A stretch of 64,000 nucleotides of DNA from a bacterium (GTDB lineage Bacteria > Verrucomicrobiota > Verrucomicrobiia > Verrucomicrobiales > Akkermansiaceae). Positions within the stretch are counted from its first letter, which is position 1. The number at the start of each line of letters is the position of its first letter. Shown here piece by piece: positions 1 through 64,000 of the stretch. The position numbers were made by a program, and so were the translations under genes. Below the pieces are notes generated by a model. That model was not told where the DNA came from, ran no database searches, and was given only the letters and a program-made list of their open reading frames with translations. Location of the stretch: positions 124,001 to 188,000 of the forward strand of contig JAAEZT010000004.1 in NCBI GenBank assembly GCA_018222765.1. The letters are read 5' to 3'.

Positions 1-2
1 CT

Positions 3-872
3 ATTGGTGAGGGGCTTGCGATGAAGAAAGCGATTCAAAAGGCCGACGTGAAATTCCGAATTAACACCTGGTTTCGCTTCAAGAGCACCTTTTACGGTTC
101 CGGTGTCACCGCGCGCGAAGTTCGCAAGGCGGTCGACGGAGGCCTGATCGGTGACGGTCCTTACAAAGTAACCTTGAGCGGCGTGACTGGCTTCAATTGG
201 AAGTTCAACTGGGTTGGTAAAAAGAATCTCGAGGAGCAGCCGATCCCGAAGCATTTTGACTATGACACTTGGCTCGGGCCGGCACCCTACAAGCCTTACC
301 ACCCCCACCGGACCCATGGGACCTTCCGCGGATATTGGGATTACGATGGTGGCGGACTGGGTGATATGGGGCAGCACTACCTTGATCCTATTCAGTATAT
401 TTTAAACAAGGACGATGAACTTCCTGTTTCTGTTGAGTGTGACGCCGACCCGCAGGATCAAGATGCCGTCGGTTCCTTCCGTCGCATCACCTATACTTAT
501 TCCGACGGAACGCAGATCATCCTCGATGGTGCGAACAAGGACAAGAGCGCCGCGCTCATCGAAGGCAGTGAAGGCAAGATTATGAGGGGCTTCAAGTCCG
601 ATGTGAAAGGTTTCGCCGAGAAACTTAAAAAGCTTCCCGATCCTGCACCGCAGGTCACTGATTTCCATCAGGCGATTCGCGAGAAGAAGAAGTTTGCGCT
701 CAACGAAGAGAACGGATTCAACTCCTGCACCTTGATTAACCTTGGTAAGATCGCGCATCGGACGAACCAGAACCTGAAGTTCGATCCGAAGAAGATGCAG
801 TTCATCGATAATGCCAAAGCGAACGCGCTGGTCCACCAGAAGGATCGCGACAAGTGGAAGCTGCCGAGCTAA
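3..872 (+). CDS. Gfo/Idh/MocA family oxidoreductase, 3' part only
   Basis: The reading frame is already open at base 3 and continues through the ATG at base 21, so the gene starts upstream of the window and this is the C-terminal 289 residues. The family consists of NAD(P)-dependent sugar or inositol dehydrogenases with an N-terminal Rossmann fold (missing here). The visible part has the C-terminal substrate domain typical of PVC members: a conserved NTWFRF stretch, WLGPAPYKPYHP, then FRGYWDYDGGGLGDMGQH carrying the catalytic-domain histidine. The substrate cannot be read from the sequence; relatives act on carbohydrates. A strong terminator follows 20 bases after the stop codon. Confidence 0.9.
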   Translation: MGEGLAMKKAIQKADVKFRINTWFRFKSTFYGSGVTAREVRKAVDGGLIGDGPYKVTLSGVTGFNWKFNWVGKKNLEEQPIPKHFDYDTWLGPAPYKPYHPHRTHGTFRGYWDYDGGGLGDMGQHYLDPIQYILNKDDELPVSVECDADPQDQDAVGSFRRITYTYSDGTQIILDGANKDKSAALIEGSEGKIMRGFKSDVKGFAEKLKKLPDPAPQVTDFHQAIREKKKFALNEENGFNSCTLINLGKIAHRTNQNLKFDPKKMQFIDNAKANALVHQKDRDKWKLPS

Positions 873-891
873 GCGCACCAGCAAATTTCAG

Positions 892-936
892 AGGCCGGGT
901 TCATTTCACGATAGAAATGATCGCGGCCTTTTTTTT
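892..936 (+). terminator. Rho-independent terminator after the oxidoreductase gene
   Basis: Bases 892-907 pair with 914-929 in 14 of 16 positions around a six-base loop, and eight T residues follow from 929. It ends the plus-strand oxidoreductase gene and lies between it and the convergent yidC gene. Confidence 0.88.
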
Positions 937-991
937 CTGCGAATCTTCGAGAGTCGACGCAAAGTTCCAGGGCACGGTGAGTTAAATTTAC

Positions 992-2851
992 CTACCCACC
1001 AGTTTTCGGCCCGCGGGGCTTCCTGGGCTTTTGCTGCTGGCCACCGCCAGCTCCCGGGCGACCTTGTCCGGCTTCGCGAGCTTTTTGGGCGGCTTCAGCT
1101 TTTTCAGCAAGCTTTTGCATCCAGCTCTTTTTGCCGGCCTTTTTGTTGGTTTTTAGTTCGGGCTCAGGCATTTTCTGCATGAACCAGGTTTGCGCGATGG
1201 AGAAGATGTTCTGCGTCGTCCAGTAGAGGGCGAGAGCGGAGGCAAAGTTGTAACAGAAGAAGAAAAAGATGAGCGGCATCAGCATGAAGATGCGCTGTTG
1301 CATTTTGTCCCCGGTCTTCGGAGTGACCTTCATTTGCAAGACCATCGTGATGGCCATGAGGAAGGGCAGGGGGTTGATGGGGAGACCCATGACGTAGGCG
1401 ACGGTGTCGGGCTGGGAGAGATCGGTGACCCACCAGAGGAAGGGCTCGTTGCGGAGCTCGACGGCATACTGGAGCATGGTGAAGAAGCCGAAGAAGATGG
1501 GGATCTGCAAGAGCATGGGAAGGCAACCGCCCATCGGGTTGACTCCAAACTCGCGATAGAGCTTCATTGTCTCCTGATTCATCTTGTTAGGATCGTCGGC
1601 ATACTTCTCCTTGAGCTTGGCCATCTTGGGCTGGAGCTTCGACATCCGCTTCATGGTGCGGGTGGACTTGGCGTGCAGGGGCCACATCAAGGTGCGGATA
1701 ATGAGAGTCAGGACAACGACAGCCCATCCCCAGGACCAATCGTTGCCCTCGCCGCCGAAGAGGGCTGAGAGCTTATTGAGGGTCCAGTTGAGAATGTTAC
1801 TGATCCAGCCGAAGAACCCGTAGTCCATGACTTCGGCCTTGTTCCCATCGAGGCTGCGAATCAGGAAGTTATTTTTAGGTCCTACAAAAATATCGAATTC
1901 GACGACCTTGGTGCTCTTTCCCGCCAGGGTTTCGTTGGGAAGGGAAAGGTAGTTGTTCAGAAGAGTTGCGCCTTTTTCTTCTTTGGCGCGGGGAGGCTTA
2001 AGAGTGATTTTCTTTGGGCTGACCCTGACGGTGGCGGGGTAGGGATCTTTAGGAGAAACGATGGTGGCAAAGAATTGGTTCTCTACGCCGCTGTACTGCA
2101 CTTTGCTTTCCTTGGCTTCACGATACTCGCTTTTTTCTTTGCTGAAGAATCCTCCTTCGAACCAAGTTCCTGACTCGGAATCGAACTCGCCGTCTTCCTG
2201 CCAGAAGAAGGTCAGGTAGTTGGCGCGTTCCCCTTCGAAGACAGGCGCTGCCGAGCCAGCTGCGATGGCCATATCGCCGAGGTCGACACCGGTGTCGCCC
2301 AAGTTGGTGATTTCGAGGCGAAGATTGAGTCGGTAGTCCGAGCCTGCGCTGTCGCCGACCTTGCTCCAGATTTTTTTAACGCCGAGGTTGTTGGAAGTGG
2401 TGCCGATATAGGTGATGGAATCGTCGCCGGCGTCCTTGGCGGAGTAGAATGGCTTGTCGAGAATGTCGCCGTTGATGGTGGTGAGGGCGCCGATGCGATT
2501 GACGCCGAGGTCGTTCATTTTGACCTTAAGAGCGGGATCGTGAACTGATTGTTCATTCGGGAACTCGATACTCTTGATGCCGCCTTCTAGGGTAGAAAGA
2601 TGGAAGGATGCTTCAGGCGTGAAGAATTTGTGGGGTTCGTCTTTTCCGGTGACTTCGGGTGCCGGTGGCTTGTTGTTGGCTTCGAGAACGCCGATAGGAT
2701 CCTCGGGTGCCTTAGCGGCAGCTTCCTCCTTGGCTTTCTTTTCTTCTGCTTCTTTCTTGGCAAGTTCGGCGGCATTTTTCCTGCCGGACATGATATTGAA
2801 GACGAGCAGAATACTGCAAATGGTGACGACGATCCAAGCTTTACGATCCAT
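992..2851 (-). CDS. yidC: Membrane protein insertase YidC (Oxa1 family)
   Basis: 619 residues. YidC inserts and folds inner-membrane proteins, alone or with SecYEG. Residues 5-22 form the N-terminal membrane segment, followed by a charged Ala/Lys/Glu linker, a periplasmic P1 domain (about 75-340) and the conserved five-helix insertase core with the [17 protein letters not shown] region. The C-terminal tail of about 70 residues is very basic and rich in Gly/Gln/Pro, fitting ribosome binding. It is the last gene of rpmH-rnpA-yidD-yidC and overlaps yidD by 11 bases. The long double-membrane type of YidC supports a Gram-negative cell. Confidence 0.97.
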
Positions 2852-3131
2852 GATCTATGAGTGGTTTAGTAGAAGATTTGGGAGAAGGAGAATTCCCTTC
2901 GGCTGGTGGCACGGGGTCATAACCGCACCCACCCCAAGGATGACAGCGTAAAATCCGGCGAATACCGAGCCAGCTGCCTTTTATCGAGCCGTGGGTCTCG
3001 ACTGCTTCCAGGAAATAGTGGGAGCAGGAGGGAGCGTAACGGCAGCCGGTATTCGGTCCGCCGAGGGCCTTAATGACCGGGCGGATGAGAAGCTGGTAGG
3101 CGCGAATGCCCAGACGGATGAGGGCCTTCAT
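2841..3131 (-). CDS. yidD: Membrane protein insertion efficiency factor YidD
   Basis: 96 residues. YidD is a small membrane-associated protein that helps YidC-dependent insertion. The family signature is clear: an amphipathic N-terminus ([13 protein letters not shown]), then [20 protein letters not shown] and a [13 protein letters not shown] end. Its start codon overlaps the rnpA stop as ATGA, and its end overlaps yidC by 11 bases, so translation is probably coupled. Confidence 0.96.
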
Positions 3132-3481
3132 AGTTCTTCGCGCCAGATTTTGAGTCGTTTTGCCACCTTGATCCAGTCTTGTTCGAGTTCATTGAGGGTG
3201 GCCTCGGAGGCGCGCCAGCGGGCGATGGTGACGACCATTTGTTGAGGAGGAAGGTGGTCGCCCCATTTGCGAATGATTTCGCGGAGGCGGCGACGGACGA
3301 AGTTTCGGGTGACCGCGTTACCAACTTTTTTTGAGGTGATGAGGCCGAAATTACGGTCCCCGGAGGAGGAGTCCTTTAGCGTGCCGATAACGAGGTATCG
3401 CCCGGCGGCGGATTGTCCCGTGTCGCGAACGGTTTGGAACTCGCCCCACAGGCGCATGCGCCGCTGACGAGTCAGTTTCAT
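3128..3481 (-). CDS. rnpA: Ribonuclease P protein component
   Basis: 117 residues from the ATG at 3481; a TTG two codons upstream (3487) is less likely. RnpA is the basic protein subunit that helps the RNase P RNA mature tRNA 5' ends. The signature is present as [18 protein letters not shown] (about 59-76), the family RNxxKRRxRE motif in slightly altered form. It lies between rpmH and yidD, the standard bacterial order. The RNA subunit gene is not in the window. Confidence 0.95.
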
Positions 3482-3541
3482 GACCAATTGGTTACCAAGC
3501 TTGGAATACCGTAACCCTCAGGGGGGACACGGTATGACCAA

Positions 3542-3727
3542 TTACTTGGTGTTGTTCTGCACCGTGTGGCGCTTGAAGTGAATCTCGGCTCCTTTTGGAA
3601 GAAGGCGCTTGCGACCCTTGCGGCGACGGTTTTTGAGGATGCCGCGGCCAGCCTTGGTGGCCATGCGGGCACGGAATCCATGTTGCTTCTTGCGAGTACG
3701 CTTGGAAGGCTGGTAAGTCATTTTCAT
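3542..3727 (-). CDS. rpmH: 50S ribosomal protein L34
   Basis: 61 residues, strongly basic, with the L34 hallmarks [19 protein letters not shown] and [16 protein letters not shown]. About 15 extra residues follow the usual L34 end. It is the first gene of the operon and has a good promoter about 60 bases upstream. dnaA, which often lies on the other side of rpmH, is not here; trpB is. Confidence 0.97.
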
Positions 3728-3783
3728 GGCCGTAAAAAAGTAAGATTTGGAAAGAAAGCACCCTCTGAGGACGCGGGACGCGG

Positions 3784-3811
3784 AGACTAGCGATCAGCGC
3801 GTGCTTGTCAA
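3784..3811 (-). promoter_or_regulatory. Sigma-70-type promoter for rpmH-rnpA-yidD-yidC
   Basis: On the minus strand a perfect -35 box TTGACA (3811-3806) is followed after 16 bases by a -10-like TAGTCT (3789-3784). Transcription would start near 3777, about 50 bases before the rpmH ATG. This was read by eye and has no experimental support. Confidence 0.6.
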
Positions 3812-4058
3812 CCAATCGTGGGATTTTTTGTGAAATTCATAGTTTCGTCTTAAAATGACGGTTTTTGGGGGAGCTGTGAGGGTCTTAGGAGGGAGAAAAT
3901 TACATTTTCTGAATCGTGGCACGGCGGATCTTCGAGAGCTTCCTGATGGTGGGTCCCAGAAACTGAATCGAATTTGGCTTCGGTTTTCAGCCATCGTTAC
4001 TCGGAGCCGGGTCGTGCTGCAACCCGCTGGTCAGTGAATGGACGACCGGGACCAACTT
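3812..4058. other. Intergenic stretch between rpmH and trpB
   Basis: With the promoter it makes up the roughly 330-base gap between the two minus-strand genes. It is AT-richer than its surroundings near 3820-3900. I see no convincing gene, no cluster of DnaA boxes and no T-tailed hairpin for trpB. Confidence 0.5.
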
Positions 4059-5273
4059 TTATGATCCGCCCTCGAGATCGAGGAGGAACTTTGAGGCCTG
4101 TTCGACGTCCTTATCACCGCGTCCGGAAAGATTGGCGACAATGATGTCGTCTTTGCCCATGGAGCCAGCCACTTTGGAAATGTATGCCAAGGCGTGGGAG
4201 GATTCGAGAGCGGGGATGATCCCCTCGGTGTATGCCAGTTCGCGGAATGCGGCGAGGGCCTCGTCGTCGGTGGCGTAGGTATATTCGGCGCGACCGATGT
4301 CCTGCAGGTAGGCGTGTTCGGGACCGACGGCGGCATAGTCGAGGCCAGCGCTTACGGAGTGGGTCAGTTCGATTTGTCCGTCGTCGTTGGCGAGGAGCCA
4401 GGTTTTTGATCCCTGAAGAACGCCGAGTTTTCCTCCCTGAAATCGGGCGGCGTGTTTTTCGGGAAGGATGCCTTCGCCTCCGGCTTCCACACCGATCATC
4501 GCAACGTCCTCATCGTCGACGAAGGGATGGAAGAGGCCCATGGCATTTGAGCCACCTCCGACGCAGGCGACGAGGAGATTGGGTAGACGGTTTTCTTTGG
4601 CGAGGATTTGCTCGCGGGCTTCCACGCCGATGATGCGATGGAAGTCTCGCACCATCATGGGGAAAGGATGTGGTCCTAAGGCGGAGCCGAGAATGTAGTG
4701 GGTGTCGTCGACGGTGGCGACCCAGTCGCGCATTGATTCGTTAACGGCTTCCTTGAGAGTGGCTTGCCCGGCAGTCACGGGGACGACCTTGGCTCCCATG
4801 AGCCGCATGCGGGTGACGTTAAGAGCCTGACGCTCCATATCAACTGCCCCCATGTAGACGGTGCATCCCATACCAAAACGAGCGCATACCGTGGCGGTTG
4901 CGACGCCGTGTTGTCCGGCTCCAGTTTCCGCAATAATTCGTTTTTTACCCAAGCGTTTGGCAAGAAGGATTTGGCCGATGGCGTTGTTGATCTTGTGGGC
5001 GCCGGTGTGGAGGAGGTCCTCTCGTTTCAGGTAAATCTTCGCGCCGCCGAGTTGCTCGGTCCAGCGTTCGGCGAAATAAAGGGGAGTAGGACGCCCGCAG
5101 TAGTTGTGCAGGAGGTCATCCAGTTCGCGTTGGAATTCAGGGTCGGCTTTGGCTTGCTCGTAGGCGAGGCTGAGCTCGTCGAGCGGGGTCATCAGGGTTT
5201 CCGGGGCGAAGCAGCCGCCGAATTGGCCGAAGTGTCCATTTGCGTCGGGGACGAGAGTTGCCTTGGTGCTCAC
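4059..5273 (-). CDS. trpB: Tryptophan synthase beta chain
   Basis: 404 residues. TrpB is the PLP enzyme that condenses indole with serine to give tryptophan. The PLP lysine is Lys94 in [15 protein letters not shown], and the phosphate-binding loop is [13 protein letters not shown]. The start and end ([14 protein letters not shown] and LSGRGDKD) match the TrpB1 class that works with TrpA. trpA is not adjacent, so the trp genes are scattered here. Confidence 0.97.
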
Positions 5274-5431
5274 GGCGCAACAATAGCGTAGCGAATGAAA
5301 AGCGCACCTGTAAATTTAGCTGCTTTGCAATGGTCTGGCCTATTGGGTGAGCTCCCACTGGATGCTCTGGTCGCACTAGGGTAAAAATAATCGTTCGACA
5401 AAATCGCGAGCCTTCCGAACTTCTGCTCAAA

Positions 5432-6889
5432 ATGGAAGTCAGCCTCGTTTTTCCGCACCAACTCTTCGAAGACCACCCTGCGCTCAGCAGAGAGCGCCCG
5501 GTATGGCTTTTGGAGGATTCGCTAATGTTCGGTCGAGACAGCCACTGGCCGCTCGATCTTCACCGGAAGAAGCTAATTCTGCATCGGGCCTCCATGAAGA
5601 ACTACCAGGCAGAATTGGAGGATGAGGGATTTGTCGTCTCTTATCTGGAGTGCCGTGGGGTGTTGGATCTGGAGGGGGATCTGGATGTCCTTCATTTTTG
5701 CGATCCGGTTGATGATCTCCTGAGCAGGCGGCTTCGACGTTATGCCGAGAAACATGGGATTGAATTGAGGCAGGTGCCATCGCCGAATTTTCTCAGTCCG
5801 GACGACTGGCTGGATGGGGTGATTGGAGGGAAAAAAAGGCCATTAATGGGGAGTTTTTATAAGGCGCAGCGCAAGCGGTTGAATATTCTCATGGAAGATT
5901 CGGAGACTCCGATGGGTGGCAAGTGGTCTTTTGACGAAGAGAATCGAAAAAAGCTCCCCAAATCCCAGCCGGTTCCCGAACCACCAGCGGATGTTCCCAA
6001 CAGCTCTGTGGAGGAGGCGCAAAATTATGTTGCTCAGAACTTTCCAAAAGCTCTGGGCCGGAGCCACGGCTTTGCTTATCCGGTGGATCGGGTGGGCGCT
6101 AAAAAATGGCTGCAAGGGTTTCTCACCGAGCGCTTTCACCTCTTCGGAGACTATGAAGACGCGATCCATAGTGAGCATCGCATCATGTTTCACGGTGTCC
6201 TGACGCCAGTTTTAAATATTGGACTAATCACCCCTGACGAGGTCATTGCGGAGGCCTTGGAATTTGCGAGGGAACACAAGGTCCCGATGAACACGGTTGA
6301 GGGCTTTGTGCGCCAGATAATCGGATGGCGGGAGTTCATGCGTGCAATGTACTGCCAGCACGGAGTGGTTGAGCGCAATGGAAACTTTTGGGGCTTTGAC
6401 CGTGAGATGCCGAAGGCCTTTTACGATGGGACCACCGGGATTGATCCCGTTGACGAAACGATCCGCCGCGTTTTGGAAGATGGTTACTGCCACCACATTG
6501 AGCGACTCATGGTGTTGGGCAATTTTATGCTCCTCTGCCGTATTCATCCGAAGGAGGTCTATAAATGGTTTATGGAACTCTTTGTTGACGCCTACGACTG
6601 GGTGATGGTGCCCAATGTTTACGGAATGAGTCAGTTTGCCGATGGTGGGATTTTCACGACCAAGCCTTATCTTTCCGGTTCCAATTATATTCGCAAAATG
6701 TCCGATTATAAGAAGGGACCGTGGTGTGAGGTTTGGGACGGGCTCTTCTGGAGCTTCGTTGGAGATTATCAGGACGTCTTTCTTAAGAATCACCGGATGT
6801 CACAAATGGGACACATGCTCAACCGAATGGATGAGGCGAAACGTCAACTTCACCGAGACAATGCAGAGCGATTTTTGGACCAACTCTAG
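5432..6889 (+). CDS. Cryptochrome/photolyase-related protein (DPRP, PhrB-like)
   Basis: 485 residues of the deoxyribodipyrimidine-photolyase-related family, whose studied members repair (6-4) photoproducts or act as light sensors. Seen: an N-terminal alpha/beta domain (VFPHQLFEDHP, then WLLEDSLMF) and a C-terminal FAD-binding helical domain with QIIGWREFMRAMYC, YCHHIERLMVLGNFMLL and PNVYGMSQFADGG. Classical members have a CxxC pair and a CPF cysteine for a [4Fe-4S] cluster after the MSDY motif. Here that stretch is short (MSDYKKGPWCEVWDGLFW) and lacks the CxxC, so the cluster is probably missing. The next gene starts inside this one. Confidence 0.93.
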   Translation: MEVSLVFPHQLFEDHPALSRERPVWLLEDSLMFGRDSHWPLDLHRKKLILHRASMKNYQAELEDEGFVVSYLECRGVLDLEGDLDVLHFCDPVDDLLSRRLRRYAEKHGIELRQVPSPNFLSPDDWLDGVIGGKKRPLMGSFYKAQRKRLNILMEDSETPMGGKWSFDEENRKKLPKSQPVPEPPADVPNSSVEEAQNYVAQNFPKALGRSHGFAYPVDRVGAKKWLQGFLTERFHLFGDYEDAIHSEHRIMFHGVLTPVLNIGLITPDEVIAEALEFAREHKVPMNTVEGFVRQIIGWREFMRAMYCQHGVVERNGNFWGFDREMPKAFYDGTTGIDPVDETIRRVLEDGYCHHIERLMVLGNFMLLCRIHPKEVYKWFMELFVDAYDWVMVPNVYGMSQFADGGIFTTKPYLSGSNYIRKMSDYKKGPWCEVWDGLFWSFVGDYQDVFLKNHRMSQMGHMLNRMDEAKRQLHRDNAERFLDQL

Positions 6890-8030
6890 TGTTTTTCCGT
6901 CTTCTCGTGAAGCGGCATTGAACCGGCTGATGGAATTTGAAAAGACGGCCTCGCGCTATGGTCGGGATCGGAATCATGTCGTCCCGGGTCACCAAAATGT
7001 CTCCCGCCTCAGCCCGGCTATTCGGCATCGCTTGATTACGGAGACCGAAGTGGCAAAGCACATTTTACACCGTTACGCATTCTCTACGGTCGAAAAATTT
7101 CTTCAGGAAGTCTACTGGCGGCGCTATTGGAAAAGCTGGCTCGCCCTCCGGCCCCAAGTCTGGACCGACTATCTTCGTGATCTCGATGCACTGGAGGTTT
7201 GTGAGACGGCGCAAAAAGTCATGGCCGGTGAAGGGGAGGTGGAGATTATGAATGATTTCGCCCATGAACTCGTGGGGACCGGTTACCTTCATAATCATGC
7301 TCGGATGTGGTTTGCGGGATATTGGATTCACGCTATGGGGCTCCCCTGGCAGTTGGGAGCGGATTTCTTTTATCAACACCTCTTGGATGCCGATCCTGCT
7401 TCAAACACACTTTCGTGGAGATGGGTGGCCGGCTTGCAAACGAGGGGGAAGACTTACCTCGCGCGACGTGCCAATATTGAAAAATTTCTACACCCCGATT
7501 TATTGGAGGGGAGAGAGGGTGGGCTTGAGCTGCTCGCTAATTGTCGGGGCCCTCGAGGATTTGAATTCACCCGCCCTGAAATACAAAAACCTGCATATAA
7601 ACTTCTCGAGGTAGACCCATCTCTCGTCAGTGGATTTTGGCTGCACTCTGACGACCTTGGTGTGGATCCGAAATGCCACGAGGTGTTTCTCTCGGAAGAT
7701 CTCCCTGCCTCGGAGGTAAAGGCGCAATGGCTCAGAGAGGCTCTCGACGATGTTGAATCCCGGTTGATCGGGCATTGCATCGAACGCGCTCCGATCACCG
7801 ACCTACTTGCTTGGGCTGAGGAAAAAAAATTAGCCCAAATCATCGCCTATCGCCCCGAGATTGGGGTGCTGAATGATCAGTTATCCGAAATTGAGGAAGC
7901 GTTGAAAGAAGCCAACGTTCGTCTCGTTCTGTTGAGCCGGGGAGAGGATGATGAATTTCAGTCGCTTGCGACCGCGGGTTTCTTTGGGTTCTGGAAAAAG
8001 ATCGAATCTCGAATAAGAGCTTTTAAATGA
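6861..8030 (+). CDS. Photolyase-family FAD-binding protein with swapped domain order
   Basis: 389 residues from the ATG at 6861, which overlaps the previous gene by 29 bases. The next in-frame ATG (about 6930) would cut into conserved sequence, so the earlier start is preferred. Residues about 10-210 match the photolyase FAD-binding domain: LSPAIRHRLIT, the YWRRYWKSW helix, NHARMWFAGYWIH, then DADPASNTLSWRWVAG. The last 150 residues (from about LVSGFWLHSDDL to VRLVLLSRGEDD) resemble the Rossmann-like domain that is normally N-terminal. Coupling to the upstream gene suggests a shared light or DNA-repair role. Repair activity is not certain. Confidence 0.85.
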   Translation: MQSDFWTNSSVFPSSREAALNRLMEFEKTASRYGRDRNHVVPGHQNVSRLSPAIRHRLITETEVAKHILHRYAFSTVEKFLQEVYWRRYWKSWLALRPQVWTDYLRDLDALEVCETAQKVMAGEGEVEIMNDFAHELVGTGYLHNHARMWFAGYWIHAMGLPWQLGADFFYQHLLDADPASNTLSWRWVAGLQTRGKTYLARRANIEKFLHPDLLEGREGGLELLANCRGPRGFEFTRPEIQKPAYKLLEVDPSLVSGFWLHSDDLGVDPKCHEVFLSEDLPASEVKAQWLREALDDVESRLIGHCIERAPITDLLAWAEEKKLAQIIAYRPEIGVLNDQLSEIEEALKEANVRLVLLSRGEDDEFQSLATAGFFGFWKKIESRIRAFK

Positions 8031-8099
8031 TGGAGCCACTCTGCGGTGGCCTACCATAGCGGGATCAGAAGTCGGGGTGCAGCGGGATAGAGAGCCCTC

Positions 8100-9344
8100 T
8101 CATTGTCCTGCTATGATTGCTTCCGCTGTCTTAATTCCGGAAGTGATTGCTCCCTCGATGGATGCGCTGGAGGTGTGGTCTCCGCAGATGTGCATTCCGT
8201 CGATGAAGAGATATCCGGGAGATTTAAGCCCCGGACCCTGTTCTGGAAGTGCGTGTTTGATGAGGTCCGTGCGGAGATGTTTCCAATCGCGGGTCTGCTC
8301 ACCGAACCACGAGTAGAGTTCTTCTTTAACCGCGTTGGGAATGTCTGAATTTTTATGGATTCCTAGCAGAGAGACGGAGATAAGAGACCGATCTTTGGGT
8401 GCGTAGCCGGGTGCCACGTCTGAAATGACGCAGACATTATTCACCTGTCCTTCTCCGCTGGTGTTGAGGGCGATGATTGCCTCGCTAAGTGGTGATTTTT
8501 CCGTGTGGAAGTAGACGTTGGTGACAGATCTCCAGGCTGGTTCTTTTGCAGCAAATCCTGGGACGAGTCTGGCTGTTTGAGGCGCCTGGGTGGCGATCAC
8601 GACCTGACTCCCCAGGATTTCCTCGCCCGAAGGAAGGCTCAGGGTATCGGGGGTTGCCGAGGCAATGGCTGAGCGGATCCTGATGGTTTGAGGCGGGAGG
8701 CGCTTTGCGAGTTGGAGGGGGATCGCACCCATGCCGGTGGCGGGGAGAGTCGCACTGCCTTGGCTAAACATCTTGAAGGTGAATTCGAACATTCGGCTGG
8801 AGGTGCGGAGGTCTCGTTCGAGAAAAATTCCACCATAGAAGGCGCTAAAAAATCCCTCGATCATGTTTTCGCTAAAGCCAAATTTTTGAAGGAACGATTT
8901 TGTTTGTTGATCTGGTCTGGCTGCGATTTCTGTTTCGCTGCTGCCGAGGCTTCGGAAGCGGAGAAGAGCGACGCGAACTTTGTCCATGAAAGTCCCCACA
9001 GGCGCCAGAGCGCTTTCAATCATCGTGGTGGGACGACGGAAGACATCCATGACGCGATGGATGTTTGAACCGTCAAAGACGAGGGCTCCCGGTTCGAACG
9101 GGTGGAGGTTCAGAGCTTCGAGATCAAGGAGCTTTCCCGCCTCCGGATAGGCGCTCAGATACACTTGAAAACCTCGATCAAGAAGAAAGCCATCGACCAA
9201 GTCTGTACGAACGCGGCCCCCGACTCCATCGCTAGCTTCAAATACTTGCACCGGGATTCCTGCCTCATGAAGAGTCACGGCGCACGCCAGACCAGAAAGT
9301 CCGGCGCCAACAATGAGGACAGGAAGAGGAGAGGAGTCGGTCAT
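8100..9344 (-). CDS. FAD-dependent amine oxidase/desaturase-like protein
   Basis: 414 residues. The N-terminal dinucleotide-binding motif (VLIVGAGLSGLACAVTL) and the GGRVRTD motif place it in the protoporphyrinogen oxidase/phytoene desaturase/monoamine oxidase superfamily. The C-terminal FAD motif is visible (YLFIDGMHICGDHTSSASIEGAI). It is the last gene of a minus-strand operon after a flavin reductase and an ADP-ribosylglycohydrolase-like gene, 10 bases downstream of the latter. The substrate cannot be read; many members in light-exposed bacteria act on carotenoids or porphyrins, but nothing adjacent confirms that. Confidence 0.88.
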   Translation of the reverse strand: MTDSSPLPVLIVGAGLSGLACAVTLHEAGIPVQVFEASDGVGGRVRTDLVDGFLLDRGFQVYLSAYPEAGKLLDLEALNLHPFEPGALVFDGSNIHRVMDVFRRPTTMIESALAPVGTFMDKVRVALLRFRSLGSSETEIAARPDQQTKSFLQKFGFSENMIEGFFSAFYGGIFLERDLRTSSRMFEFTFKMFSQGSATLPATGMGAIPLQLAKRLPPQTIRIRSAIASATPDTLSLPSGEEILGSQVVIATQAPQTARLVPGFAAKEPAWRSVTNVYFHTEKSPLSEAIIALNTSGEGQVNNVCVISDVAPGYAPKDRSLISVSLLGIHKNSDIPNAVKEELYSWFGEQTRDWKHLRTDLIKHALPEQGPGLKSPGYLFIDGMHICGDHTSSASIEGAITSGIKTAEAIIAGQ

Positions 9345-9354
9345 GCGGATTGAT

Positions 9355-10308
9355 TTATGGCTCTCTTGATAACCCCAGTGCCCAACGTTCTACTTCAGCT
9401 GGATGAGTGAATCCAACAAGCGCGCCCACTACGGCACCTCGATGGCAGCTATCGCCACCAACCAAGGCGTTGGCGGTAATGGCGGCGGTGAAGTCATCAT
9501 GATATTTCCACGCAAGATAGAGAGCTGCCGGGAAAGACTGATCGATGTAGCAGGCCGGGCTAAGAATCTTTCCAACAATGACTCGGTCCGGGCGATCAGC
9601 CCAGCGCGACGCTTTCCGTGTGGAGAACCAATCGCCTGCTGAAAGCTTGATGGCTTCGCGCAAGGCAACCCCCTCGGACAGGTCCAAGAGAAGGCGGGTC
9701 AGGCAATCCGCGGCCCGAAGGACGTTTGAGTGTCGATGGGTCAGGGTGACGTGCCTTTTGACCTGTTGCCTGATGTCTTCTCTTGAGTGGCCTTCGAGTG
9801 CGGCGACCAAAGCTGGCACTTGGGCAAGTCCGCCGATATGTTCATCTTTAATGCCGCATTTCCGGGCAGCTTTCCCCTGAGCGTAGCGAGTGAAGAATCC
9901 CCGATGGTATTCCTCCAAGTAGGTGTCCCGGTGCCAGCCGGGGGTGAGCATTTTAGTGATGAAAAGTTCGAGCCAATGGTCCTCGGAGTAATGACCCTGC
10001 TCGTTCACTTGGTGATAAAGTTCACGAGCGAGTTTAAAGTTTACCGTGTTCTCACCGGCGACGAGATTTTGATGATAGTGTATGCCGCGTTGTCCCCAGT
10101 ATTTGGCTTGGTCATGAAGGATCTCTCCCTTTTCATTCAATGGTTCGTAGCTGGATCTCCAAAGAATACTTCCAGCATGATGTGCAAGGGGAGCGCGGTA
10201 TTCCTTGAGGTCCGGGTAATCGGTGTCCAAGGCCGTGCGGTCATAATACCAATGCACCGGCATAGCGAAGGCGTCTGCAATAAGAGCCCCTTGGTAGGAC
10301 GTAATCAT
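9355..10308 (-). CDS. ADP-ribosylglycohydrolase family protein, altered metal site
   Basis: 317 residues from the ATG at 10308, which overlaps the stop of the upstream flavin reductase as ATGA; a longer frame reaching 10398 is less likely. The family removes ADP-ribose from proteins or other acceptors with two Mg ions. The fold is recognisable (GALIADAFAMPVHWYYD at the start, THRHSN in the middle), but the C-terminal metal motif, usually GGDTDT, reads GGDSCHRGAVVGALVG. The second aspartate is therefore replaced, so catalysis as in DraG/ARH3 is doubtful. A related subgroup with a GG-x-CHRGA motif exists, as far as I recall, with unproven function. Confidence 0.82.
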   Translation of the reverse strand: MITSYQGALIADAFAMPVHWYYDRTALDTDYPDLKEYRAPLAHHAGSILWRSSYEPLNEKGEILHDQAKYWGQRGIHYHQNLVAGENTVNFKLARELYHQVNEQGHYSEDHWLELFITKMLTPGWHRDTYLEEYHRGFFTRYAQGKAARKCGIKDEHIGGLAQVPALVAALEGHSREDIRQQVKRHVTLTHRHSNVLRAADCLTRLLLDLSEGVALREAIKLSAGDWFSTRKASRWADRPDRVIVGKILSPACYIDQSFPAALYLAWKYHDDFTAAITANALVGGDSCHRGAVVGALVGFTHPAEVERWALGLSREP

Positions 10309-10913
10309 GGCTTTGCGTAGGGAAGACGCTTGTGTTTTGAGATTCGGAAGTAGGTATCTAGTGCGGTCGATGCGAGTGACTCCTGACTGGCGAGACAAAT
10401 GCTGCCGTCGGGTGAGTAGGAGCCATCCGGGATGTCAACGAGCCGAACCCGCCCAACGATAAGCTTTGTTCCATTCGATGGGATATCGACAATCTCCTCC
10501 AGGCTGAGAGCATATCGGATCGGGCACTCCGCTACAAAAGGTGCTGTGATTCCTGCGTGGGAAAGCTCAGTGAGTCCAGTTGCGGAAAACTCTGAAACAT
10601 CCTCTGCGTAGCGCGCAGCACATTGGTGAGCTTGTTCTAAAGTTCTATCTGTTACGTGATTGAGGGTCCAACTTTCGGTTGCCAGGATATTTGCCAAGGT
10701 GTGGCGTTCAGCAGTGTCGGGGCGCGTCACCATCCCGATGAGAATGGGGTTTGATCCTAAATGGGTGATGCTGGAAAAGGGCGCGAGATTTGTAAAACCA
10801 GAGTTAGAGCGGGTGCCAACAAGGCAGATTGGCTTGGGGCCGGGAAGGGTGGTGGCAAACTGGACTCGCTCCAGCTTTTCCATGTTTTCGATGTCAGAGA
10901 GGGTGATGATCAC
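10305..10913 (-). CDS. Flavin reductase-like (FMN-binding split-barrel) protein
   Basis: 202 residues from a GTG at 10913. An upstream TTG (10976) and a downstream ATG (10883) are alternatives, none with a clear Shine-Dalgarno site. The split-barrel flavin reductase core is visible: LPGPKPICLVGTRS, then TNLAPFSSITHLGSNPILIGMV and a histidine-threonine stretch (ERHTLANIL). Such proteins bind FMN and supply reduced flavin or reduce small substrates. It is the first gene of an operon with an ADP-ribosylglycohydrolase-like and an FAD oxidase gene, joined by ATGA. Confidence 0.82.
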   Translation of the reverse strand: MIITLSDIENMEKLERVQFATTLPGPKPICLVGTRSNSGFTNLAPFSSITHLGSNPILIGMVTRPDTAERHTLANILATESWTLNHVTDRTLEQAHQCAARYAEDVSEFSATGLTELSHAGITAPFVAECPIRYALSLEEIVDIPSNGTKLIVGRVRLVDIPDGSYSPDGSICLASQESLASTALDTYFRISKHKRLPYAKP

Positions 10914-11058
10914 CTTTAATGATGGCAAGGTCTTCACAGTTCGCAAAAGGTATTTACACTTGGGAGTCTTTCTCAATCATCTCAGGTTCCGTGCCGACAA
11001 GGTGTCATAATATAAATCAAGGAGTGAAATTGGCCGAGAATCCGTTAGCGTCGATTCC

Positions 11059-11589
11059 ATGAAGCGTATCGCTGTATTGGGGTCTGGAACGGGATCGAAT
11101 TTTCAGGCCCTGTTGGAGGCCGAAAATCTGGGGGGAGAAATTGTCCTTGTGATCTCAGATCAGTCAGGGGCGGGTATTTTGGAAAAAGCGGAGAGAGCCG
11201 GAATCGCACACGATGTGGTGACGGGGGGGGGATTGTGTGAGCGTATCTTGAATCGACTCGACGGAATCGATCTCGTTTGTCTTGCGGGCTTTATGCGGAT
11301 CGTTAAAGAGCCTCTCTTGGGTGCGTTTGCCGATCGGATTCTGAACATCCACCCGTCCCTTTTGCCAAAATATCCCGGAAAAGAGGCTTGGGTGCAGGCT
11401 GTCGAGGATGGAGCAAGCGAGTCTGGCTGCACCGTGCATTATGTTGACGCCGGGGTGGATACCGGGGAGGTGATTCTTCAGGCCAGAGTGCCGGTTCTGC
11501 CGGATGATACTCCGGAGAGTCTGCATGCCAGAATCCAAGTGGAGGAGCATCGAATCTATCCGGAGGCGATACGCCGCGTCCTGTCGTAA
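11059..11589 (+). CDS. purN: Phosphoribosylglycinamide formyltransferase
   Basis: 176 residues. PurN transfers a formyl group from 10-formyl-tetrahydrofolate to GAR in purine synthesis. Motifs: IAVLGSGTGSNFQAL at the start, NIHPSLLPKYPG with the catalytic Asn-His, and HYVDAGVDTGEVI with the catalytic Asp. At 176 residues it is a little shorter than the E. coli enzyme. It stands alone on the plus strand; no other purine gene is adjacent. Confidence 0.95.
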   Translation: MKRIAVLGSGTGSNFQALLEAENLGGEIVLVISDQSGAGILEKAERAGIAHDVVTGGGLCERILNRLDGIDLVCLAGFMRIVKEPLLGAFADRILNIHPSLLPKYPGKEAWVQAVEDGASESGCTVHYVDAGVDTGEVILQARVPVLPDDTPESLHARIQVEEHRIYPEAIRRVLS

Positions 11590-11771
11590 GAAAGGGCCGC
11601 CGCACGAATGCCACAGCCCCTTCAGATTACTTGAGATTTTTTTGTTTAGCGACGGGTTGAAGATCCCCAGTGTTTCAGCTTTTCAGAGAACGAAAATACG
11701 CGCAGGTAGCGACGTGATTGAATCAAGAAATGCCGACGGAATGTCAAAACGCATTGTTCAAATGGGCTGCT

Positions 11772-12461
11772 CTATTTCTTCGCGAGCTTCTTTAAGGTGA
11801 GGCCTTTGAATTCAACTTCCACTCCCTCGGCTTGCACCGCGATTTGGCCTTTGGAAACGGTGCACTTTTTGCCGTGGTTGACGAAATCGCCATTGACCCA
11901 GACTTTTACTTCGTCGCCCTGGCATTCGATGATCATTTTGTTCCACTCGCCGACGGGCTTCTCGGAACCGTCGGTAAGGTTGAGAATGCGGCGGGAGTCG
12001 CCTTTCTTCCCGCCCCACTTTTGGTTCTTTCCTTTTGGACGACGTTTTTCCATGTCGGGGACCTCGATGTTTTCGTCGATGCACCAGAAATCTCCAGCAT
12101 TGGTGTGATGCATTTGAACCTCGATGGAGGCCGGGAACATTTCGTAGAGCGCGCGTGGAGTAGAAGAGTGAACGAGGACCCCGCAATTGCCAGGCTTGGC
12201 GGCGAAGCGATATTCCAGTTCGAGGCGATAATTCTCGTAGGAAGCGTCGGTGATGAGGTGACCGCCGGGTTTCCCGAGGCTGACGAGCATGCCGTCTCGC
12301 GCGATAAAGCTGGGCTTGATGTCGGGATTCTTGTCTGCAGCCGGGACATCGGAATGCCAACCTTTGAGGTCTTTGCCGTTGAAGAGTTTGATGACCTTAT
12401 CCTCCGCAGAGAGTTGGAAAGTGAGAGAAAGGAGGGTGGTGAGAACGAGAATTTTTTTCAT
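11772..12461 (-). CDS. Secreted DUF1080 (3-keto-disaccharide hydrolase-like) protein
   Basis: 229 residues with a signal peptide (KKILVLTTLLSLTFQLSAED). The DUF1080 concanavalin-like domain fills the rest: LFNGKDLKGWHSD, YENYRLELEYRFA, NCGVLVHS, EVQMHHTNAGDFW and GEWNKMIIECQGDEVKVWVNG. The family is abundant in Verrucomicrobia and Planctomycetes and some members hydrolyse 3-keto-glycosides outside the cytoplasm. This fits the Gfo/Idh oxidoreductase at the window start as part of a 3-keto-sugar route, but the two are 11 kb apart and not linked. Confidence 0.92.
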   Translation of the reverse strand: MKKILVLTTLLSLTFQLSAEDKVIKLFNGKDLKGWHSDVPAADKNPDIKPSFIARDGMLVSLGKPGGHLITDASYENYRLELEYRFAAKPGNCGVLVHSSTPRALYEMFPASIEVQMHHTNAGDFWCIDENIEVPDMEKRRPKGKNQKWGGKKGDSRRILNLTDGSEKPVGEWNKMIIECQGDEVKVWVNGDFVNHGKKCTVSKGQIAVQAEGVEVEFKGLTLKKLAKK

Positions 12462-12472
12462 GACAGGTGTTT

Positions 12473-12511
12473 CTATTCTGCGGTGATGGATTTGGCGATG
12501 TTTCTTGCTAG
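12473..12511 (-). pseudogene. Short decayed copy of the glmS 3' end
   Basis: Thirteen codons ending in TAG read LARNIAKSITAE, against QPRNLAKSVTVE at the end of glmS just upstream. About 29 of 39 bases match by eye, including the stop. It sits between the glmS stop and the DUF1080 start on the same strand. No start codon or other GlmS sequence remains, so it would be a duplication scar. A chance match cannot be excluded at this length. Confidence 0.4.
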
Positions 12512-12547
12512 ATGAATGTTGAGCAGGAGCTCGGCATTGCCGGGGTG

Positions 12548-14383
12548 CTATTCCACGGTGACTGACTTGGCGAGGTTTCGGGGTTGGTCGATGGAGCAGT
12601 CTTTGAGGCGGGCGATGTGGTAGGAGAGGAGTTGGAGGGCCACGGTGCTGGGCACGACGGCAGTGTGGAGAGGACAGGCCGGAACGGTGATGTGATCATC
12701 GACGGTGGCGATGGCTTCGCTGTCTCCTTCGGTCACGATGCCCAAGACGCGGGAGTCGCGGGCCTGGCACTCGGCGACGTTGCCAAGGGTTTTGTCTTTG
12801 CCGGGGCCATCGTTGCAGAGGGCGATGACGGGAACGTCTTTCTCCAGAAGCGCGATGGGGCCATGCTTGAGTTCAGCGGCGTGATAGCCTTCGGCGTGGA
12901 TATACGAGATCTCTTTGAGTTTAAGAGCTCCTTCGAGGGCGACGGGATACATATAACCGCGGCCAATGAAGAAAGCACTGGTTTGATCAAGGTAGCGTTC
13001 AGCAACTTTGGCGATGGCGTCGTTTTGTTCGAGAACGCGTTCGACGAGGTGGGGAATGGCTTTGATTTCCCTTACGAACTGGCACCCGGCGTCGCGTGAC
13101 ATTCGTCTGCTGCGAGCGAACTTGAGAGCGATCATGAGGAGGACGGAAACTTGAGAGGTGAAGGCCTTGGTGGAAGCTACTGAAATTTCAGGGCCGGCGT
13201 GGAGGTAGACGCCTCGGCCGGTTTCACGGGCGATGGTGGACCCGACGGTGTTGACGAGGCCGGAGACGAGAGCGCCCTTGTCGGTGGCCTCGCGCACGGC
13301 AGCGAGGGTGTCGGCGGTTTCGCCGGATTGGGAAATGGCGACGACGAGGTCGGAGGAGTTGACGATGGGATTGCGGTATCGGAACTCGGCCGCTTGTTCG
13401 ACTTCGGCAAGGACTCCGGCAAAGTCTTCGATGGCGTATTCTCCAACAAGGCCGGCATTCATGGAGGTGCCGCAACCGACGATGAGGACGCGGTGGAGTT
13501 CAGCAAGTTCGCGCGGGCTGAGGTCGAGCCCGGAGAGGAGGGCGTTGCCACGATTGGAGTCGAGGCGGCCGCGCAGGGTGTTTCGGATGGACTCGGGTTG
13601 CTCGAAGATTTCCTTGAGCATGTAGTGTTCGTAGCCTCCTTTTTCAGCGGCGTCGGCAGACCAGTCGATCTCGGCGGGTTGACGGGAAACGGAGCCGGCA
13701 TCGAGTGAGTGGATATCGAGTTCGCTTCCTTTGATTTGGGCTACGTCATTATCGTCGAGGTAGATGGCCTGACGGGTGTGTTTGATGATAGCCGAGGCAT
13801 CAGAAGCGACGATGGTGCCGTTTTCTCCAACTCCCAGAACGATGGGCGAGCCCCGACGGGCCACGATGAGAGTGCCGGGTTCGGCGTGGGCCATGCAGGC
13901 AATACCGAACGTTCCTTCGACTTCTTTGAGCGCGGCGATGATTGCATCGAGGAGATCGCCTTGGTAGAGGGAGTCGACGAGGTGGGCGAGGACTTCGGTG
14001 TCGGTTTCGGAAAGGAAGAGGTATCCGGCAGCGGTGAGTTTATCACGGAGGGCACGATGGTTTTCAATGATGCCGTTGTGAACGAGAGCGATGCCGTTTT
14101 TTCCACCTGCATGTGGGTGCGCGTTCTCGGTGGTTGGTGGTCCGTGGGTGGCCCATCGGGTGTGGGCGATGCCGCAATTCGATTCCGCGAGGTCGGTTTC
14201 GTCTTCGCCGAGGAGGCCAGAGAGTTCCTTGACCTTGCCTTTGCTTTTACGAATGACAATTTGGTCTTTGGTTTCGACGGCGATACCGGCGGAGTCGTAG
14301 CCGCGATATTCGAGTCGTTTGAGACCGCTGATGAGGATGGGAAGAGCCGGGCATATGCCGGTATATGCTACGATGCCGCACAT
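12548..14383 (-). CDS. glmS: Glutamine--fructose-6-phosphate aminotransferase (isomerizing)
   Basis: 611 residues, the usual length. GlmS makes glucosamine-6-phosphate from fructose-6-phosphate and glutamine, the first committed step to UDP-GlcNAc. It has the N-terminal nucleophile Cys2 (MCGIVAYTG), a class II glutamine amidotransferase domain (HTRWATHG), two SIS sugar-isomerase domains (GCGTSMNAGL, ISQSGETADT) and the conserved end QPRNLAKSVTVE. It follows the acyltransferase gene by three bases and glmM upstream, so the operon covers amino-sugar synthesis. I see no glmS ribozyme in the short leader. Confidence 0.97.
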   Translation of the reverse strand: MCGIVAYTGICPALPILISGLKRLEYRGYDSAGIAVETKDQIVIRKSKGKVKELSGLLGEDETDLAESNCGIAHTRWATHGPPTTENAHPHAGGKNGIALVHNGIIENHRALRDKLTAAGYLFLSETDTEVLAHLVDSLYQGDLLDAIIAALKEVEGTFGIACMAHAEPGTLIVARRGSPIVLGVGENGTIVASDASAIIKHTRQAIYLDDNDVAQIKGSELDIHSLDAGSVSRQPAEIDWSADAAEKGGYEHYMLKEIFEQPESIRNTLRGRLDSNRGNALLSGLDLSPRELAELHRVLIVGCGTSMNAGLVGEYAIEDFAGVLAEVEQAAEFRYRNPIVNSSDLVVAISQSGETADTLAAVREATDKGALVSGLVNTVGSTIARETGRGVYLHAGPEISVASTKAFTSQVSVLLMIALKFARSRRMSRDAGCQFVREIKAIPHLVERVLEQNDAIAKVAERYLDQTSAFFIGRGYMYPVALEGALKLKEISYIHAEGYHAAELKHGPIALLEKDVPVIALCNDGPGKDKTLGNVAECQARDSRVLGIVTEGDSEAIATVDDHITVPACPLHTAVVPSTVALQLLSYHIARLKDCSIDQPRNLAKSVTVE

Positions 14384-14386
14384 GAT

Positions 14387-15043
14387 TTAAGATTCGTGAA
14401 TGTCGTGACTAACGATTTCGCCGGGGAGTGTGGAGGTGCCTGGACCGAGTTTGCGACCGGGGTAGAGGGAGGTGTTGATACCGGTATGAACGTCGGCGCC
14501 GATAATGGCTCCGAACTTTCGGCGACCAGTGTCGACGAGATTGCCTTCGACGGTGGAGCGATGATTGGTTCCATCGTGGCGGAGGTTGGAGGTGATGGTT
14601 CCGGCTCCGAAGTTGGCTTTGGGACCGATGTAGCTATCGCCGACGTAGCTGAGATGACCGACGGAAGCGCCGTCGCAGAGGATGGAGTTTTTGATTTCGA
14701 CGCCTTGGCCGACGTGGCAGTTGTCGCCGATGCTCGTGGAGCCACGGAGATAGCAGTTGGGACCGATTTTGCAGTTCTTTCCGATGATGATGCGTCCTTC
14801 GATGAAGACGCCGGGGAGGATTTTGGTCCCTTCGCCAACAATAACTTCGGCGCCTTCTCCCATTTGAATGGTGTCCTGTCCGGGCCAGTCGGTGATGGAG
14901 GCCATAATCTTTTCGTTGATGTCGAGGAGGTCCCAGGGGAATTTTGGAAAGAAGAATTTGCCGAGGGCGGTTTCCCACTCGGAGAGGTGGCGACCAGCGA
15001 CGAAGAGTTCGTCGTGAGAGCTTGGGAGGGGCCAGAGTGACAT
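14387..15043 (-). CDS. Left-handed beta-helix acetyltransferase (GlmU C-terminal-like)
   Basis: 218 residues. After about 60 N-terminal residues the chain is made of hexapeptide repeats (about 62-200), ending in GAGTITSNLRHDG, STVEGNLVDTGRRKFGAIIGADVHTGIN and SLYPGRKLGPG. This is the pattern of the acetyltransferase half of GlmU-type and sugar-nucleotide enzymes. The uridylyltransferase half is absent. Placed between glmM and glmS, it most likely acetylates glucosamine-1-phosphate. The uridylyl step must then come from a separate enzyme elsewhere, which is inference. Confidence 0.85.
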   Translation of the reverse strand: MSLWPLPSSHDELFVAGRHLSEWETALGKFFFPKFPWDLLDINEKIMASITDWPGQDTIQMGEGAEVIVGEGTKILPGVFIEGRIIIGKNCKIGPNCYLRGSTSIGDNCHVGQGVEIKNSILCDGASVGHLSYVGDSYIGPKANFGAGTITSNLRHDGTNHRSTVEGNLVDTGRRKFGAIIGADVHTGINTSLYPGRKLGPGTSTLPGEIVSHDIHES

Positions 15044-15088
15044 TGGATTGATGGGGTTGGTTTGGTGGCTTCAAGCCACCGCCACGCG

Positions 15089-16432
15089 CTAGCCGATGGC
15101 TTTGGTAGCGGCGGCGACGATGGTGGTGTTGAGAGATTGGGCAAGGACGGCGTCTTTGGCCTCGGCGAGGACGCGGAGTTTTTTTTCGGTGCCGGAATAG
15201 CGGACCAGAGTGCGACCGTTGTCTCCGAGAGTTTGATTGGCTGCATCGATGGCAGCCATTATTTCAGGGACTTCTTGGAGGGGAGGTTTTTGGCTGACAG
15301 GCATATTAACGAGAACCTGGGGATACTCGGTCATACAGTCGGCGAGTTCGGCGAGGGAATTTCCAGACTCCTTGAGGAAGGACAGGACCATGAGGGCGCT
15401 GACGATGCCGTCGCCGGTAGTGGCGAAGTCGGAGAAGATGAGGTGACCTGAGTTTTCGCCGCCGAAAGAGAAACCGCCCTCGCGCATGCGTTCGAGGACG
15501 TGGCGGTCGCCGACTTTGGTTTGCTCCAGTGAAATTCCGTCTTCGGCGAGGGCGTCGCGGAGTCCGAGGTTGCTCATGACCGTGGAGACCAAGGTGTTAC
15601 CGCGAAGTTTCCCGGAAGCTTTGAGGGCCTTGGCGCAGAGGCAGAGAACACGATCGCCGCTGAGGACTTCGCCATCGCCATCGACGAAGATGACACGGTC
15701 GGCGTCGCCATCGAGGCAGATGCCGAGGTCGGCACCTTCGCTTTTGACAAGCTTGGCGGCTTTCTCGGGATGGAGGGAGCCGTAGCCTTCATTGATGTTG
15801 TATCCGTCGGGGGAACTGCCGATTTTAATGACTTCGGCTCCGAGTTCGTCAAAGATGACGGGAGCGACGTGATACCCGGCCCCGTGGGCGCTATCGACGA
15901 CGACTTTGAGACCACGCAGATTCATTGAACCGATGGAGCTTTTGGCAAATTCGATGTAGCGCCCAGTGGCGTCGTCGATACGGAAAGCTTTTCCAAGGCG
16001 GATATCTTTGTTAGGTGTGGGTGCCTCGCCTTTGATGATAGCTTCGATTTCGGCTTCAAGCGCGTCATTGAGTTTGTATCCATCGGGCCCGAAGATTTTG
16101 ATGCCATTGTCGGCGTAAGGATTGTGCGAAGCGGTGAGCATAATGCCGGCGTCGCAGGCCATGGATTTTGTGATGTGCGCGACGGCGGGGGTTGGGACTG
16201 GGCCGGTGAGGAGAACCCGCGCGCCTTCGCTGACGAGCCCGCTGGTGAGAGCGGTTTCCAGCATGTATCCGCTCACGCGAGTGTCCTTGCCAATGACCAC
16301 TTTGTGTCGCCCTGATCGCTGCGCTTCAAGGACGCGCGCGACGGCTCGTCCGATGCGCAAAGCGACTTCCGGTGTGATCGGATATTTATTGGCAATTCCG
16401 CGAATGCCGTCTGTTCCAAATAGCTCTCTCAT
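15089..16432 (-). CDS. glmM: Phosphoglucosamine mutase
   Basis: 447 residues. GlmM converts glucosamine-6-phosphate to glucosamine-1-phosphate. Seen: the start RELFGTDGIRGIAN, the phosphoserine loop with Ser102 in TASHNPYADNGIK, the metal loop DGDADR and the sugar loop GGENSGH, plus the C-terminal phosphate loop RYSGTEKKLR. It is the first gene of glmM-acyltransferase-glmS (gaps of 45 and 3 bases), and the 121-base AT-rich gap to the divergent yaaA must hold its promoter. Confidence 0.97.
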   Translation of the reverse strand: MRELFGTDGIRGIANKYPITPEVALRIGRAVARVLEAQRSGRHKVVIGKDTRVSGYMLETALTSGLVSEGARVLLTGPVPTPAVAHITKSMACDAGIMLTASHNPYADNGIKIFGPDGYKLNDALEAEIEAIIKGEAPTPNKDIRLGKAFRIDDATGRYIEFAKSSIGSMNLRGLKVVVDSAHGAGYHVAPVIFDELGAEVIKIGSSPDGYNINEGYGSLHPEKAAKLVKSEGADLGICLDGDADRVIFVDGDGEVLSGDRVLCLCAKALKASGKLRGNTLVSTVMSNLGLRDALAEDGISLEQTKVGDRHVLERMREGGFSFGGENSGHLIFSDFATTGDGIVSALMVLSFLKESGNSLAELADCMTEYPQVLVNMPVSQKPPLQEVPEIMAAIDAANQTLGDNGRTLVRYSGTEKKLRVLAEAKDAVLAQSLNTTIVAAATKAIG

Positions 16433-16553
16433 TTCTTATAAAGAGATGATATTATCATAGTTTTTTACATGGTCTAAAAAAAACTGAAATTTGTGTTCGA
16501 TAAGACACCTTCCAGATTGCATTTTTGAAAGGCTGACCCAATTTTCCACCACA

Positions 16554-17333
16554 ATGCTTGTCCTACTCTCACCCGCAAAATCACTCGACTACGAATCACA
16601 GCTCCTCATCAAGAAGTCGACCAAGCCACGATTCATCGAAGAATCATCGGAGTTGGTGGCACAGTTGCGACGTTTATCGGTGAAGCAGCTTTGTAGTCTA
16701 ATGTCCATCAGTGAGAAGTTGGGGGATCTTAATCATGAGCGGTATGCCACTTGGGAAAGCGATTTTAACAAAGATAACAGCAGACAGGCGATTTTGGCTT
16801 TTGTGGGTGATGTTTATCAAGGGCTGACGCTGGATGACTGGAGCGCGGCGGACTTCTCAACGGCGCAGAAACAGATCCGGATTTTGTCGGGCTTGTATGG
16901 AGTGCTGCGACCTTTGGATTTGATGCAGCCCTATCGACTGGAAATGGGGACGAAGTTTAAAAACAGGGGTGGAAAAAACCTCTACGATTTTTGGGGGGAC
17001 AAGATCACCAAGCTACTGAACCAGGATCTCAAAAAGTCGGGTTCCAATGCCGTCATTAATTTGGCTTCGAATGAGTATTTCTCGTCGGTGAAGCCTTCAG
17101 ATTTGGAGGGCGATCTCATTACTCCGGTATTTAAGGATGAGAAAAATGGCAAGTATAAGATTATTTCCTTCTTTGCCAAAAAGGCCCGCGGGATGATGGC
17201 GGATTTCATTGTTCGAAATGGCATCACCGAACTGGAGGAGTTGAAGAATTTTAAAACGGGCAAATACCGCTTCAGCAAGAAGGAGTCGGACGACAAGACT
17301 TTCGTCTTTTTGCGCAAAGAAGGAGCGGTTTGA
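16554..17333 (+). CDS. yaaA: Peroxide stress protein YaaA (UPF0246)
   Basis: 259 residues from the ATG at 16554; upstream in-frame codons (16491 on) are not conserved in character. YaaA lowers free iron and protects DNA and proteins during peroxide stress in E. coli. Family motifs: LVLLSPAKSLDYE, then IRILSGLYGVLRPLDLMQPYRLEMGT, INLASNEYFSSV, and FFAKKARGMMADFI. It is divergent from glmM and overlaps nothing downstream except that the next lipoprotein gene begins 38 bases later. Confidence 0.94.
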   Translation: MLVLLSPAKSLDYESQLLIKKSTKPRFIEESSELVAQLRRLSVKQLCSLMSISEKLGDLNHERYATWESDFNKDNSRQAILAFVGDVYQGLTLDDWSAADFSTAQKQIRILSGLYGVLRPLDLMQPYRLEMGTKFKNRGGKNLYDFWGDKITKLLNQDLKKSGSNAVINLASNEYFSSVKPSDLEGDLITPVFKDEKNGKYKIISFFAKKARGMMADFIVRNGITELEELKNFKTGKYRFSKKESDDKTFVFLRKEGAV

Positions 17334-17371
17334 TCCTTGACCGAGAGAAGAATAGGCACTCTGTTCATGGC

Positions 17372-17830
17372 GTGAAACTGATTGCGTTTTTATTGGCTTG
17401 CTTGGCCTTGGTTTCCTGTTCACTGGACAATTTCCCCCGGCTGAATGGGGCCGGAGATTACCAGGCCCCGCCGAAACCTTTGTTTCCGGCGGCCAAGCCT
17501 TCCAACCGACCATCACCCAAGGCGGTGGCGCAGTGGCAGCTGACGCCGACCCGTAATGGGTATTCCTTGGATGTCATTTTGAATGGTCGTCGTCATTTTG
17601 TAGAGCATGGGGGTGAGTATAGGAGCGGGAAGCGGATCTATGTAACCTCTCCCGGGGTGCCGGCGGGGTCGATTAGCGCCTTCGATATTTCCCAACCCGA
17701 TGGGAAGGGCATGCTCTACTTCATTATCCCGGAAGACGGGAATCGTTACGGGGTGTTTTCGCGATTTGTTGATCCACTCAAGGGTGGGCGGCACCAACCG
17801 GCACGGCGGGTGAAGTCACTGACCTTGTAG
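17372..17830 (+). CDS. Small lipoprotein of unknown function
   Basis: 152 residues from a GTG at 17372. The start gives a clean lipoprotein signal: KLIAFLLACLALVSC, with the lipobox LVSC at 13-16. After a Pro-rich linker, residues about 52-152 look like one beta-rich domain (WQLTPTRNGYSLDVILNGR, then KGMLYFIIPEDGNRYGVFSRF). I do not recognise the family. It lies 10 bases upstream of a secreted nuclease/phosphatase gene and may be co-transcribed with it. Confidence 0.78.
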   Translation: MKLIAFLLACLALVSCSLDNFPRLNGAGDYQAPPKPLFPAAKPSNRPSPKAVAQWQLTPTRNGYSLDVILNGRRHFVEHGGEYRSGKRIYVTSPGVPAGSISAFDISQPDGKGMLYFIIPEDGNRYGVFSRFVDPLKGGRHQPARRVKSLTL

Positions 17831-17840
17831 GAGGGATGCA

Positions 17841-18581
17841 ATGAAGTTTATTATTTTTTTGTTAGTTTTCGTTCCTTCGCTGGGTGCGGAAACCTTAAAG
17901 GTTGTTTCTTACAATATTCGTCATGGTCAAGGGATGGATGGGAAGATCGATCTGGATAGGTTGGCCAGGATTATCGGGAAAGAGAATCCAGATCTGGTGG
18001 CTTTGCAGGAAGTCGATAAAAGCTGCAAGCGGAGTGGGAATGTCGATCAAGCGGCGGAGTTGGGGAGGCTTCTTAAAATGGAGCATGCTTTCGGAAAGTT
18101 CATGGCCTACCAGGGTGGTGAATATGGCATGGCTGTGCTTTCCCGTTTTCCCATTACGGAAGTTATAAGGCATCAACTTCCGGAGGGTGCCGAGCCTCGC
18201 TGCGCTCTGGAAGTTAAGGTGACTCCCAAGGGGTGGAGTGAGCCGTTGTCTTTCATTGGGATTCATCTGGATTGGACCAAGGGGAATTTTCGGCCGAAGC
18301 AGGTCGCGAAATTGGTGGATCTCAAAGGGGCTGTGATATTGGCTGGTGATTTCAATGCTGAACGAGGTAGTGCAACTCTTAAAATTCTTGGAGATGCAGC
18401 CTGGAAGAACCTACGGAAAATCTCCACCAATACTTTTCCTGCCAACAAGCCGACTCACGAGATTGATTTTTTCATTGTGAGAGGGCTTCCGGAGTTTACC
18501 CACACTGAGCGGGTGATTGAAGAGAAGGTGGCATCGGATCATCGCCCGATCACAGCGGAGATTACTTTTTTAAACAAATAA
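17841..18581 (+). CDS. Secreted endonuclease/exonuclease/phosphatase family protein
   Basis: 246 residues with a good Shine-Dalgarno site (GGAGGGATGCA before the ATG) and a signal peptide (FIIFLLVFVPSLGAE). The EEP fold is clear: VVSYNIRHG, the metal Glu in LVALQEVDK, GIHLDWT, the Asp-Asn pair in LAGDFNAE and the SDHRPI end with catalytic Asp-His. Members cleave nucleic acids, sphingomyelin or phosphoinositides; the short length and export suggest a phosphodiesterase acting outside the cytoplasm. The substrate is not known. Confidence 0.9.
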   Translation: MKFIIFLLVFVPSLGAETLKVVSYNIRHGQGMDGKIDLDRLARIIGKENPDLVALQEVDKSCKRSGNVDQAAELGRLLKMEHAFGKFMAYQGGEYGMAVLSRFPITEVIRHQLPEGAEPRCALEVKVTPKGWSEPLSFIGIHLDWTKGNFRPKQVAKLVDLKGAVILAGDFNAERGSATLKILGDAAWKNLRKISTNTFPANKPTHEIDFFIVRGLPEFTHTERVIEEKVASDHRPITAEITFLNK

Positions 18582-18942
18582 GATTGGGATGTTCCGGTTT
18601 CGGAATCGGAGAGAAAAATTGTTAGGCTATGATTTTGCAGAAAAGATTTTTGGGATTATGTGCTGCCTCGGGTGGGTTGTCAGAATGCCCAGTCGATTAC
18701 CACGCCGAAACCGACACCTCAAATGGCTGAGGTGAGCGGGAGGTCGCATGCCACTCTGAAAAAGAGCCCCAAGGTCTGCCAAGAGAAGCGCTCGCAGTGC
18801 CATGGCCAACGGTTGTCCTTCACCTCGGGTCTTCCTCAATGGCATCCCATGGCCAAACCGATGGCGACGAAAGCGTAGTTGAGCTCCGAAGATGAAAAGT
18901 TTCTACAGGTCTATCTGGATGAGTTTTCGGACCGTTAAAGGA
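18582..18942. other. Intergenic stretch, possible remnant of a membrane-protein gene on the minus strand
   Basis: No intact gene. On the minus strand one frame (about 18885-18660) reads like a Trp-rich membrane protein (LNYAFVAIGLAMGCH, later GVGFGVVIDWAF) but is broken by three in-frame TGA codons. A different minus frame is open for about 87 codons but is Arg-rich and looks like a shadow. I treat the stretch as a possible decayed gene only. Confidence 0.3.
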
Positions 18943-20073
18943 TCACTGCTCAAGAGAGGAAATCTTTTGAGCGAGTCCTTGGATTTGCTCTTCGGAGTGA
19001 GAAGCGCTCAGGGTGATGCGGAGGCGTGCGGTGTTTCTGGGGACGGTGGGGAAGCGAATGGCGGGGACTAAAAGTCCGTCGTCGAGAAGGGATTGGGAGG
19101 CGGCGAGAGCCCCCTCGTTTTCTCCGATGATGATGGGGATAATCGGGGAGGGAGAGGCGGTTTGCCTGGTGAGGGAGGTCAGCAGGGCGATGTTGTGGTT
19201 TAGTTTTTCACGAAGTTGGCAACCCTCGGGGGTGTTAAGAAATTGCAGGGCGGCCAGCGAGGCGGCGACTTGCGAAGGGGGTGGAGCGGTAGAGTAAATA
19301 AATGCGCGGGCTTTATTGATGAGGAGATCGATCCAATCTTGTGAAGCTGCGATGTATCCTCCGGCAGAGCCCAGGGCCTTGCCCAGAGTGCCCATTTGGA
19401 AATCGACCTGGTCTTGAAGGGCGAGATGTTCGGTAAGGCCCTGCCCATTGGGTCCGAGGACGCCGACGGCGTGGGCTTCGTCGAGGAGAAGGAGGGCCTC
19501 ATGTTTGGTTTTGAGGGCAACGATTTCAGAGAGAGGGGCGAGGTCGCCGTCCATGGAGAAGACGGATTCGGTGACGACGAGAACACGGCCTTGCGCAGTC
19601 TTTAATAATCGTTCGAGTTTGTTGAGATCATTGTGTGGGAAGACACGGAGGGTGGCTCCGGAGAGTCGGGCTCCATCGATGAGACAGGCGTGGGCGAGTT
19701 TGTCGAGAATGATAGTGTCGCCTTTTCCAACGACGGCGGGGATAGTGCCGAGGGCGGTGGCGTAGCCGTTGGCGAAAGTGAGGGCTGCTTCGGTTTTTTT
19801 TGCGGTGGCGAGAGTGGCCTCTAGTTCGTGGTGGATGTCGAGCGATCCACAGACGAGCCGAGAGGCTGTGGAGCCGGTGCCGTATTTTGTGATTGCCTCG
19901 TGGGCGGCTGCGGCGAGAGCGGAGTGTGAGGATAGACCGAGGTAGTCGTTGGAGGAGAAATTGATCAGATCTTGTCCATCGATGGTGACGAACGGAGGGT
20001 TGGGGGAAGAGATTTCGCGAAGGGAGCGAAGAAGGCCGTTTTCGCGGAGGGAGGTGAGTTCGTTATCGGGCAT
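18943..20073 (-). CDS. 8-amino-7-oxononanoate synthase-like aminotransferase (BioF family)
   Basis: 376 residues of the PLP-dependent alpha-oxoamine synthase family, which condenses an amino acid with an acyl-CoA. BioF uses alanine and pimeloyl-CoA in biotin synthesis. Seen: INFSSNDYLGLSSH, FANGYATALGTIPAVV, the Asp of LLLDEAHAVGVLGPNG and the PLP lysine in MGTLGKALGSAGGYIA. Length and motifs fit BioF, but no other biotin gene is adjacent, so a related acyl-amino-ketone synthase is possible. Confidence 0.85.
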   Translation of the reverse strand: MPDNELTSLRENGLLRSLREISSPNPPFVTIDGQDLINFSSNDYLGLSSHSALAAAAHEAITKYGTGSTASRLVCGSLDIHHELEATLATAKKTEAALTFANGYATALGTIPAVVGKGDTIILDKLAHACLIDGARLSGATLRVFPHNDLNKLERLLKTAQGRVLVVTESVFSMDGDLAPLSEIVALKTKHEALLLLDEAHAVGVLGPNGQGLTEHLALQDQVDFQMGTLGKALGSAGGYIAASQDWIDLLINKARAFIYSTAPPPSQVAASLAALQFLNTPEGCQLREKLNHNIALLTSLTRQTASPSPIIPIIIGENEGALAASQSLLDDGLLVPAIRFPTVPRNTARLRITLSASHSEEQIQGLAQKISSLEQ

Positions 20074-20416
20074 GGCGGGAGGAGAGCACTGAACATCTGA
20101 CTTCGAACTCTAAACGCTCGGTTGGGGAGTTTTTAGGAGATAGAGTTTGAGAATAGGAGATTATTTTAGGGTGAAGAGGTCATTGTTGGTGTTTTTTTTT
20201 TGGTTCACCCTTGTAGGGGCGGGAGAGGGGAAAAGGCGAGAAAGCCGAAATGGCGCAATTGTGGGCCGATTATGTGGTGGCTGTTTACTAGGAAAATTAA
20301 CTATCCACAAAAGCGTTTCATCCCAATGTTCCGATAACCCTGAAGGGGAACCCGCTCTCCGACAGTGATGTTCAGATTTGAGAGGGCGATTCAGCCTCTG
20401 GTGATCAACGAATAAA
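20074..20416. other. Intergenic stretch between the BioF-like and carboxypeptidase genes
   Basis: About 340 bases between two minus-strand genes. A 73-codon plus-strand frame starting with TTG has a hydrophobic start but no family resemblance and no Shine-Dalgarno site. I see no terminator, RNA gene or repeat. Confidence 0.45.
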
Positions 20417-21298
20417 TTACTCCAACGCCCAGCGGAGTAGTTTTTCGGAGTCGTTCCAGATTTCGGCGGAGGTGGAGCCCAGGACGACGGCGATGACGGA
20501 GCGTCCCTTGTGGGTGCCGGCGGAGATGAGGCAGCGTCCGGAGGCGTTGGTGGTGCCGGTTTTCATGCCGGTGCAGTAGGGGAGGCGCGTCAGGAGTTTG
20601 TTGGTGTTTCTGAGAACTTTGGTGCGGCCGTCCGAGTAGGTGAAGGTGTAGTTTTTGATTCGCATGCATTCGCGGAGGAAGGGATACCTCATGACATGGC
20701 GACCGAGGAGAGCGATGTCGAGGGCGGTGGAATATTGGCCGGGTTCGGTGAGTCCATGGGGGTTTTTGAAATGTGATTGACGCATGCCCACGGCCCGAGC
20801 CATTTCGTTCATGCGGTTGCAAAAGTTGGCTTCCGTTCCGGCAACGTCTCGAGCGAGGGCTTTTGCGATGTCGTTGCCGCTTCTGACAAGGAGAGCTTTG
20901 ACGAGGGTTTTTCGGGCGTAGGTTTCTCCGGCTTTTACATAGAGTTTGGACGGTTCGACTTGAGTGTCGGAGGTGGTCACGGTGACGGGATCGGAGAGGG
21001 GGCCGCTGCGCGAAACGACGAGGGCGGTGAGGAGCTTTTGAGTGCTTGCGACGGCTCGTTTCGTGCGCGCATTTTTTTGGTAAATGATTCGTCCGGAGGT
21101 GGCATCGAGGACGATGGCGCTTTCGGCCCGGACGATGGGTCCGTGGGTAGGCTTGGGATAGGCCTGCGGCGGCTCTGGAGTGACGATGAACGGACTTGGA
21201 TTGGGATAGGCATTTTGAATGCCGGGGGTGGGTTTGTTCGTTCCGCAGGAGACGAGAAAAAGGCAAATGAGAAGGGTGAAGATCTCCCGAACGTTCAT
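20417..21298 (-). CDS. D-alanyl-D-alanine carboxypeptidase (S11 family) lipoprotein
   Basis: 293 residues from the ATG at 21298, chosen because it gives a lipoprotein signal (IFTLLICLFLVSC, lipobox LVSC at 15-18). The S11 penicillin-binding catalytic set is complete: Ser85-x-x-Lys88 (STQK), SGN in LLVRSGNDIAKAL and KTG in GMKTGTTNASG. It would trim the terminal D-Ala from peptidoglycan stem peptides in the periplasm. A Pro-rich linker (22-52) separates the anchor from the enzyme. The usual C-terminal PBP5/6 domain is missing. Confidence 0.92.
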   Translation of the reverse strand: MNVREIFTLLICLFLVSCGTNKPTPGIQNAYPNPSPFIVTPEPPQAYPKPTHGPIVRAESAIVLDATSGRIIYQKNARTKRAVASTQKLLTALVVSRSGPLSDPVTVTTSDTQVEPSKLYVKAGETYARKTLVKALLVRSGNDIAKALARDVAGTEANFCNRMNEMARAVGMRQSHFKNPHGLTEPGQYSTALDIALLGRHVMRYPFLRECMRIKNYTFTYSDGRTKVLRNTNKLLTRLPYCTGMKTGTTNASGRCLISAGTHKGRSVIAVVLGSTSAEIWNDSEKLLRWALE

Positions 21299-21588
21299 GG
21301 AGCGAAGATTGCCCGAGAGGGATGGGCTGGCAAGGGATTTGCCGTGATGGATCGTCGTACAAGAGAACCGCGGTCGGGTCTCGTTGGGGGAGGCGCCGGC
21401 CGCGGTTATCACACACACGGAAATTCTATCACACTAGAGTTTCTGTGAACGAATACCGCTCAGGGCGGGGAGATCTTTCGAGAGCGAGATCTTTTTCGGA
21501 GGAAAGTGCTTCCGAAATTGCTTAATTCCATTGATTCGTAATGGATTCCCGCTTTTTCCCAGGGAAGAACATTTTTTGATGATAAGGA
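21299..21588. other. Intergenic stretch between the carboxypeptidase and CAP genes
   Basis: About 290 bases with no supported gene or structure. Frames running through it are extensions of the carboxypeptidase frame or lack coding character. Confidence 0.4.
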
Positions 21589-22653
21589 TCATTTTCGGCC
21601 GGTCATCATGGTCCAGTGCCTCCCGTGGGGGCCGATTCCAATGAGGTTGGGGCCTTTTGCAAACATGATGAAACGGTGTCCGTCGGACGCAAACCAAGCG
21701 TTGTAGGCGGCAACCGGTGATCCGGAGCCTACGAAGATGTTCTCGCCGGTCCAACGGTGCTGAAATTTAGCGAAGCGAGCACGGTCGCCGGGAGATTTTT
21801 TGTTTTTGACTGGAGAGGTGTGGGAGAAAAATCCGACGGTTGCCATGTCGACGGAATGACCGTTGGCAGCGGCGGAGAGCCGTTCCTCCATGGTGAAGAG
21901 TCCAAGTCCAAAGAGAGAGCGGAATTCGTTGAGATGTTTTGAAAAAGCTTTTTGGGAAGAGTTGGCCCATTGGGCTGCGGCATTGACAGAGTTGGTTGTG
22001 GTGAGATTGTTGACCTCCTTGCGGACTGTATCGACAATGGCTTTAGTTTTAAGATAGCTCTCTCCTTCGAAAGTATTGTTGAGGGCCTCGGCGAGGGATT
22101 GATCTGAGTCGACTTTTTCATCCGGAAGTTCTTCGCCTTCAAGGACGAGGAGTTCGCGTTTTACTTCGGCTAGAGCGAGGGCGATGGTATTGACGGACTT
22201 CTCATAGTTGGTGGAATCCCTTGCGGCAACTTTGCGGATTTCCTCGTTCTTATTTTTGAGCCCCTGCATCTCGTTGATGAGCATGCGCACTTTGTCGCCC
22301 TGTTTTTTGTAGTCGGTATGGATGAGTTTAAAAATTCGTTCGCGTTCGGTTTTGAGATCATCAGCAATGATTTCCAATTCACTAAAGGGATTGGAGCGGG
22401 AGTTGTCGACGAGTTGGCCGAGCTTTTTTTCGTGGAGACGCTGGGCTTTTTCGAGGGTTCTTTTGTAAGCGGGTTGGGCTTCTTTTCCGAAGAGGTAGAA
22501 GGTGCGGTAAGCGGCGGCACGGCGGGCAGGGTCATCATTCTGCATCCACTGTAAGGCCTTGCTGAGAGCCGCGGCGGGAACCGTGCGGGTTTCTTCCTGG
22601 GCACTGGAGAGAGCAGGGCCGAGGATGAGGATTGCGCGGGCTAGGATCTTCAT
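21589..22653 (-). CDS. Secreted CAP-domain protein with long helical N-terminal region
   Basis: 354 residues with a signal peptide (KILARAILILGPALSSAQ). Residues about 60-190 are charged and alpha-helical, rich in Lys/Glu and probably coiled coil. The C-terminal 120 residues are a CAP/SCP domain: LNEFRSLFGLGLFTMEERLSAAANGHSVDMA, GFFSHTSPV, then WTGENIFVGS, with the two His/Glu ligand positions present (NGHS, HTS, GEN). Bacterial CAP proteins are extracytoplasmic and of varied function. It is divergent from panD. Confidence 0.85.
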   Translation of the reverse strand: MKILARAILILGPALSSAQEETRTVPAAALSKALQWMQNDDPARRAAAYRTFYLFGKEAQPAYKRTLEKAQRLHEKKLGQLVDNSRSNPFSELEIIADDLKTERERIFKLIHTDYKKQGDKVRMLINEMQGLKNKNEEIRKVAARDSTNYEKSVNTIALALAEVKRELLVLEGEELPDEKVDSDQSLAEALNNTFEGESYLKTKAIVDTVRKEVNNLTTTNSVNAAAQWANSSQKAFSKHLNEFRSLFGLGLFTMEERLSAAANGHSVDMATVGFFSHTSPVKNKKSPGDRARFAKFQHRWTGENIFVGSGSPVAAYNAWFASDGHRFIMFAKGPNLIGIGPHGRHWTMMTGRK

Positions 22654-22747
22654 GGGTGTAGGAAAAGGGTAGGATGAGCGGTGATTTTTTCAACGATTGA
22701 GTTTTTCATCGCTTGACCAGTAGGGGATTCCCTTATTCTGTCCCGGC

Positions 22748-23095
22748 ATGAAGCGCATTCTTCTGAAGTCGAAATTGCACCGCGCAATCGTCAAGCAAGC
22801 TGATATTGATTATGAGGGCAGTATCGAAATCCCTCTGGATTTGATGGAAGCTGCGGATCTTTGGGAGGGAGAGCGTGTTCTCGTGACCTCGATGACCTCT
22901 GGCGGACGCTTGGAAACATACGTGCAAGCGGGCGAGCCGGGAACGGGAAACATTATTATCAACGGGGGTGCAGCGCATTTAATTAAGAAAGGTGAATGTG
23001 TTACGATCATGGCTTTCGCAATCTCGGACACCCGAATTTCGCCGCTGCGGCATGTTCTCAATGAGGACAATAAGATCATTAAATCAACAAATTAG
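22748..23095 (+). CDS. panD: Aspartate 1-decarboxylase
   Basis: 115 residues. PanD makes beta-alanine for pantothenate and CoA. It is a pyruvoyl enzyme that cleaves itself between Gly24 and Ser25, seen here as YEGS. Other family features are LLKSKLHRAIVKQADIDY at the start and GNIIINGGAAHLIKKGE. The C-terminus has a short extension past the usual core. panB and panC are not adjacent. Confidence 0.95.
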   Translation: MKRILLKSKLHRAIVKQADIDYEGSIEIPLDLMEAADLWEGERVLVTSMTSGGRLETYVQAGEPGTGNIIINGGAAHLIKKGECVTIMAFAISDTRISPLRHVLNEDNKIIKSTN

Positions 23096-23191
23096 GGGGG
23101 GATTGTTCCGTTTGAAACCTGAATTCGGAGATGAAATCAGGGAAAAGTCCGGCTTTACAAGTCGCGTTCCATCCATAAAGTCCCGCTTCCC

Positions 23192-23791
23192 ATGATTTTC
23201 GGCTGGCTCAATATTGCAATCAACTTGGTGGTAATCGCTCACGTAGTGGTTTCCCTTTTGCTCATTCTTGTTATTCTGATGCAACGTCCCAAGCAGGAGG
23301 GCCTTGGCGCGGCGTTTGGTTCCGGGATGACTGACGCAGCTTGGGGTGCCCGCACTACGGACGTTCTTCAAAAAGGAACCGTCTACCTCGGAACACTCTT
23401 CTTCGTATTTTCGCTCGTGCTCGCGATCCTTTTCGGGAAGCGCAATGCCATTGAGGGAAAGCGCGCTGATGAAGATGGTGCGTCTTCGGAGCCCGCCGAG
23501 CAAGTAGTTGTGCCCGCTGCACCCGAGGACGAGAAGCCCGTAGATCCCGCCGAGAAATTTAAGCGAGAGCTCGAGAGCGTGAAAAAGGACGATCTCAAAG
23601 AAGATGCGCCAACCGAGGGTGCGCCTGCTGAGGATGCGCCTGCTGAGGATGCGCCTGCCGAGGATGCACCTGCCGAGGATGCACCTGCCGAGGATGCACC
23701 TGCCGAGGATGCGCCTGCCGAGGATGCGCCTGCTGAGGGTGCGCCTGCCGAGGCTGCGCCAACTGAAGAGACTTCTCCGGCCGGAGAGTAA
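23192..23791 (+). CDS. secG: Preprotein translocase subunit SecG with acidic repeat tail
   Basis: 199 residues. SecG is a small membrane subunit of the SecYEG channel. The first 85 residues are typical: two membrane helices (about 7-30 and 66-85) around the loop QRPKQEGLGAAFGSG. The remaining 110 residues are a cytoplasmic or periplasmic tail rich in Pro, Ala, Glu and Asp; residues about 140-189 are ten PAEDA-type repeats. Ordinary SecG proteins have at most a short tail. A rhomboid protease gene begins 18 bases downstream. Confidence 0.93.
   Translation: MIFGWLNIAINLVVIAHVVVSLLLILVILMQRPKQEGLGAAFGSGMTDAAWGARTTDVLQKGTVYLGTLFFVFSLVLAILFGKRNAIEGKRADEDGASSEPAEQVVVPAAPEDEKPVDPAEKFKRELESVKKDDLKEDAPTEGAPAEDAPAEDAPAEDAPAEDAPAEDAPAEDAPAEDAPAEGAPAEAAPTEETSPAGE
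23609..23758 (+). repeat. Tandem 15-base repeat inside secG
   Basis: Ten 15-base units, starting at 23609 and then every 15 bases to 23744, encode the pentapeptide Pro-Ala(or Thr)-Glu-Asp(or Gly/Ala)-Ala. Units differ at only a few positions (for example cctgctgaggatgcg against cctgccgaggatgca). Units this alike indicate recent expansion and possible copy-number variation among strains. Confidence 0.93.
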
Positions 23792-23809
23792 TTTACCACT
23801 CTTTTGCTC

Positions 23810-24979
23810 ATGAGTGATCTCGCGTTGCCGGTTTGGGCTCGCGAGGAGGCTTTCCCGCTGAAGCCGGATGTTTCACCGTATGGCTGTCGCGACGAAAAAG
23901 GAATGTTGGTCAGCTTTGATGAGTTGGACGGACTGAAGAAGTATCTTTCCTCCGGTAAAGGAAAGCTGGCTTGGATCTGGGTGCCTGAATATCGTCGATT
24001 GATCGCGCCGGAAGAATACCCCTCCTTGGTTTCGACCCTGAAAAAGCGTCGCCGTTTGTTTTCGGAGTATGATCTTCAGGATGGAAAGCGCGGACTTCTC
24101 TTATTTGGCGCGATATTGATCTATGTGATTTACTCGGCCTATGCGCGGGGACGGTGGGCGGCGGTTGGAAGCACCCAGACCGTTGGGATTGCGGTAATGC
24201 TGTTTTTTTTCTTCGCGATTCGCCCATATTGGTTGGGTTTGCAAGGGATCAAGGAGCTTCGGGCGACGAACAAGGAAAGTGTTGCGTCTGAGATTTCCGA
24301 GGCGCGATTTGAGCTCTGGCTGCAATCCCAGAAGTCTTGGATCACGATGGTGCTGATCGGGTCGATCGCGGCAGTGGGTCTGGTGCAATATCTCACTGGA
24401 GGAGGATTTGCCGCGGCGGGTTTAGTAAAGGCCCGATATGCCGACGGCGAGTGGTGGCGGGTTCATACGGCGGCTTTCATGCACGGGAACCCCTTGCACT
24501 TTCTGATGAATGCCAGTGCGTTGTGGTATTTGGGGAAACGATTGGAAACTTTGGGGCGGTGGCCGCATTTGGCGATGGTCTTTTGTGTTTCGGTATTAGG
24601 AGCAGGTTGGGCCACCACGGCATGGGTTTCGGAGGGAAGTAGTATCGGGGTGTCTGGAGCGGTATGTGGACTGCTGGGATTTTTACTCGTTTTCGAAACG
24701 TTGCACAAACCGTTGGTTCCGAAGTCTGCGAGGCAGCGCTTGTTGGGAATCTTGGTTTCCTTGGTGGTTATTGGGGCCCTGGGATTTCAATTCATTGACA
24801 ATGCCGCGCACTTTGGAGGCTTGGTTGCCGGAGCGGTTTATGCTCTCGTGGTTTTCCCAAAGTCTTCTTCGACCGGCCGCCCGATAATTCTCAAACGCGA
24901 TTTTGCGATGGGCGTGGGAGCACTTCTTTTAATTTGTCTTTCGGCATTGGCTGCGATTGCGGCTATGCTCCTTCAGTAG
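23810..24979 (+). CDS. Rhomboid family intramembrane serine protease
   Basis: 389 residues from the ATG at 23810. Residues 1-170 are a soluble region plus two membrane segments near 96-140. The rhomboid core follows: HGNPLHFLMN (225-234), the catalytic Ser282 in GVSGAVCG and the catalytic His334 in DNAAHFGG. It cleaves membrane proteins inside the bilayer; targets are unknown. The long N-terminal extension is unusual and not recognised. It sits between secG and an aminotransferase gene in one direction, so co-transcription is likely. Confidence 0.92.
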   Translation: MSDLALPVWAREEAFPLKPDVSPYGCRDEKGMLVSFDELDGLKKYLSSGKGKLAWIWVPEYRRLIAPEEYPSLVSTLKKRRRLFSEYDLQDGKRGLLLFGAILIYVIYSAYARGRWAAVGSTQTVGIAVMLFFFFAIRPYWLGLQGIKELRATNKESVASEISEARFELWLQSQKSWITMVLIGSIAAVGLVQYLTGGGFAAAGLVKARYADGEWWRVHTAAFMHGNPLHFLMNASALWYLGKRLETLGRWPHLAMVFCVSVLGAGWATTAWVSEGSSIGVSGAVCGLLGFLLVFETLHKPLVPKSARQRLLGILVSLVVIGALGFQFIDNAAHFGGLVAGAVYALVVFPKSSSTGRPIILKRDFAMGVGALLLICLSALAAIAAMLLQ

Positions 24980-24981
24980 CC

Positions 24982-26235
24982 ATGCTGCCTGATCTTTACA
25001 CAAGGATACCCGGACCACGCTCGTTGTTTCTGGCGGAGAAATTGCAGCAGTATGAAAGCCGGAACGTCACCTATGTGGATGGAGACTGGCCGGTTTTTTG
25101 GGAACGAGCTGAGGGAACAAATGTTTGGGATGCCGATGGTAATCGGTTTTTAGATCTGACCAGTGCTTTTGGCGTGGCAGGACTGGGTCATGGAAATTCC
25201 GAGGTCGTAGCGGCGATGCAGAAACAATCCCAGCAGCTCTTGCATGGGATGGGCGATGTGCATCCCACGGCCTTGAAGGGAGATCTTTGTGAGCAGCTAT
25301 CTGCGGTGACTTTTGAACGCTGGGGAGTGGGGAGGGCAAAGGCGGTGCTGTCGAGTTCAGGATTTGAAGCCGTGGAATCGGCGCTTAAGACAGCGCGGCT
25401 TGCGAGTGGAAAACGAAAGGTGATCGCTTTTTCCAACGCTTACCATGGATTGGGCTATGGGAGCCTTTTGGGCACGGACCTTGAGAAGTTTCACGGTCCC
25501 TTTGGAGATCAGTTGGCGAATGTCACGGTGCGCCTTCCATTCGGTGGAGATGAGATCGAGCAGATTAGCCCGGACGAAATTGGAGCGGTTCTGGTTGAGC
25601 CCATTCAGGGGCGTGGCGGGAAGGTCGTGCCCCCGCCGGAGTTTCTTCCGCGCTTGCGGAAGTGGTGCGATGAGCACGGAGCAGTGTTAATCTTCGATGA
25701 GATCTATACCGGTTTTTTTCGGACCGGAAAAATGTTCGGCTGTGAGTGGGATGGGGTGGTTCCTGATCTAATCTGCCTTGGGAAGGCTCTTAGCGGAGGG
25801 TTTCCGATATCGGCCTGCGTTGGGAAAGAATCGGTGATGGATGCCTGGCCGGAGTCGACGGGAGAGGCTTTACACACGAGCACCTTTTTGGGGAATCCAG
25901 TTGGTTGTGCGATGGCGCTGGCTTCGCTCGAAATTCTGGAGAGGGCTGAGACCGGGGATATGGTCAACAATGCAGGGTGTTATTTGGAGAGAGCCCTTAA
26001 AAATATGGAGGCTCCGGGAATCATTGATGTCAGGGGTAGGGGGATGATGTGGGGTGTCGAGTTGGATCGTAATGCAGGAGCCTTGCTGGGTGAGTTGCTG
26101 AAAGTTGGTCTGATTATGTTGGCGGATGGGAAGGAGGGGAGCGTCCTTGCCTTCACTCCACCATATTTGATATCGAAAGAAGAGACAGATTTTGCGATCG
26201 ACACGATTGCCGGTATTCTTGCTCACAGGCACTAG
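24982..26235 (+). CDS. Class III (PLP) aminotransferase
   Basis: 417 residues from the ATG at 24982, two bases after the rhomboid stop. The fold-type I class III pattern is complete: FLDLTSAFGVAGLGHGN, SSGFEAVESALKTAR, the Asp of VLIFDEIYTGFFRTGK and PLP Lys268 in LICLGKALSGGFPIS. The family includes acetylornithine, 4-aminobutyrate and diaminobutyrate aminotransferases; the exact substrate cannot be told from sequence. The neighbours (rhomboid, secG) give no pathway clue. Confidence 0.9.
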   Translation: MLPDLYTRIPGPRSLFLAEKLQQYESRNVTYVDGDWPVFWERAEGTNVWDADGNRFLDLTSAFGVAGLGHGNSEVVAAMQKQSQQLLHGMGDVHPTALKGDLCEQLSAVTFERWGVGRAKAVLSSSGFEAVESALKTARLASGKRKVIAFSNAYHGLGYGSLLGTDLEKFHGPFGDQLANVTVRLPFGGDEIEQISPDEIGAVLVEPIQGRGGKVVPPPEFLPRLRKWCDEHGAVLIFDEIYTGFFRTGKMFGCEWDGVVPDLICLGKALSGGFPISACVGKESVMDAWPESTGEALHTSTFLGNPVGCAMALASLEILERAETGDMVNNAGCYLERALKNMEAPGIIDVRGRGMMWGVELDRNAGALLGELLKVGLIMLADGKEGSVLAFTPPYLISKEETDFAIDTIAGILAHRH

Positions 26236-26684
26236 CGTAAGGCTTTCTGGGAGATGGAATAAACTAGGATATCCAGTCCTATGTCAGCGCTTCTTTCGTT
26301 GCGTCCCCAAATGTCGTTCTTGTCCATATTGGCCAGGGTTTTCCAATTTCGAGGTTTTTTTGCGGAGGCAGATGAAATCGTAACCTTTCCTTGGCCTTAA
26401 GTTAGAAAATTGCACCGTCATCAAAGACGCCCTCGATTCCCGGAGCGGTGATTTCGAGAACCGGAGTAAATTTCATTCCGAAGGTAAGCGGTGAAGCGCT
26501 TGTCCTCTGTCGGGACAAAGTGCCTCCGCCCACCAAGGTTTGAGCGGAGTTTTCCGAAGTCCAGTCGACCGTAGCCAGTGGGCATGTTTCCTTTGAGGAG
26601 TTCCGGGCCGTCGTATGGCTTGGGAAACATCCAAGTATGGTAGAAATCGATATCCAGTTTTTTGGGGTCGACCGGACCGAACGC
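26236..26684. other. Gap between convergent aminotransferase and dxs genes; possible gene remnant
   Basis: About 450 bases. No terminator or RNA gene is clear. Most of the minus-strand half (26421-26684) is one open frame described separately. Confidence 0.4.
26421..26684 (-). pseudogene. Open frame continuing after the dxs stop, probable remnant
   Basis: The frame of dxs stays open for about 87 codons after its TAG stop, ending in TGA at 26421. It includes IDFYHTWMFPKPYDGPELL and NMPTGYGRLDFGKLRSN, which has ordinary coding character. Near 26465 a +1/-1 shift would lead into MKFTPVLEITAPGIEGVFDD, ending at 26402. The only ATG (26630) would give 69 residues. I do not recognise the protein; it may be the frameshifted remnant of a deleted gene. 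Confidence 0.25.
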
Positions 26685-28565
26685 CTAATCCGCGGGGAGG
26701 TGTGGGAGAATTTTTTCTACGGCATGGGCGGCGGTGAGGCCATGTTTCTTCCGGAGGATTTCGGGGCGTCCGTGTTCGACGAATTCATCGGGCCAGCCGA
26801 TGCGCTCGACAGGAGTGCCGATGACATCGTCGTGGAGAAGTTCGATGATGGAAAGCCCGAAGCCGTTGTAGAGGACGTGATCTTCGAAAGTGCAAACGAC
26901 TTTGGCATTCTTGGCGTGCTCTGAAATGGTGCGGGCGTCCAGAGGTTTGATCCAACGCGGATTGATCAAGGTAACGCTATAGCCTTTGGCTTCGAGGGTT
27001 TCTTTGGCCTCCAAGGCAAGCTCCATCATGGTTCCCAGTGGGATGAGGCAGACGTCGGTTCCGGTCTGGATGACCTCGGCTTCACCGATAGTAAGGAGTT
27101 CAGGCTTGTCCTTGACGGTTGCACCAGGTCCGTTGCCACGAGGGTAGCGGATGGCGATGGGGCCGTCTTCGTAGTTAGCCATGGTCCAGAGCATGTCGAT
27201 GAATTCATCTTCATCCTTGGCCTGCATGTGCACGAGGCCGGGAACGTGCCGGAGATAGCCGATGTCGAAGAGTCCGTGGTGAGTCGGACCGTCGTCACCC
27301 GAGAGGCCGCCGCGGTCCATGCAAAGTCGCACAGGAAGGTTTTGCAAAGCCATGTCGTGAAGGATCATGTCATAGGCTCGCTGCATGAAAGTCGAGTAGA
27401 TCGCGAGAAAAGGACGGAGGCCCTGGGTGGCGTGGCCACAGGCGAAGAGCGCGGCATGTTCCTCGGCGATTCCGACATCAAAGTAGCGTTCGGGAATTTC
27501 CGCTTTGAATGTCTCGAGCTTGGTTCCGCCGGGCATGGCGGCGGTGATGGCGGTGATTGTTTTATCCTCTTTGGCGAAGTCAGTGACGGCGCGTCCGAAG
27601 AGTTCCGAAAAAGTCGGTGCTCCGGCGGCGGTGGAGCCGTCTTCGATATTATAGGGTCCGAGGCCGTGGAATTTACCCGGCTTGTCGAGAGCTGGCTGGT
27701 AGCCACGTCCTTTCTCGGTGATGATGTGGAGTATTACCGGCTCGTCTTGCTCCTTGAGGTATTCGAGGGTCTTAATGAGAAGAGGAATGTCGTGTCCGTC
27801 GATGGGGCCGAAATAGCGCATGCCAAATTTTTCGAAGAGAACGTTGGGAACGAGCATGTTCTTGGCATTGCGTTCGATCTTATGGGCAAGTTTTCGCACG
27901 CCGGAGCCCGCGATTTTTTCGACAAAGTCAGCGGTCTTTTCGCGTATGCCACTGAAGGTGCTGTGGGTCTGCAGGGCGTTGAAGTATTTTGCGAGAGCGC
28001 CGACGTTTTTATCAATGGACCATTCGTTGTCATTGAGGATGACAATGCAGCGGTCGGTGGTCTCGGCTATGTTGTTGAGGGCTTCCAAGGTGGCGCCGCA
28101 AGTGAAGGCGGCGTCGCCGGCGACAGCGACGACGTTGCTGTCTTCACTTTTTAGGTCGCGGGCCGAGGCCATGCCGAGAGCCGCGGAGAGGGCGGTGCCG
28201 GCGTGTCCCGCTCCGTAGCAATCGTGTTCGGATTCGGTGCGCAGGAGGAAGCCATTGAGGCCCTCGTATTGGCGAATGGTGCCAATTTCGGAAGCGCGGC
28301 CAGTGAGCATCTTGTGGACGTAGCCTTGGTGGGAAACGTCAAAAAGGAATTTGTCCTTGGGTGATTCGAAGACGGCGTGTAACGCGATCGTGAGTTCGAC
28401 CACTCCTAGGTTTGGTCCCAGGTGACCACCGGTATTGGAGAGAGAATCGATGAGGGTGTCCCGGATTTCCTGCGCCAGCTCGGGAAGTTTTTCCGGAGCA
28501 ATTTTTTTGAGGTCATCGGGGCCATTGATTTGGCTGAGAAGAGGTGCTTTAGAAGAGTCGGACAT
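26685..28565 (-). CDS. dxs: 1-deoxy-D-xylulose-5-phosphate synthase
   Basis: 626 residues from the ATG at 28565, the start that gives a normal DXS length; it overlaps xseB by 17 bases. DXS joins pyruvate and glyceraldehyde-3-phosphate with TPP, the entry to the MEP isoprenoid pathway. Motifs: SNTGGHLGPNLG, DVSHQGYVHKMLTGR, the TPP-binding GDAAFTCGATLEALNN, and in the pyrimidine domain FDVGIAEEHAALFACGHA and DRGGLSGDDGPTHHG. xseB and dxs are also adjacent in many other bacteria. Confidence 0.96.
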   Translation of the reverse strand: MSDSSKAPLLSQINGPDDLKKIAPEKLPELAQEIRDTLIDSLSNTGGHLGPNLGVVELTIALHAVFESPKDKFLFDVSHQGYVHKMLTGRASEIGTIRQYEGLNGFLLRTESEHDCYGAGHAGTALSAALGMASARDLKSEDSNVVAVAGDAAFTCGATLEALNNIAETTDRCIVILNDNEWSIDKNVGALAKYFNALQTHSTFSGIREKTADFVEKIAGSGVRKLAHKIERNAKNMLVPNVLFEKFGMRYFGPIDGHDIPLLIKTLEYLKEQDEPVILHIITEKGRGYQPALDKPGKFHGLGPYNIEDGSTAAGAPTFSELFGRAVTDFAKEDKTITAITAAMPGGTKLETFKAEIPERYFDVGIAEEHAALFACGHATQGLRPFLAIYSTFMQRAYDMILHDMALQNLPVRLCMDRGGLSGDDGPTHHGLFDIGYLRHVPGLVHMQAKDEDEFIDMLWTMANYEDGPIAIRYPRGNGPGATVKDKPELLTIGEAEVIQTGTDVCLIPLGTMMELALEAKETLEAKGYSVTLINPRWIKPLDARTISEHAKNAKVVCTFEDHVLYNGFGLSIIELLHDDVIGTPVERIGWPDEFVEHGRPEILRKKHGLTAAHAVEKILPHLPAD

Positions 28566-28851
28566 CTTGATCGTCTGGGTCGGCGTCGTCGCTTGAGGAT
28601 TCAGGGCTAGGATCCTCGTCGTCGCCCTCTGCATGAAGGGAAGCTTCGACAAGGTCGAGCCGTTTTCGGGCTGATTTAAGGGTCTTTTGGCAAAAGGTCA
28701 GCAGTTCCTGTCCCCTCTCGAAGTCATCGAGGAGATTGCCGAGGCTCTCGGGATCCTTCTCGAGTCTCTTGGTGATATTTTCCAGTTCCTCCACCGCATC
28801 TTCAAAAGATGGAGCGAGGGCCTTTGATTTCTTTGCTTTTTTGACCGCCAT
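28549..28851 (-). CDS. xseB: Exodeoxyribonuclease VII small subunit
   Basis: 100 residues. XseB binds XseA to form exonuclease VII, which degrades single-stranded DNA. The core SFEDAVEELENITKRLEKDPESL...LDDFERGQELLTFCQKTL is typical. The C-terminal 30 residues are acidic (GDDEDPSPESSSDDADPDD). xseA is not next to it; the gene lies between a membrane glycosyltransferase-like gene and dxs in one transcription unit. Confidence 0.94.
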   Translation of the reverse strand: MAVKKAKKSKALAPSFEDAVEELENITKRLEKDPESLGNLLDDFERGQELLTFCQKTLKSARKRLDLVEASLHAEGDDEDPSPESSSDDADPDDQDVRLF

Positions 28852-28856
28852 GGGCT

Positions 28857-30683
28857 CTATCTTTGTTGGTCGATGATGGGCTTTTTGGAGTAATAGACCA
28901 AGCGGAAGGGGAAAAGGTGCTTGGATTCCGGGTAGCGGGTGAGAACACTGGATAGCATAGGAGCCTGGCTCCGCAGTCCGCGGGTCCCTCCTGCGGTCGC
29001 CCCGACCGATGGCCCGTCAAGCATTAGGGCGGCGAATTCCTCGCTGCCCCCGAAGTGTCCGGCTTTGTAGAGTGGATTATCTTTGAAGGACGAGGGGGTC
29101 ATCAGGATGCCGGCGCTGGTGAGTTTTTGGTCCTCGACGATTTTTTCAAGGTATTCAAATTCGGAAACTTTTTTGGGAAGCCAGATCGAGCGGCGGTCTG
29201 CATACCAGGCAACAGCCCAAGGTTGATCTGAGAAGATGATGTCCTCCTCGCCAGTTGCGTCATGCAAAGTCCGGCTCAGGATGGATGGCCAATAGGGTGG
29301 CCAGACGGGGCGTGTTTGCTTGTCGGAGACCAGGCCGCTCTGCATCGACCGAGGAATTGTTAAAATCAGTGGGCCTGCACTGACAAGGATGACGATAACA
29401 AAATGCACGTTGCGCAACAGGCCTCCGCTCCCGGTGAATTCAAGTCGACTCCACAGAATGGAGAAGAAAGCCAGCCCGTAGGCCGTCATGATGGGAGAAA
29501 AAAGGATGTGCAGTTGATTGGCGTCGGTGGATTGGTCGGTGAGCCCAAATAAGGCCATTCCGATACTACCGACAAACCACATTAAGAGAATGATCCAGCG
29601 AAATTGGGCAATCGATTCTCGTTTGAATGGATGGAGGAGGGCGAAGAAGAAAAGTGGCGCGGCGAGAATCGCTCCGAGGTTGGAATAGAGTTGATCGGCC
29701 TGTCTTAGCAGGCTTGTGGTGGTATTCAAGATGAGGGAGTTTAAATTGTAGAGAACCGCGTAGGTTTCCTCGCTTGGATCGTTGGTCCGCATGATGTTAT
29801 CTTCCGTCTCCAGAAGACCGCCATAGAGCGACATTCCGGCCGTGCCGGCAGGTGATCCGGTCCACTCAAGGTTCTTGCCCACAAAGTAGAGGCTGAAGAC
29901 CAGAATAACACCGATAACTGAGAGGGCTGCGGCTCCTTTGGGGCGGAAGAAGAGGGCGGCGTAGATGACGAAACCAATCGAAATCCAGAGAGTCAGCCAA
30001 TGGGCGAGAGCAAGGAGTGCTAGGAAGACGGCTGCAAGCAGGATCGAGCCGATTGTTGCGCGGTTATCGATGGAGGCTTCCACAGCGCGGTAGATGAAGA
30101 AAAGGGCGCAGGAGAAAAGGAGGAGCATCAACATCTGGGGTAGCCCAGTATGGGTGAACTTCCAGTTGAGGTCGCAGAGGGCCATCAGAAGAGCGGTGAC
30201 TCCTGCAATGCGCACGTCGAAGATCCGCGAAATCAGCAGGTAGTTGATGCCAATGGCGACTAAGAAACAGATCACGGAAACTGCGGCGATGACCCGATCG
30301 AGTCGGTAGATAGTGCGCTTGTCTTCGATCATCTGAAACTTATCAAAATCATCTCCGCCGACGGCTTTGATCACCGCTCCAAGAAGATAGGGATACAGGG
30401 GCGAGTGATAGGTGTCGTAAATTTGGTCGAGATTGATTTCGCCGTTCTCGGTATTTTCCTCGGCCTGCCAAATTGCGAGTGGGCGAATCATCTTGGTCGT
30501 GGCATCGTTTCCGCGGGCAATTTCGCGTCCAATTTGTGCCTGATCAATTCCCTTGGCCGAAGTGAGCCCTTTGAAGGAGAGGACGAGGTAGAAAAAGACG
30601 AGTCCGAAGAGGAGGACGAAGAAAAGGAGACGACGGATCAGGACGGAGGCGTCCATGGCTCCGGGTTTGTTTAAGCTGCTCAT
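28857..30683 (-). CDS. Multi-pass membrane protein, glycosyltransferase 39/PMT-like
   Basis: 608 residues with a single start ATG that overlaps the upstream response-regulator stop as ATGA. About 10-12 membrane segments are visible, from RRLLFFVLLFGLVFFYLVLSF (17-37) on. An Asp-containing first loop (YDTYHSPLYPYLLGAVIKAV) recalls the dolichyl-phosphate-mannose-type glycosyltransferases (GT39/ArnT-like), and the C-terminal 130 residues look soluble. That assignment rests on topology and loop features only. It is co-transcribed with a two-component system and xseB-dxs. Confidence 0.72.
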   Translation of the reverse strand: MSSLNKPGAMDASVLIRRLLFFVLLFGLVFFYLVLSFKGLTSAKGIDQAQIGREIARGNDATTKMIRPLAIWQAEENTENGEINLDQIYDTYHSPLYPYLLGAVIKAVGGDDFDKFQMIEDKRTIYRLDRVIAAVSVICFLVAIGINYLLISRIFDVRIAGVTALLMALCDLNWKFTHTGLPQMLMLLLFSCALFFIYRAVEASIDNRATIGSILLAAVFLALLALAHWLTLWISIGFVIYAALFFRPKGAAALSVIGVILVFSLYFVGKNLEWTGSPAGTAGMSLYGGLLETEDNIMRTNDPSEETYAVLYNLNSLILNTTTSLLRQADQLYSNLGAILAAPLFFFALLHPFKRESIAQFRWIILLMWFVGSIGMALFGLTDQSTDANQLHILFSPIMTAYGLAFFSILWSRLEFTGSGGLLRNVHFVIVILVSAGPLILTIPRSMQSGLVSDKQTRPVWPPYWPSILSRTLHDATGEEDIIFSDQPWAVAWYADRRSIWLPKKVSEFEYLEKIVEDQKLTSAGILMTPSSFKDNPLYKAGHFGGSEEFAALMLDGPSVGATAGGTRGLRSQAPMLSSVLTRYPESKHLFPFRLVYYSKKPIIDQQR

Positions 30684-32080
30684 GTTGCGGTGTTGTCGGG
30701 AGAGGGTGTATCGCGAAGTTTTCGCTGAAGAGTGCGGCGGCTAATCCCCAATAACTCAGCGGCTTTGGTGCGATTTCCACCGGTTGCCGTCAGAGCGCCA
30801 TGGATTGCGCGTTGCTCGAGGGCATGCAAGTTGAATTCCTCCGTGGGAGCAAGGGCGTTTTTCTCAGAGTTTGATTCTGTGAGAGCCTTTCCACTGAAGA
30901 GGAATTCGGGCAAATGCTGGATATCGAGGGATGATTGGTTCGACATCACCACGGCATGTTCGATGGCGGTGCGTAATTCACGGACATTTCCGGGCCAATC
31001 GTAGGAAATGAGGCGGGTCATCGCTGCTTCGGTGAGGGGCTTTTCCGGGCGTCCGTTTTCCTCGGCAAATTCCTGCAGAAAGGCATTCGCGAGGAGGACA
31101 ATGTCTTCCCGGCGCTCCCGCAAGGGCGGCATGTGGATCGCAAGAACGTTGAGACGGAAAAAAAGGTCTTCCCTAAATGCTCCCTCGCCCACCAGCTCGG
31201 TGAGGTTTTTGTTGGTAGCGGTGATGACGCGAACATCGATGGGAACCGGAGTATTGGATCCAACACGCTCGATGGTGCGCTCTGAGAGTGCTCGGAGGAG
31301 TTTCACTTGGGTAGCGGAGTCAATTTCGCCGATTTCGTCGAGGAAGAGCGTTCCGCCGTGTGCTTGCTCGAATCGCCCGACGCGTCGCTGCGTGGCGCCG
31401 GTGAAGGCGCCTTTTTCGTGGCCGAAGAGCTCGCTTTCGAGAAGCTGGGGCGAGAGGGCCGCGCAGTTGACCGCGACAAATTTTTCGCCTGGACGGCCGG
31501 AGAGATCGTGTAGGACGTGTGCCACGACTTCCTTTCCGGTGCCGGATTCGCCCTCGATGAGGACCGTGGCGCGGGTTTGCGCGATTTGTTCGATGATGCC
31601 CGTGACCTTGGCCATGGGTGCGGAACTACCAATGAGGCGGCCGAGCCCCTTGCTGGTCTTGGCTCCGCTTTCGCGAAGGGTTTCGTTTTCTTTGACGAGA
31701 ATTTTGTTCTCCTTTTCCAGCGAGCGACTGCGAACGGCGCGCTTTAAAAGGAGTTCGACCTCATCGAGATTGAGTGGTTTGGTGACGAAGTGCCAAGCCC
31801 CGCGTCGCATCGCTTCCACCGCGGTGTCGACCGAACCGTAAGCCGTCATCATGAGAGAGACCGGCGGATGGGGACGGGAATTTGCGACATCGAGAACCTC
31901 CATTCCGGAATCGCCGCCAAGCCGGAGGTCGGTGAGAAGAAGGTCGACGTCTTCGTTTTTGAGAATCAGAGTCGCTTGCTTGAGATCGGCGGCCAGGTAG
32001 CAGTCGAAGGACTCTTCCAGAGCCATCCGCAAGGCGTCGCGGGTCGCTTTCTCGTCGTCAACGATGAGAAGGGTTTTCAT
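30680..32080 (-). CDS. Sigma-54-dependent response regulator (NtrC family)
   Basis: 466 residues. The receiver domain has its phospho-acceptor Asp51 in LLLTDLRLG and Lys101 in VTKPLN. The AAA+ domain has Walker A GESGTGKE (177-184), the sigma-54 contact loop GAFTGA (224-229) and Walker B GGTLFLDEIGE (242 on). A Fis-type helix-turn-helix ends the protein (NRTKAAELLGISRRTLQRKL). It therefore activates sigma-54 promoters when phosphorylated. It is directly joined to its histidine kinase (stop at 32081, start at 32080). Confidence 0.96.
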   Translation of the reverse strand: MKTLLIVDDEKATRDALRMALEESFDCYLAADLKQATLILKNEDVDLLLTDLRLGGDSGMEVLDVANSRPHPPVSLMMTAYGSVDTAVEAMRRGAWHFVTKPLNLDEVELLLKRAVRSRSLEKENKILVKENETLRESGAKTSKGLGRLIGSSAPMAKVTGIIEQIAQTRATVLIEGESGTGKEVVAHVLHDLSGRPGEKFVAVNCAALSPQLLESELFGHEKGAFTGATQRRVGRFEQAHGGTLFLDEIGEIDSATQVKLLRALSERTIERVGSNTPVPIDVRVITATNKNLTELVGEGAFREDLFFRLNVLAIHMPPLRERREDIVLLANAFLQEFAEENGRPEKPLTEAAMTRLISYDWPGNVRELRTAIEHAVVMSNQSSLDIQHLPEFLFSGKALTESNSEKNALAPTEEFNLHALEQRAIHGALTATGGNRTKAAELLGISRRTLQRKLRDTPSPDNTAT

Positions 32081-33280
32081 TTAGACTTCGATGGGGGCTT
32101 GGTTGCTGAGAAGGCGAACACGTTTGTCGGTTCGCGGGAAAAAGAGAGAGACTTTGGTGCCGACGTTTTCCTCGCTTTCGACCTCCAACTCGCCGCCGTG
32201 TTCACGGAGAATGCGGCGTACGATGAGCATGCCCAGTCCGGTGCCGGAGTTTTTTGTCGTTTGGAAGGGTTCGAACATCGCACCCATCATTTCCGGAGAA
32301 ATACCGCTGCCGTTGTCGGAAATAGAAAGCGTAACCTCGTATTCGGTGACGACACTTTGAATGACAATCTCTCCGTTTGGCGGGCTGATGGCCTGATAAG
32401 CATTGCGGATTAGGTTGTAGAGAGCCTGCTGGATTTGCGCGGCGTCGAGGCTTAGGTTGGGGAGTTCATCGGCGAAATTCAATTGCACCGCGATCTCGCG
32501 CGTTTCGAGCTCCGGCTTAAGGGTGAGGAGCGTTTTTTCGAGGAGTTCGTGAAGATCGGCGGCCTCGCGGACGGGCGTGGTAGGGCGCATCGCCTGAAGA
32601 AACTGCTTCAGGATGGTATCGAGCCGCTCGATCTCGTTGCGCGCTGTGCCAAGGTGATCACTGAGGGATTGTTGATCGCCTTCGGGAAGATCTCGGACCC
32701 TGCGCTCCATTAATTGAAGGTGAAGCGAGAGAGAATTGAGCGGGTTTCCGATCTCATGAGCGACTCCGGCAGCTAAAAGGGTGAGGGCGTTGATCTTTTC
32801 GGATTCCAATTCCTCCTCCGCTTTCGCTTTCGAGCGCGTAACGTCACGGACGAGCATGACGTAGCCCAAGTCGGCATCATCTTCTTCTGCGACGGGAGAG
32901 AGGTAGAAGTTGAGGTAGCGGTTCTCAGGATAAAAGACCTCAAGGTCGCGGCTCACGGTGCTGCGGGGCGAGCTGACCAGTTGGCTCCATTCCAGGCCGC
33001 GGATCGTTTGCTCAATGGATTCCCCCTGCGCCTGATCGGGGGTGGTTCCGAAAAAGCGGCAACCGGCGGCATTGATGAAGTTAATCTTGCCCTCGGAATC
33101 CAGAAGGAGAACGCCTTCCCGAAGTGCCTCGAAGACCTTTTGGAGCAATCCCTTCTCGCGAACGAGCTTCGAGAGCAAGCCCTGTAACTCACCGGGCTCG
33201 ATTTGATCGAGGCGATCGAGAAGCTTGTCTAGGACGGCGGATTTCAAAGCGATAGGTGATTGGGCGCGACAGATTGGCAC
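32081..33280 (-). CDS. PAS-domain sensor histidine kinase
   Basis: 399 residues from a GTG at 33280; a TTG at 33247 is possible. No membrane segment is seen, so sensing is likely cytoplasmic. A PAS domain (about 45-150; SEGKINFINAAGCRFFG) precedes the dimerisation domain with phospho-accepting His175 in AAGVAHEIGNPLNSLS, then the HATPase domain: NLIRNAYQA, ISDNGSGISPEMM and NSGTGLGMLIVRRI. It partners the adjacent NtrC-type regulator. The signal is unknown. Confidence 0.95.
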   Translation of the reverse strand: MPICRAQSPIALKSAVLDKLLDRLDQIEPGELQGLLSKLVREKGLLQKVFEALREGVLLLDSEGKINFINAAGCRFFGTTPDQAQGESIEQTIRGLEWSQLVSSPRSTVSRDLEVFYPENRYLNFYLSPVAEEDDADLGYVMLVRDVTRSKAKAEEELESEKINALTLLAAGVAHEIGNPLNSLSLHLQLMERRVRDLPEGDQQSLSDHLGTARNEIERLDTILKQFLQAMRPTTPVREAADLHELLEKTLLTLKPELETREIAVQLNFADELPNLSLDAAQIQQALYNLIRNAYQAISPPNGEIVIQSVVTEYEVTLSISDNGSGISPEMMGAMFEPFQTTKNSGTGLGMLIVRRILREHGGELEVESEENVGTKVSLFFPRTDKRVRLLSNQAPIEV

Positions 33281-33490
33281 ACACCTGCTCGAAAAGCAAC
33301 TGGTAGCCTGTGTAAACGCTCTCTCGCCGTGCGCATCAGTCTACCCCTGCGATTTTGAGGGAAAATAAAGCCAAGATGACGGATCTTGAGGCTGTTTTCT
33401 ACAATCTCCAACCTCATGAAGTGCCTGATTTTCCAATGATTTCGCCAGAGTCGGGGAGCGAAGCTTTTCTTGAGTGATTGAGGCGGTAGA

Positions 33491-34285
33491 TCATTCCACC
33501 GCAAACACGCGGGCGATGCCGTCGATCAGGCCGTGGTGTTTTTTAGGGGCGTCCTTTTTCCACTTGGCGAGGTATTGCTTAAAGGTGAGTCCAGATCTTG
33601 CCGGGGTCACGTTGAGGTATCGGATCGCCTCCCAATGTTGGGGGTTTTTTTCGAAGACGGGTAAAAGCGCGGCCGCCATCGTTCCGTTGAGATTACGCAG
33701 AGTGGCGGATTTTCTAAGCTCGGGCTCGTGCTTTTTGTAGTAAGCGGCGAGCCCCAGGATATCCACTTTCTCGTAGTTGGAGATGACGTTGTCGGCGTAG
33801 GATTGGAGGCTCCCCGAGTAGCCTTTCCAATTCGGGTAGGGGGGCTTTTTTTCCCAGTCCGAAACCATCGCCCGCATACAGAAGAGTGAGGAGAGTTCGC
33901 AGAGGGTTTCCTCAAACCACTTGTTCTCCCGACCGTCTTCGCGGAAGCCGCACAGCACGTGGCAAAGTTCGTGGGCCCATTGATAGGCGTATTGACTCCA
34001 ATAGGTTTTGTGGGTGTCCAGCTTGACTACGATTTCCTGGCGGGCATTACGTTGGAAAATGACGATGGGGCCGGAGTTGCTCTTAGTGATGACCATGGGT
34101 TCAACTTTGTAGCCGGGGAAATTTTTCCACAAAGGGCGCGCGGTGTATTCAAGCACCTTGCGAATGTCCGCTTCGCCGGATTCGAAGGTTTTCGCTTCGA
34201 TGCGATAGCGGAGTTTGGATTCTTCCGCCTGTCCGGGAAGAGATAATGAGAAAGCGAGCAGTAAAATGAAGAGGAGAGCTCTCAT
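33491..34285 (-). CDS. Secreted protein with HExxH zinc-protease motif
   Basis: 264 residues with a signal peptide (ALLFILLLAFSLSLPGQAEE). His105-Glu106-x-x-His109 (HELCH) in QWAHELCHVLCGF fits the zinc-metallopeptidase signature, and Glu125/126 in KWFEETLCELSSLF is placed about 16 residues later as in gluzincins. No family is recognised, and the rest is not typical of a known peptidase. The function as a protease is inferred from this motif alone. It precedes an ABC-F gene by 40 bases on the same strand. Confidence 0.7.
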   Translation of the reverse strand: MRALLFILLLAFSLSLPGQAEESKLRYRIEAKTFESGEADIRKVLEYTARPLWKNFPGYKVEPMVITKSNSGPIVIFQRNARQEIVVKLDTHKTYWSQYAYQWAHELCHVLCGFREDGRENKWFEETLCELSSLFCMRAMVSDWEKKPPYPNWKGYSGSLQSYADNVISNYEKVDILGLAAYYKKHEPELRKSATLRNLNGTMAAALLPVFEKNPQHWEAIRYLNVTPARSGLTFKQYLAKWKKDAPKKHHGLIDGIARVFAVE

Positions 34286-34325
34286 GGATTTGGTAGTTGA
34301 ATGACTAGTCTGAACGAAGATAGGA

Positions 34326-36200
<1,875 letters not shown>

Positions 36201-36490
36201 GAACGGGGTCTGAGTAACCGTCCGAGCCGATAATGTCGAGTGCTTCGGAACTTCCACTCAATCGCCTGAAATGATAATTTGACCTCGGTCACGAATTTCT
36301 CCCCGATTTCTTATTTGATCGCCGAGGGTGAGAATAGAGGGAGATTTTACTTCTCCTGATGGCTAATCATCGGTTGCGCTTCGGCAATCTGTTTGAGAGT
36401 CATTTTATCTTCAATAATCTCTCGTAACCATTTTACAGCTTCCTGTTACTCTTGATCTTGACAACTTTTGGCTGTGAGAAATTTTGAGTA
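36201..36490. other. Gap before the PBP1C gene with a short open frame
   Basis: About 290 AT-rich bases. On the minus strand codons 36445 to 36347 read EAVKWLREIIEDKMTLKQIAEA..., which resembles part of a helix-turn-helix domain, but the frame lies between two stops and has no credible start. I do not call it a gene. Confidence 0.4.
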
Positions 36491-38710
36491 TCAGAGTAAC
36501 TCTACTTGAAACTGGCAGGTGACTTCCCGGCCGGTGTCGGGGTTGACCAGAGTGATGGTGTGCTCACCGGGGGTGAGTTGGGCGACTCCGTTTTGGATGT
36601 TGAGGGTGTCGCTGAGCCAGTGGCCGTCGGTGAGGTTCGCTTTCAGATTAAGCTCGGGGAAATTGCCGGGGAGTTCGGGGTCGAGGTAGTAGGTGGCATT
36701 GGGGAGAGGGGTCAGGATTTGCAGGGATTCCTGCAAGGGTGGTTTGGAGTCGGCGAGAGCGAAGGCGTGGCGTTTAGTATTGTCTTCCGACATAAACCAC
36801 TCGGCGTATTCCAGCGAGAGGAGGGCTTTGTTTTCCTTGGTGAAGTCGGTGGGAGAGATGGGGAGGGGAAGGTGATTCTTGAAGCAGAGTTCGCGTCGTT
36901 GGAAGGGCGTGTTTTGTGAAGGTGAAATGAGGAAGCGGTGGCCGGTTCGTTCGTCGATGGAGATGCGAGCAAGGGTGGCGGGTTGTTTTGGAAAGGTGGG
37001 GTGTTGCTCTTCGTGGAGGGCGAGCATGGTGCGGTGGAAGATGGGGCCGGCACCACTGACTCCTGAGATTCCGGCCATGGGTGAATTGTCGAAATTTCCG
37101 ACCCACACGCCGACGGTGAATTCGCCGGTGAAGCCGAGGCACCAGTTATCACGGAAGTCGGAGGAAGTGCCGGTTTTGACGGCGCAGGGGAAGGGGAGGC
37201 GGAGACTGGAATGAATGCCGAAGGCGGCGGAGCGGGCGGAATTGTCGGCGAGAATGTCGGTGATGAGATAGGAGGCGTCGCTGGTGAAGGGATAGGAACT
37301 CGTGGGCTCTTGATCGGGGAGAAAAGTCGTGGGGAGGTGTTCGCCGAGACGGGCCAGGGTGGCGTAGGCGTTGGTAAGTTCGAGAAGATTGACTTCGGCA
37401 TTTCCGATGGTGAGGCCGAGTCCGTATTCGGTGGGTTGACGGTGGAGGGTGGTCAAGTCGAGTTCGGTGAGGAGACGATGCAAAGGTTCCGGGCCACCGA
37501 CTTGATTGAGCATGCGCATTGCCGAGACGTTGAGTGAACTGGCAAGGGCGTGGCGGATGGAGACGGGGCCGTGATGGCGGCGGTCGAAGTTTTTGGGCGC
37601 GTCGAGCCCTTCCTCGGTTTGGTAATCGGTGGGGATGTCGGCGATGATCGTTCCGGGGAAGAGCGATTGGTTCTGAAAGGCTAGAAGGTAGGTGAAGGGT
37701 TTGAGTGTGGACCCTGCCGAGCGGGGAGCGAGTGCGCCGTTGATTTGTCCGCCATTGGGGCTGGCGAAGTCGGACGAACCGTGAAAGGCGAGGATTTCAC
37801 CGGTAGGGTTGTGGAGGACGACGAGTGCGCCGTGCTGGACATTTTGCTCACGAAGTCGGGCGAGCTCGTCGGTCAGGATAGTGTGGGTTTCGCGTTGCAG
37901 GCCGGCGTCGATGCTTAGGCGGGTCGCCTCGTCGTAGTCGCGCGCGAGGTGTGGGATGGGATTGGAAATACTTTGGTCGGCGAGCAGAATGGGCTCTGCC
38001 TTGGCGCGCGAGATGACGTTATCGTCGTAGTGAAACTCGGACTGCAGGCGATTAAGAATCCAGTTTCGTCGGATCAATGCACCCCGGGGATTGCGGTGGG
38101 GATTGAGACGGGAGGGAGCCTGGGGCAGTCCGGCGAGGAGGGCTGATTCGGCGAGCGAGAGATCGGCGAGGGGCTTTCCAAAGAAGTGACGTGCGGCAGC
38201 GGAGCACCCTTGTTGGTGGGAGCCGTAGTCGAGTCGGTTGAGGTAGGCGGTGAGAATCTCCTCCTTACGCCATTGTGATTCCAGGCGGCGGGCGGCGAGG
38301 ACTTCGCTAACTTTTTTCTGCCAGTTTCGTTCAGCTGCCGGGGTGGAGATTTTGATCAACTGCTGCGTGATGGTCGAAGCTCCCGAAGTGATTCGGTTAT
38401 GTTTTGAATTGTCGCGGAGGGCACGGAGCGTGGCGGCGTAGTCGATGCCGGGGTGTTCGAAGAAGCGTTTGTCTTCGGCGGCGAGAGTGGCTTTGACGAG
38501 ATGCTCCGGGATCTCATCGAGAGCAGCCGGATGATGGCGAAAATAGTCGTCACGGGGGAAGTGCGTGAGCTCCTGTCCATTCCGGTCCCGCAACACCGCA
38601 TGCGGTGCCGGGGGCTCCTGCAGGGCCTCGGGGAGAGGCGCGAGCAGAGGCACCAGTGGCAGCAAGAGTGACCAAGGTGCCAGCCGGGAAATGGAGGGAG
38701 GGGCGATCAT
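36491..38710 (-). CDS. pbpC: Penicillin-binding protein 1C
   Basis: 739 residues. The GT51 transglycosylase domain has EDKRFFEHPGIDYAA and GASTITQQLIK; the transpeptidase domain has the active-site Ser in STLKPF (SxxK), SLN in SSLNVSAM and KTG in AVKTGTSSDFRDNW. The extra C-terminal domain (residues about 640-739) is the PBP1C type. It acts in the periplasm on peptidoglycan. Its ATG overlaps the stop of the upstream alpha-2-macroglobulin gene as ATGA, a pairing known in many bacteria and thought to couple damage sensing to wall repair. Confidence 0.95.
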   Translation of the reverse strand: MIAPPSISRLAPWSLLLPLVPLLAPLPEALQEPPAPHAVLRDRNGQELTHFPRDDYFRHHPAALDEIPEHLVKATLAAEDKRFFEHPGIDYAATLRALRDNSKHNRITSGASTITQQLIKISTPAAERNWQKKVSEVLAARRLESQWRKEEILTAYLNRLDYGSHQQGCSAAARHFFGKPLADLSLAESALLAGLPQAPSRLNPHRNPRGALIRRNWILNRLQSEFHYDDNVISRAKAEPILLADQSISNPIPHLARDYDEATRLSIDAGLQRETHTILTDELARLREQNVQHGALVVLHNPTGEILAFHGSSDFASPNGGQINGALAPRSAGSTLKPFTYLLAFQNQSLFPGTIIADIPTDYQTEEGLDAPKNFDRRHHGPVSIRHALASSLNVSAMRMLNQVGGPEPLHRLLTELDLTTLHRQPTEYGLGLTIGNAEVNLLELTNAYATLARLGEHLPTTFLPDQEPTSSYPFTSDASYLITDILADNSARSAAFGIHSSLRLPFPCAVKTGTSSDFRDNWCLGFTGEFTVGVWVGNFDNSPMAGISGVSGAGPIFHRTMLALHEEQHPTFPKQPATLARISIDERTGHRFLISPSQNTPFQRRELCFKNHLPLPISPTDFTKENKALLSLEYAEWFMSEDNTKRHAFALADSKPPLQESLQILTPLPNATYYLDPELPGNFPELNLKANLTDGHWLSDTLNIQNGVAQLTPGEHTITLVNPDTGREVTCQFQVELL

Positions 38711-41700
38711 TGCACGGTCAATATTTTCGAGGCGCTGAGGGCGTAGTTTTCGGGATCATACATTTCCTCGACCTTGGTGGGTGGGGCGTAGACCTCTCCT
38801 TCGTGAGTGACGCGGGCGTGGTAGCTCATCTCGAAATTCTGCGAGGCTTGGATGTAATCGACGAAGAAAAGAACGCGGTCGGTGCGGACTTCGGTATTCG
38901 AAATACGCCAGTTGTGCTGTTCCTTTGTGCGTCCCGAGGTTTGGCTGTCGAAGAGCGTGTTGATGGCCTGGAAGGATGAAGGGAGTGGATCGTCGATAGC
39001 GAGGTAGCGAAGCGAGCGATCAGGAAGAGCGGCGGTGAGGGTGACTTTCACTAGGTCGCCGACCTTGGGTTGTCCCAGCGGTTCGGTGGTGCCATTGGAA
39101 AGAACGCGTTCGTAGACCCGGGTGAGCGAGACGCCATTTTTCGAGATCGGTTGAACTGGTGTGATCTTGGGTTTGGCGGCCAGCGCGCTGTGGACATAGA
39201 GTCGCGAGCTGGAAGAAGCGAGGAGCTTGAGGCCATTGTGGAGGTCGAAGCGAACGGAGTGCGAGGCTTGATCACGGGGAATGGTGATTTGCTGTTCGCC
39301 GTCCGCAGTCTCCATAGTGAGGATAATGTCGGTGGGGTTCATTTCATTTGCCTCGGCGTAGGCACCCATGGCGAGGAGCGTCCAGGCATTGCACCAAGTG
39401 GTGCGCCAATGTCCGCGGGAGGAGCGGGTGCGGAGGAGCTTCGAGAGTGAGATCTCGCATTCATCGGCCTTGGGCGAAATGTGGGACCAAGCGAGGAGGC
39501 TGGCGGCATCACTCGTGCCGTAGCGCATCCAGTAACCAGTCTTTTCGGGTTCCGGTTGAGGAGCGTTCAGGATGGCGAGAGCGCCTTGCTGACCCGACTC
39601 GTGAACTGCGAGGGCGAGGAAGGCGCGGGCCGTGCCGGAGAGCTTGTCAATTTGTTCGAGAAGCTTGGCTTGATAGGCGGGTTCGGCTTTGCCAAGGCGT
39701 GCCAGAACGTAGAGCGCGCGGGCGTGCACGTCGAGGTCGTAGGATGTCTTGGCCTTGGAGAGATTCCGAAGCTGGTTGGAGAGATAGACTGCGAGGCGAT
39801 CGAGGCTGGAAGAGGGAACCTGTGCTCCGGCTTCCTGGCAGAGGAGGATTCCAAGTCCTCCGTAGGAGCTGGCCCAAGGGTTGGGCCGGAGGGATCCGGG
39901 CCAGTAGGAAAGTCCACCGTCGGCGGTTTGCATCGAGAGCAAGCGGTCCGCTCCGGCCTGAATATTTTTTTCAATTGAAGCCATCGAACGAGCCCGAAAT
40001 TTAGGCGCGATGGGGCGAAGTTTTTTGGCGGCGACCCAAGGGATGGTTGATGAGGTGGTCTGCTCGAGACACCCGTAAGGATAGCGAAGGAGGTAGTCGA
40101 TGGCACCACCTGCTTCGAGGAGACGGGAGCGCGAGAACTCGAGGTCGAGGTGTCCCTTGCCGTTGAGTAGGTTTCTGGAAAAGTCCTTGAGAAGGTTGTT
40201 TCGTTTGTTGGGGTCGTTGAAGGTAACGAATTGCATCTCTCGAAGAAGTGGTATGGGGTAGCGCACTTCGAAACTGGATTCGACGGAGTCGGAGAATTCG
40301 CGTTTGAGTCCGGCGTTTAATTCCGATTGATCAAGCGAGACCGGTTCGGCGTGCCAGATCCATTTGGTGGTTCCGGTGTTGTGGAAATGAACATCGAATT
40401 CCACCGAGCCCTGGCCATTGGCGGGGAGATGGACGGCGGCAATGAGCTTCTCTTGCTGGTTCTCGGAATTGACCGCTCCGCTTCCGGTGAGGGAATCGAG
40501 ATGCAGGGTGACCTGCCAGGTACCCGCCATGTCGGTGGTGTTTTGAAGGAGTGCCTTCGGCTTGATCCGGTCGCCCTGGTGAGCAAAGAGAGGAGGGGAA
40601 GGCTCAAGCATGAGGGGTTTGTTGACGACGGCCTCTCCGGTGCCGACGCCGAAGCGCGAACTGTCCGAGTGGGCGACGGCGATGAGGCGATAGCGTGTCA
40701 GGGTGTCGGGCGCGGGGAATTTTGCTTCGAAGCTTCCGTCCGGTGTTGTGGTGAGGGTGGGGAACCAGGCTGCGCAGGGATCAAAGTTGCGACGGAGATC
40801 GTCGAACATGGGAGCCCTCATGCCTGCGACACTGTCGCCACCTCCTACGATGAATCCTTTGTTGGCGTGGAAGCGTTCGCCGGGAGCTTCAGGGATAAAG
40901 TTGACGAGCGATGTGCCGTTCTCGGTGCGTAGAGGACGCGGCGCGTGGAAGTAGGGAATGGGGTTGGGGTTCTCGTATCCCATGACAGCGAGGGTTCCCT
41001 CGTCCTCAGCGTAGAAAGTGACCTCGGCATTGGTGACGGGGCGACCCTGATGGTCGGTGACTTTTCCGGAAACCAGGATTGTTTCGCCGGGCCGCGTCTC
41101 TGGTTCGGCGGTGGCGAGATCAACCTTGAGACGATCTTTGGTGGGGTCGATGGTGAGTTCGCAATACCCCAGACGCAGCTGTGGTTCGGGATGCTTTCTT
41201 TTTGAATCCGTCGCGCCCTTAATAATGAGGACGGAGACGAAAGTGTTGGGTGCGTCTTCCTCGGTGACGGGGATTTCAATGATTGGGTTGTCGGCTTTGA
41301 GGGCGGTCTGGAAGTGTCGGAGCACGCCCTTGCGCTCGATGGTGATGAGGGCTTCTCCCTCGATGGGAGAGAGGACCAAAATGCGGGCAGTGTCGCCGGC
41401 CTGGTAGCGTTGTTGCTCGGGAACAAGTTTAATGCGCATGCCGGATTCGTAGGCCCACGGGTATTCATTCGTTCCATAGACGTGATGGGTCGCAATGGTT
41501 TGCACGGCGCGACCGGATGCGTCTTGGGCCGTGATGGAGAAGAAGTGTCGGCCGGCATCTTTTGGCGTGAATGGAATGTTGAGCTTTCCTCCGGTGACGA
41601 GATGATCGGTTTGGGAGACCGGGAGGATTTCCGTTTCGTTTTTGACGACGATGCGACCATTGGCTGCTTTCGATTTAGTCTGTTTATTGAACTCGCGGGT

Positions 41701-44406
41701 GATGGTGACTTGGACGGGAGTGTTTGCAGTAAAGGGCTCGCCTTTTGGAGTGACCGTGACGAGTTCGAAGGGAACGACCTTGTTGACGCGTGCCAGCTGG
41801 TCCTGACGGGAAAGTCCGAGGTAGAAATCGGAGGAATGAACAGTGAGGGTGTCGCGCGAGGTGAGGGTTTGACTGTTCGCATCGGTGACTTCCGTGGTGA
41901 CGGTGACGCGGCGAGGGCTGGGGAACTTGATTTCGGGGAGTTTGAAGTTGAGCGAGAGCTTCCCGCCTTCGTCGAGACGGGCTTCACCATCTTCATCGTG
42001 GCTGCCGGATCGGGAAGAGCTGCTGTCGTCATTGTAGCCGAAGTAGTGACTCCAGTAATAGGAATCGTAGCGGCGGTGGTCGCCGAAGTAGAAGTCGCGA
42101 TACTTGGCAGGGTAGAAGCCGGTGGGGCTGGCCGAGAGATACCAATCGACTTTGCCCTCGGCGACGGCGGTGCCCTGGAAGTATTTGGCCTCGAGTTCGA
42201 AGGCGATCTCACGGATTTCGGTTTCCTCAAGACCGGCGGTGAGTTCAAAAGCATTGCGCTTGAATTCCTGAACTTGGAAGGCGTGGACGAAGCGGGCGGA
42301 TTGTTTGGCCTGGTTGCCGGCCCACCAGTTTTCCATTCCCCGGGCGGCTTCGAGTTCCTCGGGCCAGCTCAAGATGGCGGAATAACGCCCCACCGTGGTG
42401 TTGGGGAGTTTGTAGGTGAAGTCGAATGAACCCACGGGTGACAGTTTGACCTTGGCATTGTGAACCTCGCGGCCGGCGGGGTCGGTGAGGACGAGGGTGG
42501 GTGAGAGCTTGGTGGGTTGGGTCAGCTTGTCGTTCTGGAGGATGCGAACGAGGCCCTTGAGTCGCATCGTCTCGCCGGGACGGTAGAGTTGGCGGTCGGT
42601 GAAGAGGAGTGTCTTGCGCTGCTTCTCGGGAAGGTCGCGCCAAGCGTAATTGACGGGGAAGCGCCACATCGAAACGGTGGGAAGATCGCCATCGTAAGGA
42701 AGAATGAGGGTGTCATTACCGTTGGTGGCACGGAGGTGGCGGTGTGCCGGCTTGCGGGGAAGCGTGGCGAGGCCATTGACACCGACGGCGCTTTGATGGA
42801 GAGGGCGGGCATCTTCACCGAAGAGGGAAAGCTGCACGCCGGGAAGGGCTTTGCCGGTCTGGCAGGAATAGGCGTAGAGAAAGGCGGAGTCGCCGGTCAA
42901 CTTCCAGGCTAGGCCGATATCGGTGAGTTGGACGAGCGCTTGAGCAACTTTTTGGGAGGACTTGGTGAGATCCGGGTGGTCGGCAGGATCTCCGGTGACA
43001 GAGAGGAAGAAGGCTCCGGTCTTTTGGTTGGCGGGGAGAAACTGATCCCACTTGATTTGGTGAGTGTAAGTCGTGTCGAGGGGTGCGTTGACAGGAATAA
43101 CTTCATCAAAGACGGTAGTGCCGGTGATGAGCTCGAACGGGAGGTCGTTTCGGTTTCTTATGCGGTCGTTGTTCGGCCCATCTCCGGTGTAGCGGCGGTA
43201 TCCCTGGGAGACGCGGACGAGTTCCTTGGGAGTGAGTTTTTTGATGCGGAGGTGGAGTGACTTGTTGTTGGTGGAAGTCATCTCGTAGGTGCGGGTTCCG
43301 TTCGCGAGTTGCGCTTCGTCGTGGCTGGGGAGGGAGAGGCTGGGTGTGACGCGGGTGAATTTGAGGTTTTTCTTAATGGCGGTCTGCAAAGGAAGTCCCT
43401 CGGAGCTGGTGAGAGATTGATTGATGTGGATGGTGTAGACGTCCTGTTTTTTAAAGTCTCCGCGGAGGTAGAGCTTTTGTTTTCGGTAATCCGTCGTGGC
43501 TTTGAGATTTGCGACGGCGGGTTCGAAGGTGATAAACTGCAGGCAATGCTCCGGACTGAGGTGGGAGGGGAGTTTTTGGTTGAAGTAGATGCGGACCTGG
43601 CGGTCGGCGTCGGGAATGGAGACGGTGCTCACGGAGGTGGCGATGAAGGGAACGATGTTACCGACACTGTAGGCGTTCTCCTTATCAAGGCTGGCGGTCT
43701 TTGTTTTATTGGGAACGCCTTGGATGCGTTTCAGAGACCAGCTTGAGCCGACGGGAAGAGGCGTCATGGGTTCGACGACGATAGCGTGAGGGATGACGGT
43801 GTGACTTGGTTGACTTTTGGGGCGGTCTTTTTTTAGAAATCGTTCCTGCCATGATTGGGTGTAATAATAGCTGCTTCCGAAATCGCCCCACCGGGCCTGT
43901 CGGGTTCGGGCGGCGACGATCAGGGCGCCTTGCTCTTTGGTTTCGGGCCGGACGAAGTGGAAGAAGGGGGCCGCGGCGAGAGGATCAATGTCGTCGTTGA
44001 AGAAAAGGACGTAGCCTCCCGAGCGCAGTGTTCCTCGCTTGCGGGTTCGCTGGACGCTCAATCCCTCGGTTGCGAGATCATCGAAAGTAGTTTGTTCGAC
44101 CTTGCTGCCGTCCTTGGCAGTGAGCTCGGAGGCGGTGGAGATTTTGTAACTCACGCCGATAGTCGGGGGTTCCTGTGGAACGAGACGGGCGATATTTGGA
44201 GCGCGCCAGAGGATCTTGGTCTTCCAGATCGGCTTGATGTTGAGGAGGTCGTTGGCTTGTTCTTTTCCGAGACGGTCTTCCGTGACCATTGGTTTGTCGA
44301 AAATGATCTCGATGGTGGATTGCGGATTGATGGGGCGGGTGCTGGAACTCAGTCGAGGGGCTGCGTGGAGGCAGTGCAGGGAGAGGAGGAGGAGAAGAGC
44401 TTTCAT
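38707..44406 (-). CDS. Alpha-2-macroglobulin family protein
   Basis: 1,899 residues from the ATG at 44406, with a signal peptide (KALLLLLSLHCLHAAP). Bacterial A2M proteins trap or bind proteases in the periplasm. The thioester motif is present as CLEQ with Cys1446 in YPYGCLEQTTSS; the bait and macroglobulin domains and the C-terminal complement-like regions are visible but not mapped in detail. No lipobox is seen, so the protein is probably soluble rather than anchored. A Ser/Asp-rich patch (SSSSRSGSHDEDGEARLDEGG) lies near residue 800. Translation is coupled to pbpC downstream. Confidence 0.94.
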   Translation of the reverse strand: MKALLLLLSLHCLHAAPRLSSSTRPINPQSTIEIIFDKPMVTEDRLGKEQANDLLNIKPIWKTKILWRAPNIARLVPQEPPTIGVSYKISTASELTAKDGSKVEQTTFDDLATEGLSVQRTRKRGTLRSGGYVLFFNDDIDPLAAAPFFHFVRPETKEQGALIVAARTRQARWGDFGSSYYYTQSWQERFLKKDRPKSQPSHTVIPHAIVVEPMTPLPVGSSWSLKRIQGVPNKTKTASLDKENAYSVGNIVPFIATSVSTVSIPDADRQVRIYFNQKLPSHLSPEHCLQFITFEPAVANLKATTDYRKQKLYLRGDFKKQDVYTIHINQSLTSSEGLPLQTAIKKNLKFTRVTPSLSLPSHDEAQLANGTRTYEMTSTNNKSLHLRIKKLTPKELVRVSQGYRRYTGDGPNNDRIRNRNDLPFELITGTTVFDEVIPVNAPLDTTYTHQIKWDQFLPANQKTGAFFLSVTGDPADHPDLTKSSQKVAQALVQLTDIGLAWKLTGDSAFLYAYSCQTGKALPGVQLSLFGEDARPLHQSAVGVNGLATLPRKPAHRHLRATNGNDTLILPYDGDLPTVSMWRFPVNYAWRDLPEKQRKTLLFTDRQLYRPGETMRLKGLVRILQNDKLTQPTKLSPTLVLTDPAGREVHNAKVKLSPVGSFDFTYKLPNTTVGRYSAILSWPEELEAARGMENWWAGNQAKQSARFVHAFQVQEFKRNAFELTAGLEETEIREIAFELEAKYFQGTAVAEGKVDWYLSASPTGFYPAKYRDFYFGDHRRYDSYYWSHYFGYNDDSSSSRSGSHDEDGEARLDEGGKLSLNFKLPEIKFPSPRRVTVTTEVTDANSQTLTSRDTLTVHSSDFYLGLSRQDQLARVNKVVPFELVTVTPKGEPFTANTPVQVTITREFNKQTKSKAANGRIVVKNETEILPVSQTDHLVTGGKLNIPFTPKDAGRHFFSITAQDASGRAVQTIATHHVYGTNEYPWAYESGMRIKLVPEQQRYQAGDTARILVLSPIEGEALITIERKGVLRHFQTALKADNPIIEIPVTEEDAPNTFVSVLIIKGATDSKRKHPEPQLRLGYCELTIDPTKDRLKVDLATAEPETRPGETILVSGKVTDHQGRPVTNAEVTFYAEDEGTLAVMGYENPNPIPYFHAPRPLRTENGTSLVNFIPEAPGERFHANKGFIVGGGDSVAGMRAPMFDDLRRNFDPCAAWFPTLTTTPDGSFEAKFPAPDTLTRYRLIAVAHSDSSRFGVGTGEAVVNKPLMLEPSPPLFAHQGDRIKPKALLQNTTDMAGTWQVTLHLDSLTGSGAVNSENQQEKLIAAVHLPANGQGSVEFDVHFHNTGTTKWIWHAEPVSLDQSELNAGLKREFSDSVESSFEVRYPIPLLREMQFVTFNDPNKRNNLLKDFSRNLLNGKGHLDLEFSRSRLLEAGGAIDYLLRYPYGCLEQTTSSTIPWVAAKKLRPIAPKFRARSMASIEKNIQAGADRLLSMQTADGGLSYWPGSLRPNPWASSYGGLGILLCQEAGAQVPSSSLDRLAVYLSNQLRNLSKAKTSYDLDVHARALYVLARLGKAEPAYQAKLLEQIDKLSGTARAFLALAVHESGQQGALAILNAPQPEPEKTGYWMRYGTSDAASLLAWSHISPKADECEISLSKLLRTRSSRGHWRTTWCNAWTLLAMGAYAEANEMNPTDIILTMETADGEQQITIPRDQASHSVRFDLHNGLKLLASSSSRLYVHSALAAKPKITPVQPISKNGVSLTRVYERVLSNGTTEPLGQPKVGDLVKVTLTAALPDRSLRYLAIDDPLPSSFQAINTLFDSQTSGRTKEQHNWRISNTEVRTDRVLFFVDYIQASQNFEMSYHARVTHEGEVYAPPTKVEEMYDPENYALSASKILTVQ

Positions 44407-44515
44407 GGTTGTCAGGTTTAACGTCACAGATACCAAACGATTCACAAAAAAGTATCAAGAAAGGCCCTCTTTGACAGGACTCATACAAAAGGCAGGTAAG
44501 TTGAGCGCTATTGCC

Positions 44516-45376
44516 ATGATCAAAGCTCTCACCCTAGTCCTTTGTCTCAGCGCTCCGCTTCTTGCGGAAAAGTACAAACTCGGTCCGGACTCGATGGTTC
44601 AGGAAGGTGTGCCGAAGGGAAAAGTGACGCGGCATGAATGGCGGAGTGAAGTTTTTAAAGGGACACTGCGGCAGTATTACCTCTATGTGCCGGCCCAGTA
44701 TGACGGGACCAAAGAGGCCAACGTTCTCGTTTTTCAAGATGGTCACGCCTATGTCGGTCCAAAGGGGCAAATCCGGGCCTCAACCGTGATGGATAATCTC
44801 ATCGCAAAGGGAGAGATTCCGCTGACGGTGGGCATTTTTTTGAACCCCGGATTGTTCACTGACAAGATCGAGGGGGTTCAGGGATGGAAGATGAAAAAGG
44901 GGAGCAATCGCAGCGTCGAGTATGACAGTCTGAATGGCGACTACGCCGAGTTTCTCGAAAAAGAGATTCTTCCCGAAGTGGGAAAGACGGTGAAACTGAC
45001 CCAGGATCCCGGGAAGCGCGCGATTTGTGGCATGAGCTCGGGCGGGATTTGCGCCTTCACGGTGGCGTGGGAGCGGCCGGATCTCTTTCGCAAGGTGATT
45101 AGTCACATCGGAAGTTTTACCAACATCCGGGGCGGGCATGTCTATCCGGCCCTGATTCGGAGGAGCGACAAGCGTCCGATCCGGGTCTTTTTACAGGACG
45201 GCGACCAGGATTTGAACAATCAGCACGGGAATTGGTGGCTTTCGAACCTCCAGATGGAAAAGGCGCTCAAGTTTCGCGACTACGATTATAAGTTCGTTCC
45301 CGGAAAAGGAGGGCACAATGGCGAGCACGGAGGGGCAATTTTTCCTGATACCTTACGCTGGATTTGGAGAGAATAG
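44516..45376 (+). CDS. Secreted esterase (alpha/beta-hydrolase, Esterase D-like)
   Basis: 286 residues from the ATG at 44516, with a signal peptide (KALTLVLCLSAPLLAEK). The alpha/beta-hydrolase serine is in ICGMSSGGICAF; a His is in KGGHNGEHGG and an Asp in LQDGDQDLNNQ. The family includes Fes- and FrsA-like enzymes that act on esters such as ferric enterobactin or acetyl and feruloyl sugar esters. It is divergent from the alpha-2-macroglobulin gene. A carbohydrate-ester target is plausible given the sulfatases nearby, but this is inference. Confidence 0.86.
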   Translation: MIKALTLVLCLSAPLLAEKYKLGPDSMVQEGVPKGKVTRHEWRSEVFKGTLRQYYLYVPAQYDGTKEANVLVFQDGHAYVGPKGQIRASTVMDNLIAKGEIPLTVGIFLNPGLFTDKIEGVQGWKMKKGSNRSVEYDSLNGDYAEFLEKEILPEVGKTVKLTQDPGKRAICGMSSGGICAFTVAWERPDLFRKVISHIGSFTNIRGGHVYPALIRRSDKRPIRVFLQDGDQDLNNQHGNWWLSNLQMEKALKFRDYDYKFVPGKGGHNGEHGGAIFPDTLRWIWRE

Positions 45377-45485
45377 TCGAAAGCTGTGCTTTTGACGCCA
45401 GTAGCGGGGGTTCAATACCAAAAGTAAAACTTTCGGTTACCCTGCTCTTGCCCGAAGGCTCGTGCCGCGCTAGACGGTGTCCGTC

Positions 45486-46715
45486 ATGGCTCGTATCAAC
45501 GAAAACTTCCAGAAGCTTAAGGCCGGCTACCTCTTCCCTGAGATCGCCCGTCGTGTGAACGCATACACCGATGCAGAACCTGAATTGGCCAAGCGCCTGA
45601 TCCGTTGCGGAATCGGCGACGTTACCGAGCCCGTTCCTGTCGCCGCCCGCGAGGCCATGAAGAAGGCGGTCGATGAACTAGGCAATCGCGGAACGTTCCG
45701 TGGTTATGGTCCCGAGCAAGGGTATCCTTTTCTTCGTGAATCAATCGCTGACAATGCCTACGCCGGTCTCGATATCGATGCCGATGACATTTACGTCTCG
45801 GACGGCTCGAAGTGTGACTCAGGCAACATTCTCGATATCTTCGGAGAAGGGAACAAGATCGCCGTGACCGACCCGGTTTATCCCGTCTACGTCGATACTA
45901 ATGTCATGGCCGGAAATACCGGTGAGGCGAACGAAGCAGGGGAGTATGAAGGTCTCGTTTATCTCAAGTGCACCGCTGAAAACGGGTTCGTTCCCGCCAT
46001 CCCCGAGGAGAAGGTCGACTTGATCTATCTTTGCTACCCCAACAACCCAACCGGGACGACTGCGACTCGCGAGCAGCTCGAAGCCTGGGTGGCATACGCT
46101 CTCGAGAACGATGCCGTGATTCTTTACGATGCCGCCTACGAGGCCTTCGTGCAGGATGAGTCGGTTCCTCGTTCGATTTATGAAATCGAAGGAGCCAAGA
46201 ACTGCGCGATTGAGTTTCGCTCCTTCTCTAAGAACGGTGGATTCACCGGTGTGCGTTGTGCCTATACCGTAATTCCCGAAACGGTCACCGGTGCAACTGC
46301 TTCCGGAGAGCGGGTCCCTCTCAAGCAACTCTGGGGACGTCGTCATTCGACCAAGTTTAACGGAGCATCCTATCCCGTGCAGCGCGGAGCCGAGGCCATT
46401 TACTCCGAGGCTGGAAAAGCCGAAGTCGCTGAATTAGTGAAGCACTACATGACCAACGCCAAGCTTCTCAAAGAAGCCTGTGAAGGACTCGGCCTGAAAG
46501 TATGGGGCGGCGAAAACGCTCCCTACGTCTGGGTCGGTTGTCCCGAGGGTGTCGATAGCTGGGGCATGTTCCAGAAGATGCTCGAAAGTGCACAAGTCGT
46601 AGTCACTCCCGGTGCTGGATTCGGCGCAGCGGGCGAAGGATTCTTCCGGATTTCAGCCTTCAACTCGCGTGAAAACGTCGAGGAAGTCTGCCGTCGACTT
46701 GTGGAGATGGTTTAA
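45486..46715 (+). CDS. dapL: LL-diaminopimelate aminotransferase
   Basis: 409 residues from the ATG at 45486. DapL converts tetrahydrodipicolinate directly to LL-diaminopimelate for lysine and peptidoglycan. The typical start ([20 protein letters not shown]), the [13 protein letters not shown] stretch, the [13 protein letters not shown] loop and PLP Lys249 in [11 protein letters not shown] are present. DapL is characteristic of Chlamydiae and Verrucomicrobia, among others. It ends with a strong terminator 19 bases after the stop. Confidence 0.97.
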
Positions 46716-46733
46716 GCGGCTACTTACTTTTTC

Positions 46734-46767
46734 AGCCCGTCGGGATTCGTTCCGGCGGGCTTTTTTT
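46734..46767 (+). terminator. Rho-independent terminator after dapL
   Basis: Bases 46734-46745 pair with 46750-46761 (twelve pairs including two G-T pairs) around a TTCG tetraloop, followed by seven T residues. It ends dapL and separates it from the convergent PQQ-repeat gene. Confidence 0.9.
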
Positions 46768-46787
46768 GAGTAAAAGCTATTCGACTG

Positions 46788-48062
46788 TTACTTCGACATC
46801 TTGAGACAGAGGAGTCTGTTTTGGCCCCGCATGATAAGGTGGCCTTTGGAGAGGGCCATGTTGCTCCAGTATTTCAGGTCGCGACGTTTATCGAGATTGG
46901 TTTCAAAGACGTTTGACTCGGCGAGAAGTTTGAAGCCGGAGGGATCGGGGTCGACGAGGCGGAGGACGCCACTTTCGCCATCTTGAATGATGATCATGCC
47001 ATCGGCAAAGATGCTGTTGCCCCGCCCCATGAAGGGCTCGTCGCCGGTGTTCCAGAGTTCTTTTCCTTCAAGAGTGTAGCAAGTTAATCCGCCGGTCTTA
47101 CGCTTGGCCTTGACCTTGTGGTTGGAGTTTTCGTTGGCGAGGAAGTAGAGGTGGTTGTCGATGAGAAGTGGCGGGTGAACCTGGGTCCCTTTCTTAATCT
47201 CCCAGAGGGTCTCAATTTTATACTCACTTCCTTGCTTCTTGACTGAGAGCATTTTGGAGCCCCCGTCATATCCACCCGATGCAAAGATGCGGTCCTGCCC
47301 AATTTGGACTGGCACGGTGATGGGAATGCGGTTTTGGTAGAGGTCGCTCTGCCAGAGTTTTTTTCCGGTTTTGGGTTCGAAACTGCTGAGTCCGGTTCCG
47401 TCAGTGGTGAGGATGACGATCTGTTCTTCTCCGCAGAGATTCATGATGGTTGGAGAGGAGTGAGTGTTGCCGAAGCCGTCACTTTTCCAAAGTTCCTCGC
47501 CGGTCTTTTTATCCCAACCGACAATGCCGGTGTCCTCACCAAAGGGAGTGACGATGAGGACATCGCCGACGACAAGGACGCACTGGGCATAGCCCCACTT
47601 CGGGGTGTCGGCATCTGGGTAGCGCTTCTTGAGAGAAACTTTCCAGTCGGGCTTGTGGGTCTTGCGATTGATGCGGAAGACCTCTCCAAATGGTCCGATG
47701 AAGTAGGCGGCGTCCTCTTCCACAGTGGGGACACTCCGGGAGCCGGGAAAGGGAGGTTCCCCTTCGGAGGGACTTTCGTAGTTCCACTGTTCCTTGCCGT
47801 CTTTCAAGCTAAGGCAGCGCAGGATGTCTTTTTCCTTGGAGACGCGATCAACAATAAAGACTTCGTCGCCCACGACGGCGGCACCTCCGAAGCCCTCTTC
47901 GAGTTTGGCCTCCCAGAGAAGTTCAGGGCCTTCCTTGGGGAAGGATTTGAGCAGGTTTGTTTCGGTGGAGAATCCATCGCGGGTGGGCCCGAGAAAGTGA
48001 GGCCAGTCGACGGCTGCGAGGGACGAAAGGGCGAGGAATGAGAAAAGAATTGAAAGTTTCAT
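46788..48062 (-). CDS. Secreted PQQ-like beta-propeller repeat protein
   Basis: 424 residues from the ATG at 48062, with a signal peptide (LSILFSFLALSSLAAVDW). Repeats of about 50 residues with WD/KTG-type loops (WPHFLGPTRDGFS, GWDKKTGEELWKSDGF, SSFEPKTGKKLWQSDLYQ) form a beta-propeller of the pyrroloquinoline-quinone type without the catalytic dehydrogenase residues. Such secreted proteins are very common in Planctomycetes and Verrucomicrobia and their role is usually unknown. It is convergent with dapL. Confidence 0.9.
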   Translation of the reverse strand: MKLSILFSFLALSSLAAVDWPHFLGPTRDGFSTETNLLKSFPKEGPELLWEAKLEEGFGGAAVVGDEVFIVDRVSKEKDILRCLSLKDGKEQWNYESPSEGEPPFPGSRSVPTVEEDAAYFIGPFGEVFRINRKTHKPDWKVSLKKRYPDADTPKWGYAQCVLVVGDVLIVTPFGEDTGIVGWDKKTGEELWKSDGFGNTHSSPTIMNLCGEEQIVILTTDGTGLSSFEPKTGKKLWQSDLYQNRIPITVPVQIGQDRIFASGGYDGGSKMLSVKKQGSEYKIETLWEIKKGTQVHPPLLIDNHLYFLANENSNHKVKAKRKTGGLTCYTLEGKELWNTGDEPFMGRGNSIFADGMIIIQDGESGVLRLVDPDPSGFKLLAESNVFETNLDKRRDLKYWSNMALSKGHLIMRGQNRLLCLKMSK

Positions 48063-48282
48063 GCCGAAAGATGGGCTATCCTTAGATTGAGATGCGGGGC
48101 GGCAAGTAAAAAAGAAACGCGCTCCCAAAAAGTTGAACAAGTGATTTAACCATTAATCCTATTCATGGGACACGTTCTGTGGGGACATGGACATTCAAAG
48201 TCCCACGGAAGGAGGCGTGCCTCTGCGTTCCGCTAAGAAAGACCGCAAGGACGGAGTCCTCCGATTGGTGGAGCAGGAGCGT

Positions 48283-48486
48283 TTACTGGTCCGCTGTTTC
48301 CTTGATGTCAGTCAAGGCAGCGATGAAATCTCCGAGGATCTCCGCAGGCACCATGATGGTGTCGCGATTGCCGCTGACGTCTTCCGTGATTTTTACCACG
48401 CGTCCGCGTTGGTTTTCTTTGAGATCCATAAAAAAGATCTTCCGATCCGCGAGAATTTTTTCGGTATGTAAGATTTCTTGGTCCAC
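48283..48486 (-). CDS. PurA-like (PUR domain) nucleic-acid-binding small protein
   Basis: 67 residues from a GTG at 48486, preceded by the ribosome site AGGA five bases upstream; a TTG at 48540 would add 18 residues. The single repeat DRKIFFMDLKENQRGRVVKITEDVSGNRDTIMVPAEILGDF matches the PUR-domain pattern of Bacteroidetes DUF3276 and spirochaete BpuR proteins, which bind single-stranded DNA or RNA as dimers. It lies 66 bases downstream of the dus gene on the same strand. Confidence 0.72.
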   Translation of the reverse strand: MDQEILHTEKILADRKIFFMDLKENQRGRVVKITEDVSGNRDTIMVPAEILGDFIAALTDIKETADQ

Positions 48487-48552
48487 AGCTTTCCTGAGTA
48501 ATTTCAATAATAGGGTCTCGCCTGAGACCGGTGAAGTCAATGTGAAACTTGT

Positions 48553-49584
48553 TCATCCTTCGGGAGGGAGAAATTGGGAAAATCCGCAGAAGAGCTTGGA
48601 GTTCTCCGGAGGGAGATCAGGAGCGGGTTGATCATGATCAAGAAACTCACTACAGGTGCCGAAAAACTCTTCCCTCGTCTTCACCCTGCGAATGGTGTGT
48701 TCGAATTCTGGAACGTGTCCCTGGGAGATGTAGATCAAGTATTTCTTCATCTTCTGGATATGCTTGGCCTCGATAAAGCTAGGGATTTCCCGGGCCGTTT
48801 CCTCGTAAAGCAACTCGATGTATGCCTTCACCATTTTGCCGGTGACGGCGGGGATTGGTTCGTCGAGAAAGGCGGCGTGGAGTTGTGGAAAGATCCAGGG
48901 GTGACGGATAGCCCCGCGACCAATCATAAGTCCGGCGGCTTGGGTTTCCTCGAGATAAGCGAGGCCGGTGAGGAGGTTGACGACATTGCCATTGGCGATG
49001 ACCGGACAGGAAAGCTTTTCGACGGCCTGGCGAATTTTCTCAGGATGAACGGGCGTTTGGTATCGTTCTCTAACAGTTCTCCCGTGAACAGTGAGGAGAT
49101 CAATGGCGTGCTTTTTAAACACAGAGAGGAGGCCGTCGAATTCGTCGGGTGATTCGTATCCGACGCGGGTCTTCACGGTGAAGGGAAGGTCATCACAAGC
49201 GTCGCGCAAGTTGCCGAGGAGTTCGTTGATTTTTTCGGGGTTTCGGAGAAGTCCTCCGCCAGCGTCTTTTCGACAAACAACCGGTGCGGGACAGCCGAGG
49301 TTGAGGTCAATTCCCGCGATGGGATGTTTCTTTAGAAGTTGGACCGTGCGAACCAATTCGCTCGCGTCTTGTCCGATCAACTGTGCGATGATCGGGCGTC
49401 CAGTGGGATTCTCGGTGATGGAGCGGAGGATGTAAGGATCGAGATTGGAATGAATGTGGACGCGGAAGTATTCGGTGACGTAGACGTCGGCACCGCCCAA
49501 CTGGGCCATGACCCGCATAAAGGGCAGGTCGGTCACATCTTGCATGGGAGCAAGAAAAAGAGCGGGTCTATCGGTGGGGAGCAT
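48553..49584 (-). CDS. tRNA-dihydrouridine synthase
   Basis: 343 residues of the FMN-dependent Dus family, which reduces uridines in tRNA. Motifs: LAPMQDVTDLPFR-like start, YVTEYF, LNLGCPAPVVCRKDAGGGLL with the catalytic Cys, VKTRVG, LTVHGRT and IGRGAIRHPWIF. The start shares one base with the DUF58 stop (TAATG), so translation is coupled. Which of DusA, B or C it is cannot be settled; the C-terminal helical domain is long. Confidence 0.94.
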   Translation of the reverse strand: MLPTDRPALFLAPMQDVTDLPFMRVMAQLGGADVYVTEYFRVHIHSNLDPYILRSITENPTGRPIIAQLIGQDASELVRTVQLLKKHPIAGIDLNLGCPAPVVCRKDAGGGLLRNPEKINELLGNLRDACDDLPFTVKTRVGYESPDEFDGLLSVFKKHAIDLLTVHGRTVRERYQTPVHPEKIRQAVEKLSCPVIANGNVVNLLTGLAYLEETQAAGLMIGRGAIRHPWIFPQLHAAFLDEPIPAVTGKMVKAYIELLYEETAREIPSFIEAKHIQKMKKYLIYISQGHVPEFEHTIRRVKTREEFFGTCSEFLDHDQPAPDLPPENSKLFCGFSQFLPPEG

Positions 49585-50735
49585 TAACGGGAGGATTTGA
49601 CCGGAGTCATTTTGAAGTTCATATCCCGCTTGCCGTAATTGTGCTGTTGAATGTCAACGATGAGGACTTTGCGATCGGGGAGAATGTGGCTCCAGGCCGC
49701 CGGAGGCATATCGGAAATTATGACAAGGGCATCTTCCGGGGGCGTTTCTAGAATGGTGGCGACGAGATTGTGGGCTTCGGTATCACCGGCGCGCTTGGCA
49801 TTTGCTAGGACGGTGAGCGCCTCACTCCAAGCTGAAAATTGGAAGCTGGGGAGGGATTTCCAGGCGAGGAAATCACTGGTGAAGGTGGCAGGCACGCCCA
49901 TGCTGCGAAGGTGCCGTAGGGTGCCGCACAGGAGGGAGAGGGCGCGTTCGAAGAGGTCGGTGCGGATGAGGACGCCGTCAGTGCCGAAGCTGTGGAAAAT
50001 GACGGTCGCTTTGCGGGGGCGAATGCCGGGTGGATCAAATTCACGCACGCGGGGAGCTCGACCACGGGCGAGAGAGCGGATTGTGGCGGGCCAGTGGAGT
50101 TGTTTGGCGGGATCGCCCGGGCGGAAGGGGCGGAGTCCTCGGGGCTCGCCCGGAGCGTTGCCGGTTTGGAATCCTTCGCCGTGCCAGGCGTCGTCGAACT
50201 CGCCGCTGGCGAAGAATTCCCGGGGTAGAAGGGCTTTGGGGAAGACAAGGATTTCCAGCCTAATTGTAATTCGTTTTTGGTGGGTGAAAATGTTCAGGGG
50301 AAAGCCGGAGGAGAGAAGAGAGAGTGGATTGTTGACCACTCCCCGGTTGGGGATGGAGCCGCGCAACTTGGAGGTCGCCGAGGAACCGGCCGCAGCCCAT
50401 TTTACATGGGTGTGAATACGGGTGCCATTGGTAAGATTTAGTTGGATGTCGATTCCGTGAGTATCGAAGAGGCTGCGATGGTTTTCGAGCGAGAGCCGAA
50501 AATCCATCGGAGTGTCTGCGAAAACCCGGGCGGGGGCCTGGAGGTGGAGTTTGAGATTCGAGAGATTCCAACGCCCGATGACAAAGACAATGGCGAGGAC
50601 AATGAGTCCCACCAGTCCGAGGGAGATAAGCGGACCGTCAATCCTGAGAATACCCGCCGAGAACAGGGCCAGGGAAGCTCCCAGAAATGCTGCGCCGCGC
50701 GGAGTTAAGCTCATTGAGGGAGTGTGTCCCGACAT
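49584..50735 (-). CDS. DUF58 domain-containing protein
   Basis: 383 residues from an ATG at 50735; an ATG at 50714 is equally possible and no Shine-Dalgarno site decides. Two membrane segments lie near residues 15-50, followed by a soluble beta-rich part and the DUF58 core, seen as GEPRGLRPFRPGDPAKQLHWPATIRS. These proteins usually sit beside MoxR ATPase and von Willebrand genes and act in assembly of envelope complexes, but here the only partner is dus, whose start overlaps this stop. Confidence 0.88.
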   Translation of the reverse strand: MSGHTPSMSLTPRGAAFLGASLALFSAGILRIDGPLISLGLVGLIVLAIVFVIGRWNLSNLKLHLQAPARVFADTPMDFRLSLENHRSLFDTHGIDIQLNLTNGTRIHTHVKWAAAGSSATSKLRGSIPNRGVVNNPLSLLSSGFPLNIFTHQKRITIRLEILVFPKALLPREFFASGEFDDAWHGEGFQTGNAPGEPRGLRPFRPGDPAKQLHWPATIRSLARGRAPRVREFDPPGIRPRKATVIFHSFGTDGVLIRTDLFERALSLLCGTLRHLRSMGVPATFTSDFLAWKSLPSFQFSAWSEALTVLANAKRAGDTEAHNLVATILETPPEDALVIISDMPPAAWSHILPDRKVLIVDIQQHNYGKRDMNFKMTPVKSSR

Positions 50736-50963
50736 GTCATGAGGAGCAAGAAATGGCGGTGTGTTTTCCTCTGGCCTCAAGACAGGCCTCTCATGAATTG
50801 TCAGTTTCCTTAATCAATATTCGGGAGATTTCCCAAGCTCAATGAGCGGATTGTCTAATGAGGGAGTCCTTTTCCCTGAAATGACTCCCCCTATTTGGGA
50901 AGGCCATGTCCTTCTCTCTGAGATCTTTAGGCACTTCCGCGTCTATTTTAACAACTGTAGTTT

Positions 50964-50990
50964 CCTGCTCATCAATCGTTGATGAGCGGG
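50964..50990. repeat. Intergenic inverted repeat (operator-like palindrome)
   Basis: Bases 50964-50975 pair with 50979-50990 over 12 positions (one T-G pair) around a three-base loop. There is no T tract on either side, so it is not a typical terminator. It lies upstream of the DUF58-dus operon and could be a regulator site. Confidence 0.45.
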
Positions 50991-51073
50991 TCGATGGGTT
51001 TCAGCTTTTTAGATAACACAAGCGAGACCCACAAAGCTAATGAAAAGCGGGAGTCGGAAGAGTTGAGATACAA

Positions 51074-51104
51074 AAAAGGCCACCCTTTGTCAGAGTGGCC
51101 TTTT
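51074..51104 (-). terminator. Terminator after the PVC-type dehydrogenase gene
   Basis: A perfect 10-base stem (51074-51083 with 51095-51104) has an 11-base loop; read on the minus strand it runs into a T tract (51077-51072). It ends the minus-strand gene that stops at 51120. Confidence 0.87.
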
Positions 51105-51119
51105 GGAAGGTGAGAGCGC

Positions 51120-53780
51120 TTACTTGTATTCTTTTAGGAAGGCTACGAGGTCGGCGACGTCCTGTGGGCTGAGGCCCATTTGGTCGGCGGAGAGCATCAG
51201 GGAATAGTTCATCCCGCTCTGCTTCTTGATCATTTTACGGGGAATCAACTGGGTGACGCCTCCGGTGGAAGTGATCGTGGTGGGGTCGGTTTTGGCGAAG
51301 GCGAGTCCCTGGATTTTCTTACCATCTTTCAGTTGAAGAGTGGTGCCTTTGAATCCGTGGGAAATGTCTGCGGTTGGGTCAACGATGGCCCGGGCGATGA
51401 CGTCGGCGGGTTGGCCTCCGCCCCATCCCTTGAGGCTGGGACCGTAGTTGATGCCGGCTCCGTTGAACTCATGACACATAATGCAGCGGGTCGCAGTGGT
51501 TTTGCCTCTGTCGGCATTGCCTTTGAGCTTGAGAACGTCATCGACGGAGAACTTGGGCGTTTCTTGACGGGGGGCTGTTATCGGCAGAGCCACGACTTTG
51601 TCGGGATCGTAAATGCCGCGCTTCTTGAGCTCTGCCATGAGGTCATAATCGCGCCATTCGCCGATGGCATTTCGGAAGAGCCAGTATGTCGCGTCCTTCT
51701 TGGTGAGGGAATTGTCGCAAAGCGTCAACATGGCGTCGGCAGCGGAGCGATGGTTGATGAAGGCTAGGGACTCGATCGCCAAGGCGCGTTGCTCGGCGGT
51801 GGGATCATTGGATTGCGCGAACTCCAAAAGATCGGGAACAGCAGCAGAGGGCCAGAGACGCCAGGTGACTTTCAGGGCGCGGTCGGACCACTCCTGGTTG
51901 CTGGCTTCCTTGAGGGCGAGCCAGATTTCGTTCTCCTTGTTGGCTGCTCCGAGTCCAAAGGCTTCGAGGGCGTTTTTGTCATCGACTTCAAGCTTCTTGG
52001 CGAGAGTGATGAATATATCCTTCGTCTTGTCGGCGGGAAGGTCGCGCATGGAGAGGGCGACATCTCGACGAACTCCGGTGTCGGGGTCGTTGGCGAGCTT
52101 GGCGGCGTAGGGCAGGATATCCTGTCCGGCACGGCGGAAGGCGCGGTAGGCCGCGATGCGGATTTGCGGGTCCTTTTTGTTGTTCAGGAGCATCTCGCAA
52201 GTAGCCCGGCCGGATTTGCCAAGGTGCGGAAGAATCCAGATCGCGCGGGCAGCGACAAACCTATTGGCGTTGGGTTTGCTGAGCATTTTTTGCAGGGCGG
52301 GAACGGCTTTTTCTCCGTGTTTTTTGAGTGCCATAAACCCGAGATAGCGGGTGTTGATGGCGGGTGACTTGAGAGCAGTGATCGCGCCGTCGATGGTCTT
52401 GAGGTCAAACTTGGGGACCTTGGATTTAAATCCTTTTGGTGCGATACGGTAAATCGTCCCGGAGCAGGAATTGTCGAGGTCGGCGTGTCCGCCAACGCGT
52501 CCGTCAAACCAATCAGTGACATAGACCGCGCCGTCGGGACCAACGGTGACATCGGAGGGGCGGAACTGGTAGCGGGTTTCCTTGCTCATCTTGCGGGTGC
52601 CCCCAACAAAGTCGGAGCCGAAGAACTCATCCTTGAGGTTGGTGGTGAGGAAGCTGCCGCGGTCGAGTTTGAAGGTCGCGCCCTCCGGAGTGGGCTGGTA
52701 GTGGAAGATCGTATTTCGTCCGGGTTCGCAGGAGAGGAAGGAGCCCACGAAGGATTCCCCGAGTGCTCCGTTCTCATACATGGTGACTCCGGTGGGAGAA
52801 CCGCCACCGTAAACATCGCCGGCGTGCATTGTTCCGGGATCAAGCTGACGCCAGTGAGCGCTTTGGTGTTCCTGGCCGGGACGTTTGACATCGCGGTAGC
52901 CTTGCTTGCCATCGCGTGTGAAGTATCCAGCACATCCGTATTCCAGAATGTAGGAAACACGACAAGCCGGTGGATCGTCGTTGTCGTTCTGGAAGGTGTT
53001 GCCAAAGGAACTAACGGATTGCTCGTAGGAATTTCGGTAGCCGTGTCCGGTGATTTCGGCGTTGGTGCCGTCGGGATTCATGCGGACGGTGAAGCCGGAA
53101 GTCCAGACGTGACCGTCATCGGATTTCTTGCCGGAGCTGGCGCGGTGATCGACGAGAAATTCTCCGCCGCCGCCTTTATAAGTGCCGCCCATGTAGAAAG
53201 TCTTGCCGGACTTGTCTTTGAAGATCGCGCCACAGTTTCCATTGTTGAAATAGAGCTTTCCGTCGGGTCCGCCGGTGACGGAGTGGAGCGAGTGATCGTG
53301 GTTGCGTGCGTTGAACCCGGTGAGGATAACTTCGCGTTTGTCGACCTTGGGATCGAATTTCAGGTCGTTATCGACATCGGTGTATTTAATCAGATCGGGC
53401 GGTTGGGAAACCCAGATTTCATTTCCGAAAACGGCCACGCCAAGTGGAGCAATGAGGCCTTTTTCCTGGACGAAGGTGTGGGAGGAATCGCATTTTCCGT
53501 CACCATTGGTGTCCTGAAGGACCGCGATGCGGTCACCTCCGGGCCGTCGTCCGTTGTGGCGTCGGTAGTTGACGCCCTCGGCCACCCAGATTCGACCGGC
53601 GTGGTCGATGTCCATGTTGGTGGGGTTGTAGAGATTTGGGGTGGTGGCCCAGACTGACACTTCGAGATCACCCATGGCTTTGAAGGCCGAGGTGTCGACG
53701 CTGACTGGAGTGTCTTTGGGTTTCCAGTCTTCTTGAGCCAGAAGAGGATTGATTAACAGGAAGGCGAGACTTTTTCTCAT
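51120..53780 (-). CDS. PVC-type membrane-bound dehydrogenase with heme-binding CxxCH domain
   Basis: 886 residues from the ATG at 53780, with a signal peptide (KSLAFLLINPLLAQ). The first 450 residues form a beta-propeller dehydrogenase-like domain (DIDHAGRIWVAEGVNYR, VGPDGAVYVTDWFDGRVGGH). Residues about 480-730 contain HEAT-like repeats, and the C-terminal region has a cytochrome c heme site Cys-Ile-Met-Cys-His (CIMCHEF) followed by a small domain ending DLVAFLKEYK. This combination is almost confined to Planctomycetes and Verrucomicrobia; substrates are unproven, perhaps carbohydrates. Confidence 0.95.
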   Translation of the reverse strand: MRKSLAFLLINPLLAQEDWKPKDTPVSVDTSAFKAMGDLEVSVWATTPNLYNPTNMDIDHAGRIWVAEGVNYRRHNGRRPGGDRIAVLQDTNGDGKCDSSHTFVQEKGLIAPLGVAVFGNEIWVSQPPDLIKYTDVDNDLKFDPKVDKREVILTGFNARNHDHSLHSVTGGPDGKLYFNNGNCGAIFKDKSGKTFYMGGTYKGGGGEFLVDHRASSGKKSDDGHVWTSGFTVRMNPDGTNAEITGHGYRNSYEQSVSSFGNTFQNDNDDPPACRVSYILEYGCAGYFTRDGKQGYRDVKRPGQEHQSAHWRQLDPGTMHAGDVYGGGSPTGVTMYENGALGESFVGSFLSCEPGRNTIFHYQPTPEGATFKLDRGSFLTTNLKDEFFGSDFVGGTRKMSKETRYQFRPSDVTVGPDGAVYVTDWFDGRVGGHADLDNSCSGTIYRIAPKGFKSKVPKFDLKTIDGAITALKSPAINTRYLGFMALKKHGEKAVPALQKMLSKPNANRFVAARAIWILPHLGKSGRATCEMLLNNKKDPQIRIAAYRAFRRAGQDILPYAAKLANDPDTGVRRDVALSMRDLPADKTKDIFITLAKKLEVDDKNALEAFGLGAANKENEIWLALKEASNQEWSDRALKVTWRLWPSAAVPDLLEFAQSNDPTAEQRALAIESLAFINHRSAADAMLTLCDNSLTKKDATYWLFRNAIGEWRDYDLMAELKKRGIYDPDKVVALPITAPRQETPKFSVDDVLKLKGNADRGKTTATRCIMCHEFNGAGINYGPSLKGWGGGQPADVIARAIVDPTADISHGFKGTTLQLKDGKKIQGLAFAKTDPTTITSTGGVTQLIPRKMIKKQSGMNYSLMLSADQMGLSPQDVADLVAFLKEYK

Positions 53781-53866
53781 GAGAAAATCAGTACGCCCAA
53801 TTGCTCGCTCAGTATCAAGCAATTTCTCTGGTTGAAAGGAGCGCGGGTTTCGATAGGTAGGGGATC

Positions 53867-55300
53867 ATGATGTTGAAGAAATGGTCTTTGTTGGTTGCTG
53901 TGACGGTAATGTGGGCACAGGTTCAGGCGAAATCGTATGTTCTGATCCTCGTGGATGATCTGGGCTACATGGATATCGGGGCATATAATCCGAAGAGTTT
54001 TTACGAAACGCCAAATATCGATGCGTTGGCGAAGTCGGGGGTGAAATTCACCGATGGCTATGCAGCCAATCCGGTGTGCTCGCCGACGCGCTTTGGGATT
54101 CAGACCGGGCGCTATCCCACCCGGAAGGACTGCACGAATTTCTTCAGCGGGAGACGCGGCGGGAAGTTCGCCAGTGCCCCTTTGCATGATCGCCTGGATC
54201 ACGACGAAGTGACGATTGCGGAGGCACTGAGGGAACAGGGCTATGCGACATTTTTTGCAGGTAAGTGGCATCTTGGACCGACGGAGGAGTTTTGGCCCAA
54301 GAAGCATGGCTACGATGTCAATGCGGGTGGATTTGCAAAAGGTGGACCGTATGGCGGGAAGAAGTATTTTTCGCCTTATGGAAATCCGCGCTTGAGTGAC
54401 GGACCGGATGGCGAGCACTTGCCGGATCGTCTCGCAACCGAGACCTGTAACTTTATGGAAGCGAACAAAGGAAAGCCTTTCTTCGCGATGTTGTCGTTCT
54501 ATTCGGTGCATACTCCCTTGATTGGCCGCCCTGACTTGGTGGAGAAGTATCGTAAGAAGGCCGGGAAGATTTCCGGACAGGAATTCGGTGATGAGGAACA
54601 AGTCTTCGGGAAGAAGCCTCGGAAAGTGCGTATTTTGCAAAAGCATGCCGTCTACGCCGCGATGGTGGAGGCGATGGACCAAGCCGTCGGTAAGGTGATG
54701 AAGAAAGTCACCGAATTGGGATTGGATGATGAAGTGGTGATTTGTTTCACCTCGGACAATGGCGGCCTTTCGACCTCGGAAGGCTCACCAACTTCGAACC
54801 TTCCGTTACGGGGAGGCAAGGGATGGATTTATGAAGGAGGAATCCGTGAGCCCTTCATCGTGAAGTGGCCCGGAGTGACCAAAGCCGGCACCGTGAGTAG
54901 CGTGCCCGTCATGAGCACCGACTTTATGCCGACTTTCGTCAACGCTTCGGGAGGCAAGGTGAAGGCGAAAATTGATGGCGTGGATTTGATGCCACTGCTG
55001 AAAGGCGGCGAGCTGAAGCGCGAGGCGCTTTTCTGGCACTATCCACATTATAGTAATCAGGGCGGGTTTCCCTCAGGTGCGGTGCGAATGGGAGACTGGA
55101 AGCTTGTCGAGCGATACGAAGACGGCCGCGTGCATCTCTATAATCTCAAGGATGATCCCGGTGAGTTGAAGGATTTGAAGGAGGGGAATGAAGCGCTCGT
55201 AAAATCAATGCGCGCGAAGTTGCACGCCTGGTACAAGGAAACCGACGCGAAGTTTCTTCAGCCGAAGAAGGGGCAGAAGGAAAAGCCCTGGAGGCCGTAG
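53867..55300 (+). CDS. Secreted sulfatase (Cys-type)
   Basis: 477 residues with a signal peptide (about residues 4-21). The sulfatase formylglycine site is Cys71-Ser-Pro-Thr-Arg in NPVCSPTRFGIQTGRYP, the substrate-binding start is VLILVDDLGYMDIGAY, and metal residues are seen in TSDNGGLSTSEG. It hydrolyses sulfate esters, most likely of carbohydrates, outside the cytoplasm. It is divergent (86 bases) from the dehydrogenase gene. No maturation enzyme gene is in the window. Confidence 0.95.
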   Translation: MMLKKWSLLVAVTVMWAQVQAKSYVLILVDDLGYMDIGAYNPKSFYETPNIDALAKSGVKFTDGYAANPVCSPTRFGIQTGRYPTRKDCTNFFSGRRGGKFASAPLHDRLDHDEVTIAEALREQGYATFFAGKWHLGPTEEFWPKKHGYDVNAGGFAKGGPYGGKKYFSPYGNPRLSDGPDGEHLPDRLATETCNFMEANKGKPFFAMLSFYSVHTPLIGRPDLVEKYRKKAGKISGQEFGDEEQVFGKKPRKVRILQKHAVYAAMVEAMDQAVGKVMKKVTELGLDDEVVICFTSDNGGLSTSEGSPTSNLPLRGGKGWIYEGGIREPFIVKWPGVTKAGTVSSVPVMSTDFMPTFVNASGGKVKAKIDGVDLMPLLKGGELKREALFWHYPHYSNQGGFPSGAVRMGDWKLVERYEDGRVHLYNLKDDPGELKDLKEGNEALVKSMRAKLHAWYKETDAKFLQPKKGQKEKPWRP

Positions 55301-55419
55301 TTGAGGAAGAGATGTTTCTCTGACGGTGACCAGAGGTAGTAGGGCATATTACAGGAGCGATCACATCGTAGATGGGGACATGGGTATTTATGAACCCAAG
55401 CCGAAAAGCAGATCGGTGT

Positions 55420-56070
55420 TTAGTTCAAGTAGTTGAGCTTATCAAAGACCCAACCACCGCTTTTAGTGACGAGGCCGAGGGGGCCGGGGATGCGGTCGCG
55501 TTTGATGGTGAGGGTGAGGGTCGAGAGGTTGACCTTTGAGTTGAGGGAATTGAGGCGCTGGGAGAGTTGGTCGATCTCGGTCTGCAGGCGTGCGAGCTCC
55601 TTTTCAATTTTGAGAATGTCCGAGACCTCGGTGGCTTTGGCGAGGAGGCTGCGGAGCCGGGCGCGCAGGGCGGTCTTGTTTTTGAGCTCGGCGGAGAGGT
55701 CGCGGTGTTGGGCGGTGACATCGTCGCTCGAAATGTGCTTGTGTGTGACCTTTCCTGCGGATTCCAATTGAGTGAGGAGGGGCTCGAGGTAGGTGGGATG
55801 GACTTTAATGGTGGCCTCGTAGCGGTTCTCGCTCATGGACGAGGAATGGAGGTGGCCATGGGAGGTTTTTACGAGCGCGATTGATTTGTCGGCGCTGGAT
55901 TTGAGGGAACGGCTTTTCATCGTCATGGAAGCCTTCTTGGTGAGTTTGCGATTCAGCGAAGCTCCGTCTGATTTTGCTGAAAGAGAGTTGGAAGCTGGTG
56001 AGGAAGCCAGCTGAGAAGAGCAAGAGGTGATGATGAGAGCGGGAATGAGAAATAGGGCCTTTGTTTTCAT
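55420..56070 (-). CDS. DUF4349-like lipoprotein
   Basis: 216 residues from the ATG at 56070, chosen for the lipoprotein signal KTKALFLIPALIITSC with its lipobox. Residues about 85-190 show the DUF4349 pattern: a periplasmic beta-alpha-coil domain (ISSDDVTAQHRDLSAELKNKTALRARLRSLLAKA, DILKIEKELARLQTEIDQLSQRLNSL) with a long helical stretch. Typical DUF4349 proteins end with a membrane helix, which is not evident here. Function unknown. Confidence 0.8.
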   Translation of the reverse strand: MKTKALFLIPALIITSCSSQLASSPASNSLSAKSDGASLNRKLTKKASMTMKSRSLKSSADKSIALVKTSHGHLHSSSMSENRYEATIKVHPTYLEPLLTQLESAGKVTHKHISSDDVTAQHRDLSAELKNKTALRARLRSLLAKATEVSDILKIEKELARLQTEIDQLSQRLNSLNSKVNLSTLTLTIKRDRIPGPLGLVTKSGGWVFDKLNYLN

Positions 56071-56355
56071 GTGCTGGAAAAGTAGCACAAATGGAAATGA
56101 GCGCAAACATAAATGCTGCAAAAACAGCATATTTCGGAGGCGGGCAGGTTCTGGCCGGCCAGAAGCCCGGCACAGGGTAGAAATCCCACGCTCCACATCC
56201 CAGGAAAGCTACAGACTTAAACCCGATCGCTAATCGCCAATTGGTAAATGACGGGGCTTTCTAAATTCCCTCGGGTGCAGTTCTAAAACTCTCCTGTAAA
56301 AAAACCACTTTCGGCAGTGTATTGTCGGCTGATAGTTCGCAAACTTCACGAATCA

Positions 56356-57675
56356 ATGAGTTCAGTCGCAGATAAAAAGAAAGCCACCCGGGCGGGGAAT
56401 TATTTCATTTCGAATTATCCTCCCTTTTCGTTTTGGTCGGATGATCAAAATGCCCAGGTTGAGGCCGCTTACGATCAACCCTCGAAAGAGGGAGTGCCAC
56501 TGGGTCTCTATCACCACATTCCCTTCTGCCGGAGACGCTGTCATTTCTGCTACTTTCGCGTATACACCGATAAGAGTGCGGACGAGATCAAGCACTACCT
56601 GGACTCAACGGTGACCGAACTTGAGATGATGGCACGCAAGCCGCTCATCGAGGGTCGAAAGCCCAAGTTTATTTATTTCGGTGGAGGAACGCCCTCGTAT
56701 CTCTCGGCGAAGCAGTTAGGAGAGTTGACTAACCGCATGAAAGCCATTCTTCCTTGGGATAATGCCGAGGAAGTGGCTTTCGAATGTGAGCCCGGAACAT
56801 TGAATCCGGGCAAGCTCGCCGCGATTAAAGACATCGGGGTGACGCGCTTGAGTTTGGGGATTGAAAACTTTGACGACCACATTCTTGAAATCAACGGACG
56901 GGCGCATCGCTCGAAAGAGGTGGGCCGGGCCTACGAGCGGGCGGTTGCGGAAGGATTTGACCAGATTAATATCGATTTGATTTCCGGAATGATCGAAGAG
57001 ACCGAGGAGAACTGGCAGCGCAACATCGAGAAGACGATCGAGTATGCCCCGGACAGCGTGACGATTTACCAAATGGAGATCCCGTATAATACGACGATCT
57101 ACAAGGAGATGAAGGACAACGGTAAACTCGTTGCCCCCGTTGCCGATTGGGAAACGAAGCGTCGCTGGGTCAAGGAGGCCTTCGCGGCTCTTGAGAGCGC
57201 GGGTTACACGATTAGCTCGGGTTACACTGCGGTGAAGAATCCGGAGAAGACGAAATTTGAATATCGTGATTCCCTCTGGGGAGGCGCGGACTTGCTCGGA
57301 TTGGGTGTGGCTTCCTTCTCACATGCTGCTGGAGTTCATTATCAAAATCTCACCGAGATCGATGATTATACCAAGGCCATCGAAGCCGGTCAGATGCCGA
57401 CCAAGCGGAGCTTCCGCACGACGGAAGAACAGCGGATGATTCGTGAGTTCATTCTTCAGATGAAATTGGGCAAGGTGGACAGTTCCTACTTCGACCGGAA
57501 GTTTGGTGTCGATGTTGTGAATCGCTGGAGTGACGAGCTTGAGCAGCTGACTGACGAGGGCTTGCTCAATGTGACTGATGGCAAGATTCTCCTCGAGCGC
57601 GATGGCTTGTTGTGTGTCGACAACATCTTGCACGACTTCTTCTTACCCGAGCATCGCACTGACCGCATTGTCTAG
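56356..57675 (+). CDS. HemN-like radical SAM enzyme
   Basis: 439 residues from the ATG at 56356. The radical SAM cluster ligands are Cys58, Cys62 and Cys65 in IPFCRRRCHFCYF, followed by IYFGGGTPSYLS and the HemN-type SLGIENFDDHILEINGR region; a C-terminal HemN-like domain is present. Coproporphyrinogen oxidases, heme chaperones and various methyl or cyclopropyl transferases share this fold. Its position as first gene of an aromatic-looking operon, with no heme genes nearby, argues that it is not the heme enzyme. Confidence 0.88.
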   Translation: MSSVADKKKATRAGNYFISNYPPFSFWSDDQNAQVEAAYDQPSKEGVPLGLYHHIPFCRRRCHFCYFRVYTDKSADEIKHYLDSTVTELEMMARKPLIEGRKPKFIYFGGGTPSYLSAKQLGELTNRMKAILPWDNAEEVAFECEPGTLNPGKLAAIKDIGVTRLSLGIENFDDHILEINGRAHRSKEVGRAYERAVAEGFDQINIDLISGMIEETEENWQRNIEKTIEYAPDSVTIYQMEIPYNTTIYKEMKDNGKLVAPVADWETKRRWVKEAFAALESAGYTISSGYTAVKNPEKTKFEYRDSLWGGADLLGLGVASFSHAAGVHYQNLTEIDDYTKAIEAGQMPTKRSFRTTEEQRMIREFILQMKLGKVDSSYFDRKFGVDVVNRWSDELEQLTDEGLLNVTDGKILLERDGLLCVDNILHDFFLPEHRTDRIV

Positions 57676-57677
57676 TG

Positions 57678-58205
57678 ATGGATTTCTCGCAAGAGATCAC
57701 ACGATTGCTGGGAGCTTCGTTGTTGAAGGAGGTCGACTTTGTTCCAGTCGAGCCGGAAGGTATTGAGGCGCCTTACCGCGACCTACTGCATCATGGTCGG
57801 GATATGACCTCGACGCTGGCGAAGTTTCATGGCGGGAAGATTGCCCTGAAGGTGTTGAAGACCAGGCGGAGTGAAGACAAGTATCTGCGCGAAGTAATTC
57901 TCTATTCAGGCGAGAAGCCCGTGGAGTATGGCCTGATCGAAGTGCATCTGAATCATTGTCGGAATGATTTGCGCGAACGAATCCTGGCGGAGGCGGAACC
58001 ACTAGGGTGCATCTTGAATGATAGCGGGATTGCTTATCAAAGCAAGCCGGTGGGATTTTTGAAAATCGCGCCGGGTGAATTTTCTCCGGATTTTTTTCCC
58101 CCGGCGGGTGGCGAATCTCTTTTTGGCCGTTATAATACCCTGTTCGATGAAAACAATCGGGTGATTTCCCGTATTTTAGAAATTCTACCTAGAGAAAAAC
58201 CATGA
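57678..58205 (+). CDS. Small UbiC/chorismate-lyase-like protein
   Basis: 175 residues; a GTG three bases earlier overlaps the HemN-like stop. The pattern fits the UbiC/chorismate-lyase fold: REVILYSGEKPVEYG with Arg71, then EPLGCIL (Leu-Gly at 109-110), then the FGRYNTL strand (149 on) and LEILP with Glu168 near the end. In UbiC matching positions include the active-site Arg and Glu. A role in making hydroxybenzoate or a related acid from chorismate is inferred; the identity is distant. It joins the FAD enzyme by ATGA. Confidence 0.6.
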   Translation: MDFSQEITRLLGASLLKEVDFVPVEPEGIEAPYRDLLHHGRDMTSTLAKFHGGKIALKVLKTRRSEDKYLREVILYSGEKPVEYGLIEVHLNHCRNDLRERILAEAEPLGCILNDSGIAYQSKPVGFLKIAPGEFSPDFFPPAGGESLFGRYNTLFDENNRVISRILEILPREKP

Positions 58206-59479
58206 TTTCAAAACTGAAAAACGATTGCGATGTTCTTATCATTGGAGCCGGCCCGGCTGGGTCGACGGCTGCGACGATTCTTTCAGGAGAGAAGGGAAAG
58301 AAAGTGATCGTTTTGGAGAAGGGGCATTTTCCGCGCTACCACGTGGGCGAGTCGTTGATCCCGCATTGTTATGACACTTTGGAGCGAATTGGGATGGTGG
58401 ATCGTCTCAATGGTGCAGGCTTCCAAAGCAAGCAAAGTGTGCAGTTTGTGAATCCCGATGGTGAGCTTTCTGCGCCGTTCTATTTTTCCGAGCACACCGA
58501 TCATCCTCGGGCGAAAACCTGGCAGGTGGATCGGGCGACTTTCGACACCATGATGATGGAACGAGCGCGGGAGGCGGGAGCCGACGTGCGGGAGGGGATT
58601 AAGGTCTTGGATTTCTTGGAGGAGGAGGGGGTGGTTGTTGGTGTAACTGCGGAGGATGAGTCGGGGAAGGTTTTTGAAGTACGGGCGTCCATGACGATGG
58701 ATGCGACGGGTCGCGATGCTCTATTTCAGCGGAAGAAGAAATGGCGGAAGCGTGATCCCAAGCTTAACAAGATCGCCATTTGGACGAACTACAAAGGAGC
58801 AAAGCGTGATCCCGGTGTCGATGAAGGAGCGACTACAGTGGCGTATGTGCAGGGGAAGGGATGGTTTTGGAATATCCCTCTCAAGGATGATATCGTGAGC
58901 ACGGGGATCGTGGCTGAGAGAGATTACCTCTATCGCGATGGTCGCGATCTTCATGCGATTTACCAACGTGAAATCAAGGAGAATAAGTGGGTGGAAGAGC
59001 ACCTTTCGGAAGGTGAGCAGTTCGGCGAGTATTGGGTCACTGGGGAGTATTCCTATCGCGCCGAAAATTGTGCCACCGATGGCTTGGTGCTCATTGGTGA
59101 TGCCTTCGCCTTCCTGGATCCGGTCTTCTCATCGGGGGTTTATTTGGCGCTGACAACAGGATCCCTGGGAGCTGATGCAGTGGCTGACGCTCTTGAGGCT
59201 AATGATGTTAGTGCGGAAAGATTTTTGAGTTACGGTGAGCGGGTCTGCAAAGGAATCGAATGGATGCGGAAATTGGTTTACGCCTTCTACGACGAAAATT
59301 TCAGTTTCAAAGATGTCGCGATGAAATACGCTGAAGTGCGTCGTGATCTGACCGATTGCCTGATCGGTGATTTGATCGACAAGGACTACGGACAACTTTT
59401 CGATCGCGTGAGCGAATTTGCCGAGCTGCCGGAAGATCTTCCACATGGGAAGACAGTGGCGGGCTCAGCCATAACTTAA
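58202..59479 (+). CDS. Flavin-dependent halogenase-like FAD enzyme
   Basis: 425 residues. FAD-binding GAGPAG (15-20) and the VGESLIP motif (48-54) are followed by WFWNIP (221-226), which fits the WxWxIP signature of flavin-dependent halogenases. A lysine, Lys77 in GFQSKQSVQFV, lies where the halogenases have their catalytic lysine. GDAFAFLDPVFSSG ends the FAD domain. Related non-halogenating oxidoreductases exist, so halogenation is likely but unproven. Its start overlaps the UbiC-like gene as ATGA. Confidence 0.75.
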   Translation: MISKLKNDCDVLIIGAGPAGSTAATILSGEKGKKVIVLEKGHFPRYHVGESLIPHCYDTLERIGMVDRLNGAGFQSKQSVQFVNPDGELSAPFYFSEHTDHPRAKTWQVDRATFDTMMMERAREAGADVREGIKVLDFLEEEGVVVGVTAEDESGKVFEVRASMTMDATGRDALFQRKKKWRKRDPKLNKIAIWTNYKGAKRDPGVDEGATTVAYVQGKGWFWNIPLKDDIVSTGIVAERDYLYRDGRDLHAIYQREIKENKWVEEHLSEGEQFGEYWVTGEYSYRAENCATDGLVLIGDAFAFLDPVFSSGVYLALTTGSLGADAVADALEANDVSAERFLSYGERVCKGIEWMRKLVYAFYDENFSFKDVAMKYAEVRRDLTDCLIGDLIDKDYGQLFDRVSEFAELPEDLPHGKTVAGSAIT

Positions 59480-59480
59480 G

Positions 59481-60752
59481 GTGAAAATCACGATCCTAAC
59501 TGCCGGCACGGGGAGCTACTACTGCGGAGCCTGCATGCGGGACAATGCGCTGGTGAAGGCTCTGAGAGCTTTAGGGCATGATGCTCATCTCGTGCCGATG
59601 TATCTGCCGCTGCAGCTCGATGAAGAGCGGGCGGATGTCGAGACGCCCGTCTTTTTTGGTGGGGTCAATGTTTGGCTTCAAGAGAAGTATCGCATTTTCC
59701 GGAAATTGCCGCTTTGGGTTGATCGATTATTCAATGGGCGCGGGTTGCTTCGGGCCGTGGCGAAGAGGAGCCACATGACTTCGGCCAAGGAGCAGGGTGA
59801 GATGACTTATCTCATGCTGAATTTTGAGGAGAGCCATTTGGGTAAGGAACTCGATAAACTGGTGGAGTGGTTGGAGCGCGACGGGAAGCCTGACGTGGTT
59901 GTTCTTTCGAATGCCCTGCTGGGAGGATTGACTCGCGAACTGAAGCGGCGTTTAGGGGCGCCGGTGGTGTGCACTTTTCAGGGAGAAGATTCCTTTCTCG
60001 ACGGTCTACCTGAGCCGTGGAAAACAAGGTGTTGGGATGAGATGAGGCTCCGGACGAAAGAGTGTGATGCCTTGATTTCTCCGAGCCAATTCTTCGCCAG
60101 TCTGATGGAGGAAAGACTCGGAGTGTCATCTGAAGTGGTGCCGAATGGCATCGATCTCGAAGGATACGTCGTGGGATCAGGAGAAGGGAAGATTGGTTAC
60201 TTTGCGCGGATGTATCACAACAAAGGTCTGGGCTTGTTAGTGGACGCCTTTATCCATTTGCGAACGAAGTTGGGTGATAAAAAGACGAAGCTCGCGGTCG
60301 CCGGAACGATGGGCGGGGGAGACGAAGAGTATGTTGCGGGCTTGAAGAAAAGGCTCGTGGAGCATGGTCTGGAGGACGAAGTGTCGTGGCATGCCAACGT
60401 GAGTAGGGAAGAGAAGGCGGCTTTTCTGGAAAGTCTCTCTGTTTTCTCGGTTCCGGCGATTTATCCGGAGGGATTCGGGCTTTACTTGGTTGAGGCAATG
60501 GCTTGTGGCGTGCCGGTAGTCATGCCGAGGGCTGCGGCTTTTACCGAGATTGTCGAGCCTGCGGAGTGTGGGATTTTGGTGGAACCTGGGAATGCGGAGG
60601 CGCTAGCCAATGGTTTGCGAACAGTTTTGGAGGATTCGAGCTTGCGGAAATCGATGGGAGAAAAGGGTAGGATCGCGGTCGAGGATCGTTATCATGTCGG
60701 GGCAATGGCGAGGAGCTTTGAACAGATTTTGCGAAAGGTGGTGGAGCAATGA
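59481..60752 (+). CDS. Glycosyltransferase, GT4 family
   Basis: 423 residues from a GTG at 59481, one base after the stop of the FAD enzyme. The retaining GT-B pattern is seen: TAGTGSYYCGACMRDNALVKAL at the start, then PNGIDL, GYFARMYHNKGLGLLVDAF, and the nucleotide-sugar site YPEGFGLYLVEAMACGVPVV with its Glu-x7-Glu. The unusual YYCGACMRDNAL start occurs in several glycosyltransferases of unknown acceptors. It probably glycosylates the operon's small molecule. Its end overlaps the thioesterase start by ATGA. Confidence 0.9.
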   Translation: MKITILTAGTGSYYCGACMRDNALVKALRALGHDAHLVPMYLPLQLDEERADVETPVFFGGVNVWLQEKYRIFRKLPLWVDRLFNGRGLLRAVAKRSHMTSAKEQGEMTYLMLNFEESHLGKELDKLVEWLERDGKPDVVVLSNALLGGLTRELKRRLGAPVVCTFQGEDSFLDGLPEPWKTRCWDEMRLRTKECDALISPSQFFASLMEERLGVSSEVVPNGIDLEGYVVGSGEGKIGYFARMYHNKGLGLLVDAFIHLRTKLGDKKTKLAVAGTMGGGDEEYVAGLKKRLVEHGLEDEVSWHANVSREEKAAFLESLSVFSVPAIYPEGFGLYLVEAMACGVPVVMPRAAAFTEIVEPAECGILVEPGNAEALANGLRTVLEDSSLRKSMGEKGRIAVEDRYHVGAMARSFEQILRKVVEQ

Positions 60753-61141
60753 GCACATTTGAATGGTCTCGTCCGGTGGAGTTTTACGAAACTGACTTGG
60801 CGGGGATCGCCCACTTTTCGAATTTCTATCGCTGGATGGAATCGGCCGAGCATGCTTTTCTGCGGGAGCGGGGGATCGAGTTGCACGATGGGGAGATCGG
60901 ATGGCCGCGTGTGAATGCTTCCGCGGAATTTAAGAAGCCAATTAAGTTTGGTGACTTGGTGAGAGTGCGGGTTTCCGTCTCCGAGGTGCGGACTCGTTCG
61001 GTGTGTTACTCCTTTGAATTTTTGGTGAATGACGATGATACCGTTCGCGCGACTGGCGAGATGATCTCGGTTTGCGTGAAACTGGCCACGATGAAGGCGA
61101 TGGAGATTCCCGAGGACATCCGGGCCAAGTTGGAACAATAG
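60749..61141 (+). CDS. 4HBT-family acyl-CoA thioesterase
   Basis: 130 residues with the hot-dog fold pattern and the active-site region FYETDLAGIAHFSNFYRWMESAE, in which Asp18 is the catalytic residue of 4-hydroxybenzoyl-CoA-type thioesterases. The family hydrolyses aryl- or acyl-CoA thioesters. As last gene of the operon it could release an aromatic acid. The substrate cannot be named. Confidence 0.85.
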   Translation: MSTFEWSRPVEFYETDLAGIAHFSNFYRWMESAEHAFLRERGIELHDGEIGWPRVNASAEFKKPIKFGDLVRVRVSVSEVRTRSVCYSFEFLVNDDDTVRATGEMISVCVKLATMKAMEIPEDIRAKLEQ

Positions 61142-61189
61142 GGATGGTCAATCGCGGGATGTTCAGCCATTCTCCGGCTTCTTAGATCA

Positions 61190-61717
61190 ATGACTAAAAA
61201 GAATTCTATGAATTGGGTAACTTTTGCGCTGATGACGGTGGCCTTCTGGGGGCTCTATGGAGTGTTTCTTCACAAAGGAGCAATGGGAATGGCTGATCCG
61301 CAATTTGGTCGGTACAAAGCGTTTTTGGTAGTGGGGATCGCCTATTTCCTGGTGGCGGTGTTGGCTCCTTTGATTCTTTTGAAAATGTCAGGGTCGGATC
61401 TCAATGTGAGGCCGGGCTTCAAGTGGTCCTTCATTGCCGGTGTCGTAGGAGCGCTCGGAGCGCTTGGGGTTCTGTTGGCTTTTGGGAAAGGCGGTCCACC
61501 TTCCGCAGTGATGTCGATAATCTTTGCCGGTGCTCCCGTGGTGAATGCTGTGGTTGCTTTGAGTATGCATCCACCGGCAGGGGGATTGGGAGCCTTGCGT
61601 TGGCAGTTCTTTGCCGGGATTGTTTTGGCGGCCGTAGGTGGTTGCCTGGTCACCATGTATAAAGACCCCAAGCCAGCCAAGGCAGCGGAAGAAAGCGCTA
61701 CGGTTGCGAAACCGTAA
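61190..61717 (+). CDS. DMT/EamA-like membrane protein, short
   Basis: 175 residues with five hydrophobic segments (about 10-27, 45-68, 78-95, 105-122 and 132-150). The Gly-rich helices and the last segment (FFAGIVLAAVGGCLVTMY) resemble half of an EamA/DMT transporter, which normally has ten segments; half-size pairs exist. A basic Pro-Ala-Lys tail follows. It lies 48 bases after the operon and may be part of it, possibly for export. Role uncertain. Confidence 0.7.
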   Translation: MTKKNSMNWVTFALMTVAFWGLYGVFLHKGAMGMADPQFGRYKAFLVVGIAYFLVAVLAPLILLKMSGSDLNVRPGFKWSFIAGVVGALGALGVLLAFGKGGPPSAVMSIIFAGAPVVNAVVALSMHPPAGGLGALRWQFFAGIVLAAVGGCLVTMYKDPKPAKAAEESATVAKP

Positions 61718-61810
61718 GGGGCAATAGTTTGCCCACTGCGTATCAGTCAGGCCGATAGAGCTGAAAAAAGGGCTCAAGGGAAATTGTGACTCATTGCCGG
61801 CGGATTTTTC

Positions 61811-63244
61811 CTAGCGCCTGTTCTTTGGGAATTTGGGGCTACCACCACCGTAGGGCTGGGCATCGAAGTCGAAGGCCGGACCGCCGTTCCGGGGGTCCTC
61901 GGACTTGGAAAGTTCCGTAGCGAGGAGGGCTTGGTATTTCTTGAGGAGTTCAGGTTTTTCGGCCGCAATGTTGTTAAGCTGGTCGGGATCGGTTTTGAGA
62001 TCGAACAGCTCGTCGGCCGGGCGCTTGGCGAAGGAAAGGTCGTAGAAGCGCTGGTATTCGGGAGAGTCGTCCTTTTTGTCGATGAGGTAGGATTTGGTTG
62101 GCCCGTTGTCGGTGTCGCCATACCAGGCATCTTTGATCGCGGCCTTCTGCCAGTTGGGAGTGCCGTTGGGCCAGCGGCCGGTTTCGTAGTTGCGAATGTA
62201 GAGATACTGATGGTCGCGATAGGCGCGAGAGGGATAGCCGCCCATATCGGGGGCCTCCTGACTCGGGACGTGGCGCTCTTTTCCGGTGAGAATGAAGGGG
62301 CGGAGTTCCTTGTCACCCCCTCCGGTGAGCGCGGGGAGGAGGTTCTTGCCGGTCATGCCTTTTGGCACGGGCACTCCGGCAGCGGCGAGAAAGGTGGGAG
62401 CGAGGTCGGTGAGGGAGGCGAAGTTTTGGAAGACCTCGCCGGGTTTGATTTTTCCGCCCCAGCGAATGGCGAGAGGAACGCGCGTGCCACTGTCGTAGAG
62501 GTTCGACTTGCAGCGTGGAAAGGGCATGCCGTGATCGCCGGTGATGACGATGATGGTGTTGTCGAGTTCACCGATTTTTTCGAGTTGGGCGATGGCCTTT
62601 GCGATATCGGAATCGAAGCGTTGTACTTCGAAATAGTAATCCGCAACATCGCTACGGACCTCCTCGTCATTGGGGAAGTGTGGGAAGACCCTGACTTTTG
62701 AGATGTCCATGCCGGACTGTTCTCCAGATCCTTTTTTGTAGCCGCGGTGCGGATCGCTGGCACCGAGCCAGAAGCAGAAAGGTGTCTCTTTGTTGGGGCG
62801 CTCGGCCAGGAAAGCCGGGAAGCCCTTTTTGTAAACCTTTCCCGCAGGGTGGTCTACGAGGAATTTCCCTTGGAGCTTTCCAGGGCCAAAGGACTTACGC
62901 CATGAACCGGTGTGATAACCGGATTTTTTGAGAAGACGGGCGTAGGTTTCCACCGATTGTGGAAGGGTCCCGTAGAGATTGGCACCGGCTCCGAGTCGCC
63001 AGTGCCATTGTCCCGTCATCAGAGAATTTCGGCAGGGCGTGCAGGAAGGTGAGGAAACATAGGCGTTGTGGAAGAGGGCTCCTTCCCTGGCAATGCGATC
63101 AAAGCTCGGCGTCTGTACCACGGTGTCGTTGGCGTAGATCGAGGCATGTGGCCATCCCCAGTCGTCGGCTATGCATAGGAGGATGTTAGGCCTCTTGTCA
63201 GCGTGGCAGGTGAGGGTGAGGAGAATGAAGGTGAAAAGTTTCAT
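61811..63244 (-). CDS. Secreted sulfatase (Cys-type)
   Basis: 477 residues from the ATG at 63244, with a signal peptide (KLFTFILLTLTCHAD). Formylglycine site: Cys68-Thr-Pro-Cys-Arg in SSPSCTPCRNSLMTGQ, which matches CxPxR. Substrate-site motifs are ILLCIADDWGWPHAS and VITGDHGMPFPRC. It belongs to a different sulfatase subgroup from the one at 53867. It would remove sulfate from polysaccharides outside the cytoplasm. Confidence 0.93.
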   Translation of the reverse strand: MKLFTFILLTLTCHADKRPNILLCIADDWGWPHASIYANDTVVQTPSFDRIAREGALFHNAYVSSPSCTPCRNSLMTGQWHWRLGAGANLYGTLPQSVETYARLLKKSGYHTGSWRKSFGPGKLQGKFLVDHPAGKVYKKGFPAFLAERPNKETPFCFWLGASDPHRGYKKGSGEQSGMDISKVRVFPHFPNDEEVRSDVADYYFEVQRFDSDIAKAIAQLEKIGELDNTIIVITGDHGMPFPRCKSNLYDSGTRVPLAIRWGGKIKPGEVFQNFASLTDLAPTFLAAAGVPVPKGMTGKNLLPALTGGGDKELRPFILTGKERHVPSQEAPDMGGYPSRAYRDHQYLYIRNYETGRWPNGTPNWQKAAIKDAWYGDTDNGPTKSYLIDKKDDSPEYQRFYDLSFAKRPADELFDLKTDPDQLNNIAAEKPELLKKYQALLATELSKSEDPRNGGPAFDFDAQPYGGGSPKFPKNRR

Positions 63245-63275
63245 GTCGGATCGACCTCCTACGTGCTCTGGAGCG

Positions 63276-63866
63276 CTATCCTTGCGTAGCTTTTTCGAAG
63301 AGTCTTCGCGTGAGGATTGCCGCGAAGAAGGAAATAAGGGTACCGTAAATGACATCGACGGGTCGATGTTGCCAGGTGACAACGATGGAAACGATTCCCA
63401 AGACTAACAAGGGAACGAGCGAGAAGAGCCACCTCAAGTTTTGTCGGACGAGAATGCAAAACACGGCGATCGGGGTAATGACGTGGCCGCAGGGGACGAT
63501 GCAGACCGGATTGTCGATGGAGACCATTTCGCGGTAGACATGACTCTGCCAGTCCCCGGGGATCGGAGGCCGGGTCATTTCGGTGGGATAGAAATACCAG
63601 ATGCTTCCAACGAGGAGGAAGGCAATGGTGATCGAGACGAGATATTGATAAAAGTCACGTTGTTCTTTGATGAAAAGAGAAAGGCAACCCGGAACGACAA
63701 GCATTCCCAGATAGGGAATTGCAAGAAGAGGCCAGAAAGGAATCCATTCCGGCATCGTGACCGGATCGTGGGCCAGGTTCTCACGATGATTGATCATGAG
63801 GTAGACCGCCATCAGAGGACCGCCGACCGCCCCGAGGAGAATGATACGATAGATAATCTGAGTCAT
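63276..63866 (-). CDS. PAP2-like phosphatase or inositolphosphotransferase-type membrane protein
   Basis: 196 residues with five or six membrane segments. The PAP2-like signature is partly present: CGHVITPIAVF (a GH in place of the SGH of domain 2) and TWQHRPVDVIYGTLIS (domain 3, His/Arg/Asp). A KxxxxxxRP motif 1 is not clear (ending in MTRPPIPGDW). It may be a lipid phosphatase or transferase; activity is uncertain. Confidence 0.72.
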   Translation of the reverse strand: MTQIIYRIILLGAVGGPLMAVYLMINHRENLAHDPVTMPEWIPFWPLLAIPYLGMLVVPGCLSLFIKEQRDFYQYLVSITIAFLLVGSIWYFYPTEMTRPPIPGDWQSHVYREMVSIDNPVCIVPCGHVITPIAVFCILVRQNLRWLFSLVPLLVLGIVSIVVTWQHRPVDVIYGTLISFFAAILTRRLFEKATQG

Positions 63867-63905
63867 AAATTACCGGCAGCGCCTACGAACAAAGCGAGAT
63901 TTTAT

Positions 63906-64000
63906 TTACGACACCTCAACCGCCTTGTCTCCCGGACTGGTAAGCGTTCCGATCTCTGCCACAACGCTGGCTCCGTTGTTGAGGAGGATATCTTTGGCGT
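63906..64000 (-). CDS. 3' end of an unidentified gene, truncated by the window
   Basis: The minus frame reads AKDILLNNGASVVAEIGTL and then a charged end before TAA at 63906, and continues past the window edge. About 31 residues are visible, too few to name a family. It lies 39 bases upstream of the PAP2-like gene on the same strand and may belong with it. Confidence 0.6.
   Translation of the reverse strand, partial: AKDILLNNGASVVAEIGTLTSPGDKAVEVS

Follow-up and report, generated by a model that had tools for sequence, protein, structure and literature searches.

Does a gene that seems to place the FAD-binding domain of a photolyase ahead of its alpha/beta domain encode a truly inverted enzyme, and is its second domain the ordinary photolyase domain in a new position? 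The gene occupies 6861-8030 on the plus strand of the window, by which we mean the whole stretch of 64,000 nucleotides analysed here; it starts with an ATG at 6861, its stop codon ends at 8030, and its product has 389 aa. We conclude that its product is very probably a photolyase of the domain-inverted NewPHL (SPL, Phr7) class, and that it is a real, ordinary member of this known class. The protein is divided as follows.

6861..8030, plus strand: probable inverted-domain photolyase (NewPHL/Phr7-like), 389 aa, from Pfam, predicted structure and structure alignment

6885..7559, plus strand: FAD-binding/catalytic helical domain by homology, residues ~9-233, from FAD_binding_7 and VIA-align (Z 15.6-18.1)

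7629..7934, plus strand: C-terminal alpha/beta domain, probably a reduced photolyase antenna-type domain, residues 257-358, from models and from structure and profile comparison; predicted elements b1 257-261, b2 274-278, helix 285-301, b3 306-310, helix 312-321, b4 326-330, helix 341-350, b5 354-358

7941..8027, plus strand: C-terminal helix with GFFGFWKK, residues ~361-389, from profile and structure alignments

The sequence-only reading had placed the FAD domain first, and all motifs that it quoted for this domain are present in the 389-aa protein in the order it gave. Pfam FAD_binding_7 matches residues 80-200 (E 7.7e-16) over profile positions 1-127 of 203, and about residues 5-238 of the full model align with the FAD domains of photolyases and cryptochromes at Z 15.6-18.1 (VIA-align, best 50 rows), which bears out that domain order. 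A sequence search of the PDB put class I photolyases on top, with residues 14-191 of our protein lying on their residues 207-394, and among the 17 PDB sequences found nothing was closer than ordinary photolyases and cryptochromes. Since full-length relatives with the same order were found down to about 32-35% identity, the inversion is neither chance nor an assembly artefact; the closest relatives are verrucomicrobial MAGs, at 90-93% identity.

Residue conservation was followed in 93 aligned FAD domains (59 NewPHL-like, 12 Fe-S, split or divergent, and 22 classical), with the near-duplicates L005 and L092 dropped from these counts as well as from the tree and the C-terminal profile discussed below. 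H144, N145, R148, W86, R87, W163, D176 and N182 are invariant (93/93). W186 is found in all 59 NewPHL-like and all 22 classical rows and in 11/12 of the Fe-S, split or divergent ones; E83 is kept in 59/59 NewPHL-like rows, and M149 and W188 in 58/59 of them and in 22/22 classical rows. By E. coli numbering, we take the conserved positions to be the first two relay tryptophans (proximal and middle), the asparagine facing flavin N5 and the pocket for cyclobutane pyrimidine dimers (CPDs). The column that we presume, from the same numbering, to hold the third (distal) relay tryptophan has tryptophan in 22/22 classical and 0/59 NewPHL-like rows.

Taken together with what is described for the class, these residues suggest the following model. 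The N-terminal helical domain would bind FAD, and the tryptophans W186 and W163 would serve as a dyad in its photoreduction. The reduced flavin would then give an electron to a flipped-out CPD, splitting the dimer, which would be held by E83, W86, M149 and W188, presumably the equivalents of the class I CPD pocket in E. coli numbering; the reduced alpha/beta domain at the C-terminus may cover the flavin side of the enzyme. The expected activity is the repair of CPDs in single-stranded DNA, the preference for single strands being suggested by analogy with characterised members. It is established for the superfamily that sequence alone does not separate repair from sensing, and one may consider a cryptochrome-like light sensor whose repair activity has been lost; we regard this as most improbable, given that the residues of the CPD pocket persist (E83 and W86 in 59/59, M149 and W188 in 58/59 NewPHL-like rows), that the gene overlaps another photolyase gene, and that class members described in print repair CPDs.

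The overlapping gene lies directly upstream.

5432..6889, plus strand: upstream gene with DPRP (Pfam, E 3.1e-49) and FAD_binding_7 in normal domain order

Its end shares 29 bases with the start of the inverted photolyase gene. By domain content it would be a photolyase of the prokaryotic (6-4)/FeS-BCP type, and it is a neighbour, outside the inverted protein. In the latter, Pfam finds FAD_binding_7 alone, with no DPRP domain; the Fe-S cysteine motif is absent from it, cysteines occurring only at 114, 228, 272 and 306 with no CxxC. A relative of the upstream gene overlaps, or lies at most 12 bases away, in 7/71 relative loci. The host genome holds three FAD_binding_7 matches in total, and its one PF00875 match is a classical photolyase on another contig.

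What, then, is the C-terminal domain? The full-length AlphaFold2 model, built from the window protein aligned with 13 relatives, has a pLDDT of 91.0 and a pTM of 0.89. In it, residues 16-225 are helical and are followed by five strands with intervening helices (257-358); a final helix spans 361-387, and the alpha/beta domain is separate, with 10-residue pLDDT means mostly above 90. When the last 140 residues were modelled on their own (pLDDT 88.3, pTM 0.78), the best matches among solved structures were the N-terminal domains of photolyases, at Z 10.4; photolyases and cryptochromes account for the first 15 rows and for 40 of the best 50. The margin is narrow: the first match outside this family, a universal stress protein (USP), reaches Z 9.3, 1.1 below the best. 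USP and photolyase alpha/beta domains presumably both belong to the HUP group of folds, and with two scores so close the fold comparison alone makes a photolyase domain somewhat likelier than other HUP-group folds. Foldseek returned no match to the isolated domain at E <= 0.001; a phosphopantetheine adenylyltransferase came first (E 4.2e-3) and a USP third.

The position of the last helix is a separate matter. The motif G[FY]F.[FYVL] marks it in 59/61 single-chain members, and the profile alignment pairs the GFFGFWKK helix with the VFTPF-type linker segment found in ordinary photolyases. This placement is not confirmed by the structural alignments: in 29/40 photolyase or cryptochrome alignments of the isolated model, the alignment ends at residue 304 or later of the solved chain, with the last helix of the model superposed on one of the FAD-domain helices.

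Searched alone, the last 139-140 residues reach PF00875 only at E 0.11, below the Pfam cut-off, find nothing in NCBIfam up to E 1, and among PDB sequences hit only designed armadillo proteins (E 0.014-0.03) and a GH3 enzyme (1.4). By sequence, the resemblance to the photolyase alpha/beta domain that the sequence-only reading had noted emerges through an intermediate profile, and the intermediates are relatives whose two domains are encoded separately. Relatives of ~250-290 aa had at first sight lacked a second domain. We rejected that explanation, as a downstream frame, overlapping or adjacent, carries an alpha/beta domain whose end reads KRFTPFWK or similar, at or near the end of the FAD frame in 14/14 loci (L063-L066 and L095-L104, with other short frames such as G506, G478 and G526 left out); in L063, L064 and L066 that frame was recognised by reading, with no profile hit. 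One split locus, L098, is laid out thus.

2902-3696, minus strand: FAD frame of L098

2495-2941, minus strand: alpha/beta frame of L098

Split inverted photolyases (L063-L066, L095-L103) occur in Verrucomicrobia and Alphaproteobacteria samples. L104 (2155-3421, plus strand, the same place as L023) carries NewPHL-like domains in two frames, 2155-3036 and 2945-3421, which may be a true split or the result of a frameshift or sequencing error. A further relative, L051, encoded at 2893-4263 on plasmid p380k of Deinococcus sp. AJ005, is a fused photolyase of the inverted kind and carries a CxxC...C motif; the classical alpha/beta profile hits its C-terminal domain at E 4.4e-6, and it resembles cyanobacterial Phr6 as described.

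A profile of 61 C-terminal domains, of which the program kept 59, was compared directly with one of 22 classical N-terminal domains. The default setting gave E 5e-5 and one other 5.9e-6, against a best E of 0.031 in 100 column shuffles and of 0.35 in the reversed control; without L051 and L052 the value weakened to 2.6e-4, and with 18 near relatives it was 8.7e-4 over 36 columns. A bridge profile was built from the alpha/beta domains of 12 split partners and of the fused L051, 13 in all. Against the classical domains it reached E 1.3e-14 (131 columns), and against the 59 NewPHL-like C-terminal domains, a set without L051 and L052, E 2.3e-10 (137 columns); 40 column shuffles each gave best values of 0.03 and 0.092, respectively, and all these profile E-values hold for single comparisons. 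This chain through the split partners shows the C-terminal domain to be a homologue of the photolyase alpha/beta domain.

The rival view holds that an unrelated Rossmann-like domain, akin to a USP or a nucleotidyltransferase, was joined to a stand-alone FAD domain and that nothing was permuted. It could draw on the Foldseek ranking of the isolated domain (phosphopantetheine adenylyltransferases first, USP third), on the closeness of Z 9.3 to 10.4 and on the weak direct profile similarity to classical domains, but on re-alignment photolyases and cryptochromes hold the first 15 rows, and the chain through the split partners is strong, is collinear across most of the domain (137 and 131 columns) and includes the terminal FWK segment. 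We consider that this view has very little chance of being correct. Models and profiles together support a reduced photolyase alpha/beta domain; the earlier suggestion would have fallen had this part proved unrelated to the photolyase Rossmann-like domain, and neither the structure comparison nor the profile chain points that way. The earlier reading as a permutation is thus supported, with the qualification that the protein shows losses. Ordinary photolyases have a helix between the first two strands of the alpha/beta domain; none is predicted between b1 and b2 here, and the FAD domain covers only 127/203 of its profile.

How widespread is the arrangement? With split forms counted in, 56/286 genomes of the host's class and 13/142 genomes of the class of Roseisalinus have a match at E <= 1e-25. 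In the phylum sample 54/194 genomes match at E <= 1e-3, mostly classical photolyases through the FAD domain only. One scan of viral contigs confirmed no relative, and 10 phage records matched by the FAD domain only, at 24-27% identity. In a tree of the FAD domain only (a quick search without bootstrap, in which the branch of L052 is very long), a branch with SH-aLRT 100 separates 71 inverted rows from 22 classical ones, and a branch with SH-aLRT 97 unites the 59 NewPHL-like rows and L023, whose domains lie in two frames. Five of ten short-frame loci entered this tree (L095, L097, L098, L102 and L103), and L015, L094, L053, L054 and L016 were dropped from an alignment of relatives. The topology is consistent with a single inversion of domain order, judged against the 22 class I-like rows, DPRP-type, class II and DASH rows having been left out.

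The adjoining genes, all on the minus strand, encode an amine-oxidase-type flavoprotein and two further proteins.

9358-10398, minus strand: ADP-ribosylglycohydrolase-family gene (PF03747, the sole match in the genome)

10308-10976, minus strand: flavin-reductase-like protein (PF01613), close to the two photolyase genes

The latter is a possible source of reduced flavin. A relative of the former is found near inverted photolyases in 15/71 loci (L002-L005, L007, L095, L096, L098, L100, L104, L106, L108, L126, L133 and L134), four of them split-gene loci, and in none of the 20 regions that surround classical photolyases; in L106, L126, L133 and L134 it lies 24-70 bases from the photolyase on the same strand. 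This association is a lead only: some of the 71 loci are near-duplicates or have little flanking sequence, the two sets are unequal in their flanks, and neither is free of phylogenetic dependence. By title, a literature search for an operon of the two genes gave only a coral genome database. We may speculate that fused and split inverted photolyases form a single lineage, the alpha/beta domain having come to follow the FAD domain through a two-gene stage, and that in Verrucomicrobia they work with the recurring ADP-ribosylglycohydrolase, which would perhaps remove ADP-ribose from repair proteins or from the single-stranded DNA on which the photolyases act; we hold this combined scenario to be very unlikely.

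What is the relevance of these observations? They add verrucomicrobial members to a described photolyase class, and the split-gene intermediates offer an argument at the level of sequence that its short C-terminal domain is a worn-down ordinary photolyase alpha/beta domain. Such a domain would bear on the origin of the class, which may lie near the origin of the family, as excerpts of the literature propose, or may be that of a rearranged descendant.

The earlier reading had left open whether the permutation had been described, and it has. Titles and abstract openings retrieved with 'circular permutation' and 'photolyase' held nothing on inverted order. The abstract of the 2020 paper by Emmerich reportedly agrees with the description of NewPHL as inverted. 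According to published excerpts, inverted photolyases comprise NewPHL/SPL (Emmerich 2020, as described in PMC13274461) and picocyanobacterial Phr7 and Phr4/5/6, with reversed domain order in Synechococcus phr4/phr5 and Cyanobium phr6 and split forms in marine Synechococcus, Cyanobium and Nostoc (PMC9426592). The same excerpts characterise the class by its inverted topology, a Trp dyad and the repair of CPDs in single-stranded DNA (PMC13274461, PMC9426592, PMC8948257), and report 'a mere Trp dyad' in D. shibae NewPHL (PMC8948257), and, for Phr7, no Fe-S cysteines, the short C-terminal domain of NewPHL/SPL/Phr7 being named the Z-domain (PMC9426592). The NewPHL proteins of Dinoroseobacter shibae (A8LJA9) and Methylobacterium mesophilicum (M7YZC8) are biochemically tested members. 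With the inverted order in print, our finding is not new in kind.

Compared with known systems, the window protein differs from FeS-BCP and prokaryotic (6-4) photolyases, which have an N-terminal DPRP domain that it lacks. With class I/III CPD photolyases and DASH cryptochromes it shares the fold of the FAD domain and the catalytic residues, but its domain order is opposite, with no N-terminal alpha/beta domain, and the presumed third relay tryptophan of the 22/22 classical rows is missing from the 59 NewPHL-like rows. Phr4+Phr5 and Phr6 of marine Synechococcus and Cyanobium likewise have the FAD domain first and the alpha/beta domain second, and rows resembling them share the inverted side of the tree; unlike the window protein, a single chain without the cysteine motif, they carry Fe-S cysteines and are often encoded by two genes. 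From NewPHL/SPL/Phr7, to which it very probably belongs, it differs in none of the features tested: an N-terminal FAD domain (here from about residue 9), a short C-terminal domain behind it, no Fe-S cysteine motif, and two relay tryptophans (W163, W186) rather than three. The nearest named stand-ins for the tested NewPHL are the Roseobacteraceae proteins L013 and L014, 38-41% identical, and while the members named in the excerpts come from Alphaproteobacteria and picocyanobacteria, the nearest relatives of the window protein come from verrucomicrobial MAGs.
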